This document shows, one piece after another, positions 1 through 64,000 of a stretch of DNA of 64,000 nt. Under the pieces are notes generated by a model, which searched no databases, had not been told where the DNA came from, and saw nothing but the letters and a program-made list of their open reading frames with translations. Positions within the stretch are counted from its first letter, which is position 1; each line of letters begins with the position of its first letter. Source of the stretch: Paenibacillus sanguinis 2301083 = DSM 16941 (lineage in GTDB: Bacteria > Bacillota > Bacilli > Paenibacillales > Paenibacillaceae). A program made the position numbers and the translations under genes. Where the stretch lies: positions 186,001-250,000 of the forward strand of contig NZ_KB895379.1 of NCBI RefSeq assembly GCF_000374825.1, in the 5' to 3' direction.

Positions 1-380
1 GAATTGCTGGGCTTAATCTCATAAACCACTGCATTCTGATCCCGGTTAATACTCCGGATCGTTCCCGTCCCGTCGGCATGCCCCTGAACGATATGACCGC
101 CAAAACGGCCGTTCGCTGCCATCGCCCGCTCCAGGTTCACCCGGCTTCCCAGCTTCAAATCCTTCAAATTGGTATTGCGGTAGGTTTGCGGCATTACATC
201 TACGGTGAAAGAAGTCGCGTTAAAAGAAATCGCGGTCAAGCATACGCCGTTAACGGATATGCTATCGCCCAATCTCAGCCCTTCTGTAACCACACTTGCC
301 GAGATGCCCAGCAACATCGCTTCACCCTGCCGGTTGATCGATTTCATCGTTCCGATCTCTTCTACGAGTCCCGTAAACAT
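1..380 (-). CDS. ribE: Riboflavin synthase alpha subunit, partial (3' end off window)
   Basis: Converts two 6,7-dimethyl-8-ribityllumazine molecules to riboflavin in the cytoplasm, the last step of riboflavin synthesis. The reading frame opens at an ATG ending at 380 and stays open to base 1, giving about 126 residues. The N-terminus MFTGLVEEIG and the segments GDSISVNGVCLT and GHIVQGHADGTG are typical of the first lumazine-binding barrel. The second barrel lies outside the window. A strong AAGGAGGG lies 8 nt before the start, inside the ribD remnant. It is downstream of an FMN riboswitch and terminator, so expression should fall when FMN is high. Identity is near certain. Confidence 0.93.
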   Translation of the reverse strand, partial: MFTGLVEEIGTMKSINRQGEAMLLGISASVVTEGLRLGDSISVNGVCLTAISFNATSFTVDVMPQTYRNTNLKDLKLGSRVNLERAMAANGRFGGHIVQGHADGTGTIRSINRDQNAVVYEIKPSN

Positions 381-495
381 CAAGCATTCCCTCCTTCACG
401 GAGCCGACGACCCGATTAGCTCCAGTCTGTCCTAAAGCCCGCTCAGCCATATCCAGCGCCAAGCCCATGTAATACTCGTCATCGATGACCTTCAT
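322..495 (-). pseudogene. ribD: ribD remnant: about 30 codons left of the deaminase/reductase gene
   Basis: The frame starts with ATG at 495 behind an AGAGGAG ribosome site and reads MKVIDDEYYMGLALDMAERA then LGQTGANRVVGSV, which matches the RibD deaminase N-terminus (family form has NPVVGCV). After about 32 codons homology stops exactly where the ribE ribosome site begins, and the frame runs on out of phase through the start of ribE to a stop at 322. The zinc-site cysteines, the HAE motif and the whole reductase domain are absent. It looks like a deletion of nearly all of ribD that kept the leader and the ribE start. It may act as a short translated leader coupled to ribE. RibD activity would have to come from elsewhere in the genome. 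Confidence 0.8.
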
Positions 496-529
496 CCGTC
501 CCACTCCTCTTTTCCCCTTACAAACCCTA

Positions 530-567
530 ACAAGCAAAAACAACCCTGCCGTAATCCGGCAGGGTTG
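530..567 (-). terminator. Rho-independent terminator in the rib leader
   Basis: CAACCCTGCC at 541-550 pairs perfectly with GGCAGGGTTG at 558-567 around a 7-nt loop, and on the minus strand is followed by TTTTT. It lies between the FMN riboswitch and the ribD remnant, where a riboswitch expression platform is expected. Confidence 0.85.
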
Positions 568-772
568 ATATGAGAGTGATTCTACGCAAGTCAAAAATTA
601 GCTGTTGTCAAATCTTATCCTATCTTAAATTAACAAGACGGATCGACAAATTCAACAAAGCAAAGCTGTTACTCCACCAGCTCACTTCTCCCATTGTGAA
701 AAGTAGAACTTTGCCGAGTAAAGCCCTTGGTTCCTGACACATCGACGGTTTAGCCTATGTGTCACTTGCGTT

Positions 773-921
773 TTCCTTCTCCCATCCAGACTATACTGTC
801 GGTCCCGGAATCTCACCGGCTCAGCCGCATATGCTTGCTTCAAACATAATACGGGTCACGGACTTGTGCTCAGAAGAGCCATCACCGTCGGTGGGGAGTT
901 GCACCCCGCCCCGAAGGATTA
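773..921 (-). promoter_or_regulatory. FMN riboswitch (RFN element)
   Basis: Read on the minus strand, the conserved RFN blocks occur in order: ATCCTTCGGGGC with a GGGTGCAACTCCCC helix, CCGACGGTGATGG, GAGCCGGTGAGATTCCGGG, then GACCGACAGTATAGTCTGGA and GGGAGAAGG, whose CCTTC/GAAGG ends close the P1 helix. Known RFN aptamers bind FMN and cause early termination or block translation of rib genes. The distal terminator at 530-567 fits the termination mode. The 200 nt between aptamer and terminator presumably holds the antiterminator, which I did not fold. Confidence 0.95.
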
Positions 922-950
922 CAATTATTTTGTTAGTTGCTTTCGGGCTA

Positions 951-979
951 ATGTTATCATCCCGATACAGAAAATGCAA
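951..979 (-). promoter_or_regulatory. Candidate sigma-A promoter for the rib operon
   Basis: On the minus strand TTGCAT (974-979), a 17-nt spacer and TAACAT (951-956) lie about 30 nt upstream of the riboswitch. The -35 is good and the -10 is mediocre. Position supports it. Confidence 0.45.
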
Positions 980-990
980 GGGCTCCTGTC

Positions 991-1032
991 GCAATTTGCC
1001 TAACCAAGCCAGTGACTTGCAAGGCAAATTGC
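991..1032. other. Perfect 11-bp inverted repeat between GH127 and rib leader
   Basis: GCAATTTGCCT at 991-1001 pairs with AGGCAAATTGC at 1022-1032 across a 20-nt loop, directly after the stop codon of the glycosidase gene. Neither strand has a good T-run, so it may be a weak terminator, an mRNA end-stabilising stem or an operator. Confidence 0.5.
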
Positions 1033-1045
1033 TATCATTTATTGG

Positions 1046-3340
1046 TTAAAACTCAAACCTGAAATAAGTATGATACCGTTCATGATGAACTTGGTGAAGC
1101 GGAACAAAACGAATGCCATCCACAGTAAACTCAGGCCCCGTCATACTTGGCTCTAGCCGCCGGACAAACTCTTCGGTACTACAAGACCAAGTCAATAATT
1201 GTTGCCCTTCGTGAAGAGCAGCCATAATGTAAGGCCCGTAGCAAACACTCTTTATGCGAGCATCATCCGGTGCCGCCATCCATCTGATCGCATAGGGAAA
1301 CAACAACTCAATTCGATCTCCATCATGAGCTTGCTGCAGTACAAGATAACCGTCTTTGATGTCTACCTGCTGCCGCTTACCGTTAATTGTGACCTCAGGC
1401 AAGCCCTTTATCCACTCCGGAATTCGGAAATGAATCCGTATTTCTCGTCCTCCCGATAGGATGAATGCCGCCGTGTCTGCCAGCTTCTCCCGCTTCCGGG
1501 TTTGAGAAAGTGTTATGCCTTGCTCCTCCCACTCCAGGATGGACGGAATGTACAAATTGACATATAGCGTATCACCATCATGGAAATATATACTCTCCTG
1601 ATACTTAAAGTGGTTTTCCAGTCCAGTGCCATGGCAGCAGGTATTCTCGTGTGTGTCAAATTTCTTGCAGGACCCCGGCGCCAGCGGCAGGAAATAGGTG
1701 CTCCCCCCCTCAGCGCACTGATTATTTTCTGTGGCCAGGATATGATTGTAGAGCGTCCTTTCGTAGTAGTCCATGTACTCTGGCTTTGGCTCAAAGCTGT
1801 ACAGCTCCCTTGTCAGCTTCAGCATGTTGTAGCTGGCACAGGTTTCCGCCGTTTTGTCTGTCAGATAGGCAGCAATTTTGCCAGGCTCACGGAACATTTC
1901 CGTCTCCCCCACGCCACCGATCGAATAGGCATGATCTTCGATAACCATTCGCCAGAAGTTCTTGGCGGCCTCATAATACGCTGCATTTCCTTCCGCCTCG
2001 TATAGCTTCAAAGCTCCGATGATTTGCGGTATATGCTGATTCGCATGCATATCGCCCAGAGTGTCCATGTTTGCCTGCATTGGAAATAGCAGCTTTTCGT
2101 TATCGAAGTATTTGGCAGCTTCCACGTAGTGTGCCTCATTTGTAATCAGATATAGCTGGGTCATCACTTCATTCATTCCGCCAAATTCTCCGGCAATATA
2201 AAGCGACCACATTCGCTGGAGCTGCTCCTGGGATAAGCGGCTAAGCCGATGATGCACCCAATCTCCCAGCCGGGCACATATTTGCAGGGCCGCTTCCTGA
2301 CCCGCCAGAACGTAGCATTCCAGCAGGCCAGCCATAATTTTGTGCAGGGTATAATAAGGCGCCCAGATCGTGGGATAAGTCGAATATTGCTCCAACAAAT
2401 CAAATTGCTCTTCCGAATAGGCGCTGAGAAATCGCGAATGCACCCCAGGCATCGCCGACATCGCCTGTTGGCAGCAGTCCAATTGCTCAATCATATATTC
2501 AATCTTCGCTTTGACCGCCTCGCTTCCCCCCGTAGCATGGTAAGCCAGGGCCAAGGCTGACAAATAGTGACCTGTTGTATGACCTTTCAGGTTACATTCC
2601 GGAGCGTCCCAGCCGGTCATGGGCTTGGCCCCTTTGACATCTAACCCGGCAGCTATGCGAAAATTATATAGCATTTGATCATCGTCAACGGAACAGATAT
2701 ACTCCAGAGAACGGTCCATCGCATCAGCAAATTCCGTGCCTGGTTCCAGAGATACGCTTTGCCCATTAAACACATGAACCTTCTTCTGGGGCAAAGCAAG
2801 CTGATCGACGGCTTCCACTACAGTAATTTTCGCTTCTGTCTCCCAATTGCTATTCTCCAAGCGCCCCTTGACAATATACCTACCATTCAGAATCCATTTG
2901 GTCCAATCGGCTTTCTCCCAAACGACATTATGAACCGTACGACTGCCCGTATCATTTCTGACTACAACAACACCGGGCAATTGGGGAACCTCACCTTCTT
3001 GCACACGCAAATCCACCGGATAAACCTCAACAATTTCAGCTTTATATTCTTCTTCCAGCACGGTAGCCTCAAACGTCTTCTGCACGCTTTCCCCTTCATA
3101 AGTGACGGTCGCCACTAGCGGAATGATACGATTGCCTACTCCATGAGAAGGCCTGGTTACCTTGCCCGTATGGCTGATAAACAAAGTTTCTCTGGACTCC
3201 CAAGTAATTATTGAACCATTTTGCCCTTTTACCGGAAGCTGCAAGTCGGTATCCACCGTGTACAAATTGCCGATATATATACCTTCACAGTCAAGCCGCG
3301 CTATCTCTAGCCGCCGCTCCCTAGCTGCATTCCTATCCAT
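1046..3340 (-). CDS. GH127-type (DUF1680) glycoside hydrolase, putative beta-L-arabinofuranosidase
   Basis: About 764 residues. Residues 12-100 resemble an atrophied bacterial Ig-like domain (W-x-S core, G-K-V-T-R-P turn) and 105-180 a second Ig-like module. The DUF1680 catalytic region then runs from about 190, with GWDAPECNLKGHTTGHY near 243, E-T-C at 499-501 and T-C-C-H-G-T-G near 567. In Bifidobacterium longum HypBA1 the matching Glu and three Cys bind zinc and one Cys is the nucleophile, so catalytic residues look intact. No signal peptide, so probably cytoplasmic. The ATG at 3340 is preferred because GAGAGG abuts the earlier ATG. It follows the transporter gene by about 20 nt, so the two probably share an mRNA. 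Exact substrate is inferred: the family also contains other specificities. Confidence 0.85.
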   Translation of the reverse strand: MDRNAARERRLEIARLDCEGIYIGNLYTVDTDLQLPVKGQNGSIITWESRETLFISHTGKVTRPSHGVGNRIIPLVATVTYEGESVQKTFEATVLEEEYKAEIVEVYPVDLRVQEGEVPQLPGVVVVRNDTGSRTVHNVVWEKADWTKWILNGRYIVKGRLENSNWETEAKITVVEAVDQLALPQKKVHVFNGQSVSLEPGTEFADAMDRSLEYICSVDDDQMLYNFRIAAGLDVKGAKPMTGWDAPECNLKGHTTGHYLSALALAYHATGGSEAVKAKIEYMIEQLDCCQQAMSAMPGVHSRFLSAYSEEQFDLLEQYSTYPTIWAPYYTLHKIMAGLLECYVLAGQEAALQICARLGDWVHHRLSRLSQEQLQRMWSLYIAGEFGGMNEVMTQLYLITNEAHYVEAAKYFDNEKLLFPMQANMDTLGDMHANQHIPQIIGALKLYEAEGNAAYYEAAKNFWRMVIEDHAYSIGGVGETEMFREPGKIAAYLTDKTAETCASYNMLKLTRELYSFEPKPEYMDYYERTLYNHILATENNQCAEGGSTYFLPLAPGSCKKFDTHENTCCHGTGLENHFKYQESIYFHDGDTLYVNLYIPSILEWEEQGITLSQTRKREKLADTAAFILSGGREIRIHFRIPEWIKGLPEVTINGKRQQVDIKDGYLVLQQAHDGDRIELLFPYAIRWMAAPDDARIKSVCYGPYIMAALHEGQQLLTWSCSTEEFVRRLEPSMTGPEFTVDGIRFVPLHQVHHERYHTYFRFEF

Positions 3341-3361
3341 CTGTGTCATCCTCTCTTTTCT

Positions 3362-4594
3362 CTAAGCCTGCTTCAGATTTCCCAGCTTGTTCTTCACCCA
3401 ATTCTTGCCTTCAACAATTCGAGACATTGCCATGCAAATCGCCGGATCGCCCGTTACGTTAACCATAGTGCAGAGCGGATCTGTAATCGTCCCCATAATT
3501 ACGAGAATTGGCACCGCTTCCATAGGAAAGCCGAAGGCTGTGCAAATAAACATTTCCCCGATAAAGCCCCCGCTAGGAATGGTTCCGACAATAATGCCGC
3601 TAATCAAAGCCACTAAAATGGCTGTAACCATATCCGCCGGGCCCATGGTCAGGTTGAAGATGCCGAACAGGAAAACGATTTTAATGATTTGCACAGCCAC
3701 GACACCATTCTTGTGCATGCTGGCCCCTAGCGGAATGATAATATCACTGATCTCATCAGGAATACCCATATCCTTCACAGCCAGCCTGTTCACAGGGATA
3801 CAGGCAGTGCTGCTGCAAGTCCCCATCGCTGTCGTCATCGGCAACCAGATGTTCTTCCAATAGCGCTTCAACCCGGTTCGGCCCCCGCCATAATACGATA
3901 CGATTACGGAGAACAGGATGAAAAATAAAATGCAGAATATAGAATAAATGATTGCTGCCCGCCCAACGGACCATACCACCTGATTGCCCACATTACCGAT
4001 TAATGTCGCAAAATAACAGGCAATACCGACCGGAGCATAATACATGATGATGGATACTACCTTGTTCAAAATGGCTGACAAGCTATGAAGCAGCTTGGCA
4101 ACAGGTTCCCCCGCTTCTCCAATTGAACTGACGGACACGCCGAACAAAATGGCAAATACGATCAAGGCCATCATATTTTTTAAAGAGAGCAGTTCCACAA
4201 AGTCAGGAACCGTAAACAAACGAACAAAATCCAGAGAAGTGCCATCCACCTGTGCCGCTTCCCCAAAGGTGACGTCCGAATTCAGCGCAGGATTAAACAC
4301 CAGGCCGCTGACTAAGGCCAGCACAGCAGTAATTAATCCTGTTACGACGATAACCATGAAGAAGAGACCCAAAATCTTTCCGAGCTTCTTCAAATTAGTC
4401 ATGCTGGCGATAGAACTCGCAATGGAAACAAAGACAAGCGGAACAATGATACAGAACACCAAATTCAAAAATACATCCGCAAAGGGCTGCAGAACGGAGG
4501 CTCGCTCACCGAGAATGGTTCCGGCAATTCCGCCTATCAGTACACCGACCAGCAAAATGATTGAAAATCGATAACTTTTCAAAACTTGCAACAT
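3362..4594 (-). CDS. SLC1/DAACS-family solute:cation symporter with altered binding motifs
   Basis: A 410-residue membrane protein with eight or more hydrophobic segments and the DAACS landmarks: IVPLVFVSIASSI early on, a serine-rich TCSSTACIPV loop, PLGASMHKNGVV and TDPLCTMVNVTGD. Family members such as GltPh import acidic amino acids with sodium. Two motifs differ here: the NMDGT motif reads HKNGV (294-298), and the arginine before TMVNVTGD, which holds the substrate side-chain carboxylate, is Cys375. Cys or Thr at that site is found in the neutral amino-acid carriers ASCT2/ASCT1, so an acidic substrate is unlikely (inference). It leads the two-gene unit with the GH127 gene and is divergent from an AraC regulator. 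Confidence 0.85.
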   Translation of the reverse strand: MLQVLKSYRFSIILLVGVLIGGIAGTILGERASVLQPFADVFLNLVFCIIVPLVFVSIASSIASMTNLKKLGKILGLFFMVIVVTGLITAVLALVSGLVFNPALNSDVTFGEAAQVDGTSLDFVRLFTVPDFVELLSLKNMMALIVFAILFGVSVSSIGEAGEPVAKLLHSLSAILNKVVSIIMYYAPVGIACYFATLIGNVGNQVVWSVGRAAIIYSIFCILFFILFSVIVSYYGGGRTGLKRYWKNIWLPMTTAMGTCSSTACIPVNRLAVKDMGIPDEISDIIIPLGASMHKNGVVAVQIIKIVFLFGIFNLTMGPADMVTAILVALISGIIVGTIPSGGFIGEMFICTAFGFPMEAVPILVIMGTITDPLCTMVNVTGDPAICMAMSRIVEGKNWVKNKLGNLKQA

Positions 4595-4893
4595 GTTGTT
4601 CTCACCTCAACCAGGAAGTAAAATGCTTTCGTAAAATAATTAATGCGCTTTCAAAACTTTTTCATCGTCGACGGAATGAAAGTTTATACGTTAAGTATGC
4701 CGTGGCGAAAAGGAATTTAAAATTAGCAAAATGAACATAATATAGGTCAATATTAACCTGTAAAATATAACATTATGCGCATTTTACATTTTTCAATGGA
4801 TTGAATATCCCCCCACATCTCCCTTGTATATTGCTATTTCTACATTTCTCATGTAACATTTTATATAATAAAATCAGCACAGGAGTTTTAGAA
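4595..4893. promoter_or_regulatory. Divergent control region between transporter and AraC gene, with cre-like site
   Basis: AT-rich 299-bp spacer expected to hold both promoters. On the minus strand 4640-4653 reads TGAAAGCGCATTAA, matching the CcpA operator (cre) consensus at about 12 of 14 positions, which would suit carbon control of the cassette. No clear AraC operator repeats were recognised. The cre call is weak. Confidence 0.3.
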
Positions 4894-5802
4894 ATGTCAT
4901 ATATTAATTTCAGTTGTCCGCCTCTGCCCCATTTGATCGTGGGAGGATTATCGCTATTCCGCAAGGGCGATATTCATGAGCGACGTATTCTCAACAATAC
5001 CTTTGACTTGATCTTCGTCTTCAGCGGGACTCTGTACCTGGAGGAAAATGGGCAAAAGTATATCGTCGAGCCTGGCCATTTTCTTATTTTGCCCCCTGAC
5101 CATCTGCACAAAGGCTTTAAGCCATGTACAGAGGACACGACCTTTTCCTGGATTCATTTCTCAACAACAGGCAGCTTTTCTTATTCGGAAAGCCCCCTAT
5201 ACTCCACGTCCACAAAAATGAACAAGCATAAGTATTATAAAAAAGATACCTTCTACATTTCACTGCCCCATTACGGGATGATCGACAAGAGCCTGCATGA
5301 TGTGCTGAAGAGCCATATGGAGGATATATCTCAAGTTAAAATCGATAAATATCATAATGAAAAGCTGTTTTACGCCTCTACCATTTCGCAGATTCAATAT
5401 CAACAGCTCTTTCTTAAAATTCTGACTATTTTTTGCGAATCCAATGAGCATGCTCAAGATAAGGATGTCGCTGCCGAAATCTACGACCTGTTCATGCTGA
5501 ATTATCAGCAGGGCTTTAATTTGAATGAGCTGGCAGCACAATTCTCCTTCCATCCCGCTCATATTATTCGCTGCGTTAAGAACAAGTACGGGATGAGCCC
5601 GCTGCAATTGCTGCTATCCATCCGATTGAACAAAGCAAAGCAACTATTAGCGGATCAGGATCAGACCGTGAACTGGATTGCCGCTGCCGTTGGCTTCTCT
5701 GATACTTCGTATTTTTGCAAGCAATTTAAGAAAGTCATCGGCATGACTCCACTGGAATATCGCAAAGCTGTCCATACCCGCCAGTCTGGTGAGCAATCAT
5801 AA
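4894..5802 (+). CDS. AraC-family transcriptional regulator
   Basis: 302 residues. The N-terminal half is a cupin-like sensor domain (GTLYLEENGQKYIVEPGHF, LPPDHLHKGF), and the last 100 residues form the paired AraC helix-turn-helix motifs (FNLNELAAQFSFHPAHIIRC and VNWIAAAVGFSDTSYFCKQF, then KKVIGMTPLEYRK). Start chosen at ATG 4894, with AGGAG 8 nt upstream; a longer TTG-start version has no ribosome site. It is transcribed away from the transporter and GH127 genes, so it likely controls them in response to a carbohydrate-linked ligand (inference from position). Confidence 0.88.
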   Translation: MSYINFSCPPLPHLIVGGLSLFRKGDIHERRILNNTFDLIFVFSGTLYLEENGQKYIVEPGHFLILPPDHLHKGFKPCTEDTTFSWIHFSTTGSFSYSESPLYSTSTKMNKHKYYKKDTFYISLPHYGMIDKSLHDVLKSHMEDISQVKIDKYHNEKLFYASTISQIQYQQLFLKILTIFCESNEHAQDKDVAAEIYDLFMLNYQQGFNLNELAAQFSFHPAHIIRCVKNKYGMSPLQLLLSIRLNKAKQLLADQDQTVNWIAAAVGFSDTSYFCKQFKKVIGMTPLEYRKAVHTRQSGEQS

Positions 5803-5849
5803 AAAGTACTGGGCCACGCACATAGTAAATTCTTGATTCTCTTACAAAA

Positions 5850-5900
5850 AAAGCAAGGGTGTCTCCGCTGCCAAAGTGGCAGTGAAAGCACCCTTGCTTT
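5850..5900. terminator. Bidirectional terminator between araC-type gene and ppiB
   Basis: AAAGCAAGGGTG at 5850-5861 pairs perfectly with CACCCTTGCTTT at 5889-5900, with an inner CTGCC/GGCAG stem. The converging genes end on either side. A-rich and T-rich flanks let it work on both strands. Confidence 0.8.
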
Positions 5901-5916
5901 ATGATTAATTTGCGTA

Positions 5917-5938
5917 TTCAAAAAGATCGCTTTTTGAA
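5917..5938. repeat. Dispersed TTCAAAAA hairpin repeat, copy R1
   Basis: TTCAAAAA and TTTTTGAA form a perfect 8-bp stem around GATCGC. On the minus strand it reads GAGTTCAAAAAGCGATCTTT, matching related elements at 18600, 44759, 50399 and 59441. Confidence 0.55.
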
Positions 5939-5960
5939 CTCCCTCTTCAAAAGTTATGCC

Positions 5961-6398
5961 TTAAGCTTCGTCCCAAACCGTAACTTCCTTCATTTTGTCG
6001 CCAGGACGAACGTTGTCTACATGATCCATACCGGAGGTTACTTTACCAAATACCGTGTGGACACCGTCCAAATGAGGTTGTGGTTCATACACGATGAAGA
6101 ACTGGCTGCCGCCTGTATCCTTGCCGGCATGAGCCATCGACAATATGCCGCGTCCGTGCTTCGTCACATTCGTAGCTGTTTCACATTTGATGGTATACCC
6201 TGGTCCACCTGTGCCAGTTCCGTTAGGACAGCCGCCTTGAGCTACAAAGCCCGGAATGACGCGATGGAAGGTAAGCCCGTTATAGAATCCCGAATTTGCC
6301 AGCTTCTCAAAGTTGGCAACCGTTCCCGGCGCTTCCTCAGGCAGAAATTCAATTTCTACCTCTCCGCCTGTTTCCAATACAATCTTGCCTTTTTTCAT
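5961..6398 (-). CDS. ppiB: Cyclophilin-type peptidyl-prolyl cis-trans isomerase B
   Basis: 145-residue cytoplasmic single-domain cyclophilin that speeds proline isomerisation during protein folding. The active-site blocks are visible: [13 protein letters not shown] (catalytic Arg with Phe and Gln), [15 protein letters not shown] and [12 protein letters not shown]. The start at ATG 6398 has an AAAGGTG ribosome site about 9 nt upstream and gives the usual family length; an upstream extension of 24 codons has no support. It lies alone between the AraC regulator and lysA, the B. subtilis neighbourhood for ppiB. Confidence 0.93.
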
Positions 6399-6470
6399 AT
6401 CGTACACACCTTTCTTATTAACAAAAACTTTGACAAACCTCTTACAGTGTACTAGAAAATGGGGTTGCAA

Positions 6471-6526
6471 GCAAAAAGCAAGGCCGAAAAACTTACGCCG
6501 CAGCGGAAAGTTCCTTTCAGCCTTGC
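6471..6526 (-). terminator. lysA terminator
   Basis: GCAAGGC at 6520-6526 pairs with GCCTTGC at 6478-6484, extended by AACTT/AAGTT, and on the minus strand is followed by TTTTTGC. It sits 29 nt after the lysA stop. Confidence 0.75.
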
Positions 6527-6554
6527 CGATTGCTTGATATTATGAAAGGGCTGC

Positions 6555-7883
6555 TTATTTCAAGGATGGTTCCTTGGCGATTCGTTCCGGAATCACATCG
6601 CATGAAATCAAATCCTCTAGCGACTCCCGCTTCACAACCAGATCGCTGTGTCCCTCTTGTACAAAAACAACAGCCGGACGGCGAATCCGGTTATAGTTGC
6701 TCGCCATGGCATAATTATATGCCCCGGTACATGCAACAGCCAACAAATCCCCGCTGTTCGTCTTCGGCAACTCAACATCCCAGATAAGCATATCGCCGCT
6801 TTCGCAGCATTTACCAGCAATGGAGACCGTCTCTTCGTTGGCTTCATCAGCCCGGTTGGCCAGCATCGCTTCATATTTGGAGCTGTACAAGGCCGGACGT
6901 GGGTTGTCCGTCATTCCGCCATCTACGGCCACGTATTTACGCACACCAGGGATTTCCTTGCTGGTTCCTACCGTATAGAGCGTCGTTCCGGCATCACCTA
7001 CGATACTCCGGCCCGGCTCCACCCAGATCTCCGGCAATTGTGGATAAGAGGCAAAATGCTGCTTCACCGCATCCGTAATAGCACCAACATAATCGGATAC
7101 AAGTAGCGGGGTATCTTCCTCGGTATAACGAATACCGAAGCCACCCCCTAAGTTAACTACTTTGAATAAAACATCCAGCTGCTGCTTCACCTGCATAGCA
7201 AAAGCCGCTACCCGCTCTACAGCCAGCTCAAAGCCACCCACCTCAAAGATTTGCGAGCCGATATGGGAATGGACTCCCAAAAGCTGCAAATTTGCACTTC
7301 GGTTGGCCAGATCGACGGCTTCCAGGGCCGAGCCGTTCCCGATGTCAAAGCCGAACTTGGAATCCGTTTGGCCTGTAGACATATATTCGTGTGTATGAGC
7401 TTCCACCCCAGGGGTTACACGCAATAGGACATTCACTGTAATGCCTTTCTCAGCGGCGATCGCTTGCAGCATGTGCAGTTCAACGAAGTTGTCCGCTACA
7501 AAGCAGCCGATTCCGGCAGAAATCGCCATTTCCAATTCTTGAGGCGTCTTGTTATTGCCGTGAAAGTGGATTCGCTGTGCGGGAAAACCCGCTTGAAGAG
7601 CCGTAAACAATTCCCCCTCGGAGACGACGTCCAAGGACAGGCCCTCCTCCTCGGCCAGCCGGCACATCGCCATGACGCAAAATGCCTTGCTCGCATAGGC
7701 CACCTGAAAGGTCAGACCCGACGCACGAAAAGCATTCATATATTCACGGCATCTTTGCCGAACAAGGGCTTCATCTACGACATAAAGCGGCGTGCCATAG
7801 GTTTGTTTCAATTCTACCGCATCGCAGCCGCCAATCTCGAGATGGCCATTTGCATTAATCTTGCTGGTACCGTGTAAATACAT
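6555..7883 (-). CDS. lysA: Diaminopimelate decarboxylase
   Basis: 442 residues, the normal length. PLP enzyme that turns meso-diaminopimelate into L-lysine, the last step of lysine synthesis. The PLP lysine is in VAYASKAF (about residue 66), the glycine-rich phosphate site is NLGGGFG, and the C-terminal domain carries CCESGDMLIWDVELP and the tyrosine-containing TGAYNYAMASNYNR. The ATG start has GGAGGA nearby and a sigma-A-type promoter just upstream. It follows spoVAF, as in B. subtilis, where the spoVA operon is also next to lysA. Confidence 0.95.
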   Translation of the reverse strand: MYLHGTSKINANGHLEIGGCDAVELKQTYGTPLYVVDEALVRQRCREYMNAFRASGLTFQVAYASKAFCVMAMCRLAEEEGLSLDVVSEGELFTALQAGFPAQRIHFHGNNKTPQELEMAISAGIGCFVADNFVELHMLQAIAAEKGITVNVLLRVTPGVEAHTHEYMSTGQTDSKFGFDIGNGSALEAVDLANRSANLQLLGVHSHIGSQIFEVGGFELAVERVAAFAMQVKQQLDVLFKVVNLGGGFGIRYTEEDTPLLVSDYVGAITDAVKQHFASYPQLPEIWVEPGRSIVGDAGTTLYTVGTSKEIPGVRKYVAVDGGMTDNPRPALYSSKYEAMLANRADEANEETVSIAGKCCESGDMLIWDVELPKTNSGDLLAVACTGAYNYAMASNYNRIRRPAVVFVQEGHSDLVVKRESLEDLISCDVIPERIAKEPSLK

Positions 7884-7913
7884 CCTAAGTCCTCCACTTT
7901 TAAATTTTACACC

Positions 7914-7942
7914 AGTATAGCAAATAACGACGAATGTGAGAA
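7914..7942 (-). promoter_or_regulatory. Candidate sigma-A promoter for lysA
   Basis: Minus strand TTCTCA (7937-7942), 17-nt spacer, TATACT (7914-7919), about 30 nt before the lysA start. Good -10, weak -35. Confidence 0.4.
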
Positions 7943-7955
7943 ATGGATTTTTCGG

Positions 7956-7973
7956 AATAACATTTGTGTTATT
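7956..7973. terminator. Short hairpin after spoVAF
   Basis: AATAACA and TGTTATT form a 7-bp stem with a 4-nt loop 20 nt after the spoVAF stop. There is no clear T-run, so termination is uncertain. Confidence 0.35.
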
Positions 7974-7994
7974 TGTAAGACAGGCCGGAGTCCT

Positions 7995-9653
7995 TTATTT
8001 TTTGCCCGGCATTCTGGTATCATCCCTTGGCTTGTTATACGACGGTCTTTGCTTCGAAGTCATCACCGGAACGCGCAGCAGGACAGCGGCCATCGCCTTT
8101 GCATTAAAGGGTATAAATGGCCACAAATAAGAGGAGTTATTGGAACGCCGCAAGGTCAGCAGTACGATAAATGCTGTAGTTCCAATCACAAAGCCTGGCC
8201 CCCCGAATATCGCCACGACCAATAGCAATCCAAGCCGGACAATGCGATTAGCCAGGCCCAATTCATAGCTGGGTGTAGCGAACATCCCGATAGCAGCTAC
8301 GGCCATATATAGCACCACCTCATTGACAAATAGCCCCGTTTGCACGGCGATATCGCCAATGAGAATCGCAGCGATCAACCCCATAGCGGAGGCTAACGGA
8401 GTTGGGGTATGCACTGCGGCCATCCGCATCAGGTCAACACCGAACTCCACCAGGAGAAACTGGGCGATCAACGGAATTTCCGCTTGCTTCTCCGGACCGA
8501 TAAAGGCTAATGAGGCGGGCTTAAACTCCGGATGAACAACAATCAACAGCCATAGGGGCAGCAAGAATAGCGAGGCAAATACACCAAAGAAGCGCACCCA
8601 GCGCAGGTAAGTCCCCATAAACGGTGTTTGCCGGTTCTCTTCAGCATGTTGGCATAAATCAAAGAAGGTCGTCGGTAAAATCATGACACTTGGCGAAGTA
8701 TCCACAAATACCACCGCACGCCCCTCCAGCAAATGAGAGGCGACCACATCAGGCCGCTCGGAGTAGCGAACCAATGGATAAGGGTTCCAGCCCCGGTTGA
8801 TGATCGCTTCCTCCAATTGTTTGTCCGCCAGCGGAATGCCGTCAATGTTGATTTCCTTAATTTTTTCACGGATGGAATCCACCAGCGTCTTATCTACAAT
8901 ATCATCAATGAAGGCAATACATACATCCGTTCTAGTCCGGCGTCCCACGCCCATCATCTCGAATTTGAGCCCAGGGTCCCGCAGGCGGCGGCGAACCAAG
9001 GTAATGTTCGTCACCAAGGTCTCCGTGAAGCCATCGCGTGAGCCACGAACCACCCGCTCCAGTGACGGCTCTTCCGGGCTGCGGACCGGATATTGCCGTG
9101 TATCCATCACCAAGGCTGTCTGCTCGCCCTCCAGGAACAGTACGCTATTGCCTGTCAGCACTTTGTTAATGGCATCGCTGAGCTTTTCCGTCTTATCCAC
9201 CTGAATGTGAGGAATATATAGCTCAAAGAACGAGCGAAGGGCCCCTGTTGATAAATCCTCGGGCGTCAAATAAGTCAATCGCTTGATAATCTCTACCATC
9301 ACATCTGATTGGGCGAACCCGTTAACAAAGAACAACCCCGTCTTCTTGCCGCCAAAGGTCATCTCGCGGAAAACAATATCAAAGCTACTCCCGAGTCCAA
9401 CCACTTCTTCAAGCGTATGCCTTGTGGTCGACAAACTGCGGCTGATGTTATCGCTCTTCTGCCAATACCGTACCGATTCCTCTACGGAATCGGACATTTC
9501 CCGCTCCCGCTTTTGTTGGGCTGATTCTCTTCCCGAGGAGTCGGCATTGTCCTTCTCCTGAGTACCCGGCTCTTCTCCCGAATCAAAGTCCGGGATGCCT
9601 TGCATATGCTTTAGTTCATCCTGAGAGCTTTCATTCGTATCGCGTTCCATCAT
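7995..9653 (-). CDS. spoVAF: Spore membrane protein SpoVAF (GerA-family germination protein)
   Basis: 552 residues. A charged N-terminal segment rich in Asp, Glu, Ser and Gln (about 1-60) is followed by the GerA-type soluble domain (60-300, with GNSVLFLEGEQTALVMD and VVRGSRDGFTETLVTN) and four to six membrane spans from about 330 on. The C-terminus is RVPVMTSKQRPSYNKPRDDT. SpoVAF belongs to the spore inner membrane and cooperates with germinant receptors. It lies downstream of spoVAB and spoVAA. spoVAC, AD and AE, present between AB and AF in B. subtilis, are missing from this cluster and are probably elsewhere. Confidence 0.88.
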   Translation of the reverse strand: MMERDTNESSQDELKHMQGIPDFDSGEEPGTQEKDNADSSGRESAQQKREREMSDSVEESVRYWQKSDNISRSLSTTRHTLEEVVGLGSSFDIVFREMTFGGKKTGLFFVNGFAQSDVMVEIIKRLTYLTPEDLSTGALRSFFELYIPHIQVDKTEKLSDAINKVLTGNSVLFLEGEQTALVMDTRQYPVRSPEEPSLERVVRGSRDGFTETLVTNITLVRRRLRDPGLKFEMMGVGRRTRTDVCIAFIDDIVDKTLVDSIREKIKEINIDGIPLADKQLEEAIINRGWNPYPLVRYSERPDVVASHLLEGRAVVFVDTSPSVMILPTTFFDLCQHAEENRQTPFMGTYLRWVRFFGVFASLFLLPLWLLIVVHPEFKPASLAFIGPEKQAEIPLIAQFLLVEFGVDLMRMAAVHTPTPLASAMGLIAAILIGDIAVQTGLFVNEVVLYMAVAAIGMFATPSYELGLANRIVRLGLLLVVAIFGGPGFVIGTTAFIVLLTLRRSNNSSYLWPFIPFNAKAMAAVLLRVPVMTSKQRPSYNKPRDDTRMPGKK

Positions 9654-9684
9654 ACCGCTCGCTCAACCTCCATCACTTCCATAT

Positions 9685-10110
9685 TTACGGCCTGTACCAA
9701 AACCATTCAAATAACGATCCTGCTGTCTTGCCAAATACCATAGCCAACAGCAACCCGAATAAATACCGCTTCATATGCAGCCTCTTGGCCAGGATAGGCA
9801 AGACATTCAGCACCTCGGTCAATGCAGCCGCCAGCATACCGACGAACACACCGTTGAACATGCCAACGACCCCGGTCAAAATCGGGGGACCTGCCAGTCG
9901 CCAATCCCAGAAATCCGCCACAGTACCAAGTACCGCGCCACCAATCATCGCGCCTTCGTACCAATGGACCCTGTTGTAGCTTCGTGTCACCTGTGCCAGC
10001 CGGGGGATCATGTCAAGCACGATGAACAGGGCAATCACGCCGGCGCCAACAGCAATGCCTCCGGCCAACCCCAAAAATATGGAAATCGCCGCTGCTACAC
10101 CTGCCATCAA
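9685..10110 (-). CDS. spoVAB: Stage V sporulation protein AB
   Basis: 141-residue membrane protein with about four hydrophobic spans. Signature segments are GGIAVGAGVIALFIVLDMIP, RVHWYEGAMIGGAVLGT and GMFNGVFVGMLAAALTEVLN. Part of the SpoVA complex that moves dipicolinic acid in spores; AB's exact role is not settled. Its ATG overlaps the spoVAA stop (ATGA), so the two are translationally coupled and made under forespore control. Confidence 0.92.
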   Translation of the reverse strand: MMAGVAAAISIFLGLAGGIAVGAGVIALFIVLDMIPRLAQVTRSYNRVHWYEGAMIGGAVLGTVADFWDWRLAGPPILTGVVGMFNGVFVGMLAAALTEVLNVLPILAKRLHMKRYLFGLLLAMVFGKTAGSLFEWFWYRP

Positions 10111-10754
10111 GAACCCTTCTCCACAGCTTCGGCTTGCTGCATTTTTTTATATTCCTCAGCAACCACATACTGGTTCAGATTCTCTTGATAGAGGAACATC
10201 TCCACCTCCAGCGGGGTTGGCTCCTCATTCCATTTTTTCTTGAACAAATGATTGAAGAAGACGATCATCCCGAAGCCGATGCCCAAGGAGTAAGCAGCCT
10301 GAAACAGATAGGGATGCTCATCCCGCTCACCCGTAATCATTTCGACAATCCGTACCTGTACCTCCGGCATGCTGACATCCGCATGAAAATTCATGATCGT
10401 CAAAGCCGCTCCAAAGAACAGCAGCAGCCATACGAGTACAAACAACAGCAGGGAAGCCGGCTTCTCCTTGCGGATCATTTCCACCAGTACATGTGGTTCT
10501 CCAATCCACTCGATGCGTTGCCCGGGGTAACGATTCCGCAGAATGGAGATAACCTGGAGCATATCTATGACAATCAGGTTGCCATCCCGCTGCTCGGGTT
10601 GAACCAGCACCAGTCTCAGCAGCTCGGATTCCAGCTCCGGCGCCGCCAGTATCCGGGCGACGTCGCCCAGCCGAATTGGCACTCCCGCCGGAAGCCCTAC
10701 CTGCTTGCGGAGTCGCAAATATATGATGGGCACAGGCACAGCCTCCCGCTTCAT
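10107..10754 (-). CDS. spoVAA: Stage V sporulation protein AA
   Basis: 215 residues. The soluble N-terminal half begins with VPIIYLRLRKQVGLPAGVPI and RLGDVARILA; two transmembrane segments follow (SLLLFVLVWLLLFFGAALTI and a second around YSLGIGFGMIVFF) and a short charged tail. Matches SpoVAA of the spore inner-membrane DPA channel system in length and order. It heads the spoVAA-AB-AF unit behind a sigma-G-like promoter. The ATG start lies next to GGAGGGGG. Confidence 0.92.
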   Translation of the reverse strand: MKREAVPVPIIYLRLRKQVGLPAGVPIRLGDVARILAAPELESELLRLVLVQPEQRDGNLIVIDMLQVISILRNRYPGQRIEWIGEPHVLVEMIRKEKPASLLLFVLVWLLLFFGAALTIMNFHADVSMPEVQVRIVEMITGERDEHPYLFQAAYSLGIGFGMIVFFNHLFKKKWNEEPTPLEVEMFLYQENLNQYVVAEEYKKMQQAEAVEKGS

Positions 10755-10784
10755 ATGCCCCCTCCTTCCGCTTCGTATTGCCCA

Positions 10785-10814
10785 TAGTATGCCAAAGCAG
10801 GGGCGCCTTTACTC
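10785..10814 (-). promoter_or_regulatory. Candidate sigma-G promoter for spoVAA
   Basis: Minus strand GAGTA (10810-10814), 18-nt spacer, CATACTA (10785-10791). The -10 matches the sigma-G consensus fully and the -35 at 4 of 5. spoVA is a known forespore operon. Confidence 0.5.
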
Positions 10815-10857
10815 CCGTTCGGTAGTCATGCACGTGAAGAGATGCCCTAACATGCCT

Positions 10858-10900
10858 AAGGACCTCCCATACCACAAAATAGCGGGTATTGAAGGTCCTT
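10858..10900. other. Hairpin between deoD and spoVAA
   Basis: AAGGACCT pairs with AGGTCCTT, with partial pairing of the inner arms around CATACC/GGGTAT. No T-run on either strand. Probably an mRNA-end stem downstream of deoD. Confidence 0.45.
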
Positions 10901-10924
10901 TATTGAACGTATTCATTATTGTGC

Positions 10925-10964
10925 GTGGTGAACAAGCTGAGACAGGCTCCCCATTGTTCACCAC
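10925..10964. terminator. Perfect 11-bp hairpin downstream of deoD
   Basis: GTGGTGAACAA at 10925-10935 pairs with TTGTTCACCAC at 10954-10964, 17 nt beyond the deoD stop. The T-run (CTTTTATTG) is on the plus strand, opposite to deoD, so the direction of termination is unclear. Confidence 0.5.
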
Positions 10965-10980
10965 ACTTTTATTGTTGCAT

Positions 10981-11688
10981 CTACAACGTAACCGCTGTAT
11001 CCAGCGCAACCTCCATCATTTGCTTGAACGTTGTTTGTCGCTCCTCCGAAGTAGTCTCTTCCCCCGTTAACAAATGGTCGCTTACGGTCAAGATCGTCAA
11101 AGCATGAACACCATATTTGGCTGCTAGCGTATAGAGTGCTGTTGTCTCCATTTCGATACCAAGCACCCCGTATTTCATCAGCAGTTCGGTGATGCGGGTA
11201 TCATCACGGTAGAACATGTCGGAAGTGAAGATATTGCCGACATGCAACTTTAGTCCTTTCTCTACCCCTCGCTCGTAAGCGGCCTTCAACAGCGGAAAGC
11301 TCGCAATTGGCGAGTAGTCAAAGCCGCCAAAAACATGGCGGTTCATGCTGGAATCGGTACATGAGGCCTGAGCCAAAATAACGTCCCGCACGTGCACATG
11401 CTCCTGCATACCACCGCAGGTGCCAACCCTAATCAGATTCTTCACACCATATTCCCGTATCAGCTCGTTTACGTAAATGGAAATGGAGGGAACGCCCATC
11501 CCCGTCCCTTGCACGGAGATCCGTTTCCCTTGATAAGTACCGGTAAAACCAAGCATCCCGCGCACTTCATTGTAGCAAATCACGTCGCTTAGATACGTGT
11601 CCGCGATAAATTTGGCCCGCAGCGGGTCCCCTGGCAGCAGAATGGTCTCTGCAATATCTCCTGTCTTCGCCGCAATATGTACACTCAT
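10981..11688 (-). CDS. deoD: Purine-nucleoside phosphorylase, DeoD type
   Basis: 235 residues. Hexameric-type PNP that splits purine (deoxy)nucleosides to base and (deoxy)ribose-1-phosphate. Landmarks: [45 protein letters not shown] and [12 protein letters not shown]. The start at ATG 11688 has GGGAG upstream and gives the usual length. It stands between sigF and spoVAA, adjacent genes in B. subtilis, so it looks inserted into an otherwise conserved order. A second, unrelated PNP (pnp) is at 16293. Confidence 0.94.
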
Positions 11689-11712
11689 ATGATAATAGTC
11701 TCCCTTACACAA

Positions 11713-11940
11713 GATTAGTCTCCGCCTCTATTATAAGGGATGAGCCCTCAAAGGGAAAATCCCCTTCGGGCGACAACCCAGCCATAGCCGATTGCCCAAA
11801 GGGGACGTGCCTCCACTTCCGCTCCGCTGCTGAAGTCCCTAGCTTCATCGGGGCTTAAGCGTTTTGAAAAAAACGCACATCGGAAGCTTAAGCTTCGCTG
11901 CTGAAAGCCTGACGTTCGTACTACAAGTACACTTGTCACA
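11713..11940. other. Palindrome-rich spacer between sigF and deoD
   Basis: No gene seen. It holds the perfect palindrome GAAGCTTAAGCTTC near 11882-11895, a nested stem (GCTTAAG with inner GCGTTTT/AAAACGC) at about 11851-11893, CCCCTT-CGGGC pairing with GCCC-AAGGGG at about 11760-11803, and two copies of CGCTGCTGAA. On the minus strand a TATAAT lies shortly before deoD. The stems may end the sigF message. Confidence 0.45.
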
Positions 11941-12696
11941 TCACTGTGCAATTTGGTCGCGTATGCTCTGCAGTATTTTTTTCTCCAGCCGGGACACCTG
12001 AACTTGAGAAATACCAAGCCGCGTGGCCACCTCGGATTGTGTCTGATCACGATAATACCGCAGATAAACAATCAGACGCTCACGTTCCGACAGACCGTCG
12101 ATAGCTTCATGCAGAGCCAGCTTGTCAAACCAGCGCTCCTGAGATTCATCGGCAATCTGATCCATAAGTGTAATCGGATCACCGTCATTCTCAAACACCG
12201 TCTCATGAATCGATGCCGGTGGCTTATTGGCCTCCTGAGCAAATACTACATCCTCGGGAGTGACTCCAAGTTCCTCCGCCACTTCCTTGATGGTTGGCAA
12301 ACGGCCCAGCAGCTTGGATAACTCATCTTTTTTCTTGCGCACCTTATTCGCCATTTCCTTGAGTGAACGGCTTACCTTCAATGTCCCGTCATCGCGTAAG
12401 AAACGCTGGATTTCCCCGATAATCATCGGCACCGCATAGGTCGAAAACTTCACATCATAGCTGAGATCAAACTTATCTACCGACTTTAGCAGACCGATGC
12501 AGCCGATTTGAAACAAATCTTCGGGTTCATACCCCCGGTTCATAAAGCGCTGTACGACAGACCAGACCAGACGTATGTTGCTGTTCACCAATCGGTCTCT
12601 GGCGGCACCGTCCCCCGATTGGCTCAGAGCAATCAGCCGTTTCACTTCCGCATCTTCCAAAAAATCTCGCGAGGTTTGCTTCACTTCGGCATCCAT
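11941..12696 (-). CDS. sigF: RNA polymerase sigma-F factor
   Basis: 251 residues, the first forespore-specific sigma factor. Region 2 is clear (NIRLVWSVVQRFMNRGYEPE, DLFQIGCIGLLKSVDKFDLS, FSTYAVPMIIGEIQRFLRDD), as is the region 4 helix-turn-helix (QSEVATRLGISQVQVSRLEK). It is held inactive by SpoIIAB until SpoIIAA is dephosphorylated. It is third in the spoIIA operon, 11 nt after spoIIAB, with AGGGG 8 nt before its ATG. Confidence 0.97.
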   Translation of the reverse strand: MDAEVKQTSRDFLEDAEVKRLIALSQSGDGAARDRLVNSNIRLVWSVVQRFMNRGYEPEDLFQIGCIGLLKSVDKFDLSYDVKFSTYAVPMIIGEIQRFLRDDGTLKVSRSLKEMANKVRKKKDELSKLLGRLPTIKEVAEELGVTPEDVVFAQEANKPPASIHETVFENDGDPITLMDQIADESQERWFDKLALHEAIDGLSERERLIVYLRYYRDQTQSEVATRLGISQVQVSRLEKKILQSIRDQIAQ

Positions 12697-12707
12697 AGAC
12701 CCAACCC

Positions 12708-13166
12708 CTAATTGTATAAAGCTTTCTTGGATACAATCCTTTTCTTCATCCGAATACGGGTGCCACCGCCCATTTCGCTATGCACATCAAACTCGTCCAT
12801 AAAATTCTCCATAATCGTAAACCCCATGCCCGAGCGTTCCAGTTCAGGCTTGGAGGTATACAGCGGCTGCTTGGCCAGCTCCAGGTCCTCGATACCGCGA
12901 CCCTGATCCTCAATGATTAAGGTGATTGTATCCCCTTCAATCTCAGCAGAGATCGATACAACCCCCTCCGGATTGCCGTCATAGCCATGAATGATGGAGT
13001 TGGTAACGGCCTCGGATACAACGGTCTTCAAATCCGTAATTTCCTCCATCGTCGGGTCCAATTGCGAGACAAAGGCTGCGACAGTAACCCGGGCAAAGGA
13101 TTCATTCTCGGATTTGGCCGCAAACTTAAGCGACATGAAATTGCCGGCTTGATGATCTGCGCTCAC
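12708..13166 (-). CDS. spoIIAB: Anti-sigma-F factor and SpoIIAA kinase SpoIIAB
   Basis: 152 residues, a GHKL-type kinase: N-box [16 protein letters not shown]1 box [11 protein letters not shown] and G2 box [10 protein letters not shown]. It binds sigma-F and, with ATP, phosphorylates SpoIIAA. It starts with GTG overlapping the spoIIAA stop (GTGA) with GGAGGTG upstream, so the two are translationally coupled and made in matched amounts. Confidence 0.97.
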
Positions 13167-13516
13167 AACGCCACCTCCAAATCCGTCAGTGCCAGTTCCT
13201 CGTTCTCGAAGATCGGCATAATTTTGAACAATCCGGACATTTCAAACAGACGATAGACCGGTGGGTTGACATCGCAGATTACCATTTTGCCGCCCTTTTG
13301 CTTAATGAGCTTGTATCTGCCGAGGATGACGCCAATGCCGGAGCTATCCATAAACAGCAGCGATTTGAGGCTTAGAACCAGGTTCCGGCAATTGCCGCGC
13401 CCAATCTCTTCATCCAACCGCAAGCGGATATCGTCCGCAGTATGATGATCCAACTCCCCACTTAAGCGTACGATCAACGTCTCGCGGTGTCTTTCCATTT
13501 CCACTTGTAAATTCAA
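13163..13516 (-). CDS. spoIIAA: Anti-anti-sigma factor SpoIIAA
   Basis: 117 residues, STAS domain. The phosphorylated serine lies in [14 protein letters not shown]. In unphosphorylated form it pulls SpoIIAB off sigma-F. The start is a TTG giving [11 protein letters not shown], which matches the family N-terminus, with GGAGGAGAG upstream. First gene of the spoIIA operon here, behind a sigma-H-type promoter. Confidence 0.96.
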
Positions 13517-13551
13517 CTCTGTTCACTCTCCTCCCTGACATGAACACAACA

Positions 13552-13579
13552 ATTCTACGATCTCGCTTTCGATTCCTGC
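13552..13579 (-). promoter_or_regulatory. Sigma-H promoter for spoIIAA-spoIIAB-sigF
   Basis: Minus strand GCAGGAATC (13571-13579), 12-nt spacer, GTAGAAT (13552-13558): close to the RnAGGAwww / RnnGAAT sigma-H consensus and placed between dacF and spoIIAA, as in B. subtilis. Confidence 0.75.
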
Positions 13580-13605
13580 TAGCTGACAAAACTAGAAGAA
13601 AAACC

Positions 13606-14796
13606 CTATGAATCTACAAAAAACAAGTGAGCTGCGGTCCGCTTGAAGAGCGTCCACCACCCGGCCTTATCAATATCCGCAGAGGCGGTCAACTCAAATT
13701 CTGCGAGAACCTGACCATTCTGATACACCACCAGCTTGCCGACCACCTGACCAGCCTTGATCGGAGCAGCCAATTTGTCAGGAGCAACCAGCTTGTGCGT
13801 AATGCTGTCCGGCCCCGCTCCCTTCTTCACCAGAACGTTCAGCGGCTTGGCCGATGCCAGTTCCAGCTGAGCACTGGTTCCCTTCTGTACCTTCACCTTG
13901 CCGATAGCTTCCCCTGCTTGATAGATCGGCAGCAATGAATATTGCGAGAAGGCATAGTCGAACATTGCGGATACCTCACTATTGCGCGTTTTGGTATTGG
14001 GTTCGCCCAGCACAACTGCAACAAGACGCAGACCATCCCGCTTGGCTGTAGCAGCCAGACAGAACTTGGCTTCGGAGGTATAGCCTGTCTTCAGGCCATC
14101 CGCTCCACTGTAGAAGCGTACAAGCTTGTTCGTATTCACCAGCCAGAAGGGCTTCTCGCTGCCCTGCCGCAAATAATCCTGATAGGCCCCCGTGTACTTC
14201 GTGACCGCCTCGTGCTTCAGCAGCTCCCGGCTCATCAGGGCGATATCGTAGGCAGAGCTGTAATGGTTCTCCACGGGCAGCCCATTGCAGTTGGCGAAAT
14301 GCGTATTTTTCATGCCGAGCTCCTTGGCCCGCTTGTTCATCAGGTTCACGAAGCCCTTCTCCGATCCTGCGATCTTCTCGGCCAGCGCTACAGAAGCATC
14401 GTTGCCGGAAGCCATAGCTACCCCTTTCAGCAATTCCTCCACCGTCATGGTTTCCCCTGGCTCCAGGAAGATCTGTGATCCCCCCATGGAAGCGGCGTAT
14501 TCACTCGCTGTCACCTTATCGGTCAGCTTAAGTGTTCCGTTATCAATAGCTTCCATCGTCAGCAGCATCGTCATAATCTTGGTGATACTGGCGGGCGGCA
14601 AGGACTGATGGCCTTTTTTCTCATAAATGACCGTACCCGTATCTGCATCGAGTAACACGGCGGATAAGGCATTTTGAGCCAGGGCAATTTGATCGTCCCC
14701 CGCACGGGCTTCGCTCTCCTCGGCATAAACGCCGGGCGCCCAGACTGAAAACGCCAATACCAACACGGTCAACCAGATAAATCCCCGTTGTTTCAA
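13606..14796 (-). CDS. dacF: D-alanyl-D-alanine carboxypeptidase DacF
   Basis: 396 residues with an N-terminal signal peptide (FIWLTVLVLAFSVWAPGVYA). Trims the terminal D-Ala from peptidoglycan stem peptides outside the membrane. The three penicillin-binding motifs are present: SITK near 70, SGN near 133 and KTG near 237. A C-terminal PBP5-type beta domain follows. It precedes spoIIAA in the same direction, as in B. subtilis, where dacF is made in the forespore and tunes cortex cross-linking. A sigma-G-type promoter precedes it. Confidence 0.93.
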   Translation of the reverse strand: MKQRGFIWLTVLVLAFSVWAPGVYAEESEARAGDDQIALAQNALSAVLLDADTGTVIYEKKGHQSLPPASITKIMTMLLTMEAIDNGTLKLTDKVTASEYAASMGGSQIFLEPGETMTVEELLKGVAMASGNDASVALAEKIAGSEKGFVNLMNKRAKELGMKNTHFANCNGLPVENHYSSAYDIALMSRELLKHEAVTKYTGAYQDYLRQGSEKPFWLVNTNKLVRFYSGADGLKTGYTSEAKFCLAATAKRDGLRLVAVVLGEPNTKTRNSEVSAMFDYAFSQYSLLPIYQAGEAIGKVKVQKGTSAQLELASAKPLNVLVKKGAGPDSITHKLVAPDKLAAPIKAGQVVGKLVVYQNGQVLAEFELTASADIDKAGWWTLFKRTAAHLFFVDS

Positions 14797-14838
14797 GATT
14801 AGTCCTCCTTTTAGACATAAGTCTGGATTCTGCTAACC

Positions 14839-14868
14839 TAGTATCGGCTGAATGATGGAATTTTATTC
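14839..14868 (-). promoter_or_regulatory. Forespore (sigma-G-type) promoter for dacF
   Basis: Minus strand GAATA (14864-14868), exactly 18 nt, GATACTA (14839-14845). This matches the sigma-G consensus at all but the first -10 base. Confidence 0.6.
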
Positions 14869-14876
14869 CTAGGAAA

Positions 14877-14902
14877 CGCAAAAAACGCCTTGCGGCGTTT
14901 TT
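14877..14902 (-). terminator. Terminator after pdp
   Basis: AAAAACGCC and GGCGTTTTT form a 9-bp stem with a TTGC/GCAA loop, then TTGCG on the minus strand. Located 30 nt after the pdp stop. Confidence 0.85.
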
Positions 14903-14932
14903 GGCAAATCTATTATCATGTGATGAATTCGG

Positions 14933-16264
14933 TTAGAAGCGTTTGACCCCCTCTGGGGTTACTAGCGCAAATACAAGCGGTCTTCTTGGCACTTTGGTTC
15001 CCGATATGCCGTAAGCCTGAAGTACCCGCCGCGCGGCTTCTGCTTGACCAGATTGATGAGCGGGGTTGAAGTGCAGAACAGCAAGCGTCTCGCCCGCCTT
15101 TACCGAATCGCCAATCTTCTTCCGCAGCTCTACTCCGGCAGCAAGATCGATGACAGAATCCTTCGTTTCCCGGCCTGCCCCGAGCAGCATAGCTGCAATG
15201 CCGATCTCCTCAGCCTGTATGGATTCAATGTATCCCTCCGCCGGGGCTTGCACCTCGACCACAAGCTCTGCTTGAGGCAGCAATTCCGGGTTATCGATCT
15301 GAGCGATATCTCCACCTTGGGCCGCAACCAGTTCCTTAAGCTTCTCCAAGGCCCTGCCGCTATCCAGTTGCTCCATCAGCAGAGCACTCGCTTCTTCTTC
15401 CGTCTTAGCCTTGCCGCCCAGAATCAGCATATGGGAGGCCAGAATGAGGCAGACCTCCTCCAAGTCAGCGGGTCCCTGTCCCCGGAGGGTCAATACCGCT
15501 TCCTTAATCTCCAGCGCATTGCCAATCGCATGACCCAGCGGCTGGTCCATATCACTGATTACAGCAACTGTACTGCGGCCTACCTGGGTACCGATATCAA
15601 CCATCGCTTTGGCCAAACGAATAGAATCCTCCAGCGTCTTCATAAACGCGCCGCTTCCGGTCTTGACATCCAGCACAATCGCATCCGCTCCGGCGGCAAT
15701 CTTCTTGCTCATGACACTGCTGGCGATGAGCGGAATGGACTCCACTGTGGCTGTGACGTCACGCAAAGCATATAGCTTCTTGTCGGCAGGGGTCATATTC
15801 CCACTTTGACCTACTACTGCAAGCCCGATATCATTGACCTGACGGAAGAAGTCCTCCTTGCCAAGCTCCACGGAGAAGCCCGATATCGCCTCCAGCTTAT
15901 CGATCGTCCCTCCGGTGTGTCCCAGTCCCCTACCGGACATCTTAGCCACAGGGACACCCGCTGCAGCTACCAAGGGAGCAAGAACTACTGTAGTCTTGTC
16001 ACCAACACCTCCAGTAGAGTGCTTGTCTACCTTAATTCCGTGAATCGAACTAAGGTCAATCATATCGCCGGAATGCGCCATCGCCATGGTCAAGTCTGCC
16101 GTTTCCCGCGCGCTCATGCCCTGATAAAATACAGCCATCGCCCAAGCCGACATCTGATAATCAGGAATATCTCCGTTGCTATAGCCATTGACCAAGAAGG
16201 CAATCTCATCTCCGGTCAATTCCCGGCCCTCTCTCTTCTTGCGAATCAGATCCACTGCTCTCAT
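14933..16264 (-). CDS. pdp: Pyrimidine-nucleoside phosphorylase
   Basis: 443 residues. Splits uridine, deoxyuridine and thymidine to base and (deoxy)ribose-1-phosphate. The thymidine phosphorylase signature is [18 protein letters not shown] near 113, with [11 protein letters not shown] before it and the C-terminal PYNP domain with [11 protein letters not shown]-type sequence. Start at ATG 16264, with GGAGGT 7 nt upstream; the longer form is not supported. It follows pnp by 28 nt, forming with deoB a nucleoside-salvage group in B. subtilis order (drm-pupG). Confidence 0.94.
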
Positions 16265-16292
16265 CGTCCTTACCTCCATTCCTCAGGCTGTT

Positions 16293-17120
16293 CTACATTT
16301 TGGGAATGATAGACAATACAAGACTCAGAAATTTCTCACGTACGCGGTCCGTTGTCTCCATGACCTCATGATGGGACAAAGGCTGATCCAGAATTCCGGA
16401 GGCCATATTGCTGATGCAGGAGATGCCCAACACCTCAAGACCCGCATGTCTGGCCACGATAACTTCAGATACCGTCGACATCCCTACAGCATCCGCGCCC
16501 ATCGTCCGCAGCATGCGAATCTCCGCAGGCGTCTCATAACAAGGTCCCAGAAGTCCGGCGTATACCCCCTCCTGCAACGGCACATCCTTCTCTGTGGCAA
16601 TTCCCTTTGCCAATTCACGAAGCTTGCGGCTGTAAGCCTGAGACATATCCGGGAACCGCGGACCCAATTCCTCATCATTAGGTCCAATCAGCGGATTCCG
16701 TCCAGTCAGATTGATATGATCGGAAATCAGCATCAGATCCCCGGGCGCGTAAGCTGTGTTTACCCCACCGGCGGCATTAGTCACAAGGAGTGTGGCCACG
16801 CCCAGCTCTTTCATCACCCGTACGGGAAAAGCGGTCACCTCGGGACCATAGCCCTCGTACATATGGAACCGACCCTTCATTAGCACAACCGGTGTGCCTT
16901 GCACTGTGCCGATTAACAATTCCCCGGCATGCCCTTCAACGGTAGACTGCGGGAAGAAGGGAATGTCATGATACGCAATGCTGACAGGCTGCTCCAGGTG
17001 ATCGGCAAGAACTCCCAGCCCAGAGCCCAAAATCAAGCCTACCTTCGGCGTAAGTGTCGAGCGAGAACGGATATATTGTGCCGCTTCCCGAATCATACCT
17101 ATTGTTAAAGTTGTCGTCAT
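16293..17120 (-). CDS. pupG: Purine-nucleoside phosphorylase, trimeric (PunA/PupG) type
   Basis: 275 residues. Acts on guanosine and inosine type nucleosides. Motifs: GLILGSGLGVLADHLE (phosphate loop), GRFHMYEGY, NAAGGVNTAYAPGDLMLISD, YAGLLGPCYETPAE and MGADAVGMSTVSEVIVA. It sits between deoB and pdp. A 258-nt spacer with a repeat separates it from deoB, so it may have its own promoter. It differs in fold family from deoD at 10981, which explains having both. Confidence 0.94.
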   Translation of the reverse strand: MTTTLTIGMIREAAQYIRSRSTLTPKVGLILGSGLGVLADHLEQPVSIAYHDIPFFPQSTVEGHAGELLIGTVQGTPVVLMKGRFHMYEGYGPEVTAFPVRVMKELGVATLLVTNAAGGVNTAYAPGDLMLISDHINLTGRNPLIGPNDEELGPRFPDMSQAYSRKLRELAKGIATEKDVPLQEGVYAGLLGPCYETPAEIRMLRTMGADAVGMSTVSEVIVARHAGLEVLGISCISNMASGILDQPLSHHEVMETTDRVREKFLSLVLSIIPKM

Positions 17121-17180
17121 TGATGGAATCCTCCTGTTATGGATAAATAAATTGAATATAGGCAGAGCTTATGATCTAGG

Positions 17181-17212
17181 CAAAGAAGCAGACGAGAAAA
17201 TGTTCTTACGAT
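17181..17212. repeat. 32-bp interspersed repeat, copy A
   Basis: The 32 bases from CAAAGAAGCAGACG to TTCTTACGAT are identical to 43774-43805. This copy lies in the 258-nt spacer between deoB and pupG. Unlike copy B, it has no flanking inverted repeat. The rest of the spacer (17121-17378) holds no supported gene. Confidence 0.85.
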
Positions 17213-17225
17213 CGCTGTTGCTCAT

Positions 17226-17268
17226 GGATTTCTCCTATTTAATAAATTCTTATGAGGTAGAAATCCAT
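17226..17268. other. Hairpin in deoB-pupG spacer
   Basis: TGGATTTCT pairs with AGAAATCCA, extended by CCT/AGG past a bulge, with an AT-rich loop. It lies 14 nt beyond the 32-bp repeat and may be part of the same element. Confidence 0.5.
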
Positions 17269-17378
17269 TCCCAAAGGCAAACCAGCATATGCTTCCGATG
17301 CAGCTTTCTTGCAGAGAGCTTTGAGCTTCTTCAGAATCATTTCCTCCCTTGCTTGTTATGCCAATTCCTTAGCTCAGC

Positions 17379-18563
17379 TTATAACTCACGCAAGAAGCTG
17401 CGTCCATGCTGCGGCGCCTTCACGCCGAAGTTATCGGCGATGGTCGCCGCCAGGTCAGCATAGGTGCTTCTCACGCCAAGACTGCCCGGCTTGGTTAGCC
17501 CTGGGCTGTACACCAGAAGCGGCACATACTCACGGGTATGATCTGTTCCGGCATGAATGGGATCATTGCCATGGTCTGCGGTAATGATCAGCACATCGTG
17601 CTCGCCTACCTTCTCCATTAAGGCTGGCAATGCCGCATCAAATTCCTCCAACGCCCGCGCATATCCCTGTGGATCGCGACGATGTCCGTAGAGCGAATCA
17701 AAATCAACTAAATTAGTAAACAGCAAGCCCGTAAAATCCTCACCGAGATGTTCTAAAGTTTGCTCAATACCGTGCGCATTGCTCTTGGTTGGATAAGAAG
17801 CAGTAATGCCTTCTCCGGTGAAAATATCATTGATTTTGCCGACAGCCACAACTTGCTTGCCAGCATGCTTCAGTGCGTTCAGCACCGTCGGTTCCGGTGG
17901 CTTCACCGCATAATCATGACGGTTTGGCGTGCGTTGGAAGTTCCCCGGCTCACCAACAAATGGCCGGGCGATAACACGGCCTACGGTGTGCTCAGGCTCC
18001 AGAGTCAATCGGCGGGCAATTTCGCAAGCCCGGTACAGCTCGTCCAGTGGGACGACCTCCTCATGAGCAGCGATCTGGAATACGCTGTCCGCCGAGGTGT
18101 AGACAATCCAAGCGCCGGTCCGCATATGCTCTTCACCAAGTTCTACCAGGATTTCTGTGCCGGATGCCGGCTTGTTGCCGATGATTTTACGCCCCGTCTC
18201 CTCCTCGAAGCGAGCGAGCAAATCACGTGGGAAGCCATTCGGGTACGTCTGAAACGGCGTCTCGATTTTCAGTCCCATCAGCTCCCAATGACCGGTCATT
18301 GTATCCTTGCCAGCCGAAATTTCTGCCATTTTCCCATAATAGGCTGCCGGCTCTGCTACCGAAGCCAAATGGGGCAGCTCCGCAATGTTTCCAAGGCCAA
18401 GCCGCTGCAAATGAGGCAGCTTGGTGCCCGGTACAGTCTGCATAATATGACCTAAAGTATGTGCACCTTTATCGCCAAAGTCAGGGGCATCGGGCAGCTC
18501 GCCAATTCCTACACTATCAAGAACGATGACCGTCATTTTGTTAAAACGAGGTTCGCGTTGCAT
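17379..18563 (-). CDS. deoB: Phosphopentomutase
   Basis: 394 residues, alkaline-phosphatase superfamily. Interconverts (deoxy)ribose-1- and 5-phosphate, feeding sugar from nucleosides into central metabolism. Metal and catalytic motifs: [32 protein letters not shown] (catalytic Thr), [14 protein letters not shown] and ITADHGNDP. The ATG at 18563 with AAGGAG upstream gives family length; 16 upstream codons are unsupported. Works with pupG and pdp downstream. Confidence 0.95.
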
Positions 18564-18599
18564 ACATAAATCACTCCTTATCGTATTACCTCTTTGATA

Positions 18600-18645
18600 G
18601 AGGTAGTTCAAAAAGTCATCTTTTGATCACGAAGCGGGTCAGAAA
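18600..18645. repeat. Dispersed TTCAAAAA hairpin repeat, copy R2
   Basis: Contains AGAGGTAGTTCAAAAAGTC then TTTTGATCACGAAGCGGGT, the latter identical over 19 nt to copy R3 at 44759. TCAAAA/TTTTGA forms a small stem. It sits between deoB and xerD. Confidence 0.65.
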
Positions 18646-18678
18646 GTGGACTCGCACTTATAAGTCTTTGCAACTTAG

Positions 18679-19638
18679 TTATCCCTTGTGAGACGATAAA
18701 CCATCCGCCTCTCCAGCCCCTTCGAGCAAATCTGCTTCCGAATCGCGTTGCCTTGCCCTGGGATGAAAGCTGTCATACACCGCTTTCAGGTTAGGCTTGG
18801 TCCGATTGAGGTACATCTGAATGGTTGCAGCATCGGTATGGCCCAACATCTCCTGTACTGATTTGACATCTGCCCCACGCTCCAACAGATGAACGGCAAA
18901 GGAATGGCGCAAAGTATGCGGCGTAATATCCACCCCGATTCCTGCCTCCAGCCCGTACTTCTTGATGACCTTCCAGAAGCCTTGACGACTAATTTGTCCC
19001 CCCCGGCGATTCGGGAATAAAGCTTGATTGTCGTCGGACAGATTGAAATGAGGCCGTCCCTCCTCTATATAACGGGCCAGCCACTGTGCTGTCACCGGGC
19101 CAAACGGTATAATGCGTTCCTTGCCGCGTTCGCCGGAACAGCGCAGAAATCGCAGCACCAGGTCCACATCGCTGGCCTGAAGCTTGACCAATTCAGTTAC
19201 GCGAATACCTGTCGCGTATAGCAGTTCCAGCATCGCCTTGTCCCTAAGGCCTAGCGGAGTCTCACCATCAGGCGCATCCAGCAAGCGCTCCGTGTCCTCC
19301 ACACTCAAAATGGGCGGCAGCTTCTTCTCAAGCTTGGGCAGTTCCACCATCACCAAGGGATCTTGCTCAATCAACCGCTCCCGCAACAAATATTGAAAAA
19401 AAGCGCGAAGCGTGACGGATACCCGCAGAATGGTCGCCGGAGCCTTGCCCTGCTCCTTCAGAGATGCAAAATAGAGCATGATTCCCGCTCGGGTCACCTC
19501 GTTAAAATGCTCGATCCCGCGTTCCCGCAAATACCGCAGATATTGCTTCAGGTCATGGGCATAGGATTGCTGCGTAGCTTGGCTTAGCCGTCGCTGCTCA
19601 GTGAGAGACGAAATAAAAGAGGCGGCATCCCGTTCCAT
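18679..19638 (-). CDS. xerD: Site-specific tyrosine recombinase XerD
   Basis: 319 residues. With XerC it resolves chromosome dimers at dif. N-terminal SAM-like domain (YAHDLKQYLRYLRERGI) followed by the catalytic domain with the R-H-R-H-Y set: GIRVTELV, HTLRHSFAVHLL, LGH and IQMYLNRT. It exceeds the usual 295 residues by a charged 23-residue tail after FHPRA. The gene order fur-DUF4227-xerD-deoB matches B. subtilis (ripX), so this is the housekeeping recombinase and not a phage integrase. Confidence 0.94.
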   Translation of the reverse strand: MERDAASFISSLTEQRRLSQATQQSYAHDLKQYLRYLRERGIEHFNEVTRAGIMLYFASLKEQGKAPATILRVSVTLRAFFQYLLRERLIEQDPLVMVELPKLEKKLPPILSVEDTERLLDAPDGETPLGLRDKAMLELLYATGIRVTELVKLQASDVDLVLRFLRCSGERGKERIIPFGPVTAQWLARYIEEGRPHFNLSDDNQALFPNRRGGQISRQGFWKVIKKYGLEAGIGVDITPHTLRHSFAVHLLERGADVKSVQEMLGHTDAATIQMYLNRTKPNLKAVYDSFHPRARQRDSEADLLEGAGEADGLSSHKG

Positions 19639-19743
19639 GTGCTGCGCCCCCCTTCTTCATTATCACAAACGATCATTGCGTTGATCTCCATTTATTGAAT
19701 TCCACGTCAAGGTTCCATTTCCCTGCTGCTTGGAACAGATTGC

Positions 19744-19980
19744 TCACTCTCCATACCAGAAAAACAGCACCAACCGATCCGTTAGCGCCTCCATCCGGCT
19801 GCTGCTTGCGTTTCCTTCATGAAAGGCTTTAACCGCCGCGCCTTCCGGCACCCGATATTTATCTGCACGGAAGACGTACTCGTCCAATAGTCCCAGCCCT
19901 TTATACAGAGTATATGCGAGCGCAATGAACAGGAGCAAATATTTGCCGCTTCGCAGCCATTTGCGAAGTGAAATGACCAT
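19744..19980 (-). CDS. yqzK: DUF4227 family small membrane protein (YqzK-like)
   Basis: 78 residues, one N-terminal transmembrane segment (YLLLFIALAYTLYKGLGLL), then a soluble tail with YRVPEGAAVKAFH. Length, topology and the place between fur and xerD match B. subtilis YqzK. Function unknown. Confidence 0.8.
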   Translation of the reverse strand: MVISLRKWLRSGKYLLLFIALAYTLYKGLGLLDEYVFRADKYRVPEGAAVKAFHEGNASSSRMEALTDRLVLFFWYGE

Positions 19981-20103
19981 CTGGCTTCACCCTCTCCTTC
20001 GATCCGTATCCCTACCCATAACGGCTTGGACACCTCTATACTTCAAGTATATAGGTCGAGGGCAATGAGTATTCCGGCTAGCGCATTCTCCACCAGCAGA
20101 ACG

Positions 20104-20140
20104 TAAAAAGCTCCTTACGGCATGAGGCCGTATGGAGCTC
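20104..20140 (-). terminator. fur terminator
   Basis: AGCTCC-TT-ACGGC pairs with GCCGT-AT-GGAGCT and is followed on the minus strand by TTTTTACG, 12 nt after the fur stop. Confidence 0.8.
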
Positions 20141-20152
20141 TGCTTCCATCAT

Positions 20153-20626
20153 TTATTGCTTATTTCCAGGTCCCGACGAATCATTGTTCTTGTCCTTACA
20201 GCGGTAACAAATTCCCTGAAAGTCCAGCCGGTGATCCAACACCGTAAAGTTGAATTCTTTCTCCAGACGTTCCTCCAGCGGACCCAGCCAATCCTCACGA
20301 ATCTCATCCATCGCCCCACACTGCACGCAAATCAAGTGGTGGTGATGATGTTTAGTTGTATCCGTGCGCAAGTCGTAACGAGCTACCCCGTCGCCGAAAT
20401 TAATCTTCTCCACCACATGGAGTTCGCTAAGCAATTCCAACGTCCGATAAACGGTGGCCAGCCCAATTTCCGGAGCTTTGTCTTTAACGAGCATAAAAAC
20501 ATCTTCCGCGCTGAGATGATCGTCTTCATTTTCAAGCAATACGCGTACCGTGGCTTCCCGCTGGGGCGTCAATTTGTAACCGTGGGATTGTAACTGTTGT
20601 TTAATTTTATCGATCTTAGCTTCCAT
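20153..20626 (-). CDS. fur: Ferric uptake regulator family protein Fur
   Basis: 157 residues. Winged helix N-terminal domain (YKLTPQREATVRVLL, EIGLATVYRTLELL) and a metal-binding dimerisation domain with the HHHHHLICVQCG cluster and a second C-x2-C (CYRCKD) for structural zinc. It represses iron uptake with Fe2+ in the cell. Start at ATG 20626 after GGGGGAGGGAG. The genomic order before yqzK and xerD indicates true Fur rather than PerR or Zur. Confidence 0.93.
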   Translation of the reverse strand: MEAKIDKIKQQLQSHGYKLTPQREATVRVLLENEDDHLSAEDVFMLVKDKAPEIGLATVYRTLELLSELHVVEKINFGDGVARYDLRTDTTKHHHHHLICVQCGAMDEIREDWLGPLEERLEKEFNFTVLDHRLDFQGICYRCKDKNNDSSGPGNKQ

Positions 20627-20751
20627 GTTCTCCCTCCCCCAGCCATGCCGCACATCCAAAAAAGTTCTATGACCACTTCCTTCATTATAGGGGGAGTTAA
20701 TCAACAAAGTCAAACATTTTGCTAGAGCAGCACCGGGTTCGCCATTCTACT

Positions 20752-21375
20752 CTATAGCATGGGGGCAACCCAACCCATCAACACGGGCGTCACCCATGTT
20801 TCAAAGGAGGAAATACCAAGCAGGACCGCCGCCATCACCAATGTAAGCGTGGTGTACGACAAGAAGGGCCGGGCAGCCTGACCTTTGTGATTCATCAACA
20901 CTCGGGAACGAATAATGCCCAGGGAGAAGCCAATCGCCGCCACACTGGCAATCAGTAGAGCGGGAATAACGACGAGGTTGTGCGGCGCTACCGATACGAG
21001 CGCAAACAGGAGTCCCTTCCATGTATACTGGCCCACAAGGCAGCCGACAGTGAAGCCGATCAATACCCCTTTCAGAAAATCCAGAATCAGAATGCCGGGT
21101 AATCCGATCACCGATAAACCAAGCAGCCAGATCAACCCCAGCCATTTTAAATGCAAAGCGGCCACGCTCCAAAATGTCATCGGCTGAAAATCGGCGCCTT
21201 CTTCATGTATCGAGAGAAAGAAGTCGCCAAGATAGCGAGATATATCCTGTTGTTGCTCTAAAGTCAAAGCATTCACCATCAATGCGCCAAAAACGACACC
21301 CATAAGAAACAGGACGGAAACGAACACGTATAACGGGGTTTGATCCTTAAGTGTATGGCGAATAGGTTGCAGCAT
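20752..21375 (-). CDS. spoIIM: Stage II sporulation protein M
   Basis: 207 residues with about five membrane spans (YVFVSVLFLMGVVFGAL, LGLIWLLGLSVIGLPG, FLKGVLIGFTVGCLVGQY and more). Part of the SpoIIDMP machine that removes septal peptidoglycan and drives engulfment from the mother cell. ATG 21375 has GGAGG 6 nt upstream. It is next to fur, as in B. subtilis. A GCATAGG ... CATAGTTT pair upstream is a possible weak sigma-E promoter. Confidence 0.93.
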   Translation of the reverse strand: MLQPIRHTLKDQTPLYVFVSVLFLMGVVFGALMVNALTLEQQQDISRYLGDFFLSIHEEGADFQPMTFWSVAALHLKWLGLIWLLGLSVIGLPGILILDFLKGVLIGFTVGCLVGQYTWKGLLFALVSVAPHNLVVIPALLIASVAAIGFSLGIIRSRVLMNHKGQAARPFLSYTTLTLVMAAVLLGISSFETWVTPVLMGWVAPML

Positions 21376-21459
21376 AACGAGCCTCCTTGCTTGTTCGTTT
21401 TGGTTCCTACCTTAAACTATGAACAAGCCTGGCTCCCTATGCGCATTTCGCCCGCTATC

Positions 21460-22647
21460 TTAAGATTTCACGACTTTGCCGTATACACCGCCGCCGCCCG
21501 AAGCTAATTCAAGCCGTCCGCTGCGCGCAGCGGCAATCTGCTCCGCCAGGACCGGGCCTACCGCATCTGCAAGGCTCGCTTCCGGTACTCTGTGCAGAAT
21601 ATTCATCTCTGTGCCGAAGGTCTTCAGCAATAATTCAAGCTTGGCCGGCCCCAGACCGGGAATAAATTCAAGCGGCACCTGATAATGATACGGCGGACGA
21701 TGGTCAGGTACGCATGATTCCTGACGATCCGCGATAGAGCGGATACGATCCAGCACGCCGCGTACTAGCTTGACACTGCCGCAGTAAGGACAACGTTCGA
21801 CCGTCGTCGCCGCCTCGTCAATAATATAGCTGCAGCCGCTGCAATAGGTCCGGTGGTACTTCCCAAGTCTTGGATTAAGACCATAATTGCCTGCCACCTG
21901 CCGACCTTCCTCGCGCCGCAACGCTTTGGCAAATTCCGTAAAGCTGGCCTCCTTGAGTAAAAGCTCATTGTACTCTCGACCGATTTTTCCCAAGGAATGG
22001 GCGTCCGAATTCGTCAAGATGGTATATGGATCAAGTTCACTGAGCAATCCGGCCATCTCGGTATCCGCACTGAGTCCCAGTTCCACGCCTTGAATAAGCG
22101 TTGGGTCCAGCACATCCGCCATTCGCGGAGCACAGCTTCCGTAAATGCTGCGATGCGGGGTGAAAATATGAGCGGGGATCAATAGCCCACCCCGGGCGAC
22201 AATCTCTTCCTGCAACAGCTTGGCCGGAGCATACACCCGCTGCGAGCTCAAGTTAACGTTCTTCATTCTGGTGCTCAGCCAGTGGGTAAAGCCACGGATC
22301 GTCTCCAGATGGGGGAAGAAAGCCAGCACATGTGCCGGGCCCATGCCAGGCTCACGAATTTCCAGCTCACTGCCGAGCAGTAGCGTGGTCCCCTGATAGG
22401 CAATCCCACCGTCTGTGAGCTCCTGCATCTCTCCATGGCGCAGAGCTTCCTCAATGTCCTCCTGTACACCTGGAGACTGACAATCAATAATACCGACCAG
22501 TCCGATACCTTTCCGCTCGGCTGCCTCCTTCGCTATACCGGCAAATGTAAGGTCCTTGCTGCCGCTGATTTTGACAGGCGCCCCGCCTCCGGTGCGTCCG
22601 ATATGGATGTGCAAATCGGCAAATACAGTACTGAGTTGAGTGCTCAT
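21460..22647 (-). CDS. Endonuclease Q family protein (PHP domain; YqxK-like)
   Basis: 395 residues. The PHP metal site motifs are DLHIHIG at the N-terminus, IIDCQSP, SELEI, PAHIFTPH and NSDAHS. A four-cysteine zinc site (CSGCSYI ... CPYCGS) follows near 290, then a C-terminal helix-hairpin-helix (FIPGLGPAKLELLLKTFG). EndoQ cuts 5' of deaminated bases (dU, hypoxanthine) and abasic sites in archaea and some bacilli. The ATG overlaps the nudF stop (ATGA), so the two are coupled. Confidence 0.85.
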   Translation of the reverse strand: MSTQLSTVFADLHIHIGRTGGGAPVKISGSKDLTFAGIAKEAAERKGIGLVGIIDCQSPGVQEDIEEALRHGEMQELTDGGIAYQGTTLLLGSELEIREPGMGPAHVLAFFPHLETIRGFTHWLSTRMKNVNLSSQRVYAPAKLLQEEIVARGGLLIPAHIFTPHRSIYGSCAPRMADVLDPTLIQGVELGLSADTEMAGLLSELDPYTILTNSDAHSLGKIGREYNELLLKEASFTEFAKALRREEGRQVAGNYGLNPRLGKYHRTYCSGCSYIIDEAATTVERCPYCGSVKLVRGVLDRIRSIADRQESCVPDHRPPYHYQVPLEFIPGLGPAKLELLLKTFGTEMNILHRVPEASLADAVGPVLAEQIAAARSGRLELASGGGGVYGKVVKS

Positions 22648-23210
22648 TCGACCACTTCCAATGCCTTCTGCGCCAGTTGCGCTTGCCAAATGTATACCGC
22701 CAGAATCGTCTTGGCGTCAGCGATCCGCCCTTCTGCTATATAGGCAAGGGCTTGCTCCAGCTCAGCCTCATGCAATTCGATAAATTCATCCTCATCCAGA
22801 GACATCTCCCCGGCTGCCAGATCTTCGGCCAAGTATAAATGAATGATTTCATCCGCAAAACCCGGGGAGGTGTAGAAGGAATGCAAATGGGTTAGCTTGC
22901 CGCTGCGAAATCCGGTCTCCTCCTGAAGCTCCCGTGCCGCTGCCTCTCTGGGGTCTTCCCCCTGCTCCAGCTTGCCCGCCGGAATCTCTAATTCGCAACG
23001 CCCCATGGCCTGACGGTATTGATCCACCAGTAAAAGGCGCCCTTGATGTATCGCCAGTACGGCCACGGCTCCGGGATGCTTAACAACCTCCCGGGTAGCT
23101 GTCGTTCCATCTGGCAGCATTACGGTATCGATTTGCAAGGAGATGATCTTGCCGCTAAATATCGGTTGCGTAGACACCGTTGTTTCCCTTAATTGATCTT
23201 TTTCTTTCAT
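22644..23210 (-). CDS. nudF: ADP-ribose pyrophosphatase (Nudix hydrolase NudF)
   Basis: 188 residues. The Nudix box is complete (GKLEQGEDPREAAARELQEE then TGF, about 86-108). Splits ADP-ribose to AMP and ribose-5-phosphate, clearing a reactive NAD breakdown product. Start at ATG 23210 with GGGAGG upstream. Overlaps the endonuclease Q gene by 4 nt, in the same pairing as B. subtilis yqkG and yqxK. Confidence 0.93.
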   Translation of the reverse strand: MKEKDQLRETTVSTQPIFSGKIISLQIDTVMLPDGTTATREVVKHPGAVAVLAIHQGRLLLVDQYRQAMGRCELEIPAGKLEQGEDPREAAARELQEETGFRSGKLTHLHSFYTSPGFADEIIHLYLAEDLAAGEMSLDEDEFIELHEAELEQALAYIAEGRIADAKTILAVYIWQAQLAQKALEVVE

Positions 23211-23250
23211 GGCACAATTCCTCCCTAATTTATAAGCGTTCAAATATAGC

Positions 23251-23279
23251 TCATAACTTGTCCCGCTCGGACATATGTT
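23251..23279 (+). promoter_or_regulatory. Candidate sigma-E promoter for the mciZ-like gene
   Basis: TCATAAC (23251-23257), 14-nt spacer, CATATGTT (23272-23279), 43 nt before the start. Resembles sigma-E promoters; B. subtilis mciZ is sigma-E dependent. Confidence 0.45.
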
Positions 23280-23322
23280 GTTATTATATCAAACCCGTCC
23301 GGGAAAGGAGCTTAAGGAGCGT

Positions 23323-23499
23323 ATGAAAAGTTATATCGCGCAAGACCGCATTCACGCCCAAGGAAAAGCTTGGCAAATTCGCATTCTCTTATCCCAGTGG
23401 ATGAAGGAGGCTGGAGGCGCCGTTCCTCTGTCTGAGTTCATCCATACGCGTACGCGGCAATCAACAACAGCCCATGGCGGCTCCAAAGCAGGGCGATAG
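23323..23499 (+). CDS. mciZ: MciZ-like Z-ring inhibitor, long form
   Basis: 58 residues. The block GKAWQIRILLSQW matches the GKAWEIR core of B. subtilis MciZ (40 residues), a mother-cell peptide that caps FtsZ filaments and blocks a second division. It lies divergently beside nudF, the neighbourhood of mciZ in B. subtilis. The start at ATG 23323 follows two GGAG boxes (3 and 12 nt away). The basic tail after SEFIHTRTR is longer than in B. subtilis. The call rests on a short motif plus location. Confidence 0.7.
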   Translation: MKSYIAQDRIHAQGKAWQIRILLSQWMKEAGGAVPLSEFIHTRTRQSTTAHGGSKAGR

Positions 23500-23500
23500 T

Positions 23501-24055
23501 ATGACAGGCCCAACAGAGCTGCAACAGCCCTCAAGCCTTGACCGCCTGTATGAACAGATCTCCGAGGCCATCTCTGCAGACCAACCCGAATTGGCCGGGC
23601 AGTTGATTCAGGACAGCGATCCCTATGAGTTCAGCCTTTTCGTACAAGCCTTATATCTCTCGGGTTATACCCTGCTTGCCAAAGAAAAGCTGCTTACGCT
23701 AAAGACTTCACTGCTGCGGAGACCGCATGCCCCTTATCTGGAGCTTGCTTTCATCTGGGCAGACATCTGCTATGAGGAAGGCAGGTTTGACGAAGCTGCG
23801 CCGATCCTCGAAGCCATTGCCGAGCAAAGCCCTCACTTCGCCGCGGCCAGATTCGGGGCTGCCGCCTGTCAGCTAAGACAAGCGATCGCCCGCCTGGAGC
23901 GAAGAGTGAAGCTCTATCATCCCCCGCAGACGGAAGCAGAGAAAATCGCCAAATATATTGAACAGTGCCATGATATGCTGGAACTGGTTCAAGAGTCAGA
24001 CTGGAGGGTTTGCTGGTCCGGTTCACGAATCCAAACCGATCGTTTTTCGGCATAA
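23501..24055 (+). CDS. Unknown protein with TPR-like helical repeats
   Basis: About 184 residues, starting 2 nt after the mciZ-like stop, so probably co-transcribed and coupled to it. Helical pattern with two to three TPR-like pairs (AKEKLLTLKTSLL, APYLELAFIWADICYEEGRF, DEAAPILEAIAEQSPHFAAA) and a last charged helix (AEKIAKYIEQCHDML). No signal peptide or membrane segment. An in-frame ATG at 23474 would overlap mciZ but has no ribosome site. Function not recognised; its linkage to mciZ hints at mother-cell expression. Confidence 0.7.
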   Translation: MTGPTELQQPSSLDRLYEQISEAISADQPELAGQLIQDSDPYEFSLFVQALYLSGYTLLAKEKLLTLKTSLLRRPHAPYLELAFIWADICYEEGRFDEAAPILEAIAEQSPHFAAARFGAAACQLRQAIARLERRVKLYHPPQTEAEKIAKYIEQCHDMLELVQESDWRVCWSGSRIQTDRFSA

Positions 24056-24111
24056 GACTACCCCGACCTGCTGATATCTCCGGGAGCTCCGGGAGATGCT
24101 GACTATCAACA

Positions 24112-24143
24112 AAAGCCCGACGCAAGCGAATGCACCGGGCTTT
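24112..24143. terminator. Terminator between the TPR-like gene and the PepT-like gene
   Basis: AAAGCCCG at 24112-24119 pairs with CGGGCTTT at 24136-24143. The minus strand continues CTTTTGTTG. It serves converging genes. A second small palindrome (ATCTCC/GGAGAT) lies at about 24075-24096. Confidence 0.65.
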
Positions 24144-24159
24144 AAGCAAGGCATGACGT

Positions 24160-25287
24160 TTAGACAATAACGGATTGTCGAACGATTTCCAACGCATATT
24201 CCGCCGTTTTTACGATATCGGCCTGTTTGATTTTTTCCTTGGTCGTATGAATATCCTCGTAGCCAATCGCTAAATTGACAGTTGGGATCCCCAGACCGTT
24301 TAATACATTGGCATCGCTGCCTCCCCCGGTCGTAAACGTCGTCCCTGGCAAACCGAGGGCCGCTGCTGCCTTTTGCGCGATCTTCAGCACAGCATCCTCC
24401 TCAGAGACGCGGAATGCGCGATACACGATATTCCCGTGAAATTCACCCTTGGCTCCATAATCACGGCAGACCTCCTCCACCACTTCCTTCATTTCGCCAA
24501 GCTGCTTCTCTACCTTCTCCTGAGACATGCTGCGAGCTTCCCCGTACAAGGTTACATGGTCCGGTACAATATTGGTGGCTCCGCCACCTTCAAACCTGCC
24601 GATATTAGCCGTGGTTTCGTGATCGATACGCCCCAGATTCATACGAGCCAGCACTTTGCCAGCTACCTGAATGGCACTGATTCCATCTTCGGGATTGACA
24701 CCAGCATGCGCCGCTTTCCCAAAAATCTCAATTTTCACACTCGCTTGCGTAGGGGCTCCGACACAGATCGTCCCCACTTCACCGCCCGTATCGATAGCAA
24801 AACCAAATTTGGCGTTAATATGCTTGGTTTCCAGCGCTCTCGCCCCGCGCAAGCTGGACTCTTCACCAACGGAAATAACAAACTGGATGGCACCATGTGG
24901 TATTTGCTGCTCCTGAAGTGTTTCAATCAACTCTAACAATACCGCTACTCCAGCTTTGTCATCAGCGCCAAGCACGGTCGTTCCATCGCTGCGAATCCAG
25001 CCATCCTCACCGACGATTGGCTTCACGCCTTTACCTGGCGTTACCGTATCCATATGGCATGAGAACAGGAACGGATCAGCAGATATCCCTTCGCTCGCCT
25101 GAAGTGTAGCGATAAGATTGCCAGCGCCATGTCCGGTTTCCGCCTGCGAATTATCTTCGACCACTTCAAGTCCCAATGCAGTAAATTTATGAGTCAACAC
25201 ATCGGCTATTTGCCGCTCGTGTTTGGTTTCACTATCGATTTGCACCAGCTCCAGAAAGTGCCGGATCACTCTTTCCTGATTGATCAT
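24160..25287 (-). CDS. M20-family peptidase T-like (YqjE family)
   Basis: 375 residues. Two-zinc aminopeptidase fold. Metal and catalytic motifs: FSCHMDTVTPGKG (His, Asp), GADDKAGVAVLLE, SVGEESSLRGARAL (catalytic Glu pair) and FAIDTGGEVG; the last metal ligand is in NLAIGYEDIHTTKE. Likely a cytoplasmic tri- or dipeptidase, exact substrate unknown. ATG 25287 follows GAGGA by 7 nt. Length and motifs match B. subtilis YqjE. Confidence 0.85.
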   Translation of the reverse strand: MINQERVIRHFLELVQIDSETKHERQIADVLTHKFTALGLEVVEDNSQAETGHGAGNLIATLQASEGISADPFLFSCHMDTVTPGKGVKPIVGEDGWIRSDGTTVLGADDKAGVAVLLELIETLQEQQIPHGAIQFVISVGEESSLRGARALETKHINAKFGFAIDTGGEVGTICVGAPTQASVKIEIFGKAAHAGVNPEDGISAIQVAGKVLARMNLGRIDHETTANIGRFEGGGATNIVPDHVTLYGEARSMSQEKVEKQLGEMKEVVEEVCRDYGAKGEFHGNIVYRAFRVSEEDAVLKIAQKAAAALGLPGTTFTTGGGSDANVLNGLGIPTVNLAIGYEDIHTTKEKIKQADIVKTAEYALEIVRQSVIV

Positions 25288-25362
25288 TAGACTTTCCTCA
25301 CTTTCTTCTTTACGATATGATAATAAGGACAACATTTAACGTGAAAATAAAGGAGTATCGTG

Positions 25363-25470
25363 ATGCGTAAAAAATGGATGAGAATTGTTGTATATCTGAT
25401 GCTGTTCGCCATGGTGGGTTCCACCCTGCTATTATTCCTGGAGCCTCTGCTCATCCCACAAGGCCGCTAA
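25363..25470 (+). CDS. prli42: Prli42-like small membrane protein (35 aa)
   Basis: Encodes a basic start MRKKWMRIVVYLMLFAM, one transmembrane helix and a short tail LEPLLIPQGR. AAGGAG lies 7 nt before the ATG. The pattern (basic residues, IVVYLMLFAM, then S-T-L-L) is that of Prli42, a tiny protein that in Listeria anchors the stressosome at the membrane. It is transcribed divergently from the PepT-like gene and convergently towards lipB. It is below the usual length cut-off for gene finders. Confidence 0.75.
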   Translation: MRKKWMRIVVYLMLFAMVGSTLLLFLEPLLIPQGR

Positions 25471-25485
25471 GCTGCGGCTACGTTC

Positions 25486-26184
25486 TTATTCATAGCCTGC
25501 GGCTTTGAACGCTCCGTCAAGCTTGAACAACTCATTGAAATAAGGTACGATTTCCCGCGCAACCTCGCTTACACGAAACGTTCGACCTGTAACGTCCTCC
25601 AGCGACGTCACCCCGTATTCCTGAATGCCGCAAGGCACTATCCCCCGGAATCCTGCATCCTGAATGCCTGACTTTACATTAAAGGCAAATCCATGACTTG
25701 TAATAAAACCTCTACTACGACGGCATTTATTAAATTTCACACCGATCGCACAAATTTTGACATTCCCTACCCAAACACCGGTATATTCCGGTTTTCGCGA
25801 TCCTTTAATTCCTAAGGAATCCAAATAATTAATAATGACCTGCTCCAATTGACGCAGGTAGCCATGAAGATCGAGACCCCGCCCTGCATCCAGCTTCAAC
25901 AGAGGATAACCAACTAGCTGTCCCGGCCCGTGATAGGTAATATCCCCGCCCCGATCGATTTCAAACACAGCGATGCCCTGCGCCTGAAGCTGCTCGGGAC
26001 TTAGCAGCAAATGCTCGGGATGGCGCTGAGAGCCGATCGTATAGGTCGGTGGATGCTGAAGCAGCAGCAGGTGCTCCTGCTGCTGTCCTTCATCAATTTG
26101 TTTGACAAGCCGTTTTTGCAATTCCCATGCTTCCCCATACTCCAACGTCGGATAATAGCAGATTTTCAAGCCGTTCTTGCTCAT
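25486..26184 (-). CDS. lipB: Octanoyl-[ACP]:protein N-octanoyltransferase LipB
   Basis: 232 residues. Moves octanoate from acyl carrier protein to the lipoyl domains of E2 and related proteins. Signature RGGDITYHGPGQLVGYPLL; catalytic Lys in ICAIGVKF and catalytic Cys in GIVPCGI. It follows bkdB, whose product carries a lipoyl domain, a sensible functional link. Start at ATG 26184, with AGAGG 9 nt upstream; earlier ATGs are possible but add a non-homologous basic stretch. Confidence 0.92.
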   Translation of the reverse strand: MSKNGLKICYYPTLEYGEAWELQKRLVKQIDEGQQQEHLLLLQHPPTYTIGSQRHPEHLLLSPEQLQAQGIAVFEIDRGGDITYHGPGQLVGYPLLKLDAGRGLDLHGYLRQLEQVIINYLDSLGIKGSRKPEYTGVWVGNVKICAIGVKFNKCRRSRGFITSHGFAFNVKSGIQDAGFRGIVPCGIQEYGVTSLEDVTGRTFRVSEVAREIVPYFNELFKLDGAFKAAGYE

Positions 26185-26243
26185 CGCGCTTCGCCTCTTT
26201 ATAGGAAATCTAGGCATCAGGCTCTCGCCCCGCCATGCCAAAT

Positions 26244-27608
26244 TTAATAGACTTGGGTATCAAGCGAGTAGCTTTCCATGTTTTCCTTAACTCGCTGCAT
26301 AAAGCGTCCGCAAATGACTCCGTCCAGAATCCGATGATCCAGTGACAGACAGAGATTAGCCATGGAACGGACCGCAATCATGTCGTTAATGACTACCGGC
26401 CGTTTCACGATGGATTCAAAGGTTAATATAGCCGCTTGCGGATAATTGATAATCGGCTGTGTCAGAATCGAACCGAAGGAACCCGTGTTGTTCACCGTAA
26501 ATGTTCCGCCCTGCATATCATCCAGCTTCAGCTTGCCTGCACGAACCTTGCTAGCCAATTCTTCAATCTCCCGAGCCAGTCCGGCGATGTTCTTCTGGTC
26601 GGCCTTCTTGATGACCGGGGTCAGTACAGAATCCTCTGTGCCAACTGCCAGCGAAATATTGATATCTCGCTTGACTATAATTTTGTCTACTCCCCAGACG
26701 GAATTCATAATCGGGTAATCCTTGATTGCACCCACTACGGCCTTCAGCAAAAAGGCCAGGTAGGTCAAGTTGACGCCTTCCTTCTGCTTGAACTCTTGCT
26801 TCAACTTGTTGCGCAGTTGAACCAGATTTGTGACATCGACCTCAATCATCATCCAGCCATGCGGAATTTCAGAGACACTCTGACGCATCCGGGTCGCAAT
26901 CGTGTTGCGAATAGGGGTTACATCAATAAAATACTCGGAGCGATCTCCACGCTCTACCTCAATCGTTGGAATTGGCGGATTTTCCGTCAAATGCAGGCCG
27001 GAATGACGCACAGGCTCGGAAGAGACCGCCGAAATGGCTGCCACGGGTGCAACTGACTGTTGTGCAGCAGCCGAAGTAGAAGCTGAGATAGATGTAGCCC
27101 CAGTTCTTGTACTGGTTTGACCTCCATGTTCTATATAAGCCAGTACATCCTTGCGGGTCACTCGCCCTCCCAGGCCAGTACCGGCAATTTGCCGCAGGTC
27201 AAGTCCATACTGGGCAGCCAGCGTCTGGACAGCCGGCGAATAACGGCTGCGCTGCCCGCTCTCCGGTTCTATTGGTGGTGCGGCCGGAGCCTGCGTTGTG
27301 CTGCTGAAAGAAGCCGTCGCTTCAGCGCCCGATTCACCGGCGCCAGATGCTGCTGCTGACGTTTCAATACGGCAAATGATGGCCCCTACCTGGACTTCCT
27401 CGCCTTCCTTGGCCAACAGTTCACCCATCACTCCATCCAGTGTCGAAGGAATTTCGGCGTTCACTTTGTCTGTAATGACTTCGCAGATAGGCTCATATTG
27501 CTCCACCGGGTCTCCGGGTTGCTTTAACCATTTCCCAATGGTAGCCGACACCAGTGATTCAGCAAGTTGCGGCATGACAACATCGGTTAACGTTTTATTG
27601 GATGGCAT
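26244..27608 (-). CDS. bkdB: Branched-chain 2-oxoacid dehydrogenase E2 (dihydrolipoyl transacylase)
   Basis: 454 residues. N-terminal lipoyl domain with the modified lysine in CEVITDKVNAEIPS, a Ser/Ala/Pro-rich linker, a peripheral subunit-binding domain (RYSPAVQTLAAQYGLDLRQI) and a C-terminal catalytic domain ending SLDHRILDGVICGRFMQRV, with the active-site His and Asp. Makes branched acyl-CoA primers for iso/anteiso fatty acids. Start at ATG 27608 is preferred because GGGAG abuts the earlier GTG. Last gene of the bkd unit. Confidence 0.92.
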   Translation of the reverse strand: MPSNKTLTDVVMPQLAESLVSATIGKWLKQPGDPVEQYEPICEVITDKVNAEIPSTLDGVMGELLAKEGEEVQVGAIICRIETSAAASGAGESGAEATASFSSTTQAPAAPPIEPESGQRSRYSPAVQTLAAQYGLDLRQIAGTGLGGRVTRKDVLAYIEHGGQTSTRTGATSISASTSAAAQQSVAPVAAISAVSSEPVRHSGLHLTENPPIPTIEVERGDRSEYFIDVTPIRNTIATRMRQSVSEIPHGWMMIEVDVTNLVQLRNKLKQEFKQKEGVNLTYLAFLLKAVVGAIKDYPIMNSVWGVDKIIVKRDINISLAVGTEDSVLTPVIKKADQKNIAGLAREIEELASKVRAGKLKLDDMQGGTFTVNNTGSFGSILTQPIINYPQAAILTFESIVKRPVVINDMIAVRSMANLCLSLDHRILDGVICGRFMQRVKENMESYSLDTQVY

Positions 27609-27627
27609 ATTATGGCTCACTCCCTAA

Positions 27628-28614
27628 TTAATAAAGCGCCAATTGAAGCATGGCTTCCTTGACCTTGTCTTTGCTAAGCATAAAGAACTTCTCCATCGGC
27701 GGGCTGATCGGCATCGCCGGAACATCGGGGCCGCATAAGCGCTGGATAGGCGCATCCAGATCAAATAAACATTCCTCGGATACGATCGCCGACACTTCAG
27801 CGCCGATCCCCCCGGTCTTGTTATCCTCGTGGATAATAAGCACCTTCCCGGTCTTGCGAGCGGCCTCCACAATAGCCTCGCGGTCTAAAGGCTGCAAGGT
27901 ACGCAAGTCAAGAATATGCGCGCTTACTCCTTGCTCTGCAGCCAGTTCCTCGGCAGCTTGCATGGCAAAATGCAAAGGCAGACTGTAGCTGATTACCGTA
28001 ATATCGGAGCCTTCGCGAAGCACCTTTGCCTTACCGATGGGTACTACATAATCGTCCTCTGGAACATCCTCCTTGATCAGCTTGTAGCATTTCTTGTTCT
28101 CGAAGAAGAGCACAGGATCGGGATCACGAATTGCCGCCTTTAGCAAGCCTTTGGCGTCATAAGCGGAATAAGGGGCCACAATCTTGAGCCCTGGTGTTCC
28201 GAAGAAGATGGATTCGGGGCACTGCGAATGATACAGTCCGCCAAAGATTCCGCCGCCAATTGGAGCACGAACCACGACCGGGCAGCTCCAGTCATTGTTG
28301 GAGCGATAGCGGATTTTGGCTGCTTCGCTAATAATCTGGTTTGTAGCTGGCAGCATGAAGTCTGAATACTGCATCTCTGCGATCGGCTTAAGTCCGTACA
28401 TTGCAGCACCGATGGCTACGCCCGCAATCGCTGACTCGGCCAAGGGTGTATCGATGACGCGCGTTTCCCCAAATTGCTCCTGCAGACCCTTCGTCGTTGT
28501 AAATACGCCGCCCTTGACTCCGACATCCTCTCCTAAAACAAATACATTTTCGTCCCGCTCCATCTCTTCCTTCATGGCCAGACGAATAGCATCGATATAC
28601 TCCATAACCGGCAT
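27628..28614 (-). CDS. bkdAB: Branched-chain 2-oxoacid dehydrogenase E1 beta
   Basis: 328 residues, transketolase-like beta subunit. Motifs: GEDVGVKGGVFTTTKGLQEQ, DTPLAESAIAGVAIGAA, RAPIGGGIFGGLYHSQCPES and HEDNKTGGIGAEVSA. Forms the TPP-dependent E1 heterotetramer with BkdAA. The ATG follows the bkdAA stop by 2 nt with GGGGAGGGG upstream. The pattern favours the branched-chain enzyme over pyruvate dehydrogenase, but this is by resemblance only. Confidence 0.92.
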   Translation of the reverse strand: MPVMEYIDAIRLAMKEEMERDENVFVLGEDVGVKGGVFTTTKGLQEQFGETRVIDTPLAESAIAGVAIGAAMYGLKPIAEMQYSDFMLPATNQIISEAAKIRYRSNNDWSCPVVVRAPIGGGIFGGLYHSQCPESIFFGTPGLKIVAPYSAYDAKGLLKAAIRDPDPVLFFENKKCYKLIKEDVPEDDYVVPIGKAKVLREGSDITVISYSLPLHFAMQAAEELAAEQGVSAHILDLRTLQPLDREAIVEAARKTGKVLIIHEDNKTGGIGAEVSAIVSEECLFDLDAPIQRLCGPDVPAMPISPPMEKFFMLSKDKVKEAMLQLALY

Positions 28615-28616
28615 AA

Positions 28617-29642
28617 TTACAGCCCCTCCCCTTCGCTGGCATACACATGCAACAACGTATCTTCCGGACGAGGGAACGGTGCATTGTCAGCCGCTTCCAC
28701 CGCTTCTTTCAACTGCTGGTTGATCTCTTTGAACAGCTCTTCATTCTGCTCTTCGCTCCACAAGCCCGCTTCCACCAAGTAGGCTTTCAGCTTCGGAATG
28801 CCGTCCTTCTTCCAGTTCTCGTCAACTTCTTCCTTGGTCCGATACGCTAAATCGTTGTCTGAAGTGGAGTGAGGGGACAAACGATACATCATCGCTTCAA
28901 TCAGAGTAGGCCCTTCCCCGCGGACAGCCCGTTCCCGTGCTTCCTTCACGACCCGATAGACCTCAAAGGCATCATTACCGTCTACGCGAATGCCCGGGAA
29001 GCCATAACCCTGGGCACGGTCACAGACGCGACCACCCAATTGCTTCTTCACAGGTACAGAGATAGCATACTGGTTATTTTCGCACATAAAGATTACCGGC
29101 AGCTTCTGTACCCCGGCAAAATTAAGTCCCTCGTGAAAATCCCCTTGATTGCTGGAGCCCTCGCCAAAGGTGACAAACGAGACGATATCCTGCTTCTTCA
29201 TCTTTGCGGCAAGTGCCACTCCGACCGCATGAGGAACCTGCGTAGTCACCGGGCTTGAGCCCGTCACGATCCGCAGGCGCTTGCTTCCGAAATGCCCCGG
29301 CATTTGCCGGCCTCCGCTATTAGGATCATCCGCCTTGGCAAAAGCGGACAGCATCAGTTCCGTCAGCGACATGCCCGCCGACAGAACCAAGCCATAATCG
29401 CGATAATATGGCAGGAAATAATCACGCTGCCGATTAAGGGCAAAGGCTGCTGCCACCTGAGCGGTCTCCTGACCAATGCCGGAGACGTGAAAGTTAATTT
29501 TCCCCGCTCGCTGCAATAGCATGTTGCGTTCATCGAATTTGCGGGCAAGCACCATATATTTGTACATCTCAATCACTTCAGCATTCGATAAACCGAGTTG
29601 CTCGTGCCTTGATTTTGTTTGAATTGAACTTTTCGCATTCAT
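28617..29642 (-). CDS. bkdAA: Branched-chain 2-oxoacid dehydrogenase E1 alpha
   Basis: 341 residues. TPP motif FGEGSSNQGDFHEGLNFA ending ENNQYAIS, and the phosphorylation-loop-like YRLSPHSTSDN. Decarboxylates branched 2-oxo acids from Val, Leu and Ile. AAAGGAGG precedes the ATG. A 116-nt gap separates it from lpdV and holds a TATAAT-type -10 (29715-29720, minus strand) and a strong cre-like site, so bkdAA-AB-B may have its own promoter. Confidence 0.92.
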   Translation of the reverse strand: MNAKSSIQTKSRHEQLGLSNAEVIEMYKYMVLARKFDERNMLLQRAGKINFHVSGIGQETAQVAAAFALNRQRDYFLPYYRDYGLVLSAGMSLTELMLSAFAKADDPNSGGRQMPGHFGSKRLRIVTGSSPVTTQVPHAVGVALAAKMKKQDIVSFVTFGEGSSNQGDFHEGLNFAGVQKLPVIFMCENNQYAISVPVKKQLGGRVCDRAQGYGFPGIRVDGNDAFEVYRVVKEARERAVRGEGPTLIEAMMYRLSPHSTSDNDLAYRTKEEVDENWKKDGIPKLKAYLVEAGLWSEEQNEELFKEINQQLKEAVEAADNAPFPRPEDTLLHVYASEGEGL

Positions 29643-29738
29643 GGGAGTTACCTCCTTTAATTGGGTTTTCTTTACCTAATCTTAAAACCAGGTACTAAGA
29701 CTTGGAATAAGTTTATTATAACCGCTTTTGCGCGAAAA

Positions 29739-29752
29739 GGAAAACGTTAACT
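29739..29752 (-). promoter_or_regulatory. Candidate CcpA operator (cre) before bkdAA
   Basis: GGAAAACGTTAACT on the plus strand matches the cre consensus TGWAARCGYTWNCW at 13 of 14 positions. It lies just upstream of the TATAAT at 29715-29720, where a repressor would block RNA polymerase. Confidence 0.45.
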
Positions 29753-29758
29753 CCAGAA

Positions 29759-31180
29759 TCAAGTATTTAAAGACTGCCCATCTACAGCCAAGGCCGCCTC
29801 ACCGATAATTTCCGCCAAGGTAGGATGGGCAAATACCGCTTGTCCAATTTCCCAAGGCGTGGCATCAAGAAGCTGTGCCAATGCAGCCTGACCAATCAAT
29901 TCGGTAGCATGGGGACCAATAATTTGTACGCCCAGAATATCGTTTGTTTGAGCATCGGCTACCATCTTGACGAAGCCCTCCGTTTCGCCGTGAACCAACG
30001 CCTTGCCAATCGCGGAGAACGGAACTTTGCCGATGTTGACCTTCAACCCCTTGTCCTTGGCCTCCTTGGCCGTAATTCCCACCGAAGCTACCTCAGGCCG
30101 TGTATAAACACAACGTGGTACCTGGCTCTCCTGATATGCATAAGACGTTGCACCCGCCAAATGATTCACGGCCGTCAACCCTTCATGGCTGGCTGCATGG
30201 GCAAGCTGTAGCCCGCCGATGCAATCGCCAATGGCATAAATATGCGGCTCGGTCGTCTGCATATACTCATTTACTCGAATGAAACCACGTTCTAAACCTA
30301 CATCGGTATTCTCCAAGCCAATGTTCTCTACGTTGGCCTGGCGCCCTACGGAGATCAGCAGCTTGTCGCCGGATAGCTCCAGCTTGTCTTCCCCCTGACG
30401 GGCAGATATCTGTACACGGTTCCCCTTGATTGCATACGTTTCAGGCTCCACTGATACACCCGTCAATATGTTGACGCCCCTACGCTGCAACTGCTTCTGC
30501 AACTCATGCGCCACGTCCTTGTCCTCCGCTGGAAGAAGCTGATCCGCTGCCTCTACCAGCGTCACCTCTACACCGAAGTCGCTCAGCAGTGAAGCCCACT
30601 CCACACCGATGACCCCGCCTCCAATAATCAGGATGGAACCGGGCAGCTCCTCCAGTTGCAGAGCTTCATCACTGGTAAGAATATGGATACCGTCCGGTGT
30701 TAGCCCCGGCAATATGCGTGGTCTTGAGCCCGTTGCAATAATCAGATTTGTCGGTACAACGGTTTCCATCTCGCCGTCCGCAAATTCAACAGCTACCGCT
30801 CCACTCTTGGGCGAGAAGATAGATGGGCCAATCACTCGTCCTTTCCCTTCGATAATGCGAATCTTATGCTTACGCATCAAATATTGAACTCCTTTATGGA
30901 GTTGATCTACGATTCCTTGCTTCCGCTCTTGAACCTTTGGAAATACTAATGTTAATTCACCCGCCTCAATACCAAAGCTGGCGCTATCCTTCATTTGGGC
31001 ATAAAGCTCGGCACTACGCAGCAGAGCCTTACTTGGAATACAGCCACGGTGCAGACAGGTTCCTCCCAGCTTGTCCTGCTCAATGATGACAACCTCTTTC
31101 CCCAATTGCGCCGCACGAATCGCCGCTATGTATCCTCCAGTGCCTCCGCCTAATACGGCTACATCACATGTAATTGTCAT
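29759..31180 (-). CDS. lpdV: Dihydrolipoyl dehydrogenase (E3) of the bkd cluster
   Basis: 473 residues, FAD enzyme that reoxidises the lipoyl groups of E2. N-terminal GGGTGGYIAAIRAAQLG, redox-active disulfide GGTCLHRGCIPSK, NAD site ILIIGGGVIGVEWASLLSDFG, FAD-binding IYAIGDCIGG and dimer-interface AHPTLAEIIGEAAL. First gene of this cluster; ptb, bcd and buk, which precede it in B. subtilis, are not here. A GTTTCTCT/AGAGAAAC inverted repeat lies upstream at 31243-31269. Confidence 0.93.
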   Translation of the reverse strand: MTITCDVAVLGGGTGGYIAAIRAAQLGKEVVIIEQDKLGGTCLHRGCIPSKALLRSAELYAQMKDSASFGIEAGELTLVFPKVQERKQGIVDQLHKGVQYLMRKHKIRIIEGKGRVIGPSIFSPKSGAVAVEFADGEMETVVPTNLIIATGSRPRILPGLTPDGIHILTSDEALQLEELPGSILIIGGGVIGVEWASLLSDFGVEVTLVEAADQLLPAEDKDVAHELQKQLQRRGVNILTGVSVEPETYAIKGNRVQISARQGEDKLELSGDKLLISVGRQANVENIGLENTDVGLERGFIRVNEYMQTTEPHIYAIGDCIGGLQLAHAASHEGLTAVNHLAGATSYAYQESQVPRCVYTRPEVASVGITAKEAKDKGLKVNIGKVPFSAIGKALVHGETEGFVKMVADAQTNDILGVQIIGPHATELIGQAALAQLLDATPWEIGQAVFAHPTLAEIIGEAALAVDGQSLNT

Positions 31181-31357
31181 TTAACCATCTCCATCCATCT
31201 ATCAATATGCTCATCCATAATCAATCATTTATATTTTACCTTGTTTCTCTATGATTACAAAAGAGAAACCAACCATGGACATCCCTGGGTGAAATAGGTA
31301 TGATATTTCTAACCGTCGCCTCAATCTCGGTTGTATGGCAGAAAGGACGATGCTCTT

Positions 31358-31660
31358 ATGAAGCTAAAGCTGTCCAGGTTCATTGCGATCCTCATGCTGG
31401 TTCTGCCTGGTATTGCCGCAATGACGGGCTTTCTGAAGATGAAGGACGCCTTGTTTAACTATATGTCCGACCATGGCAACGATTCTCTCAGCCGTGTCAC
31501 CTTTGACTGGCTGGAATTCGGGCTGGGCTTCGTCCTCTTTCTTGCTGGCGCCGGTTTCTTGGGAGGCTGGATTTTCTTCCGTGACCGCAAGCGCAATTAT
31601 TTAGGCCCCAGATTTCGCAACAAGCAAGCAACGGCAGAGGAGAATTCCTCACAGTCCTGA
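31358..31660 (+). CDS. yqzF: DUF2627 family membrane protein (YqzF-like)
   Basis: 100 residues with two transmembrane segments (FIAILMLVLPGIAAMTGFL and GLGFVLFLAGAGFLGGWIFF) and a basic tail (RDRKRNYLGPRFRNK). Matches DUF2627 in length and topology. The family lies near bkd genes in bacilli, as here, on the opposite strand to lpdV. Start at ATG 31358 rather than an upstream TTG. Function unknown. Confidence 0.8.
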   Translation: MKLKLSRFIAILMLVLPGIAAMTGFLKMKDALFNYMSDHGNDSLSRVTFDWLEFGLGFVLFLAGAGFLGGWIFFRDRKRNYLGPRFRNKQATAEENSSQS

Positions 31661-31700
31661 ACTTGAATATGTCAAAACCTATATATTCTATACATCTCAA

Positions 31701-31739
31701 AAAAACCTCTTGCCCCAAGCTTTGGTGTAAGAGGTTTTT
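31701..31739. terminator. Bidirectional terminator
   Basis: AAAAACCTCTT pairs with AAGAGGTTTTT across an 17-nt loop, between the DUF2627 gene and the small gene converging on it. Confidence 0.85.
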
Positions 31740-31742
31740 GTC

Positions 31743-31952
31743 TTATTCGTATAAAGCATCCTTCAGCTTGGTTGACATCCGCGATCCGCTATGTCCTGAC
31801 ACCCGCAGCAGCGCCTTGCGCAGCCTAAGATTCTCCGCCGTGACCTGTTCAATGCGCTTTAGCAGTTCCTGAACCAATTGCCGCTCATTATCCCCTAATG
31901 CAGCCTGCTCCAGCCTATCGCTATATGCAGACAAGTCAAACTCGTTTGCCAT
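31743..31952 (-). CDS. Unknown 69-aa coiled-coil protein
   Basis: Soluble, mostly helical: a heptad-like run (LVQELLKRIEQVTAENLRLR) followed by a basic tail with SGHSGSRMSTKLKDAL. GAGG lies 11 nt before the ATG at 31952; an earlier ATG overlaps the ribosome site. It follows the ArsR-type gene by 25 nt, so the two are probably one unit. Not recognised; possibly a small dimerising factor. Confidence 0.65.
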   Translation of the reverse strand: MANEFDLSAYSDRLEQAALGDNERQLVQELLKRIEQVTAENLRLRKALLRVSGHSGSRMSTKLKDALYE

Positions 31953-31977
31953 GTTGTTCATTTCCTCTCTTAACAAT

Positions 31978-32289
31978 CTAATGCTTGCATGCAGCATGCT
32001 CAACAGCCTGGGTCAGCAAGGAAATGACATGCTCATCATCGCAGCTATAATATACCGTATTGGCTTCTCTGCGAAATTTCACCAGCCGCAAATTGCGTAA
32101 CAGGCTTAATTGATGCGAAACTGCCGATTGTGATAACCCCAACACTTCCGATATATGAGTCACAGAACATTCCTCCTCTGACAGCAAATAAAGGATTTTG
32201 ATCCGTGTTGGATCGGACAGTGTTTTAAAAATAGTGGAAACTTGCTCAAGAATCTCCGGACTCAAAAAATGATGGACCTCTTTCTTCAC
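31978..32289 (-). CDS. ArsR/SmtB-family metal-sensing repressor
   Basis: 103 residues. Winged helix with TLSDPTRIKILYLL, VTHISEVLGLSQSAVSHQLS and LVKFRREANTVYYSC. The last helix has D-x-H-x10-H-x2-C (DEHVISLLTQAVEHAAC), the zinc-sensor alpha-5 pattern of SmtB/CzrA with Cys in place of the final His or Glu. That suggests a transition-metal sensor (inference). Start chosen at GTG 32289, with GGGGAG 5 nt upstream. No metal pump is adjacent, so its targets are elsewhere. An SmtB-type operator lies upstream. Confidence 0.85.
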   Translation of the reverse strand: MKKEVHHFLSPEILEQVSTIFKTLSDPTRIKILYLLSEEECSVTHISEVLGLSQSAVSHQLSLLRNLRLVKFRREANTVYYSCDDEHVISLLTQAVEHAACKH

Positions 32290-32328
32290 CAGGGCTCCCC
32301 TTCCATGCCATTGTTTCAATAGTCAATA

Positions 32329-32342
32329 TGAATGTATGCTCA
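32329..32342. promoter_or_regulatory. Candidate ArsR/SmtB-type operator
   Basis: TGAATGTATGCTCA fits the SmtB-type operator pattern TGAAyA-N2-TrTTCA at 12 of 14 positions, 40 nt before the repressor start. Suggests autoregulation. Confidence 0.4.
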
Positions 32343-32380
32343 CGCAAAGAATAATCTTGTACCTCAGAATTGTCAAGCTT

Positions 32381-32419
32381 GTCATGATCGCCTGTCATGA
32401 TCGCCATGTTATGATCGCC
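32381..32419. repeat. Three 12-bp direct repeats upstream of the ArsR gene
   Basis: GTCATGATCGCC at 32381-32392 and 32394-32405, and GTTATGATCGCC at 32408-32419: spacing of 13 and 14 nt, so near one helical turn and a quarter. No gene overlaps them. Confidence 0.8.
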
Positions 32420-32503
32420 AAGCCTTCATAAGCTATTACTATTTCAGCTACGTATTGCTGCCACCTCAATTTCGGATAAATCTTGATAAATATATATAAG
32501 GTA

Positions 32504-32722
32504 TTAACTCTTCTTTCCAGCTTTCCAGGTTACAAATGTATTAATCAGTATTACAATAATTAATCCTAATAACAGGATATTAGTCATACTAAGATTTGAA
32601 TCTATCGCTTTAATATCATTTGATATTTGATGAGAACCACTACTTACCGTAGAACTAACACTACTTACTTGATTAGAAAGATTTATTATTTGCTGTTTGT
32701 AATCTACTTCGGGATTTTCCAT
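32504..32722 (-). CDS. Unknown 72-aa small membrane protein, AT-rich
   Basis: Soluble N-terminal half rich in Ser, Gln and Asn with a heptad pattern (IINLSNQVSSVSSTVSSG, ISNDIKAIDSNLS), then one C-terminal transmembrane helix (NILLLGLIIVILINTFVTW) and a basic AGKKS end. This is the layout of a tail-anchored coiled-coil protein. AGAGGGTGAT precedes the ATG. Base composition is clearly more AT-rich than its neighbours, which may mean recent gain. Lies between the ArsR gene and spo0A. Function unknown. Confidence 0.65.
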   Translation of the reverse strand: MENPEVDYKQQIINLSNQVSSVSSTVSSGSHQISNDIKAIDSNLSMTNILLLGLIIVILINTFVTWKAGKKS

Positions 32723-32767
32723 TGAAAATCACCCTCTCTCCGCTTAAGATTCTCAATCTGAAAGAAA

Positions 32768-32810
32768 TTGCTCCTCTACTGGTTGTTTAACCTAACCAAT
32801 AAAGGAGCAA
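32768..32810 (-). terminator. spo0A terminator
   Basis: TTGCTCCT pairs with AGGAGCAA, extended by TTGGTT/AACCAG-type pairing, and the minus strand continues TTTCTTTC. It lies 74 nt after spo0A. Confidence 0.65.
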
Positions 32811-32883
32811 AATCTATACATATTTACTGTAAAAGTTTAGAGGTATAGAGTAAGTAATTTGCCAAGCCCTATTCCTCATCCCT

Positions 32884-33690
32884 TCAAGAAACTTTATGCT
32901 CAATCCGCAGCTTGTCGGCGACCATCGCAATAAATTCACTGTTGGTGGGCTTCGATTTGCTGATGTTGATCGTATAACCGAACAAATGACTGATGCTGTC
33001 GATGTTGCCGCGCGTCCATGCGACTTCAATAGCATGACGGATGGCACGTTCGACACGGGAAGGTGTAGTCTTGAATTTTTCAGCAATTGCAGGATAAAGC
33101 GTTTTGGTTATGGCTCCAAGAATCTCAATGTTGTTGTACACCATCGTAATGGCTTCGCGCAGATACTGATATCCTTTAATATGCGCAGGTACACCGATTT
33201 CATGAATGATCGAAGTAATGTTCGCGTCCAAATTCTTTCCTTTGCCAAGCGGAACTACATTGGATTTCACAAATGCAGCGGATGCTCCACCACTCGTCAG
33301 GCTTTGTACGCCTACAAGCTGGCGAATCCGGTTAGCCAGAACCTCCATGTCAAATGGTTTCAGAATGTAGTAAGAAGCGCCAAGCTGAACGGCACGCTGC
33401 GTGATGTTCTCTTGACCGAAGGCGGTCAGCATGATGATTTTGGGCTGTGGATTCAGGTTGAGATCACGTATACGTTCGAGCACTCCCAGTCCATCCAGGT
33501 GAGGCATGATGATATCCAGAATCAGAACCTCCGGCACCTTGCCAGCCGCATTATCGATCATCTCCAGCACTTCTTCCCCATTATATGCGATTCCTGAGAC
33601 GATCATATCGTCTTGTTCTGAGATGTATTCCGCAAGCAAATTTGTAAATTCTCGATTATCATCCGCCAACAACACTTCGATTTTATGCAC
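32884..33690 (-). CDS. spo0A: Sporulation master response regulator Spo0A
   Basis: 268 residues. Receiver domain with acidic pocket LLADDN, phosphorylated Asp in [13 protein letters not shown] (about 57), TAFGQ and the KPFD lysine. The C-terminal DNA-binding domain is highly conserved ([52 protein letters not shown]). Phosphorylated by the Spo0F-Spo0B relay or by direct kinases. It lies downstream of spoIVB, as in B. subtilis, behind a sigma-H-type promoter with 0A boxes. Confidence 0.98.
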
Positions 33691-33751
33691 TACCGACTTC
33701 CTCCTTCAAAATGAAAAAATGATGATCTCCTTCTCTTTCCCAAGAATAAGG

Positions 33752-33778
33752 ATTCGACATGTAAAAGTAAATTCCTTC
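33752..33778 (-). promoter_or_regulatory. Sigma-H promoter for spo0A
   Basis: Minus strand GAAGGAATT (about 33770-33778), 11-nt spacer, GTCGAAT (33752-33758), fitting RnAGGAwww / RnnGAAT. The -10 overlaps a 0A box, implying feedback by Spo0A. Confidence 0.7.
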
Positions 33779-33905
33779 TGTCGAAAATTATTTTTCTTTA
33801 TTTTTTTACGGTGTTAAGTTATAATAATTTATTTGTTTACATAAAGTGATGATGTTCGTAGCCATTCGACAAATGCATACATATTTTGCTTGATGGGTGT
33901 CGACA
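33753..33905. promoter_or_regulatory. Cluster of 0A boxes upstream of spo0A
   Basis: The 7-bp 0A box TGTCGAA or its complement TTCGACA is at 33753-33759, 33779-33785 and 33865-33871, and a palindromic TGTCGACA at 33898-33905 carries 6 of 7 in both orientations. Chance occurrence of so many within 153 bp is unlikely. A likely vegetative -10 (TATAAC) lies among them. Confidence 0.7.
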
Positions 33906-33923
33906 TTGGTCATATCCTAAATA

Positions 33924-33960
33924 TAAAAAAACCTCAAGGCAGCAATTAGCTAGCCTTAAG
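33924..33960 (-). terminator. spoIVB terminator
   Basis: CTTAAGGC and GCCTTGAG form the stem and TTTTTTT follows on the minus strand. The stem starts inside the last codons of spoIVB. Confidence 0.75.
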
Positions 33961-35277
33961 ATTTTGGGTTGGTTCTGGGTGACCTTTTAATATTCCTGCA
34001 TCCTGAAGCATCCATTCAATGAAGCAGCCATACCCGGATCGTGGGTCATTGACAAATACGTGGGTAACTGCACCAATCAGCTTACCGTTTTGCAGGATTG
34101 GACTGCCGCTCATCCCTTGAACAATCCCGCCCGTTTTTTCAACTAAACGTGGATCTGTGATGCGCAGGACAAGCCCTTTGGTTTCAGGAACGTTTTGTTT
34201 GGAAACATGCACAATTTCAACCTTGAAGCGTTCTACACGTTGCCCTTCCACCACCGTAAGTATCTCCGCCGGGCCTTCCTTGACTTCCTCGGCGAATGCG
34301 ACTGGAACAGGCTTCTGGAAGACGCTGTGCTCCGGATTTTGTGACATCTTGCCAAAGATACCGAAATGCGTATTGCGCTCAATGTTGCCTAATATTTTGC
34401 CCTCTTTCAAAAAATGAGCCCGTTTCTCGCCGGGTTCTCCACTTTCGCTTTTCGATATGGAAGAAACACTGGATTGAAGAATTTGACCACTTCCCACCAC
34501 AATGGGAGTCTGAGTGTTCATATCCGTGATGATGTGTCCAAGCGCACCATATACCCCCTGATTGGGCGCATAGAACGTTAATGTGCCAACCCCGGCAGCG
34601 GAGTCCCTAATATACAAACCCAATCTCCAGGCGCCGTCCTGCTTGTCAAAGGCTGGACTTAACGAGGTATTAAATTCCTTCTCCCCTCGTTTGTAGGTAA
34701 TCTTCAGCGGGCGCTTGCTCTTGCCCGCATCAGCCGCGATATTAGCTACATCACTAATATCCTTGAGTTTGACCCCATTGATATGCGTGATTAAATCGCC
34801 AGCTTGAATACCGGCCTGCTCTCCGGGGGATACCTTCTCCGCTTCGGTAATCACCTGATGATGCCCAACGACGAGAATACCGGCAGATTTCACCTTAACT
34901 CCAATCGTTTGTCCCCCGGGTATTACCTTTAACTCGGGAATGACATTCACCTTGACTGTCTTGAGAGGAATTTGACCGAATAATTTCATACGAAGCTTGG
35001 CTTCTCCGCTCTGGAGCGTCGAAAGCTTGAGGGGATTCCCCAAAGATACTTTCATGGAGGGGTTGGCCTGATCATTCAACCGAACGACATCAGGGCGATC
35101 AACACTAATTTCAGCTTGTACCGGTAAAGCTAAAGAAATCTGTGTCCCCTGCCCTTGGAACAGGCGTAATTCGTCCGGCATGGCGGGCAAATGCCCTTCA
35201 GCGGCGGACGTACCGATAAAACAAAAGAAGAAGGCAAGAAAAAGACCGAGCATTCTTTTCCTGAGGTTCGGGTTCAA
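33946..35277 (-). CDS. spoIVB: SpoIVB serine peptidase (sigma-K signalling)
   Basis: 443 residues. N-terminal membrane or signal segment (LGLFLAFFFCFIGTSAAEG), a PDZ domain (about 115-205, with SPGEQAGIQAGDLITHINGV) and the S55 peptidase domain with catalytic His in YGALGHIITD and Ser in GIVQGMSGSP. Secreted by the forespore, it cleaves SpoIVFA and so allows pro-sigma-K processing. The start is a TTG with AAGGGAG about 11 nt upstream. Between recN and spo0A, the usual order. Confidence 0.95.
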   Translation of the reverse strand: MNPNLRKRMLGLFLAFFFCFIGTSAAEGHLPAMPDELRLFQGQGTQISLALPVQAEISVDRPDVVRLNDQANPSMKVSLGNPLKLSTLQSGEAKLRMKLFGQIPLKTVKVNVIPELKVIPGGQTIGVKVKSAGILVVGHHQVITEAEKVSPGEQAGIQAGDLITHINGVKLKDISDVANIAADAGKSKRPLKITYKRGEKEFNTSLSPAFDKQDGAWRLGLYIRDSAAGVGTLTFYAPNQGVYGALGHIITDMNTQTPIVVGSGQILQSSVSSISKSESGEPGEKRAHFLKEGKILGNIERNTHFGIFGKMSQNPEHSVFQKPVPVAFAEEVKEGPAEILTVVEGQRVERFKVEIVHVSKQNVPETKGLVLRITDPRLVEKTGGIVQGMSGSPILQNGKLIGAVTHVFVNDPRSGYGCFIEWMLQDAGILKGHPEPTQNLKAS

Positions 35278-35375
35278 CGGCTGTCACGCTCCCTTAACTT
35301 CTTCGCTTGACGAAAAGGTGGTCGCCAATTGCGTACCTATAAGATACCCCCGGTCAGGTGTTTTATTACTGTCAA

Positions 35376-37115
35376 TCATTGTGCCGCACGGAATAATCCA
35401 TCCTTTTGTTCCTGCGCCAGCTTGAGCATTTCTTGTGCATGATGTTGCGTTTTCTCCGTTATTTCAACCCCTCCAAGCATTCGGGCCAGCTCATTCACAC
35501 GTCCTGCTTCATCAAGCGCTTCAACTTGGGTCATCGTCCGGCCATCGACAACAATCTTCTCAATAAGATACTGACGATCCGCCATACACGCCACCTGTGG
35601 CAGATGGGTAATGGCAAAGACCTGACACATCGTAGACAAGCGCATCAGCTTATCAGCGATGGCTTGTGCGGCCCGGCCGCTAACTCCTGTATCGACTTCA
35701 TCAAAGATCAATACCGGGACCTGCTCGTGGCGGGCAAAAATGCTCTTGAGCGCCAGCATAATCCGCGATAACTCCCCGCCGGAAGCAATTTTACCCAAGG
35801 GACGCAACGGCTCGCCCGGATTAGGAGAAATCAGGAATTCTGCTGTATCAATACCATTCCTGCCAGGACGAACCTTCCGCCCTTCCCATTCAAGACCTTG
35901 ACGATCCTCAGCCCATGCCAGCTTCACCTGCATGCTGGTCCGCCCCATTTGCAAGTCCTTAAGCTCCCCTTCAATTTGGGCAGCAAGCTCATCGGCAATC
36001 TTACGTCGCAAAGCGCTCAGCTTGACGGCTTGCTTCAATAGCTTGGAACCCAGCTTTTCACGCTGAGTCTGCAATTGCTCCAATCGTTCATCCTTATTCT
36101 CAAGCGCATCCGTTTCCTGTCGTATCTTATTGTAATATTCTAAAATGCCGCCTATATCATCGCCATACTTGCGACGCAGGGTGGAGATAAGGTTAAGACG
36201 TTCCTCCACTTCATCAAGCCGCTCTGGATTAAATTCAATATGCTCACGATAACTTCTCAAACCAAACGAAACATCCTCAAGCTGATAATAAGCCGATTGC
36301 AATTGTTCCAGCAGCGGCCCAACTCCCTTACTGTCGTAAGCAGCCACATCGTTCAAGCGGGAGACCGCTTTGGCAATGGCGTCAAGACCATGTGGACCGT
36401 GCAGTAAATCATAAGCCCCCGATATTGAATCCATCATCTTCTCGCTGTGGGATAGTTTCACCTTTTCTTCCAGAAGCCATTCATCTTCACCGGGCTTTAA
36501 CTCGGCAGCGGCAATTTCATTTAGCTGAAAACGATACAAATCCAGCATTTGCAACGCTTGCTGGCTAGTATTACGCAATTCATCATATTCCTTGTCAACG
36601 CGCACAAACTCATTATAGGTGGTCCGATATTCCGTTTTCACCGAAGCAATTGCCTCCGCACCATACGCATCAAGCAGCTCTAAATGGAGCTCGGGCCGAA
36701 GCAAGGTTTGATGCTCATGTTGGCCATGCAAATTGATCAACCCCCCGCCAACCTCTCGCAGCATGGACAAATTGACCAGTTGACCGTTAATACGCGCCGA
36801 GCTTTTGCCTTGCAGGCTGATCTCACGGCGGATAATAAGCAATTCCCCAGGATCAGCGGCTATGCCCAATCCATTCAGTATAGTCCATACCGGATGCGTC
36901 TCAGGAACATCAAAGGAGGCCTCCATCTCTGCCTTATCGCAGCCATAGCGAATCAAATCCGCAGAGCCACGACCGCCAGCAATCAAGCCCAGAGCATCAA
37001 TGATAATCGATTTGCCCGCACCCGTCTCCCCTGTCAACACGTGAAATCCGGAACCAAATGAAACCTCGACCTCTTCAACCACCGCCAGATTGCGAATGGA
37101 TAAATGAATCAACAT
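35376..37115 (-). CDS. recN: DNA repair protein RecN
   Basis: 579 residues, SMC-like ATPase used in double-strand-break repair. Walker A LTGETGAGKS near 33, two coiled-coil arms in the middle, the ABC signature GKIASGGELSRIMLALK and Walker B VLIFDEVDTGVSG near the C-terminus. Start at ATG 37115, since GGAGG abuts the earlier GTG. Downstream of argR, as in B. subtilis. Confidence 0.96.
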   Translation of the reverse strand: MLIHLSIRNLAVVEEVEVSFGSGFHVLTGETGAGKSIIIDALGLIAGGRGSADLIRYGCDKAEMEASFDVPETHPVWTILNGLGIAADPGELLIIRREISLQGKSSARINGQLVNLSMLREVGGGLINLHGQHEHQTLLRPELHLELLDAYGAEAIASVKTEYRTTYNEFVRVDKEYDELRNTSQQALQMLDLYRFQLNEIAAAELKPGEDEWLLEEKVKLSHSEKMMDSISGAYDLLHGPHGLDAIAKAVSRLNDVAAYDSKGVGPLLEQLQSAYYQLEDVSFGLRSYREHIEFNPERLDEVEERLNLISTLRRKYGDDIGGILEYYNKIRQETDALENKDERLEQLQTQREKLGSKLLKQAVKLSALRRKIADELAAQIEGELKDLQMGRTSMQVKLAWAEDRQGLEWEGRKVRPGRNGIDTAEFLISPNPGEPLRPLGKIASGGELSRIMLALKSIFARHEQVPVLIFDEVDTGVSGRAAQAIADKLMRLSTMCQVFAITHLPQVACMADRQYLIEKIVVDGRTMTQVEALDEAGRVNELARMLGGVEITEKTQHHAQEMLKLAQEQKDGLFRAAQ

Positions 37116-37144
37116 GCGAGGCACTCCTCCCTACACCGAATCCG

Positions 37145-37594
37145 TTATGATATGTAACCCATAATTTGTTCGATTACAAAAGCACTGTACTCCTCATTTC
37201 GGCAAATTAACAAAATGGTATCATCGCCACTGATTGTCCCCAGCAAATCCGGCCATTCCATATTATCGATCAGCACAGCTACGGAATTCGCTGTCCCGGG
37301 CAGACACTTCATAACCACCAGATTACTGGTATGATCAATATGCACAAAGCTGTCCACCAGCGCCCGCTGCAGCTTATGCACCGGATTATAGCGATTAACA
37401 ATAGGCATGGAGTATTTATAACGCCCATCATCTGTAGGAACCTTGATTAGCATTAACTCCTTGATGTCGCGCGACACTGTCGCCTGCGTCACCGGATATC
37501 CCGCTTCTCTCAACGCCTCCACCAGTTCATCTTGAGTTTCAATCTCCATTGACGAAATAATATCACGAATTTTGATTTGTCGTTGACCCTTCAT
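37145..37594 (-). CDS. argR: Arginine repressor ArgR/AhrC
   Basis: 149 residues. Winged-helix N-terminus ([35 protein letters not shown]) and an arginine-binding hexamerisation domain ([29 protein letters not shown]). Represses arginine synthesis and activates breakdown with arginine. Starts at ATG 37594 with GGAGGG upstream; overlaps the previous gene's stop (ATGA). Confidence 0.95.
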
Positions 37595-38091
37595 TCTGCC
37601 CTCCATAAGCCCTTCAAGGCTGCTTCTTCTTCATCTTCGTCCGTGGTCAGGACGATTTCCTTCACTTCTCCCTGGTCCGGGTCCACGTACAGAACACCCG
37701 CGCACTCGGGATATAACAGTAAATAAGGCAGTAATTCCCTGCGAACACCACTGCCTGTCCATTCGATGGGCAAACGCTCCCGTGCAGTTCTTACCAAATA
37801 GAATTCCCCGTTCTTGACCGCAATATAGTCGATGAACAAGCGGCTATGCACAACCTCCCGATTGACTCGGAAAGCAAGAGGCACCTTCAATTTATCACTA
37901 ATCACCTCATAACCCGCTTGCTCAAGCAGTTCAACAGCAGGATGCTCCAAAATCTCTTCATTCATTTTAAAGCCGATGCCTGATCTTAACGTAAACGGCT
38001 TACGGACCCAAATACGAAAGCCGCGATACAATAAATAAAATCCAATTCCCGCAATCAGCAGCATGAGAAGACCATCTGAGCTTGCACCCAC
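37591..38091 (-). CDS. Unknown membrane-anchored protein between tlyA and argR
   Basis: About 166 residues if started at GTG 38091, which has GAGGTG 6 nt upstream. One N-terminal transmembrane helix ([20 protein letters not shown]), then a soluble domain containing [39 protein letters not shown] and [14 protein letters not shown]. The order helix, D-Y-I-A-V-K-N, beta strand, then an R-x2-E helix resembles a restriction-endonuclease-like fold, but active-site residues are not convincing. It overlaps argR by 4 nt, so it is coupled to it. No function assigned. Confidence 0.75.
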
Positions 38092-38237
38092 CGCAATCAC
38101 CTCAACCCTTATTTCGACGCAACTGCGGAAAGCTCCTTCTGCCTCACTCATTCTATTTATCGGATTTCTAAAGGCATAAGCAGCCATTTTTCTATATTAT
38201 AGGGAACTTATGTTCGTTTTTCAAGCTGTCATTTAGC

Positions 38238-38265
38238 AAAAAAAGACCCATCATTTTGATGAGCC
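38238..38265 (-). terminator. tlyA terminator
   Basis: GGCTCATCA and TGATGGGTC form the stem, followed by TTTTTTT on the minus strand. The tlyA stop codon is inside the stem. Confidence 0.75.
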
Positions 38266-39105
38266 TGTAAAAGTATTCGCCGCTTCCTGTACAACAGCAG
38301 CAGCCATATCATGAATCGCCTGCTGCTTCCCGGTATTTTCCGCCTCTTGAATGGATTGATCATCTTCCAATTTAAGATGTGCCAAAAATTCAATGTTGCC
38401 TTCACCCCCGGTAATCGGTGAAAACGTTAATCCGGCAACTTTAAATCCGTGTTGCACTGCAAACCCGAGAACGGTTTCCAGCACCTCCTGATGTACCTTC
38501 GGGTCGCGAATCACTCCGGATTTGCCAACCTTCTCCCGCCCTGCCTCAAATTGCGGCTTGATGAGTGCTGCGATATCCGCCGGCCGCTTAAGCAAGGTTA
38601 ACAAGGGCGGCAAAATAATTTTGAGCGAGATAAAGGAAACGTCAATGCTGGCAAAATTAGGCACAGGACCGTCCAGATCCTCCGGTGTCATATAGCGAAA
38701 ATTGGTTCGCTCCTTTACGTTGACCCGCTCATCATTGCGAAGCGACCAGTCAAGCTGATTGTAGCCAACATCAATGGCGTATACATAGCTTGCTCCATGC
38801 TGCAAGGCACAATCCGTAAAACCACCGGTTGAGGACCCGATATCGAGCATCGTTCTACCCTCAAGCTTGATCTCAAAACGCTTTAAGGCCTTCTCCAGCT
38901 TAAGTCCCCCACGGCTGACATAAGGGTGTACCGCCCCTTTGACCGACAGGACCGTATCGCGGGAAATCTTAGTCCCCGCCTTCTCCAGACGTTCCTGTCC
39001 ACCGAACACCAGTCCAGCCATAATCGCGGCCTTGGCCTTTTCCCTGCTCTCAAAAAATCCCTGCTCCACCAGCAGGACATCTAGTCGTTCCTTGGATACC
39101 GACAT
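38251..39105 (-). CDS. tlyA: TlyA-family rRNA 2'-O-methyltransferase (YqxC)
   Basis: 284 residues. N-terminal S4 RNA-binding domain (KERLDVLLVEQGFFESREKA) and an FtsJ-type methyltransferase domain with SAM motif LDIGSSTGGFTDCALQHGA, ASIDVSFISLK and the catalytic lysine in ALIKPQFEAGRE. TlyA methylates cytidines in 16S/23S rRNA and sets capreomycin sensitivity in mycobacteria; the older hemolysin name is doubtful. Follows dxs by 18 nt. Confidence 0.93.
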   Translation of the reverse strand: MSVSKERLDVLLVEQGFFESREKAKAAIMAGLVFGGQERLEKAGTKISRDTVLSVKGAVHPYVSRGGLKLEKALKRFEIKLEGRTMLDIGSSTGGFTDCALQHGASYVYAIDVGYNQLDWSLRNDERVNVKERTNFRYMTPEDLDGPVPNFASIDVSFISLKIILPPLLTLLKRPADIAALIKPQFEAGREKVGKSGVIRDPKVHQEVLETVLGFAVQHGFKVAGLTFSPITGGEGNIEFLAHLKLEDDQSIQEAENTGKQQAIHDMAAAVVQEAANTFTGSSK

Positions 39106-39123
39106 GCCAATCTCCCGTCTGCC

Positions 39124-41037
39124 TTAATAAGGGTTCACCTTTTTGCCATATGCCATATGCTGCTTGGCACGAAATTTTTGCACCTCTTCGACTACGCTCT
39201 CTGCCGTCAAGCCCACTTCGGCAAGCTGATCCTTGATGCTGCCATGCTCGATAAAGCGATCCGGCACTCCCATCAGACTGATATCCACTCCCGTAATTCC
39301 TAGTTCGGCATAATGCTCCAGAATGGCACTGCCCAGGCTTCCGGCTTGCGAGGCTTCCTCCAGCACAACCATTTTGCCGCCCATTTGCGCCAGCTTTGCC
39401 AACATTTCACCATCAAGCGGCTTCAAAAACCGTGCGTTGACAACACTAGCTGTAACTCCTTCGCGCTTAAGCAGCTCTGCCGCTTCCTCAGCAACCTGCA
39501 CCATTGGGCCAACGGCGATAAGGGTTAGGCTTTCCCCTTCTCGCAGCATCTCCCATGTTCCAATCGGAATCGGCACTAATTCCTCATCCAGAGGAACACC
39601 AGGCACATTGATGCGAGGATAACGGTATGCGATGGGACCATCGTTATATTCAAGCGCTGTCTTCATCATATGACGCAGTTCATTTTCGTCCTTAGGCATC
39701 ATCATCACCATATTCGGAATATGACGCATGAACGCGATATCATAGACGCCTTGATGTGTTTCACCGTCCGCACCAACAAAGCCGGCACGATCAATGGCGA
39801 ACATAACGTTGGCATTATGACGGCAAATGTCATGCACAATCTGATCATACGCCCGCTGCATAAAGGTGGAATACACCGCATAAACCGGCTTCATTCCTTC
39901 CATTGCCAGCGCCGCGCACATCGTTGCCGCATGCTGTTCGGCAATACCCACATCAATCATGCGATCAGGGAAGCGTTCCGCAAAGGGCACAAGACCGGAG
40001 CCGCCCGGCATAGCTGGCGTAACCGCAACAATCCGTTCGTCCTGCTCAGCCAGACGGATGAGGGTTTGCCCGAAAACCTCAGTATACATCGGATTCCCAA
40101 CAGCCTTAAGCACTTGACCAGATTCAATCTTGTACGGCGAAATTCCGTGCCATTTATGAGAATCCTTCTCCGCCGGCTGGTATCCCTTGCCTTTGGTTGT
40201 TAGGACATGGACAAGCACAGGACCGCTAACATTATTTGCTTGCTTGAATGACTCGATCAATCCAGGCAAATCATGGCCGTCAACGGGGCCCAAATATTTG
40301 AAGCCGAGCTCTTCAAACAGCACACCCGAAACCATCAAATATTTCAGACTGTCCTTCACTCGTTCCACCGTTTTGGCAACCTTGCCTCCGATGGCTGGAA
40401 TCCGCTTAAGCAATTGCTCCACTTCATCCTTGGCCCGTAAGTAATTACGATCCGAACGAATTTTAGTCAAATAATTGTGCATCGCGCCAACGTTGGGGGC
40501 AATGGACATTTCATTATCATTCAAAATAACCATCAGGTCCTTCTTTTCATGCCCGATATGATTCAGGGCTTCAAAGGCCATCCCACCGGTTAACGCACCG
40601 TCACCGATCATGGCTATTACCCGATGAGACTCACCCTTAAGATCTCTGGCAAGCGCCATCCCCATCGCTGCGGAGAGCGATGTGCTGCTGTGTCCCGCTT
40701 CCCATACATCATGCTCACTTTCGTTCCTCTTCACGAAGCCGCATAAGCCCCCATGCTTGCGCAGTGAGTCAAATTGGTCCATCCGTCCGGTCAGTATTTT
40801 ATGGACATATGCCTGATGGCCCACGTCAAAAATAAATTTGTCCTGCGGACTGTTATAACAATAGTGCAGGGCGATCGTCAATTCCACCACACCCAAATTA
40901 GAAGCCAAATGCCCACCAGTTATAGATAATTTCTCGATCAGAAACTGACGTATTTCGGCAGCAAGCGGCTCCAACTGCTCCATGGACAAGTTTTTCAGAT
41001 CGGCAGGCTCATGAATTTGTGAAAGCAGCACAGCCAT
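39124..41037 (-). CDS. dxs: 1-deoxy-D-xylulose-5-phosphate synthase
   Basis: 637 residues. Condenses pyruvate and glyceraldehyde-3-phosphate, first step of the MEP isoprenoid route. TPP motif [20 protein letters not shown] with [11 protein letters not shown]; the DRAG motif is in [18 protein letters not shown]. The start at 41037 has AAGGA 8 nt upstream. With ispA upstream it forms an isoprenoid-precursor pair, in B. subtilis order. Confidence 0.96.
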
Positions 41038-41167
41038 TCCCCGCTTCCTTAAATAAATTTCTCAGACTTTCAGAAGGTTCAAAACCTTTCTTAAAGGTCT
41101 AATCTCTCTTGTTGATAATAACCTTCATTATACCATATGTGACGATGTTGTCGAAAACAGAATCAAT

Positions 41168-42109
41168 TTAGTGATCACGGTTTAGCAGGAAATCGGCAAT
41201 TTCCAATAAGCGCTGCGGATAAGGAATGCAGCCCTCCTGTAAAGCCTGCTTTGCCTCGCGGGTAAGGCGATTCACCTCTGCACGCGAGCCCTCAATGCCC
41301 AGGAAGTAAGGATAGGTAACCTTCTCCTGCTTAATGTCGCTTTGCGTCTTTTTGCCCAGCTTGCTTTCGTCTCCAATCAAATCCAGAATATCATCCTGAA
41401 TTTGAAAGGCATGGCCCAATGCCCGGCCAAAGCGCTCCAAGGCATCAAGCTGAGCTTCTGTGGCAGAAGCAATGCGTCCGCCTGCCTTGAGACAGAATAC
41501 GATTAAATCGCCTGTCTTATGCTCATGGATAAAGCGAAGTTGCTCCAGGGCCGTTAGTCCTTGCTCGCCCTCCATATCAGCCACCTGCCCGCCCACCATC
41601 CCGGCAGGCCCGGCAAAGCGAGATAATTCCCCCACGATAGCCAGCACGTTTTCGGCGGGCACGCCATGCTGAGTTCCCGCTTGAACTACACTGTAGAAGG
41701 CATGCGTCAATAGCCCATCTCCAGACAAAATAGCCATCGCTTCGCCGAACACTTTGTGGCTGGTTGGCTTGCCGCGACGGAAGTCATCATTATCCAAGGC
41801 TGGCAGGTCGTCATGAATCAGTGAATACGTATGCACCATTTCCACGGCGCAGGCGACGGGCAAGGCAGCTTCCCGGCTCCCGCCCAACGCTTCCGCCGCA
41901 GCCACGACGAGCAGTGGACGCAGCCTCTTCCCTCCTGCCATCAATGAATATTCCATCGCTTTGCGCAGGCTCTCCGGAACCTCCCATGTCGCGGGAATGC
42001 TTAAGGTCAGCCCGGATACCACGACGCGGCCAACCTCTTCCATATATTCGTCTAACGCTGTCTGCTTGTGCTGCTGCAAAAAGATCCCCGCTCTCTGTTC
42101 AGAAATCAC
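41168..42109 (-). CDS. ispA: Farnesyl diphosphate synthase (polyprenyl synthetase family)
   Basis: About 313 residues. First aspartate-rich motif DDLPALDNDDFRRG and second QIQDDILDLIGDESKLGK; also AGGKRLRPLLVVAAAEALGG. Joins IPP and DMAPP into farnesyl diphosphate for undecaprenyl phosphate and menaquinone. The start is uncertain: GTG 42109 overlaps the xseB end, but a TTG at 42079 behind GCGGGGA is also good. Either way, coupled to xseB. Confidence 0.93.
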   Translation of the reverse strand: MISEQRAGIFLQQHKQTALDEYMEEVGRVVVSGLTLSIPATWEVPESLRKAMEYSLMAGGKRLRPLLVVAAAEALGGSREAALPVACAVEMVHTYSLIHDDLPALDNDDFRRGKPTSHKVFGEAMAILSGDGLLTHAFYSVVQAGTQHGVPAENVLAIVGELSRFAGPAGMVGGQVADMEGEQGLTALEQLRFIHEHKTGDLIVFCLKAGGRIASATEAQLDALERFGRALGHAFQIQDDILDLIGDESKLGKKTQSDIKQEKVTYPYFLGIEGSRAEVNRLTREAKQALQEGCIPYPQRLLEIADFLLNRDH

Positions 42110-42380
42110 TTGGCTCGCCCAGCGGCGGCTGAAACGGCTGCTTGCTAATCTCGCCATCCTCTTCAACAATCATCTCGATTTTGCGTTCAACCTCAGCCAG
42201 CTTCTGTCCACATAATTGCGAAAGCTGCATTCCCTGCTGAAACAGGTCGATCGCCTTCTCCAAGGGTACGTCGCCCCGCTCCAGCTCAGATACAATATTC
42301 TCCAACTGTTGCATGGCTTCCTCGAAGTTAACCTGTGCCTGCTCTGCCACAGGATCAACCTTTTCCGCCTGCTTCTTCAT
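42099..42380 (-). CDS. xseB: Exodeoxyribonuclease VII small subunit
   Basis: 93 residues, longer than the 75-80 usual because of a polar tail. The family core is NFEEAMQQLENIVSELERGD then LEKAIDLFQQGMQL and KLAEVERKI. Several XseB bind one XseA to form the single-strand exonuclease. It overlaps xseA by 26 nt and begins after AAGGAG. Confidence 0.95.
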   Translation of the reverse strand: MKKQAEKVDPVAEQAQVNFEEAMQQLENIVSELERGDVPLEKAIDLFQQGMQLSQLCGQKLAEVERKIEMIVEEDGEISKQPFQPPLGEPSDF

Positions 42381-43737
42381 CTTTACCAGCTCCTTCCGCC
42401 CTCATGCCCCATACTTGGCAATCCAACTCTCCATCCGTAATAGCCACCCGGATTCTGTCCCCCAGCTCCACCTGGGCTAGTGATTTAACCAGTTTCGTGC
42501 CTGTTTCGTCATAAACGAGACTATACCCACGCCCCATTACCTTCAACGGGCTTAGCGCGTCCAGTTGGCGGATATGTGCCGTTAGCTGACGCGAGCGATC
42601 ACGCAGCAGACTGAGCATCGATTGCCGCAGCAAACGGTCCGCGCTCTGCTGACGCCGCAGCGCGAATTGCAACGTCTCCTGCGGATGATAGCGCAGGAGA
42701 CGTTGACGCAGGCGGCCATGCGCCGCATCCGCCAGTTGCAGCCGCAGCGCGGCGCGCTCCTGTAGCCGCGATGACAGCCTGTCCAGCCGCTCCGCGTGCT
42801 GGAGCAGGCTGCGCCGCGGCTGCAGAAGCGCCGGCGAGCGCTGTATGCGGCTGAGCCGCTCGCGCGCTTGCCGCAGGCGATGCTGCAAGCCCTGCTGCAG
42901 CATCTGCTCGCGCTGGCGGAGCTGCGCGCGCAGCTCCGCCGTGTGCGGCACGGCCAGCTCGGCGGCCGCTGTGGGCGTTGCCGCCCGCAGGTCGGCGACA
43001 AAATCGGCGATCGTAAAGTCGGTCTCATGGCCAACGGCCGAAATGACCGGAATCGCCGATTCGTAGATCGCACGCGCGACCTGCTCCTCGTTAAACGCCC
43101 ACAGCTCCTCGAGCGAGCCGCCGCCGCGGCCGACGATCAATACGTCGGCCTCACCCATGGCGTTCAGCGTGCGGAGCGCCTTCACGATCGAGGGCGCTGC
43201 CCCTTTGCCTTGAACCAGCACCGGGTAGAGAACAACCGCCGCTTGCGGGTAACGTCGCGCCAGCGTGGTCAAGATATCCCTCACCGCCGCCCCCGTCGGC
43301 GAGGTCACCACACCAATCGTGCGCGGAAAGCGCGGCAATGGCCGCTTCCGCTGCGGCGCAAACAGGCCTTCTCCCTCCAGCTTCTGCTTCAATTGCTCGA
43401 AGGCCAGGTACAGGCTGCCAATGCCATCGGGCTGCATATGTGTTGCATAGAACTGATATTGCCCATCCCGTTCATAGACGGAAACATTTCCGCGGGCGAT
43501 AACCCGTGCGCCCTCCTTCGGCTTGAACGGGAGCCGCTGATTATGCGAAGCAAACATGATGCATTTGATCCGGCTGTCCGTATCCTTGAGCGTAAAATAC
43601 ATATGTCCGCTGGAGTGATGCGTGAAGTTGGAGATTTCCCCGCGAATCCAGACATCCGCCAGCGTCGCGTCGGATTCCAGCTTCATCCGCATATAGCGGT
43701 TTAATTCCTTGACCGATAAAATTCGCTGCGGCTGCAC
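42355..43737 (-). CDS. xseA: Exodeoxyribonuclease VII large subunit
   Basis: 460 residues. N-terminal OB fold (SVKELNRYMRMKLESDATLA, VWIRGEISNFTHHSSGHMYF), then the catalytic domain (GVVTSPTGAAVRDILTTLAR, LIVGRGGGSLEELWAFNEE, SAVGHETDFTIADFVADLRA) and a long coiled-coil arm. Start at GTG 43737 with GGGGAG 7 nt upstream. The arm-coding part (about 42600-43050) is much richer in GC and Arg/Gln than the rest and contains two strong palindromes, listed separately. Confidence 0.95.
   Translation of the reverse strand: MQPQRILSVKELNRYMRMKLESDATLADVWIRGEISNFTHHSSGHMYFTLKDTDSRIKCIMFASHNQRLPFKPKEGARVIARGNVSVYERDGQYQFYATHMQPDGIGSLYLAFEQLKQKLEGEGLFAPQRKRPLPRFPRTIGVVTSPTGAAVRDILTTLARRYPQAAVVLYPVLVQGKGAAPSIVKALRTLNAMGEADVLIVGRGGGSLEELWAFNEEQVARAIYESAIPVISAVGHETDFTIADFVADLRAATPTAAAELAVPHTAELRAQLRQREQMLQQGLQHRLRQARERLSRIQRSPALLQPRRSLLQHAERLDRLSSRLQERAALRLQLADAAHGRLRQRLLRYHPQETLQFALRRQQSADRLLRQSMLSLLRDRSRQLTAHIRQLDALSPLKVMGRGYSLVYDETGTKLVKSLAQVELGDRIRVAITDGELDCQVWGMRAEGAGKDEEAGGKG
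42671..42704. other. Perfect 13-bp inverted repeat inside xseA
   Basis: AACGTCTCCTGCG (42671-42683) and CGCAGGAGACGTT (42692-42704) with an 8-nt loop, in the coiled-coil-coding part of xseA. A very stable stem in either transcript. Confidence 0.9.
42915..42940. other. Perfect 26-bp GC-rich palindrome inside xseA
   Basis: The 26 bp starting GGCGGAGCTGCGC are identical to their reverse complement with no loop, at the start of the coiled-coil-coding region. Confidence 0.9.
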
Positions 43738-43758
43738 CAGAACACTCCCCTTTCCTAG

Positions 43759-43825
43759 TATATAAGTTGAACACAAAGAAGCAGACGAGAAAATGTTCTT
43801 ACGATTCTTTAATTCAACTTATATA
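43759..43825. repeat. 67-bp inverted-repeat element carrying the 32-bp repeat, copy B
   Basis: TATATAAGTTGAA (43759-43771) and TTCAACTTATATA (43813-43825) are perfect 13-bp inverted repeats. Between them, 43774-43805 is identical over 32 bp to 17181-17212. It lies in the xseA-folD spacer, just upstream of the xseA start. Looks like a small non-coding mobile or repeat element; no target-site duplication was identified. Confidence 0.75.
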
Positions 43826-43875
43826 ATAACGCCCGTCCTGTAGCCTTTGGCTCATTTATTCACCACATCACAATT

Positions 43876-44733
43876 TCAAGCCAGACCTTGAAGTCTCTTG
43901 GCCGCAATCAGCGTATTTTGCATCAGCATCGTAATGGTCATCGGGCCTACGCCGCCGGGAACAGGTGTAATCGGTCCGGAGATTTCCCGAACACTCTCAT
44001 AATCCACATCTCCCGCCAGCTTACCGTTATCCAGGCGATTCATCCCGACGTCGATGACAACAGCTCCCGGCTTCACATAAGAGGCATCCACAAAATTGGC
44101 TCGTCCAATAGCAACCACAAGAATGTCTGCTTGTTGGGTCAATTCCTTCATATTGGTGGTACGAGAATGACACATCGTAACCGTCGCATTCTCCCGTTGC
44201 AGCAGCAGGGATACCGGCTTGCCAACGATATTGCTGCGCCCGATTACCACCGCATGCTTGCCCGAGATTGAGAGACCTGTACGCTTGATCAGTTCAATAA
44301 CGCCCGCAGGAGTGCAAGGCAACAGACTATCGTCACCAATGACCAGATTCCCCACATTCACGGGATGGAAGCCATCAACGTCTTTCTCTACTGCGATAGC
44401 GTCAATGACCGCCTTCTCCTCGATATGCCCCGGCAAGGGCAACTGGACCAGAATCCCATGGATATTCGCCTGCTGATTCAGCTTATTCACCAGAGTCAAC
44501 AGTTCATCCTGTGAGGTCGCGGCTGAGAGACGGTGAACTTCGGAATAGTAGCCCAGATCATGACAAGCCTTCTCCTTATTGCGTACATAGACTTGAGATG
44601 CCGGATCTTCGCCAACGAGCACGACGGCCAGCCCCGGTGTGAAGCCCTGCTTCACCAGTTGCTGCACTTCCTCTCGCAAACTTCCCCGAATATCCTCTGA
44701 GATTTGTTTCCCGTTAATGATAGGTGCTGACAT
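43876..44733 (-). CDS. folD: Bifunctional methylenetetrahydrofolate dehydrogenase/cyclohydrolase
   Basis: 285 residues. Interconverts methylene-, methenyl- and formyl-tetrahydrofolate. Signatures: [20 protein letters not shown] (catalytic Tyr and Lys), [42 protein letters not shown] and [18 protein letters not shown] 44733 after GGAGAG gives the normal length. Between nusB and xseA, as in B. subtilis. Confidence 0.96.
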
Positions 44734-44758
44734 GTCATCTCTCCTCTGCTCTGTGTAA

Positions 44759-44800
44759 GGTAATTCAAAAAATCTGCTTTTGATCACGAAGCGGGTAAGG
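44759..44800. repeat. Dispersed TTCAAAAA hairpin repeat, copy R3
   Basis: Reads GGTAATTCAAAAAATCTGC then TTTTGATCACGAAGCGGGT, the second part identical over 19 nt to copy R2 at 18600. Lies between folD and nusB. Confidence 0.65.
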
Positions 44801-44850
44801 CAGCGCGTTCAACGTCGAGTCTTGAATTCACCCCGTGCCAAGCGAAAATT

Positions 44851-45300
44851 TTATCGTTTGCTCTTCAACTGCTCGACATCCTGAATCATCTTGCCAAGTA
44901 CGCCATTCACGAATTTACCGGAATCTCCGGTTCCGAAGTGCTTGGCCAACTCAATGGCTTCGTTGACGGCCACTTTGCCCGGAACATCATCACGAAATAC
45001 CATTTCGTAAGTAGCAAGTCGAAGCACCTGCCGATCCACTTTGGACAATCGGCTAAGCTGCCAGCCCTTCAAATAGTCGACCAACAATTCGTCAATGGCC
45101 TCTTTATGCCCCCAGGTCCCCTCAATCAGTTCCAGCACAAACGCTTTGGTTGCATCGATGTCGGACAATTCCACTTCACTTTCATTTTCCCCCGCCGCTT
45201 CCGTCAGCAGCATCATCACCGCTTCTTCCGCATCCACCTCATTCATTTCCATCTGGTACATGCTCTGCACCGCAATTTCTCTGGCTAATCGCCGTTTCAT
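44851..45300 (-). CDS. nusB: Transcription antitermination factor NusB
   Basis: 149 residues, all-helical. Begins [20 protein letters not shown] and contains [19 protein letters not shown] and [20 protein letters not shown] then FVNGVLGKM, the family hallmarks. With NusE it binds boxA in rRNA leaders. Slightly longer than E. coli NusB through an acidic insert. Confidence 0.95.
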
Positions 45301-45448
45301 GGTTTTCCTCCTAAAATTAATCTCAAGCCGTATATCCTTGGTTGCAAATCGCCCTACCCGGACAAAAAAAGACCCGTAACAGGCTTACTCCACAAAATGG
45401 GCAAGAAGGTTCCTCAGCTCTTTTTCTGGAGAAAGCATATTACAGGGA

Positions 45449-45694
45449 TCATTTAAAAGGGCGCCAGCGTGAAGACAACCATTCCCAAATTCGGCCCCAG
45501 GGCAAGAAAGGGCCTTCCTCCAAGTCCTTCTGTTTGCCTACAGTATATCCGATAAACAACAGTAAGGCACAGAACAGCATATTCCAAAAATCAAAAAACA
45601 TATAGATTATCCATAAGAACAAGGCCGTCGCTATTCCGAGCAAGCGTCCTCTATAATTCTCCCATAATTCCTTCCAAAACATCCCGCTGCTCAC
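45449..45694 (-). CDS. DUF2273 family small membrane protein
   Basis: 81 residues. Two close hydrophobic segments (LLGIATALFLWIIYMFFDF and NMLFCALLLFIGYTVG) then KQKDLEEGPFLPWGRIWEWL. DUF2273 proteins accompany AmaP and Asp23 and are thought to help anchor them. Starts 2 nt after the amaP stop, so translationally coupled. Confidence 0.85.
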   Translation of the reverse strand: MSSGMFWKELWENYRGRLLGIATALFLWIIYMFFDFWNMLFCALLLFIGYTVGKQKDLEEGPFLPWGRIWEWLSSRWRPFK

Positions 45695-45696
45695 CT

Positions 45697-46236
45697 CTAT
45701 TCAACCCGGCTTTTGATCACCGGTGAATGAACCAGATTGGCGATGTATACCGAGACATACGTTACGGGAATCCCCGTAATCTCCTCTACATGGTCATGAA
45801 CCTGCTTCTGCACTTCTTCCGTCAGCAACGGAATAGAGCTTTCTCCATCCACCATGGCACGAACTACAATTTCCAGGCCAGCTTCTGTAATGCGAATACG
45901 TGTCTTGACTTCCTTAATACCGCGAACACGGGATGCCGCCTTGAACGACAAGTTCTCAATCGTCTCTACCGAAATTTGAATATCGCCGTATTCCGTCCGC
46001 TGGTCGATCGAAGACATCGACGTCCGATCTCTGCGCACTGATATGTAGAAAAAGCGGATGCTCAAGAGCAGCAAGATAATGATGACCGTCCACACACTGA
46101 TGTAATAAGCTTGGTGCTTCAGTACATCGCTATCCAGAGGTATGGCCTTCGTCAGCAAAAGAATCGCGAACAAGGTTAGTATAATAATGCTCAAGCTATA
46201 GATAAACAGCAACAATCGATCTAAAATTTTGGCCAC
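45697..46236 (-). CDS. amaP: Alkaline shock response membrane anchor protein AmaP
   Basis: 179 residues. Two N-terminal membrane helices (LLLFIYSLSIIILTLFAILL and VWTVIIILLLLSIRFFYI), then an Asp23-like soluble domain (YGDIQISVETIENLSFKAAS, EITGIPVTYVSVYIANLV). In staphylococci AmaP tethers Asp23 to the membrane. It is followed by the DUF2273 gene and preceded by the Asp23-type gene, making a full module. Confidence 0.88.
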   Translation of the reverse strand: MAKILDRLLLFIYSLSIIILTLFAILLLTKAIPLDSDVLKHQAYYISVWTVIIILLLLSIRFFYISVRRDRTSMSSIDQRTEYGDIQISVETIENLSFKAASRVRGIKEVKTRIRITEAGLEIVVRAMVDGESSIPLLTEEVQKQVHDHVEEITGIPVTYVSVYIANLVHSPVIKSRVE

Positions 46237-46284
46237 GGCAAGTATAGCCTCCTTGGTACAGCGTGTCCACGCTGAAAATTACAG

Positions 46285-46316
46285 TAAACCCCTGACCCAG
46301 AACGGTCGGGGGTTTA
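46285..46316 (-). terminator. Hairpin between Asp23-type gene and amaP
   Basis: TAAACCCCTGACC and GGTCGGGGGTTTA pair around 6 nt, 11 nt after the asp23-type stop. The T-run is poor, so it may allow partial read-through into amaP. Confidence 0.6.
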
Positions 46317-46326
46317 TGAACCAACA

Positions 46327-46734
46327 TTATTTCACCCGGTGAGCCGGCTCCAATTCTTCAACACGCTCCGTTGCTTTGAAGATGACGTCGTGAATATGTA
46401 CGTTCACTTCCACTACGTTCAGCCCCGTCATCGTTTCGATCGAGCGTTTGACATTGCGTTGAATTTCGGAAGCTACTTCAGGCAGACGATTGCCGTATTC
46501 CACAATCACCGACACGTCCACAGCCGCTTCGCGTTGTCCAACTTCCACCTTGACACCCTTGGACAGGTTCTTTCTGCCAAGCAGTTCAGCAATGCCTCCA
46601 GCAAAGCCCCCGCTCATTCCGGCAACACCTTTGACTTCAACGGTAGCCAGACCAGCGATAACTTCAATAACCTCCGGGGCAATCTGAATTTCACCGATCT
46701 CCGTGCGTTCAAATTCCGTAGGCAATGTGCTCAT
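46327..46734 (-). CDS. yqhY: Asp23/Gls24 family envelope stress protein (YqhY-like)
   Basis: 135 residues, single Asp23 domain: EIQIAPEVIEVIAGLATVEV then KGVAGMSGGF, VDVSVIVEYGNRLPEVASEI and VVEVNVHIHDVIF. YqhY is an abundant protein linked genetically to acetyl-CoA carboxylase in B. subtilis, and here too it follows accBC. Start at ATG 46734 with GAGAGGTGG 9 nt upstream. Confidence 0.92.
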   Translation of the reverse strand: MSTLPTEFERTEIGEIQIAPEVIEVIAGLATVEVKGVAGMSGGFAGGIAELLGRKNLSKGVKVEVGQREAAVDVSVIVEYGNRLPEVASEIQRNVKRSIETMTGLNVVEVNVHIHDVIFKATERVEELEPAHRVK

Positions 46735-46847
46735 TCTATTCATCCACCTCTCAATAAGTATGACGCCGCAATAGCGGGTATAGCTGCGCACTTATTATAC
46801 ATACTATATCATTTCGGGTTCATTATGACAAACGAGCAAGCAGCTTC

Positions 46848-48191
46848 TTAAATCTCGTTTTCTTCCAGAAATTTAATATCAAAATCACCCTTGAGAAAGG
46901 CAGGATGCTCCAGCAATCTCTGATGAAAAGGAATGGTCGTATGAATGCCTTCAATCGCAAATTCGGATAAGGCCCGCTTCATCTTGGCAATAGCTTCTTC
47001 CCGCGTTGCTCCCCAAACGATCAGCTTCGCAATCATGGAATCATAATGCGGAGAGATCGTATATCCCGGATATGCCCCGCTGTCTACACGCACGCCCGGA
47101 CCTCCTGGCGGCAAATAAAATCCGATTTTCCCAGGGGACGGCATGAAGTTGCGTGCAGGATCTTCGGCGTTGATACGGCACTCGATGGACCAGCCGTTCA
47201 GTTCAACATCCTCCTGATTAAACGAAAGGGGATTGCCCTCCGCTACGGAGATCATCTCCTGAATCAAGTCAATACCTGTAACCATTTCTGTGACCGGGTG
47301 CTCAACCTGAATTCTGGTGTTCATCTCCATAAAGTAGAAATGACCATCCGGGCTCAACAGAAATTCCAGCGTACCCGCCCCCGAATAATTCACAGCAAGC
47401 GCTGCGCGTACGGCAGCTTCACCCATTTCACGGCGCTTCTCCTCCGTAAGTATAGGGCAAGGCGCCTCCTCGATCAGCTTCTGGCGGCGGCGCTGAATCG
47501 AGCAATCCCGCTCGCCCAGATAAACCGCGTTGCCATGCTTGTCGGCAATGATTTGAATCTCTACATGCTTCATGCCGGTTAAAAATTTCTCCAGATATAC
47601 GCCAGCATTGCCGAAGGCCTTCTGGGCTTCCTGCTGAGCTGTTGTAATCTGCTTGATCAGCGAATTCTCGTCCTCCGCAATGCGGATTCCCTTGCCTCCG
47701 CCCCCGGCCGTAGCCTTGATGATGACGGGATAACCGATATCACGGGCGATCATGATTGCTTCATCGATATCCTCAACGAGGCCATCCGTACCTGGAATAA
47801 CGGGTACTTTTGCATCCTTCATCGTCTGTTTGGCTACCGCCTTATCTCCCATTCGCGTAATCGCTTCGGGAGAGGGGCCGATAAACGTAATATTGCAGGA
47901 GCCACAGATTTCTGCGAAATCGGCATTTTCGGCCAAAAATCCATAGCCTGGATGGATGGCATCACATTCTGTCAAAGTAGCAACGCTCATCAGATTGGTC
48001 AAATTCAGGTAACTGTCCTTGGACAGGGTAGGCCCGATACAATAGGCTTCATCAGCCAAACGCACATGCAGCGAATCCTTATCTGCCTCAGAATATACCG
48101 CCACCGTGGAAATGCCCAGTTCGCGGCAGGCGCGAATAATCCGAACCGCAATTTCGCCGCGGTTTGCGATTAATACTTTGTGAAATTTCAT
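46848..48191 (-). CDS. accC: Acetyl-CoA carboxylase, biotin carboxylase subunit
   Basis: 447 residues. Carboxylates the biotin on AccB using ATP and bicarbonate, first step of fatty acid synthesis. ATP-grasp motifs: [54 protein letters not shown]. Pairs with accB 72 nt upstream. Confidence 0.97.
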
Positions 48192-48263
48192 AAGTGTCTC
48201 ATGTCCTCCTTTGGAAAGCGACGCCCCTCACTCTTGGACAGGTGCGGGTGCGATACAATCTAG

Positions 48264-48758
48264 CTACTCCGGCTTCACCAAGAAAAGAGGTTGTCCGTAT
48301 TCTACCATTTGACCATTTTCCACGAGAATTTCAGCAATTTCACCCTTGACTTCAGCCTCAAGTTCATTCATCAGCTTCATCGCTTCGATAATGCAGACCG
48401 TTGTTTTCTCGCCTACCTTATCTCCGATGTTGACAAAAGGCTGGGCTTCCGGGGAAGAGGAACGATAAAAGGTCCCTACCATCGGTGAAACTATCGTATG
48501 TAAATTAGCGACCGATGCACTGGCTCTCACCGATTCCTCTGCTTGCTGGGTTGCGGTCTCAGGGACAACAGGTGCGTTGGCGGCGGTTGAGAAATGCGGC
48601 ATTGCTGCCGGTACGACCGAAGATTGCATGTGAACAACCTCACTGACTCCAGGCTTACGAATACACAAACGAGCGCCTTCATTTTCAATCTCCAGCTCTT
48701 GCACGGATGTCTTGTCCAGTAGTTCGATCAATTCTTTGATTTCATTCAGTTTAAACAT
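48264..48758 (-). CDS. accB: Biotin carboxyl carrier protein of acetyl-CoA carboxylase
   Basis: 164 residues. N-terminal helical segment ([20 protein letters not shown]), an Ala/Pro/Val-rich linker and the biotinyl domain with the biotinylated lysine in [15 protein letters not shown] near 129 and the [14 protein letters not shown] thumb-containing start. Lies between spoIIIAH and accC, as in B. subtilis. Confidence 0.96.
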
Positions 48759-48859
48759 GTTTTCACTCTCTCCTTCAGCTTTATAGGGAAAGCTTTAGCC
48801 CAGTGACAAGCATTTACAGTCCATAACTTTATGTATTATATCACAATCGATCAAAATGG

Positions 48860-48887
48860 AAAGAGCCCAAGTTTACCCGGGCTCTTT
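48860..48887 (-). terminator. spoIIIA operon terminator
   Basis: AAAGAGCCC and GGGCTCTTT form a 9-bp stem 44 nt after spoIIIAH, then CCATTTTG on the minus strand. Confidence 0.75.
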
Positions 48888-48930
48888 CCAAGCAATTATG
48901 GGCTTGCCGCTTCCAAGCTCACCGCTTTCG

Positions 48931-49713
48931 TTACTGTGTCACGTACTGCACGCTGACCTTGTCTTGAGTGATGTCCAATTCCTTGATAATCAAGTCCATG
49001 ATGCCAACCGCTTCCTTGGCCTCCATCTTCTCGCTGACAACGACAACCTTGAACTTATCATCCGCCTCGGTCACGACGGCATTGGCATATTGCTGTTTAA
49101 GCTTTTCTTCGATGTCATAAATCTTGGCTTCCTTCTCCTCAAGTGCGTTCAATTGCTGCTGGGCCATTGCGGATTCACTCACCGGTTTGTCCGTATCGCT
49201 GATGGTTTGCATCAGCTCTTCCTGCTTCTTCATGTTCTCTTGTGTCCGCTCGAATTGATAGGCTGTCAAAGTATCCATAGAAGACACACCCTGAGCTTCC
49301 ACTTCGCTCAATACATCTTGGTCGGTTACATTTGGAGCAGCGCTCTTTGTTGAGCTTGTATCTGCCTTCGCAGTCCCGGTTGTCGGTGTTTTCTCAGTGG
49401 ATGTGGTCTCTTCCTTGGTCACCGCGGAATCCTCCGCGCCTTCCTCCTGACCTTCCGGCAAGATTGCGGCATCCTCATCTGTAATTGCGTTGCCGTTCTC
49501 ACTACTGCCATCCGTTGTTACTTCTGAAAGAATAACATCGTTCCCCAGCGTTTGATCCTCGTTGCTTGGCAATACACCGCTGTCCGCCACCTGTTGCCCG
49601 TCAACCGGAGCGGATGGGGAAGGTCCATCTTCCGTAAACAGATAATAAGCGGATAAAATGACCATCAGGCTGAGCATAGACACTAACCAAATCGTTTGTC
49701 TTTTGGATTTCAT
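48931..49713 (-). CDS. spoIIIAH: SpoIIIAH, mother-cell part of the feeding channel
   Basis: 260 residues. One N-terminal membrane helix (TIWLVSMLSLMVILSAYYLF), a long acidic Ser/Thr/Glu-rich linker (about 30-130, much longer than in B. subtilis), then a ring-forming YscJ/FliF-like domain (QQLNALEEKEAKIYDIEEKL, VVVVSEKMEAKEAVGIM). It meets SpoIIQ across the engulfing membranes. Last gene of the spoIIIA operon. Confidence 0.94.
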   Translation of the reverse strand: MKSKRQTIWLVSMLSLMVILSAYYLFTEDGPSPSAPVDGQQVADSGVLPSNEDQTLGNDVILSEVTTDGSSENGNAITDEDAAILPEGQEEGAEDSAVTKEETTSTEKTPTTGTAKADTSSTKSAAPNVTDQDVLSEVEAQGVSSMDTLTAYQFERTQENMKKQEELMQTISDTDKPVSESAMAQQQLNALEEKEAKIYDIEEKLKQQYANAVVTEADDKFKVVVVSEKMEAKEAVGIMDLIIKELDITQDKVSVQYVTQ

Positions 49714-49746
49714 GTTTAAATTCCTCCTAGATAATGGGGTTGTAAT

Positions 49747-50385
49747 TTATTGAGACTGCTTGCGCGGCACGACGGAAATCCGGTAGGCGGGAACGTTCAG
49801 ACCCTTCTCGACGGCATCCACAATCAGCCCCTTAACCGTCTTGTTTTCCGCCCCTCTGGCCACGACCAGCACTCCTCGAACCTTGGGCTTGATCTTCTTG
49901 GTGACGATGGGCTGCTGCCCCACCGAAGCATCGTAAGTGACAATCTGACCGTCTCGTGTATATTGGGTAATATGCCGTTTGCCTCCGTCCGCGTCGCTTT
50001 CCTCCGTAAGTTCCTGCGAATCCTTCATATTGCGCTGGACCACGATTTCCTCAGTTGAATCAATAGTCACCAGCACATCGACAGCGCCAACGCCGACAAT
50101 TTTCTCCAAAATCTCCTTAGTCTTGTTCTCCAGGCTCGACTCAATTCCGACAAAATCATCATTTTCCGGCTCGCCCGCAAGCCCGGGCAACTCTTGCATT
50201 ACCGGAGGCTCCCTGCTGCCCCCTCCCTCGGTATCCACCTGCTTCACGTTGACAAATGAGTTGAACAACATGATGGCGACACCCACTAGTCCGAGAATCA
50301 AGAGCAAACGGAAGGTATTCACCGTCTTCTTGCCTTCTGCTCCGCGGCCTAACCATTGTTCCAGCTTCTTCAGCCATCCCGGCAT
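49747..50385 (-). CDS. spoIIIAG: SpoIIIAG, ring-forming feeding-channel protein
   Basis: 212 residues. One membrane helix (FRLLLILGLVGVAIMLFNSF), then a ring-building domain (VGVGAVDVLVTIDSTEEIVV, GVLVVARGAENKTVKGLIVD, VPAYRISVVPR). SpoIIIAG forms a large ring in the intermembrane space. Start at ATG 50385 with AGGGAGG 8 nt upstream. The spacer before it holds part of the dispersed repeat (GAGTTCAAAAAGTC, copy R5, about 50399-50416). Confidence 0.93.
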   Translation of the reverse strand: MPGWLKKLEQWLGRGAEGKKTVNTFRLLLILGLVGVAIMLFNSFVNVKQVDTEGGGSREPPVMQELPGLAGEPENDDFVGIESSLENKTKEILEKIVGVGAVDVLVTIDSTEEIVVQRNMKDSQELTEESDADGGKRHITQYTRDGQIVTYDASVGQQPIVTKKIKPKVRGVLVVARGAENKTVKGLIVDAVEKGLNVPAYRISVVPRKQSQ

Positions 50386-50398
50386 ATGTTTCACCTCC

Positions 50399-50416
50399 CT
50401 GACTTTTTGAACTCTT
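50399..50416. repeat. Partial dispersed repeat, copy R5
   Basis: On the minus strand AAGAGTTCAAAAAGTCAG lies between spoIIIAF and spoIIIAG and shares GAGTTCAAAAAGTC with copies R1 and R4. Only one arm is present, so it may be a fragment or chance. Confidence 0.35.
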
Positions 50417-50420
50417 ACTT

Positions 50421-51185
50421 TTAAGCGGGCGAATCCATAATCGTAACCGTCTCTTCCTCCACGCCCCATTGCTGCCGAAGCAGTTGTTCGATTTGCCGAG
50501 TCAACTGATGATCCGAGGTTTGGCTCGTTCCTTTGGAAGCTGCTTCATCGGTTTCTACCGGATCTGTGTTCGCAATCGCTGCCTTGCTGTCTAACGGTCT
50601 GCCTGCATCGTCCTCGGTCTGCTGATCGAGTTCGATCTGAATCTTTGGCACCGGTGCAATCGTCACTTGTTCCCGCCGCTTTGCAGCGCGTTGCCCTTCT
50701 TCCTCATTTGGCACGATCTGGGCCATGACAACCTCCACCGAAGCGATGATTGGCTGCGGGGGATTAGAATCCTCGGTCCCCGGCTTAGTAGCCAGCTTAA
50801 CGGTTACGCGATCTACGAAGCGCCCTGTCTCCCGTTCAATCTGATCCTTCATCTGCCTTGCAGCTTCCTCTCCAGCCCAGACCAAGGCTTCCTCTTCCCG
50901 TTTTTGCTTCAGCTTCTCTCCTTGCTTTAGAATGGCCTCGGTGCTCTCCCCCAGTTGCTGATCGTCTAGTCCGTCCATGCCTTGGGAGAATGCCACCTTC
51001 AATTGCTGTGCTGCATCCGCCGAGAATAGCTTGATGATCGGTGAGAGCAGGGTTAATAAAACCAGAAGGCTGACGACGAACCTGACGTAACGCTCCATAG
51101 CGCGGTTAGGCAAGAGCAGCTCGATAAAAACAGCAATCAACACGATAGAAATAATTTCCCGCAGCCATTCGGCCAGCCAGTTCAC
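50421..51185 (-). CDS. spoIIIAF: SpoIIIAF
   Basis: 254 residues, longer than the 206 of B. subtilis owing to a central acidic/Gln-rich insert. Two N-terminal membrane helices (IISIVLIAVFIELLLPN, YVRFVVSLLVLLTLLSPIIK), then a ring-type domain split by the insert and ending QIEQLLRQQWGVEEETVTIM. Starts with GTG, with AAGGTGG 7 nt upstream. Confidence 0.92.
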   Translation of the reverse strand: MNWLAEWLREIISIVLIAVFIELLLPNRAMERYVRFVVSLLVLLTLLSPIIKLFSADAAQQLKVAFSQGMDGLDDQQLGESTEAILKQGEKLKQKREEEALVWAGEEAARQMKDQIERETGRFVDRVTVKLATKPGTEDSNPPQPIIASVEVVMAQIVPNEEEGQRAAKRREQVTIAPVPKIQIELDQQTEDDAGRPLDSKAAIANTDPVETDEAASKGTSQTSDHQLTRQIEQLLRQQWGVEEETVTIMDSPA

Positions 51186-51225
51186 GTGCTCACCACCTTG
51201 TGTTCGTGCATCAGAATGAAGAGGT

Positions 51226-52425
51226 CTATCTCATCATGACCGTGATGTTCCCCGCTGTAAGCATGATGGTAATGGCCAAGAAAAACATCAGGCCAACCGC
51301 CGCCAGGGCGGCAAATACATACAGCATGCTCTTCCCGATGGTCTCCAGGCAGGTCACGATGGGGGAATCCCCTAACGGCTGCATCACCGCTCCCGCCAGG
51401 TTAAAGAGAAGCGACAAGGTAATGATCTTAATAGCCGGAAACGCGCAAAGCAGCAACAGAATAATGACGCCCACCAGACCTATGGAGTTCTTGACCAGCA
51501 AAGAGGCGGAAATCACTGTATCCGTGGCATCCGCAAACACCTTGCCAACCACCGGAATGAAATTTCCGGTTAAATATTTGGCGGCCCGCAGCGTTACCCC
51601 GTCTGCCACCGAACCGGCAATGCCCTTCACGGAAATGATCCCAAGGAAGACGGTCAGCAGGATACCCAGTAGAGCCATGCTAACTGTACGTAACAGATTG
51701 GCAAGTTGGGTCAGCTTGTACTTATCCGATAATGAGCTGACGATATGCAATACGGCTGAGAAGAACAACAACGGGAAGATCACGGTATGTACGGCTGTTC
51801 CTACCATATGTACCATGAACACTACCAAGGGATGTGTCACCGTAACCGTCACCGCGTTCCCCATGGAGGCCAGCAGGGTAAAGAGCAGCGGGACCATGGC
51901 CATCATAAAATCAATCATGCCGCTGATTGCATTCGTCGCATAAGTAATCGACACCCGGAAGCTGTTGATGGCCAACACCAAAATCACCATATAGCAGATG
52001 GAGTAAGCCACTTTGCTGACCTGTTTGCGCTCGAATGCGGTTTGAAGCGTCTCCAGAATCAGGCTGAAAATGGAGAGCAATACGATGGTGACCAGAATAT
52101 GTCCGTTGTAGAGCACCTCATGCCACATATACCGCATTAATCCCGACAAACCGGATTTAAGGCTGAAGCTCTGATCTTGCTGTAACAGCAGCTCCATAAA
52201 GGTAGGGACCTTCTGATCGGGGAAAAATCCGCCATACTCCTTCATGAGCTGCTGCCAGTAAGCTTCGACTTGATCAATGGGCAACTCTTCCGCTTGACGC
52301 TCCATCCAGTTATCATCCGCTCCCGGAGCGGCGGAGGCCAGAAACGGCACATTCCAGAACAAAATGAAGCCCAGAATGAGCAGGAATAGCGTTTTTCCAT
52401 GCCCACGTCCGTTGGTGGTCTCCAT
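51226..52425 (-). CDS. spoIIIAE: SpoIIIAE, polytopic membrane channel component
   Basis: 399 residues, cleavable signal-like N-terminus (LFLLILGFILFWNVPFLASA) and about seven further membrane spans. Conserved blocks: SGLMRYMWHEVLYNGHIL, MIDFMMAMVPLLFTLLASMG and KGIAGSVADGVTLRAAKYLT. Proposed membrane pore of the SpoIIIA-SpoIIQ complex. Confidence 0.94.
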   Translation of the reverse strand: METTNGRGHGKTLFLLILGFILFWNVPFLASAAPGADDNWMERQAEELPIDQVEAYWQQLMKEYGGFFPDQKVPTFMELLLQQDQSFSLKSGLSGLMRYMWHEVLYNGHILVTIVLLSIFSLILETLQTAFERKQVSKVAYSICYMVILVLAINSFRVSITYATNAISGMIDFMMAMVPLLFTLLASMGNAVTVTVTHPLVVFMVHMVGTAVHTVIFPLLFFSAVLHIVSSLSDKYKLTQLANLLRTVSMALLGILLTVFLGIISVKGIAGSVADGVTLRAAKYLTGNFIPVVGKVFADATDTVISASLLVKNSIGLVGVIILLLLCAFPAIKIITLSLLFNLAGAVMQPLGDSPIVTCLETIGKSMLYVFAALAAVGLMFFLAITIMLTAGNITVMMR

Positions 52426-52498
52426 CCTCTCTCCCCCATTCTCATGCAGTGTTTATTTATCCGTCAGGCGTTCAGCATTCGGGAAGATTGGACGAGCG

Positions 52499-52888
52499 CT
52501 AAGCCGGCAGCAGCTTGATAACAGTTTCCACAATGATGCTGATAATCGGAATGGCAAGCACCATGATGAAGACCTTTCCGGCCATTTCAATTTTGCTGGC
52601 AATGCTCTCTTGTCCGGCATCCCGCACAATTTGTGCCCCGAACTCAGCGATATAAGCAATTCCGATAATTTTCAGCAGCGTCTTGAGGTAGATCATCTCG
52701 ACTCCGGATTTGTCGGCCAAGTCCTCAAGCACCTCGATAATGCCGCCAATTTTACCGATGAGATATAAAAAAATGAGAATTCCGGTACTTGCGGCAATCA
52801 GAAAAGCGAAGATCGGCTTGGTTTCTTTAATGACCAGAATCAGTACAGTTGCAATCAGGCCAAGCCCGACAATTTGGATGATTTCCAT
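52499..52888 (-). CDS. spoIIIAD: SpoIIIAD
   Basis: 129 residues, membrane protein of about four spans. Contains IVGLGLIATVLILVIKETKP, KTLLKIIGIAYIAEFGAQIV and KVFIMVLAIPIISIIVETVI. Part of the spoIIIA secretion-like complex made in the mother cell; resembles type III secretion export-gate proteins. 10 nt after spoIIIAC. Confidence 0.94.
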   Translation of the reverse strand: MEIIQIVGLGLIATVLILVIKETKPIFAFLIAASTGILIFLYLIGKIGGIIEVLEDLADKSGVEMIYLKTLLKIIGIAYIAEFGAQIVRDAGQESIASKIEMAGKVFIMVLAIPIISIIVETVIKLLPA

Positions 52889-52898
52889 AGGAATTCAC

Positions 52899-53102
52899 CT
52901 ACTGAAACAAGAAGATCGATTTAATTTCCTGAAACAGACTGTCAAGCAGCCGGATGACCATGAATAGAACAACGACGAATCCGATCAGCGTCACCCAATG
53001 CGCCATGTCTTCCTTGCCCATCTGCTTCAATACAGTATGGATCATGGCGATTATGATACCGATGCCCGCAATCTGAAAGATGGCGTTCACTTCTATGTTC
53101 AT
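52899..53102 (-). CDS. spoIIIAC: SpoIIIAC
   Basis: 67 residues with two membrane helices: FQIAGIGIIIAMIHTVLKQM and WVTLIGFVVVLFMVIRLLDS. Typical length and sequence. GAGGTG lies upstream of its ATG. Smallest member of the operon, between AB and AD. Confidence 0.94.
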   Translation of the reverse strand: MNIEVNAIFQIAGIGIIIAMIHTVLKQMGKEDMAHWVTLIGFVVVLFMVIRLLDSLFQEIKSIFLFQ

Positions 53103-53163
53103 TGATTTGGCACCTCGCTAACGATTTCACAGGCGGCAATCGGCCGTGGAGGAAATGGGTAAT

Positions 53164-53682
53164 TTAGTAGAATAAAATGACAATGAACGCTCCGCACAGC
53201 AATCCTAAACTTCGATACATCTTCTCATAACGGGCCTGGTCTTCACGCGCTGCGGATTCCTCGCTCTCCAGTTGCCGGACCGCTGTGGACAGATGACCCA
53301 ATTGATCCCGGCGGTCGCTTGTCCCGAGGGTGTAGCTTAACTGCCGGATCACCTCCTGCTCAGCCCCTTTCATAGCGGTATTCCCCCATAGCTTCGCAGC
53401 GGCATGCTCCAGACTCTGTTGGGCTGTCCATTGCTGACCTGAATCCATGTTGTCCGCTGCCTTGACGAATAGGGATCTGATCGGCTCTTGGGCTTGCTCT
53501 CCGATACGGCGCATCGCATCGGGGAGCGGTGTAAAACCATACATTATCTCGGTCTCCAGGCGTTTCAGAGCCAGAATCAGACGGCGAATCTGATGAGGAC
53601 GCGCTGCATATTGCCTGGCATGAAGCCATCCGGCCAGCGTGGCTGCCAACAGAACGAGCGCAGCTCCGAACATTTTAACCAT
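53164..53682 (-). CDS. spoIIIAB: SpoIIIAB
   Basis: 172 residues. N-terminal helix (MFGAALVLLAATLAGWLHAR) and C-terminal helix (SLGLLCGAFIVILFY) around a helical domain (RPHQIRRLILALKRLETEIM, YGFTPLPDAMRRIG). GspF-like platform protein. The ATG at 53682 overlaps the spoIIIAA stop; longer upstream readings overlap AA and are rejected. Confidence 0.93.
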   Translation of the reverse strand: MVKMFGAALVLLAATLAGWLHARQYAARPHQIRRLILALKRLETEIMYGFTPLPDAMRRIGEQAQEPIRSLFVKAADNMDSGQQWTAQQSLEHAAAKLWGNTAMKGAEQEVIRQLSYTLGTSDRRDQLGHLSTAVRQLESEESAAREDQARYEKMYRSLGLLCGAFIVILFY

Positions 53683-54673
53683 GCTCTTCCCTGCCCTTCC
53701 ACTCCGTTCCCGCCAACGGTATCTCTCTTCGCTTGCTATCCCATAACTTGAATGCCAGTCCTTTCTCCGAGCGCGAGAGCACCACATACATCTGAAAAAA
53801 GAAGGTATCCGTTAACTTAGCCAGTGCGGGCCGGGAGGATAAATCGTCAACGCTTGATCCATGCGCCGTAGCGATGACCCGAACCCCGGCATGAAGCGCT
53901 TCAGCCAATGCTTCCACATCCTCGGGCCGCCCGATCTCATCCACAATCAACACATCCGGAGACATGGAGCGAATCATCATCATCATGCCTTCGGCCTTGG
54001 GACAGCCATCCAGTACATCGGTCCGCGGACCCACATCAAAGCCAGGCACCCCCCGCTTGCTTCCGGCAATCTCAGAACGTTCGTCGATGACGCCTACCTT
54101 GCGGCCGGGCCAAGCTGCAGCCGGATGCCCCCAGGTTCCGCTGCTGATCTGACGGGCCAAGTCGCGGATCAAGGTGGTTTTACCATGCTGAGGTGGTGAA
54201 AGAATAAGCGTGTGATGCACCGTTCTGTACTTGAAATCCAGCAACTTCGGCAGAAGCGGGTTGGCAATTCCCTTAATCTCTCTGGCGATTCGTACGTTAA
54301 ATCCACTAATATCCCGTAAGTGCTCTACTTTTCCTCCACTTAGCAAAGTCCTTCCCGCCAGCCCAATCCGATGGCCGCCCGCGATCGTGATGAAGCCTTT
54401 CCGAAGTTCCTCCTCCATCGTATACAGCGAATGGTTCGTAATCAGATCAAGCAGACGATTGCTGTCTTGCTTCTCAGGCTTGTACGCCGACTGAGGATTT
54501 CTTGTGACCTCTCCCGAAGGTGTCAGGAAGTAATAGTGGCCACCTGTGTTAATCTCAAGCGGCCGCCCCTCTCGGATGCGTATCTCTTCCAATTGGGGAA
54601 AGATAGAAGACGGCAGCTTGAGCAGTAGACTTTGGAGGTTGTCGGGAAATACAGCCAGCCAGCTTGGGCCCAT
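53675..54673 (-). CDS. spoIIIAA: SpoIIIAA ATPase
   Basis: 332 residues. Secretion-type ATPase that powers the feeding channel from the mother cell. Walker A reads SPPQHGKTTLIRDLA, Walker B PDVLIVDEIGRPEDVEALAE, and the N-terminal domain has EEIRIREGRPLEI and FITIAGGHRIGLAGR. Start at ATG 54673 with AGGGGGTG upstream. First gene of the operon, with a sigma-E-like promoter. Confidence 0.95.
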   Translation of the reverse strand: MGPSWLAVFPDNLQSLLLKLPSSIFPQLEEIRIREGRPLEINTGGHYYFLTPSGEVTRNPQSAYKPEKQDSNRLLDLITNHSLYTMEEELRKGFITIAGGHRIGLAGRTLLSGGKVEHLRDISGFNVRIAREIKGIANPLLPKLLDFKYRTVHHTLILSPPQHGKTTLIRDLARQISSGTWGHPAAAWPGRKVGVIDERSEIAGSKRGVPGFDVGPRTDVLDGCPKAEGMMMMIRSMSPDVLIVDEIGRPEDVEALAEALHAGVRVIATAHGSSVDDLSSRPALAKLTDTFFFQMYVVLSRSEKGLAFKLWDSKRREIPLAGTEWKGREEHG

Positions 54674-54721
54674 GAACACACCCCCTACCAAGCTTGATGT
54701 TCTTGATTTTGCTATATCTCA

Positions 54722-54749
54722 TATGTATGCCTGTACTTTGTCTTTATGC
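54722..54749 (-). promoter_or_regulatory. Candidate sigma-E promoter for spoIIIA
   Basis: Minus strand GCATAAA (54743-54749), 13-nt spacer, CATACATA (54722-54729), about 50 nt before spoIIIAA. spoIIIA is a known sigma-E operon. Confidence 0.5.
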
Positions 54750-54760
54750 TAGGGAATCTA

Positions 54761-55027
54761 TCATTTCTTCAAAATGCCAATTAAGAGACACACAACCCCT
54801 AAGCCAATCCATAACATCTTCCCAAGCGACAATCTATCAGCCATGCCGGCAAGTCCGATAAGGGTCGTAACAATCAGTACGGATGGCCCAACAAAGGCTA
54901 GTGCCGAATTAACAACCAGGGCCTTGTCGACTCTTCCCAGCTTGAGCATAAGCAGCGCTGCAATAATCTCTATCATTCCTGACGTGATACGCAAGCTTGC
55001 CATGCTCGCCACAAACTTATCAAGCAT
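54761..55027 (-). CDS. yqhV: YqhV family (DUF2619) membrane protein
   Basis: 88 residues, three hydrophobic helices (MIEIIAALLMLKLGRVDKAL, SVLIVTTLIGLAGM, MLWIGLGVVCLLIGIL). Same length and place as B. subtilis yqhV, just before spoIIIAA. Function unknown; the conserved linkage points to a sporulation role. Confidence 0.85.
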   Translation of the reverse strand: MLDKFVASMASLRITSGMIEIIAALLMLKLGRVDKALVVNSALAFVGPSVLIVTTLIGLAGMADRLSLGKMLWIGLGVVCLLIGILKK

Positions 55028-55085
55028 ATGAACCTCCCCCTTGTCCCATCTCTTAAACGATATGCCTGGTTTCCCTTATTTAGCA

Positions 55086-55118
55086 TAAAAAAAAGAGCCC
55101 GCAGCTCGCGAGCTCTTT
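55086..55118 (-). terminator. Aspartokinase terminator
   Basis: AAAGAGC and GCTCTTT close a GC-rich hairpin 17 nt after the aspartokinase stop, followed by TTTTTTTT on the minus strand. Confidence 0.85.
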
Positions 55119-55134
55119 GAATCCTCTATATCGT

Positions 55135-55653
55135 TTACCGGCGATCCTGTGGACCTCCAACAAAAGCCGTATTCTCCGTATCCAGACCATAAGCGCTGTG
55201 GAGCGCAGTAATGACCTCGTTCAGCTTGCTTCCGTCAATGACACAAGAGACTTTAATCTCCGATGTGCTTACCATAACAATGTTAACCCCTTGCTTGGAG
55301 ATAACTTCAAACATTTGGGCAGCCACCCCCGGATGGCTCACCATACCGGCACCAACGATGGACACCTTGACCAGCCCTTCTTCCGAAGTTACCTTATCAT
55401 AAGGCAGTGCGCCGCGAATCTGCTCCAGAACCTTTAATGCCTTGTCGCAATCGGACAAAGCCACTGTAAAGGAGAAATCCGCTTTGCCGTCCTGTACCCC
55501 GCTTTGGACGATAATGTCCACATCAATCTTGGACTCGGCCAATGAACCAAATACCTTGGCCAATACGCCAGGAACGTGCGATACACCCAGAATGCTGATT
55601 CTGGCTACGTTCTTATCGTAGGCGATCCCGCTAACTACTACGCCTTGCTCCAT
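55135..55653 (-). CDS. Aspartate kinase beta subunit from an internal in-frame start
   Basis: An ATG at 55653 inside lysC, in the same frame, is preceded by a perfect AAGGAGG 8 nt upstream (55662-55668). It would give a 172-residue protein, MEQGVVVSGIAYDKN onwards, made only of the two ACT domains. B. subtilis aspartokinase II makes its beta subunit in just this way. Functional use here is inferred from the strong ribosome site and its position. Confidence 0.75.
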   Translation of the reverse strand: MEQGVVVSGIAYDKNVARISILGVSHVPGVLAKVFGSLAESKIDVDIIVQSGVQDGKADFSFTVALSDCDKALKVLEQIRGALPYDKVTSEEGLVKVSIVGAGMVSHPGVAAQMFEVISKQGVNIVMVSTSEIKVSCVIDGSKLNEVITALHSAYGLDTENTAFVGGPQDRR

Positions 55654-56388
55654 CTTGACTTCCTCCTTCACAACCGTTCCTTCATTATTGTTAAAGCTTG
55701 ACCGTACCACAAGACGAACCTGATGCAGCTTGGCGTATTCTACCGCACGGGGATGCAGCACCGCCGCCCCCAAGTTAGCCAGCTCCAGCATTTCGTCATA
55801 AGAGATTTCGTTCAGCTTGCGTGCATTTTTGACGATTCTCGGGTCGGTGGAGTAAATACCATCCACATCTGTATAAATTTCGCAGCAGTCAGCATGGGTA
55901 GCTGCCGCCAAAGCAACTGCAGTTGTATCGGAACCACCACGACCGAAGGTCGTGATCTCGCCCTCCTCGGTCATGCCCTGGAACCCGGCTACAATAACGA
56001 TATTTCCCGCCTCCAGCGATTTCAACACCCGCTCCGGCTGAATATCGGTAATCCGCGCCTTGCCGTGCACCGCCTCTGTACGGAAGCCTGCCTGCCAACC
56101 CGTATAAGAAACCGCTTGAGCACCCATTGCCTGAAGCGCAATCGACAACATCGCAATGGAGATTTGCTCACCGGTAGTCATTAGCATGTCCATTTCCCTT
56201 GCCGGGGGTTCTTTACTTAACAGCTTGGCCTGATCTATCAGATCATCCGTCGTATCTCCCATAGCAGAAACAACGACCACCACTTGATTTCCTTCCTGCT
56301 GCTTCTCGATAATGCGCCGGGCAACCCGCTGCATCCGCTCCGTATCGCCTACGGAACTTCCTCCAAATTTCATTACATATAAAGCCAA
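55135..56388 (-). CDS. lysC: Aspartate kinase (alpha subunit; contains internal beta start)
   Basis: 417 residues. Phosphorylates L-aspartate at the head of the Lys/Thr/Met/DAP pathway. Kinase motif VMKFGGSSVGDTERM, GFQGMTEEGEITTFGRGGSD, and two ACT domains (ISILGVSHVPGVLAKVFGSL, VSIVGAGMVSHPGVAAQMFE), as in the alpha2beta2 B. subtilis LysC enzyme. No lysine riboswitch was seen upstream. A sigma-A-type promoter is at 56462-56489. Confidence 0.94.
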   Translation of the reverse strand: MALYVMKFGGSSVGDTERMQRVARRIIEKQQEGNQVVVVVSAMGDTTDDLIDQAKLLSKEPPAREMDMLMTTGEQISIAMLSIALQAMGAQAVSYTGWQAGFRTEAVHGKARITDIQPERVLKSLEAGNIVIVAGFQGMTEEGEITTFGRGGSDTTAVALAAATHADCCEIYTDVDGIYSTDPRIVKNARKLNEISYDEMLELANLGAAVLHPRAVEYAKLHQVRLVVRSSFNNNEGTVVKEEVKMEQGVVVSGIAYDKNVARISILGVSHVPGVLAKVFGSLAESKIDVDIIVQSGVQDGKADFSFTVALSDCDKALKVLEQIRGALPYDKVTSEEGLVKVSIVGAGMVSHPGVAAQMFEVISKQGVNIVMVSTSEIKVSCVIDGSKLNEVITALHSAYGLDTENTAFVGGPQDRR

Positions 56389-56461
56389 CTCCAGACCCTC
56401 CCTAATGATGCTCCACTTATGTGCGCAACCACTGTTTGAACCAGTAACGCTTTAAACCAGT

Positions 56462-56489
56462 ATAATACGAATGACCCGAAGGTCGTCAA
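56462..56489 (-). promoter_or_regulatory. Sigma-A promoter for lysC with a stem in its spacer
   Basis: Minus strand TTGACG (56484-56489), 16-nt spacer, TATTAT (56462-56467). The spacer contains GACC-TTCG-GGTC, a UUCG-type hairpin sequence. Confidence 0.6.
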
Positions 56490-56497
56490 TGGTTTAC

Positions 56498-56530
56498 AAA
56501 AAAATTCCTCCACCCCAGCAAGGGTGGAGG
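56498..56530 (-). terminator. efp terminator
   Basis: CCTCCACCC and GGGTGGAGG form a 9-bp stem, followed on the minus strand by TTTTTTT; 64 nt after the efp stop. Confidence 0.85.
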
Positions 56531-56593
56531 AGCCTGCGGCAAGCTATGGGCCCGCTAAGCAAGGACCTGCCTGCATTCGCGTAAATTCATGAG

Positions 56594-57151
56594 TTATGCC
56601 CGCGAAATATATTTACCTTCACGGGTATCAATCAGAAGCACATCATCTTCATTGATAAAGAGAGGAACCTGAACGTTGAGTCCCGTTTCTACCTTAGCAT
56701 TTTTGGTAGCACCGGTTGCCGTATTGCCTTTGATGCCCGGCTCGGTTTCAACCACCTTAAGCTCTACGCTGTTCGGCAGGTTAATGCCCAAAATTTCACC
56801 TTGATAGCTAACGATCTTTACATTCATATTCTCCTTGAGGAAATTCAGTTCCCATTCCAGTTGCTCTTCTGTCAGCGAGAATTGATCATAGGTTTCGTTA
56901 TCCATAAATGTATGCTCTTTCCCACTAGCATACAAATACTGCACATCGCGGTTCTCGATCATGGCACGGCCAATCGTTTCCCCAGCGCGGAACGTTTTCT
57001 CCACGGTGTTGCCGTTGCGCAAATTCTTCAGCTTGGAGCGAACGAAAGCTGCACCCTTTCCCGGTTTTACATGCTGGAACTCCAGCACCGTAAAAATGTC
57101 ACCGTCTACTTCAACGGTCAGGCCTGTCTTAAAATCGTTTACTGAAATCAC
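56594..57151 (-). CDS. efp: Elongation factor P
   Basis: 185 residues. Relieves ribosome stalling at polyproline. The tip loop [19 protein letters not shown] carries the lysine that is modified in bacilli. Domains II and III end [11 protein letters not shown]. Starts with GTG, with GGAGGT 6 nt upstream. Stands after the Xaa-Pro peptidase gene, as in B. subtilis (yqhT-efp). Confidence 0.96.
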
Positions 57152-57222
57152 AAAAGTACCTCCTCAAGTGGGTTAACAACATTTATTAAGATTGTGGATT
57201 TAACATACCATAAATACAAGGT

Positions 57223-58296
57223 TTAGCCGAGTGCTATGAAATCCTTGGTGGATTCTGTCAGCCGACGGTTGCCGGTCTCCGTAATGACGATGTCGTCTTC
57301 AATCCGGACGCCGCCAATCCCGGGCAGATAAATTCCCGGCTCTACGGTGACAACCATCCCCGGTTGCAGCACGGTATCGCTGGCCTTCGACACCCGCGGT
57401 GCTTCATGAACCTCCATGCCGAGCCCATGGCCTGTGCTATGCCCGAAATACTCCCCGTAACCATAGCTGGCAATACAATCGCGGGCCAAGGCATCCGCTT
57501 CCCGCCCCGTCATACCAGGACGTATCCCTTCGACAGCACGCAATTGCGCCTCCAAGGTAATATCATAAATCTCCCGCAACTTCTCGCTTGGAGTCCCGAT
57601 CGCCACGGTACGGGTAATATCAGAGCAGTAATCATTCATAAGTGCTCCGAAATCCATCGTCACCAGATCGCCAGGCTGCATGATCCGCCCGCTGGCCCTT
57701 CCATGCGGCAAGGCCGAACGTTCACCCGAAGCCATAATCGTATCAAACGATGGACCTGTGGCGCCGTTCTTGCGCATGAAGATTTCGAGCTCAAGAGCTG
57801 CATCCCATTCACTAATACCAGGCTTGAGAACATCAAGCATGTGCATGAAGGTTTGATCCGCCAAATCAGCGGCTGCCTTCATCAGTTCCAGTTCACCATC
57901 GTCCTTGAACATCCGCAGTTCTTCTACCAGACCGCTCACTGGCACAAGTTCAACCGGCTTTAACTCACGCTCATAGGACCGGTAGGCGGCAAATGACATT
58001 AACTCCTCTTCAAAGCCCAGGCGTTTAATGTTTGCCCCGCTCAGCACGCTATGCAGCGCTCCGGTAACCGATGCTCCATGGTCTACGATTTGAAAGCCTT
58101 GCGCCTGGTCGGCTGCCTGGATTAAGTAACGAAAATCCGTCAACAGCCAGGCATCCTGCAAGGTCACTATTACATAACCTGAACTTCCTGTAAAACCCGT
58201 CACATAGCGGCGGTTCACTTCTCCGGTAATCAATACGGCCTCCAGGTTCTGCTTGTTCATTGCTTCACGAAGCCGGATAACACGAGTGTTCGCCAT
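57223..58296 (-). CDS. Xaa-Pro peptidase, M24 family (YqhT-like)
   Basis: 357 residues. Creatinase-like N-terminal domain, then the pita-bread metallopeptidase domain: LPHGRASGRIMQPG (His), VTMDFGALMNDYCSDITRTV (two Asp), YFGHSTGHGLGMEVHE (His), VTVEPGIYLPGIGGVRIED (two Glu). All five metal ligands are present. Likely frees amino acids before proline. In tandem with efp, downstream of aroQ. Confidence 0.92.
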   Translation of the reverse strand: MANTRVIRLREAMNKQNLEAVLITGEVNRRYVTGFTGSSGYVIVTLQDAWLLTDFRYLIQAADQAQGFQIVDHGASVTGALHSVLSGANIKRLGFEEELMSFAAYRSYERELKPVELVPVSGLVEELRMFKDDGELELMKAAADLADQTFMHMLDVLKPGISEWDAALELEIFMRKNGATGPSFDTIMASGERSALPHGRASGRIMQPGDLVTMDFGALMNDYCSDITRTVAIGTPSEKLREIYDITLEAQLRAVEGIRPGMTGREADALARDCIASYGYGEYFGHSTGHGLGMEVHEAPRVSKASDTVLQPGMVVTVEPGIYLPGIGGVRIEDDIVITETGNRRLTESTKDFIALG

Positions 58297-58346
58297 CGTA
58301 AACTCTCCCTTAATATATGAACTTTATCAACCGGTCTCCAGATATC

Positions 58347-58799
58347 CTAGCTCTGGGAATGGGCTTGTTCCAAGTGGCGCTTAAGCGCCATTAAACCCAT
58401 TTCATAGCCATAGGAACCAAAGCCGGCAATTTGTCCAAGCGCTACCGGGGCAATGACCGACGTGTGCCGGAATGCCTCCCGCTTATGGATGTTGGACAAA
58501 TGCACCTCAACGACAGGAATGTCTACCGACGTCAAAGCATCGCGAAGAGCATAGCTGTAATGCGTCAGTGCACCTGGATTAAGTAAAATTCCGTCCGAAC
58601 TGCCATAGGCAGCATGAATCCGGTCAATCAGTTCGCCTTCATGGTTCGATTGAATAAACTCCAGCTCCAGGCCGCTAGTCTCAGCTAGCTGAACCAAGCT
58701 TGCTTCAATGTCCCCAAGCTTCTCGGCACCATAGATTCCGGGCTCGCGTACGCCGAGCATATTCAAATTCGGTCCGTTCATCACCAGGATGCGATACAT
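58347..58799 (-). CDS. aroQ: Type II 3-dehydroquinate dehydratase
   Basis: 150 residues. Third step of the shikimate pathway. Motifs: [17 protein letters not shown] with the catalytic Tyr, [33 protein letters not shown] and [16 protein letters not shown] with the catalytic His. Between the M24 peptidase and yqhR, as in B. subtilis (yqhS). Confidence 0.96.
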
Positions 58800-58875
58800 A
58801 GCAGCTCCCCCTTCCGAAAATAACCAAAAGTAATTTTAACATAGAAGAGAGTCGCTTGAGAAGCTTTTTTGTCCG

Positions 58876-59415
58876 TTATTGGAGCGCATGCTTCGTTGTT
58901 TTCTTTGGCTCTCTGGCCCGCTCATCCGTATATTCCTCGGCAGCGGTGTAGCCGATAAACAATCCCCATAACAAATAGAGACAGAACTCGCTGATGATGG
59001 TCATCACAGGCAGCTTTTCAAATGGAGGGACCATATTTAGCCAAGGACCAAGGAGAACGAACAGCAGCACCCACCAGACCACACCGTATATAAGTCCCGG
59101 TATCGGCCCCCTTAGCTTGCGAAGAGCAAGCGTATAAATGGTAGTCGCCAGCAAGGACAGCCCGATAAAAGACGCCCAGCCTACGTAATATCCGGCCTGC
59201 GTATGCAGAAATGCATTTTTAAAAAACGGCTCCACCAGATACCCTGGAACCACCTCCGTAAATCCCATGTAAAAAAATAAAGCTTTGACGCCACCCCAGA
59301 TCAGTCCTGCAAAACAACCAATCTCCAGTGAGAACAACCAGATATTCGTATTTTTTCTCCGCTGCTGCCTCCATGGCTGAGTACGTTCCTTAGCTGCTTG
59401 CTTCTGTTGTTTCAA
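58876..59415 (-). CDS. yqhR: YqhR-like membrane protein
   Basis: 179 residues with about four membrane helices (NIWLFSLEIGCFAGLIWGGV, YYVGWASFIGLSLLATTIYT, GLIYGVVWWVLLFVLLGPWL, FCLYLLWGLFIGYTAAEEY) and basic ends. Matches YqhR in length and place between aroQ and yqhQ. Function unknown. Confidence 0.82.
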   Translation of the reverse strand: MKQQKQAAKERTQPWRQQRRKNTNIWLFSLEIGCFAGLIWGGVKALFFYMGFTEVVPGYLVEPFFKNAFLHTQAGYYVGWASFIGLSLLATTIYTLALRKLRGPIPGLIYGVVWWVLLFVLLGPWLNMVPPFEKLPVMTIISEFCLYLLWGLFIGYTAAEEYTDERAREPKKTTKHALQ

Positions 59416-59440
59416 CTAATAATCTTCCCTTCTAAATTAG

Positions 59441-59475
59441 AGGTAGTCCTGAAAAGCTGACTTTTTGAACTCACA
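59441..59475. repeat. Dispersed TTCAAAAA hairpin repeat, copy R4
   Basis: Plus strand AGAGGTAGTCCTGAAAAGC then TGACTTTTTGAACTC: the first nine bases match copy R2 and the complement GAGTTCAAAAAGTC matches R1 and R5. Lies between the divergent yqhR and yqhQ genes; the rest of that spacer shows nothing else clear. Confidence 0.5.
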
Positions 59476-59609
59476 TTGAAGTTAATTATGTTGGCATTAA
59501 TTTTTGAAGATTAGTATGCTCATCTCCAGAAAGACTAAACAAACTAGAATTTGACCGTAAAGTCCGTTACAATGGAATCATTACAGAATTCAATAGGAAG
59601 GTGACTTAT

Positions 59610-60608
59610 TTGCCTGAGCAAACTGCACCCGTTATTTACGGCGGTCAAGCCGTTATTGAAGGCGTTATGTTCGGCGGCAAGCATGTGAACGTAACGGCCG
59701 TACGCCGCAAAAGTGGCGAAATTACCTTTTTGGAAGTACCCAAGCAAGACAAGCAGTGGGTTAAAAAGCTGCGCAAGATCCCGTTGTTGCGTGGGCTGGT
59801 CAGTATCATTGATTCGAGTGCCAAGGGCTCCAAGCATCTGAATTACTCGGCGGAAGCGATGGCTGACGATGAGATGGAGCCGGAGGAACGAGCTAAGCAG
59901 AAGGAAAAGGACGAGTCGGGCTTCTCCCTGACCATGCTGGTTGGCGTAGCAATCGCCGGGGTCATTTCCTTTATCGTCGGCAAGCTCATCTTCACCCTGG
60001 TCCCAGCTCTGCTAGAACAGTACCTGTTCCAGTACGCATTCTCCAGTCAAACCATGCATACCCTAATCGAAGGCGTCATCAAGATTGTATTGCTGCTTGT
60101 CTATCTATGGCTGATGTCGCAGACCCCGATGATCAAGCGTTTGTTCCAGTATCATGGCGCAGAACACAAGGTCATCTCCGCCTACGAGGCTGGAGAAGAA
60201 CTGACACCCGCCAATGTGCAGAAATATAGTCGCCTGCATTACCGTTGTGGCAGCAGCTTTATTATTTTAACCGTTATTGTGGGCGTTATTATTTACTCAT
60301 TGCCTATCTTTAGTTGGGATAACGTTTGGGAACGGATGTACATTCGTGTATTGCTGCTCCCATTAGTGATTGGTCTTTCCTATGAATTGTTGCGGCTGAC
60401 AAATGCAGTCCGTGAAGTGCCTGTGCTCCGTTTTCTCGGATATCCAGGGTTGTGGCTGCAATTGTTAACAACCAAGGAGCCTAGCGATGAGCAAGTGGAG
60501 GTATCCATTGCTTCATTTAACCGCATGCAGGAGATGGATGCTCGACTGGAGCAAGCGGGTGTTGCGGAGGCAACAGTCAATGCTGCATGGGATCCCTTGA
60601 AAGGATGA
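59610..60608 (+). CDS. yqhQ: YqhQ-like DUF1385 membrane protein
   Basis: 332 residues. YGGQAVIEGVMFGGKHVNVT at the N-terminus, membrane helices from about 110 on, and the conserved RLFQYHGAEHKVISAYEAGE and KYSRLHYRCGSSFIILTVIV. The His and Glu in GAEHK suggest a metal site (inference). Start at TTG 59610 with AGGAAGG 8 nt upstream; a GTG nearer the ribosome site is too close. Function unknown. Confidence 0.87.
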   Translation: MPEQTAPVIYGGQAVIEGVMFGGKHVNVTAVRRKSGEITFLEVPKQDKQWVKKLRKIPLLRGLVSIIDSSAKGSKHLNYSAEAMADDEMEPEERAKQKEKDESGFSLTMLVGVAIAGVISFIVGKLIFTLVPALLEQYLFQYAFSSQTMHTLIEGVIKIVLLLVYLWLMSQTPMIKRLFQYHGAEHKVISAYEAGEELTPANVQKYSRLHYRCGSSFIILTVIVGVIIYSLPIFSWDNVWERMYIRVLLLPLVIGLSYELLRLTNAVREVPVLRFLGYPGLWLQLLTTKEPSDEQVEVSIASFNRMQEMDARLEQAGVAEATVNAAWDPLKG

Positions 60609-60609
60609 G

Positions 60610-60939
60610 ATGGGCATGAGAAGACAACGCATCTTTTTATGGATTATCGCGTTTTTGTCGGTATTCGGCCTTATTGACGGCTTGTTTCTCAGCAAGCAAA
60701 TACCCATAGGCCGTGTAATTATACCTTTAGGGGTAGTTGCCATTGTATTTCTATTGTATAAGTATCCGCCGCGCCGCTACCGGAAGCAACATCCCAAGAT
60801 CAAACCATCGGCCCGTACGATGGCCAAGGTAGCTGCACAGCGTCGCTCTACTGGCACTGAGAAACGTAAGGCTTACCCGTTTCAGGTCATTGAAGGGCAA
60901 AAAGGCAAAGCTGATGAGGATTTGCCCAAATATCATTAA
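60610..60939 (+). CDS. Unknown small membrane protein in yqhP position
   Basis: 109 residues, beginning 2 nt after yqhQ and so coupled to it. Two membrane helices (IFLWIIAFLSVFGLIDGLFL, VIIPLGVVAIVFLLYKYP) and a very basic tail (PRRYRKQHPKIKPSARTM then KVAAQRRSTGTEKRK) that is presumably cytoplasmic. A second ATG at 60616 is equally possible. Same place as B. subtilis yqhP; not otherwise recognised. Confidence 0.75.
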   Translation: MGMRRQRIFLWIIAFLSVFGLIDGLFLSKQIPIGRVIIPLGVVAIVFLLYKYPPRRYRKQHPKIKPSARTMAKVAAQRRSTGTEKRKAYPFQVIEGQKGKADEDLPKYH

Positions 60940-60946
60940 AGCTCAT

Positions 60947-61004
60947 AAGAAAAACATCTATTGATGTACTATCTTTGAAGCCACGTTAAGCGGTAGTTTT
61001 TCTT
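60947..61004. other. Long-loop hairpin after the yqhP-position gene
   Basis: AAGAAAAAC pairs with GTTTTTCTT across a 40-nt loop, 8 nt after the stop. A plus-strand terminator or a stabilising stem. Confidence 0.4.
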
Positions 61005-61054
61005 GCGATTATTGAATCGTCCAGCTCCGCTGAAAACTTATAAATTCTATAACC

Positions 61055-61093
61055 TTAAAAAGGACGGCCCGTGAAGCACGGGTTCCGTCCTTT
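61055..61093. terminator. Bidirectional terminator
   Basis: AAAGGACGG and CCGTCCTTT enclose an inner CCGTG/CACGG stem; the minus strand continues TTTTTAAGG. It serves the patatin-like gene, which stops 20 nt away. Confidence 0.85.
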
Positions 61094-61112
61094 GCTTGTT
61101 CTTCCCTGCCGA

Positions 61113-62087
61113 TTAAACTCGGGGCCTATAGGTCTGCTGATATTTCTGGAACTGTTCCTCATACAGCTTGCTGCTCCATCCCTTAAAGAAACGGTCCCCC
61201 GCACGAAAGCCCGACTCGTATAGCAGCAGACTCTCCTCATCGTCGATATCAAATTGCGTGGTGCTGATCCCGAGCGTAGGAATCTTGATCGTCCGATATC
61301 GATTGGATTGCTCGATGTACCGTTCATCATGCGCTGATAGCATGGACTCCACGATGGCTTGAAGCATCGAAAATGGACCATAAATATCATGTGGTTTATT
61401 CGTATTTTTACCAACCATTTGAAAACCTACCGTAGGCACCCGTCTGCCGGGGGACTGAGACTCCTCCCGATCAAATAACCACAATGGAAAATTGCTGAGC
61501 AGACCCCCGTCCACAATATGCAGAAACTGATTGACAAAAGGCCTTCCTTTCTTCAGCCTTGTCGGCAGACGAAGCAGCACCGGATCAAAAAAATAAGGGA
61601 TACTGCAGCTCATGCGCACGGCGCGTGCCACCTCAAACGATCCCGAGGGAATGCCCATTCTATCCAAGTCATCGGGGAGTACCAGAATTTTGCCGTTAGT
61701 AATGTCAGAAGCAATAATCGTCAGCTTCCCCGGCTTCAGATCTCCAAACGTCCGTACTCCCTTGAGTCGCAGGATGTAACGGACCCATTCTTCCAGGGCT
61801 TCACCGGAGTACAAGCCCTTGCGAAGCAACACCCTTAGGGCAGGACCAAGGACAGCCAAGTTGAAAATTGGGGAACGCTTCAGGAACCGGGAGAACGACG
61901 TATGCATGATGACCTCTTTCATCTCTTCGGCGCTATATCCGGCGGCAAGCAGCGAAGCGACGATGGAGCCAGATGAGGTGCCGGCCACACGGTTAAATTT
62001 TCCCCCGTTCACTTCCGCAGCCCGAACCGCACCTGCCAGGGAAATTCCCTTGACTCCACCACCTTCAAACACTGCGTTCATCAGCAT
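61113..62087 (-). CDS. yqhO: Patatin-like phospholipase (YqhO-like)
   Basis: 324 residues. Oxyanion-hole block NAVFEGGGVKGISLAGAV, nucleophile Ser in VAGTSSGSIVASLLAAGY, and the catalytic Asp in HIVDGGLLSNFPLWLF. No signal peptide, so an intracellular acyl hydrolase. Place matches B. subtilis yqhO. Substrate unknown. Confidence 0.9.
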   Translation of the reverse strand: MLMNAVFEGGGVKGISLAGAVRAAEVNGGKFNRVAGTSSGSIVASLLAAGYSAEEMKEVIMHTSFSRFLKRSPIFNLAVLGPALRVLLRKGLYSGEALEEWVRYILRLKGVRTFGDLKPGKLTIIASDITNGKILVLPDDLDRMGIPSGSFEVARAVRMSCSIPYFFDPVLLRLPTRLKKGRPFVNQFLHIVDGGLLSNFPLWLFDREESQSPGRRVPTVGFQMVGKNTNKPHDIYGPFSMLQAIVESMLSAHDERYIEQSNRYRTIKIPTLGISTTQFDIDDEESLLLYESGFRAGDRFFKGWSSKLYEEQFQKYQQTYRPRV

Positions 62088-62167
62088 CAGGCTAGCAGCA
62101 CCCCTTCCTATCCATAAGGTCTACTGCTTATGTATGTCGATAGGGGCGTGCATATGCCTGTCCTTGC

Positions 62168-63802
62168 TTACTGGCCGTAATAAGCTTGCAGCAACGGAAT
62201 TAACCCTAGCGGGTTCTTACGCAAATCCTTGGCACTGAAGAAGATGCTGCCTCGTATTTCCGGAACCTGACGATTATAGTCCAGTTGGTTGATGATCTCC
62301 TGCGCACTCGACCAGCCGATCTCCGGCGTCCCTAGCTTGTATGGCGCGTGTCCGATGTACAGCTTGACGTTCGTTCCCTTGACCTCGCCTGCCCACCAGT
62401 CGGCCAGATGGTCGTATTGGACCTCCTTGCGTGACATACTCCAATAAATCTGTGGAGCTACATAATCGATCCATTCACGTTTGATCCACTTGCGAACGTC
62501 CGCATACATATGGTCATATGTTGTGACTCCGGCCTTCGTGTCCGAGCCGGTAATATCTACGTCCTTGTTGCGCCATACCCCAAACGGACTGATTCCGAAG
62601 GATACCCCCGGTTTGGATTGATGAATGCGTTGTCCCAGCTTCTCTACAAAACGGTTGATGTTATCCCTTCTCCAGTCGCCTTTATCTTTCAGGTTCTGAG
62701 CATTATAGGTTTTGTAGGTTGTATCGTCGTTAAATTTCTTGCTGGCGGTCTCACCGGTTGGGTAGAAATAATCGTCCAGATGAACACCGTCAATATCATA
62801 TCCGTTCACAACCTCCATAATGGCGGAGATTACGTGTTCACGGGCCTGGGGCACTCCAGGATTAATATACAATTTCCCGTTGTACTTGACAGTCCAGTCC
62901 GGGTGCTCCTTGGCCACATGATTGGCGGGCAGCTTGCTGACATCTGCCCCGGTACTGGCACGGAACGGGTTAAACCAGGCATGGAACTCCATTCCTCTAC
63001 GATGAGTCTCCTCAATAAGAAATTGAAGGGGATCATATCCCGGGTCCTTGCCCGCCGTTCCGGTGAGGTAAGCAGACCAAGGAACCAGCTTGGACGGATA
63101 GATCGCATCGGCCTCCGGGCGAACCTGTACAAACACAGCATTCATCCCCATGGCCTGCACCTCGTCCAGCAGCCGGATATATTCCGCTTTCTGTACATCT
63201 GTCTTACCGTAAGAGCCTTTGGTTGGCCAATCGAGATTGAATACGGTAGAGATCCATACACCGCGCAGCTCGTCAGCAGAGCCACCGGGAGTGGATGGCG
63301 GTGACGGAATATCAACGGGTGGAGCATCCGTGCCCGGCTCAGGCTGGGTTACCCCATCACTCGATCCGGAGTTCAACGTAATCGTTCGGTTTACGTTATT
63401 CCAGTTCACTGTGAGTCCAAGCTGCTCACTGACAAATCGCAAAGGCACCATTGTCCGTTCCCCGCTGACTTCTACGGAAGCGTCCAATTGGATGGTCTCT
63501 CCGTTGACCGTGGCAATTGTGGCTCCACTGGTCAGAACCAGCATATTGCCGTCCTTCTCAATGATGGCTGTCTTGTCCGATTGGGACCAGTCCACTCGTG
63601 CTCCCAGGCCTTCGCTAATGACGCGAAGCGGTACCATCGTTACATCGGCTCCAGGCTTGATATACGGGGGAGAATCCGTGGACAATAACGCCCCGTCCAG
63701 ATAAATGCGAATGTCCGCTGTACCAGCTGCTTCCAGCTTTCCGGTATTCGGCCAGATCAGCATCAGAATGAAGATAGGAATCCACCAAGCGCGTAATTTC
63801 AT
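62168..63802 (-). CDS. Secreted glycoside-hydrolase-like GHL10 protein with stalk domain
   Basis: 544 residues. Signal peptide (WWIPIFILMLIWPNTGKLEA), a copper-amine-oxidase-N-like stalk domain (about 40-150, with VTMVPLRVISEGLGARVDWS and RTMVPLRFVSEQLGLTVNW), a Pro-rich linker (155-180), then the DUF187/GHL10 TIM barrel: ELRGVWISTVFNLDWP, MNAVFVQVRPEADAIYPS, GMEFHAWFNPFRAS, DIDGVHLDDYFYP, APQIYWSM. Related proteins act on peptidoglycan or other glycans, but activity is unproven for most. ATG 63802 has GGAGG 6 nt upstream. Confidence 0.9.
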   Translation of the reverse strand: MKLRAWWIPIFILMLIWPNTGKLEAAGTADIRIYLDGALLSTDSPPYIKPGADVTMVPLRVISEGLGARVDWSQSDKTAIIEKDGNMLVLTSGATIATVNGETIQLDASVEVSGERTMVPLRFVSEQLGLTVNWNNVNRTITLNSGSSDGVTQPEPGTDAPPVDIPSPPSTPGGSADELRGVWISTVFNLDWPTKGSYGKTDVQKAEYIRLLDEVQAMGMNAVFVQVRPEADAIYPSKLVPWSAYLTGTAGKDPGYDPLQFLIEETHRRGMEFHAWFNPFRASTGADVSKLPANHVAKEHPDWTVKYNGKLYINPGVPQAREHVISAIMEVVNGYDIDGVHLDDYFYPTGETASKKFNDDTTYKTYNAQNLKDKGDWRRDNINRFVEKLGQRIHQSKPGVSFGISPFGVWRNKDVDITGSDTKAGVTTYDHMYADVRKWIKREWIDYVAPQIYWSMSRKEVQYDHLADWWAGEVKGTNVKLYIGHAPYKLGTPEIGWSSAQEIINQLDYNRQVPEIRGSIFFSAKDLRKNPLGLIPLLQAYYGQ

Positions 63803-63930
63803 GAGTAACCTCCAAAACATTTTATATGTACAAGCAGAATGCATGCACCCATATTAACGCTTTGAGACACCCAAGAGTTGCGCTTTTTCCAGAAAAAGCA
63901 GGTTAACCGAGCCAGCTACATAAGCGCATA

Positions 63931-63966
63931 GAAAAAGCATCTGCCTTGGCCCTAAGACAGATGCTT
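63931..63966 (-). terminator. Terminator of a gene entering from the right edge
   Basis: AAGCATCTG and CAGATGCTT form a 9-bp stem; the minus strand continues TTTTTCTATG. No complete gene lies to its right in the window. Confidence 0.75.
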
Positions 63967-63969
63967 CTT

Positions 63970-64000
63970 CTAGGATTCATTTAATAATTCCTGATGAACA
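63970..64000 (-). CDS. Possible 3' end of a gene truncated by the window edge
   Basis: The minus-strand frame ending HQELLNES with a TAG at 63970-63972 sits right before the terminator above. Too short to identify; two other frames also stop here. Confidence 0.3.
   Translation of the reverse strand, partial: VHQELLNES

Follow-up and report, generated by a model that had tools for sequence, protein, structure and literature searches.

The window, a stretch of 64,000 nucleotides from Paenibacillus sanguinis, begins with the leading part of a riboflavin operon on the minus strand, which reads from 5' to 3' as an FMN riboswitch, a terminator, a ribosome site, a short RibD-like frame, and the ribosome site and start of ribE. 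The riboswitch aptamer (RFN element; 770..922, minus strand) matches the full covariance model RF00050 of Rfam, positions 1-138, with 107.1 bits against a gathering score of 66.2 bits. Between the aptamer and the RibD-like frame lies an intrinsic terminator (541..567, minus strand) with an 11-pair stem, 8 of the pairs being G-C, and a T tail; one terminator was found here against a mean of 0.6 in shuffles, so that position and near-identity in P. senegalimassiliensis are the main grounds for the call. The 5' part of ribE, for riboflavin synthase, occupies 1..380 of the minus strand with its start ATG at 380 (TIGR00187, 240.8 bits over 156.6), and downstream of it, outside the window, come ribBA (PRK09311, 684.5 bits against a cut-off of 569) and then ribH (TIGR00114, 194.2 bits against 84.6). 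Riboswitch, terminator, ribE, ribBA and ribH stand in the identical order in the FMN-riboswitch operon of the Bacillus subtilis type, whose gene order is given in the abstract of PMC9048828 as ribDG-E-AB-H. The window also carries a frame of 767 aa at 1046-3349; at the corresponding place P. senegalimassiliensis has a CRISPR-like array (L072 1-2050) of more than 20 copies of repeats of about 32 nt, mostly spaced every 65-69 nt, whose end lies about 110 nt ahead of the FMN riboswitch in that genome.

The RibD-like frame has 57 codons (322..495, minus strand; ATG at 495-493, stop at 322) and is preceded by the ribosome site AGAGGAG at 510-504. Only its first 33 codons (397..495, minus strand) derive from ribD: they align with RibD residues 1-33 and share 94% identity with the operonic RibD of P. 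senegalimassiliensis SIT18 (G025), the nearest relative compared. Past this part the frame crosses the ribosome site and start of ribE out of frame and overlaps ribE by 59 nt. The 57-residue product returned no match in Pfam or NCBIfam, and the deaminase and reductase domains of RibD (TIGR00326) are absent from it. P. senegalimassiliensis has a complete ribD of 369 codons at the same place (L072 2591-3700), and alignment to this locus puts the deletion junction at 389..397 of the minus strand: homology runs to GGCTCCGTG and is followed by a new AA and then by GGAGGGAATGCTTGATG, the ribE ribosome site and the start, with the ribE Shine-Dalgarno site AAGGAGGG (396-389) directly after the junction. 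In all, the window lacks 1012 nt of the relative (L072 2690-3701) and has 2 nt of its own, and the DNA of the two genomes is 87% identical upstream of the junction and 95% identical downstream. An earlier note, made from the letters of the window, had described the RFN aptamer, the terminator, the ribosome site, the RibD N-terminus and an abrupt junction into ribE, all of which are confirmed, the junction by this comparison with an intact ribD. The same note had reported two changes at conserved positions, P to R and C to S. The first stands, as the R (CCG to CGG) is private to the window at a residue that is P in all 17 intact copies printed, whereas the serine turns out to be normal: the intact RibD of the relative reads NPVVGS, and the intact copies of four further genomes (G020, G023, G036 and G038) have S as well. 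Compared with the relative, the amino-acid changes in the 33 codons are P to R and T to A. With only these 2 non-synonymous and 4 synonymous differences, the deletion is probably recent.

In a profile search of the contigs a single full RibD came up, at C7:150593-151633 (TIGR00326, 407.4 bits over 156.35), in agreement with the suggestion of the earlier note that RibD might come from another locus; the same profile also gave two weaker matches of 20.1 and 12.2 bits. The enzyme encoded on C7 carries both domains (PF00383, 75.1 bits; PF01872, 191.4 bits), and its RibD_C domain (PF01872) is the single match to that family in the genome. Its residues 6-359 of 363 align with the RibD of PDB 2b3z, presumably that of B. 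subtilis, at E 9.7e-117, with the HAE and PC..C motifs visible. Split enzymes, another source of the two activities that had been suggested, are not supported: the candidate stand-alone deaminase, a match on C21, is the tRNA adenosine deaminase TadA (180.2 bits over 150), and no second RibD_C match that could be a stand-alone reductase was found in the genome.

The ribD on C7 belongs to a cluster in the order hxlR (divergent), a FAD monooxygenase (FMO), GTP cyclohydrolase II (ribA) and ribD. The FMO has the FAD-binding domain PF01494 over residues 5-344 (137 over 22 bits), and we take it to be a class A flavin monooxygenase; its nearest solved structure is 8uiu, 'Flavin monooxygenase' (E 5.6e-62), and the literature matches listed for that structure contain nothing on clusters of FMO and rib genes. 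The GTP cyclohydrolase II scores 155.4 over 23.3 bits for PF00925 and 192.6 over 148 for the subfamily PRK00393, and stays below the equivalog cut-off of TIGR00505 (176.2 vs 205.85 bits). It differs in its N-terminal part, and its loop before EGRGIGL is one residue longer; the aligned cluster enzymes conserve residues that match what we take to be the zinc cysteines and Tyr105, Asp126 and Arg128 of the E. coli enzyme. There is no FMN riboswitch at the cluster, the only two of the genome being on C4 and C3, and none reaches the gathering score at the cluster loci L008, L073, L074, L105, L095 and L089. Compared with the two RibDs of P. senegalimassiliensis, the cluster RibD shares 95% identity with the cluster copy and 52% with the operonic one. 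Between the two genomes dN/dS is 0.046 for the cluster ribD, 0.076 for ribE, 0.025 for ribBA and 0.017 for ribH, within a range of 0.017-0.18 over the operon and cluster genes. The dependence on outside flavin that the earlier note had offered as another way out is not supported, as the genome has RibD, RibE, RibBA and RibH, all with low dN/dS.

The existence of the full gene at this place in P. senegalimassiliensis might suggest that the junction is an assembly artefact, with a full operonic ribD in the cell of which 1 kb was lost in assembly. We consider this very unlikely. The junction sits about 186 kb inside a 361-kb contig, the remnant has its private P to R change at a residue kept in the intact copies, and a collapse of repeats is unexpected because the operonic and cluster RibDs share only 52% identity. 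In addition, the genome has a full ribD elsewhere, and P. turicensis is also without an operonic ribD. A second ribD could be hidden in a gap of the draft assembly, which consists of 36 contigs with a completeness of 99.99%.

Among 40 genomes of the genus, 37 have ribD directly behind the FMN riboswitch, as in the B. subtilis type of operon, with the RibD match 225-372 nt after the riboswitch. The three genomes without a riboswitch-borne RibD are that of the window, that of P. turicensis (G034), both of which carry the FMO, and G026, which is 88% complete, lacks a full RibD and has a single riboswitch without rib genes beside it. The FMO was found in six of the 40 genomes (E<=1e-20), and the same six hold a RibD not preceded by a riboswitch. 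Four of these carriers (G001, G002, G005 and G025) retain both copies, the cluster copy of G002 being interrupted by a stretch that reads as unknown, and the operonic copy has been lost from the other two. The operonic riboswitch of P. turicensis leads straight to ribE with no ribD found between them. In this genome the cluster ribD is immediately followed by ABC importer-like genes (L074 5754-8375), among them one for an NMT1-like binding protein, and relatives of their ATPase occur at 4 of the 24 loci clustered. Loss of the operonic ribD in two of six carriers against none of 33 non-carriers gives a one-sided Fisher p of 0.020, with G026 left out and kinship ignored, as it is in all our counts, and the genus-level association of the FMO with this loss is weak. 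Because both copies persist in P. senegalimassiliensis, the nearest relative, the loss in the window is most simply regarded as separate from that in P. turicensis. The window is an intermediate, and its genome and those of its relatives preserve the steps, from both copies through a relic of 33 codons to clean loss. In a RibD tree of 51 rows, cluster and operonic RibDs fall on the two sides of one branch with support of 100/100, and a larger tree of 90 rows, including one bad row (L021, branch length 10), has the same split. The 51-row tree is unrooted, carries a long-branch warning and takes its operonic rows all from the genus of the window, and what it shows is the distinctness of the two groups of RibD, not their origin.

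The remnant itself had been proposed to serve ribE as a leader peptide or as a frame for coupling, a role compatible with the loss of ribD as such. Its start, ribosome site and frame are intact, and over 397-495 only 4 differences from the relative fall on 23.2 synonymous sites, a smaller share than in ribE, ribBA or ribH (binomial p 0.003 against a pS of 0.47, but 0.28 against the rate of hxlR). Low change of this kind also fits a recent deletion, and the 59-nt out-of-frame overlap means that ribosomes translating the remnant would run over the ribE start. Nor do the other genomes support such a role: ribD is entirely gone from the operon of P. turicensis, and no such frame survives in 22 other ribD-less leaders, whose five matches to the RibD N-terminus have E values of 1.3 or worse, as expected by chance. 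A role as leader peptide or in coupling to ribE is highly improbable. A special synonymous constraint on the 5' end of ribD in general was considered separately and rejected, as no consistent sign of one appears in the intact relatives.

To look beyond the genus, named genomes were scanned with the FMO alignment, which yielded 141 relatives. Among the best 80 of these 141, FMO, ribA and ribD occur together at 61 loci, hxlR, FMO and ribA without an adjacent ribD at six (L131, L141, L145, L146, L150 and L166), and the FMO alone at 13; hxlR was found at 37. The cluster occurs in two gene orders and in genera that include Paenibacillus, Saccharibacillus, Gottfriedia, Mesobacillus, Niallia, Peribacillus, Lysinibacillus, Ureibacillus and Solibacillus. 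At 42 of the same 80 loci, in both gene orders, a gene for an NT5C-like 5'-nucleotidase lies by the cluster (for example L095 6989-7648); it was not found at the Paenibacillus or Saccharibacillus loci of this set. Fifty of the 61 cluster genomes were studied, three metagenome bins and eight genomes judged close to others having been dropped, and these 50 were by choice all carriers of the FMO-ribA-ribD cluster. In 46 of them the cluster RibD is the only RibD (E<=1e-40). Two RibDs occur in P. senegalimassiliensis, P. brevis and P. antibioticophila, and one with an additional fragment in G079. On C46 of G079 (L199 ~2700-3800) lies a broken second copy of the cluster ribA and ribD, with an internal stop in ribA and ribD matched over only about 114 residues. 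All 50 genomes have one to three FMN riboswitches, none of which precedes the cluster ribD when the tables are compared by eye, and the 21 riboswitch operons that were read in genomes from this set are all without ribD. The missing stretch and the single remaining RibD of the window genome are matched by the same state, or by further loss, in many relatives. In an even sample of the order, RibD is present in 198 of 198 genomes and the FMO in 38 (E<=1e-75). It adjoins ribD in seven, where it accompanies the sole RibD in every case, four of the seven being apparently among the 50 genomes above; in 29 it is apart from RibD, so the FMO family also occurs without riboflavin genes, and for G156 and G235 the place of RibD was not covered.

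The departure from the B. subtilis type goes further than a ribD that is absent or cut down, since in 13 of the 21 operons read the GTP cyclohydrolase II domain is also gone and the RibB part alone remains (201-252 aa), against a full RibBA of 396-434 aa in the other eight. When GTP cyclohydrolase II types are divided by PF00925 score (over 240 vs under 170 bits), the operon type is absent from 29 of the 50 cluster genomes, and in 17 of the 50 the cluster enzyme is the sole GTP cyclohydrolase II. Nine operons from these 17 genomes were read, and all nine retain ribE, ribB and ribH. P. brasilensis and P. ottowii have a decayed piece of GTP cyclohydrolase II downstream of ribH (L170 and L206, ~1630-1730).

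These counts bear on whether the cluster serves only another pathway, leading to a specialised pyrimidine or pteridine-like product, while the strain relies on imported riboflavin. The association of FMO, GTP cyclohydrolase II and RibD resembles the start of toxoflavin and pseudoiodinine synthesis, as outlined in part of PMC9911603. An importer is plausible as well, for the second FMN riboswitch of the genome, on contig C3, precedes a transporter frame (L011 4108-5157) with a weak likeness to TIGR00950 (59.8 bits, under the cut-off of 230.2), which makes it a possible candidate riboflavin importer; we take TIGR00950 to be of the DMT/EamA type and the frame to have presumed likeness to RibN. 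Against this, ribE, ribBA and ribH are retained behind the riboswitch with low dN/dS, and in the 17 genomes where the cluster holds the sole GTP cyclohydrolase II every operon read keeps the late genes, so that reliance on import would need to extend throughout several genera. An exclusive role elsewhere, with dependence on imported riboflavin, is very unlikely. It could still be that the cluster RibD serves mainly another pathway. We infer that the cluster enzymes, RibD included, work in riboflavin synthesis, as they are the only ones present.

As the only full RibD found in the genome sits in the cluster on another contig, the operon copy was most likely redundant and deleted, and we regard it as very probable that the cluster ribD made the operonic ribD redundant, that the latter was then deleted, and that riboflavin is still made. 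Redundancy would have come first, conferred by the ribD of the unlinked hxlR/FMO-ribA-ribD cluster, a second copy only distantly related to the operonic one. The operonic gene would then have been removed by a deletion of about 1 kb that spared the riboswitch, the terminator, the first 33 codons and the ribosome site of ribE, leaving the remnant frame as a presumable relic. The cluster RibD, together with RibBA and the cluster GTP cyclohydrolase II, would supply the pyrimidine precursor, and the FMN-riboswitch operon would now control ribE, ribBA and ribH only. In further lineages the GTP cyclohydrolase II domain of the operon most likely also became dispensable and was then lost, with the late enzymes staying in the operon. 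As far as gene content and riboswitch positions indicate, the early steps of riboflavin synthesis have left FMN-riboswitch control in many carriers of the cluster.

In the riboflavin pathway a phosphatase step comes after RibD, and the NT5C-like protein is a candidate for this phosphatase; a cluster unit with the adjoining NT5C-like gene may hold all steps from GTP to 5-amino-6-ribitylaminouracil. More tentatively, and with considerable doubt, one could see in GTP cyclohydrolase II, RibD and the FMO, joined by the NT5C-like phosphatase at 42 of the 80 loci (best 80 of 141), a self-contained module that leads from GTP to 5-amino-6-ribitylaminouracil and, via the FMO, to a new oxidised pyrimidine compound. 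Riboflavin synthesis in dozens of Bacillales species would then use the intermediate of the module, these species having given up their own first enzymes, and the first steps would answer to the HxlR-type regulator where present and not to the FMN riboswitch.

Toxoflavin and pseudoiodinine synthesis also place GTP cyclohydrolase II and RibD outside the rib operon, according to an excerpt of PMC9911603. The clusters described here differ in the FMO, in the frequent presence of HxlR (37 of 80 loci, best 80 of 141) and of a 5'-nucleotidase-like gene (42 of the same 80), and in that the paralogue replaces the operon copy; no toxoflavin-type partner (methyltransferase, WD-40 or sulphatase-modifying-factor protein) was among the six families common to at least 4 of the 24 loci clustered. 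Redundant riboflavin genes are likewise reported for Aeromonas salmonicida, an example of riboflavin gene duplication (PMC10012899), but the redundancy here was resolved by the loss of the operon copy. A passage of PMC3766115 reports that most of the riboflavin genes of Firmicutes, which often form a single operon, are under FMN riboswitches. In several genera the early half of the pathway would stand outside this control, in a conserved unit with the FMO, and genome reconstructions that consider only the operon would miss the cluster and may call such strains riboflavin auxotrophs. What the window shows is an instance of a broad pattern, one absent from the literature matches listed: at the level of titles and abstracts these mention neither an FMO-ribA-ribD cluster nor the loss of operonic ribD in Bacillales, and an earlier mention is possible.

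Tandem FMN riboswitches, 101-462 nt apart, are present in 12 of the 50 cluster genomes (G048, at C14:339811-340189, and G051, G062, G063, G066, G067, G068, G072, G076, G077, G083 and G088), all of them Lysinibacillus, Ureibacillus or Solibacillus. The literature match listed for such tandems concerns another riboswitch class. In the five operons of this kind that were read (G048, G051, G083, G068 and G063), the tandem riboswitches precede ribE.
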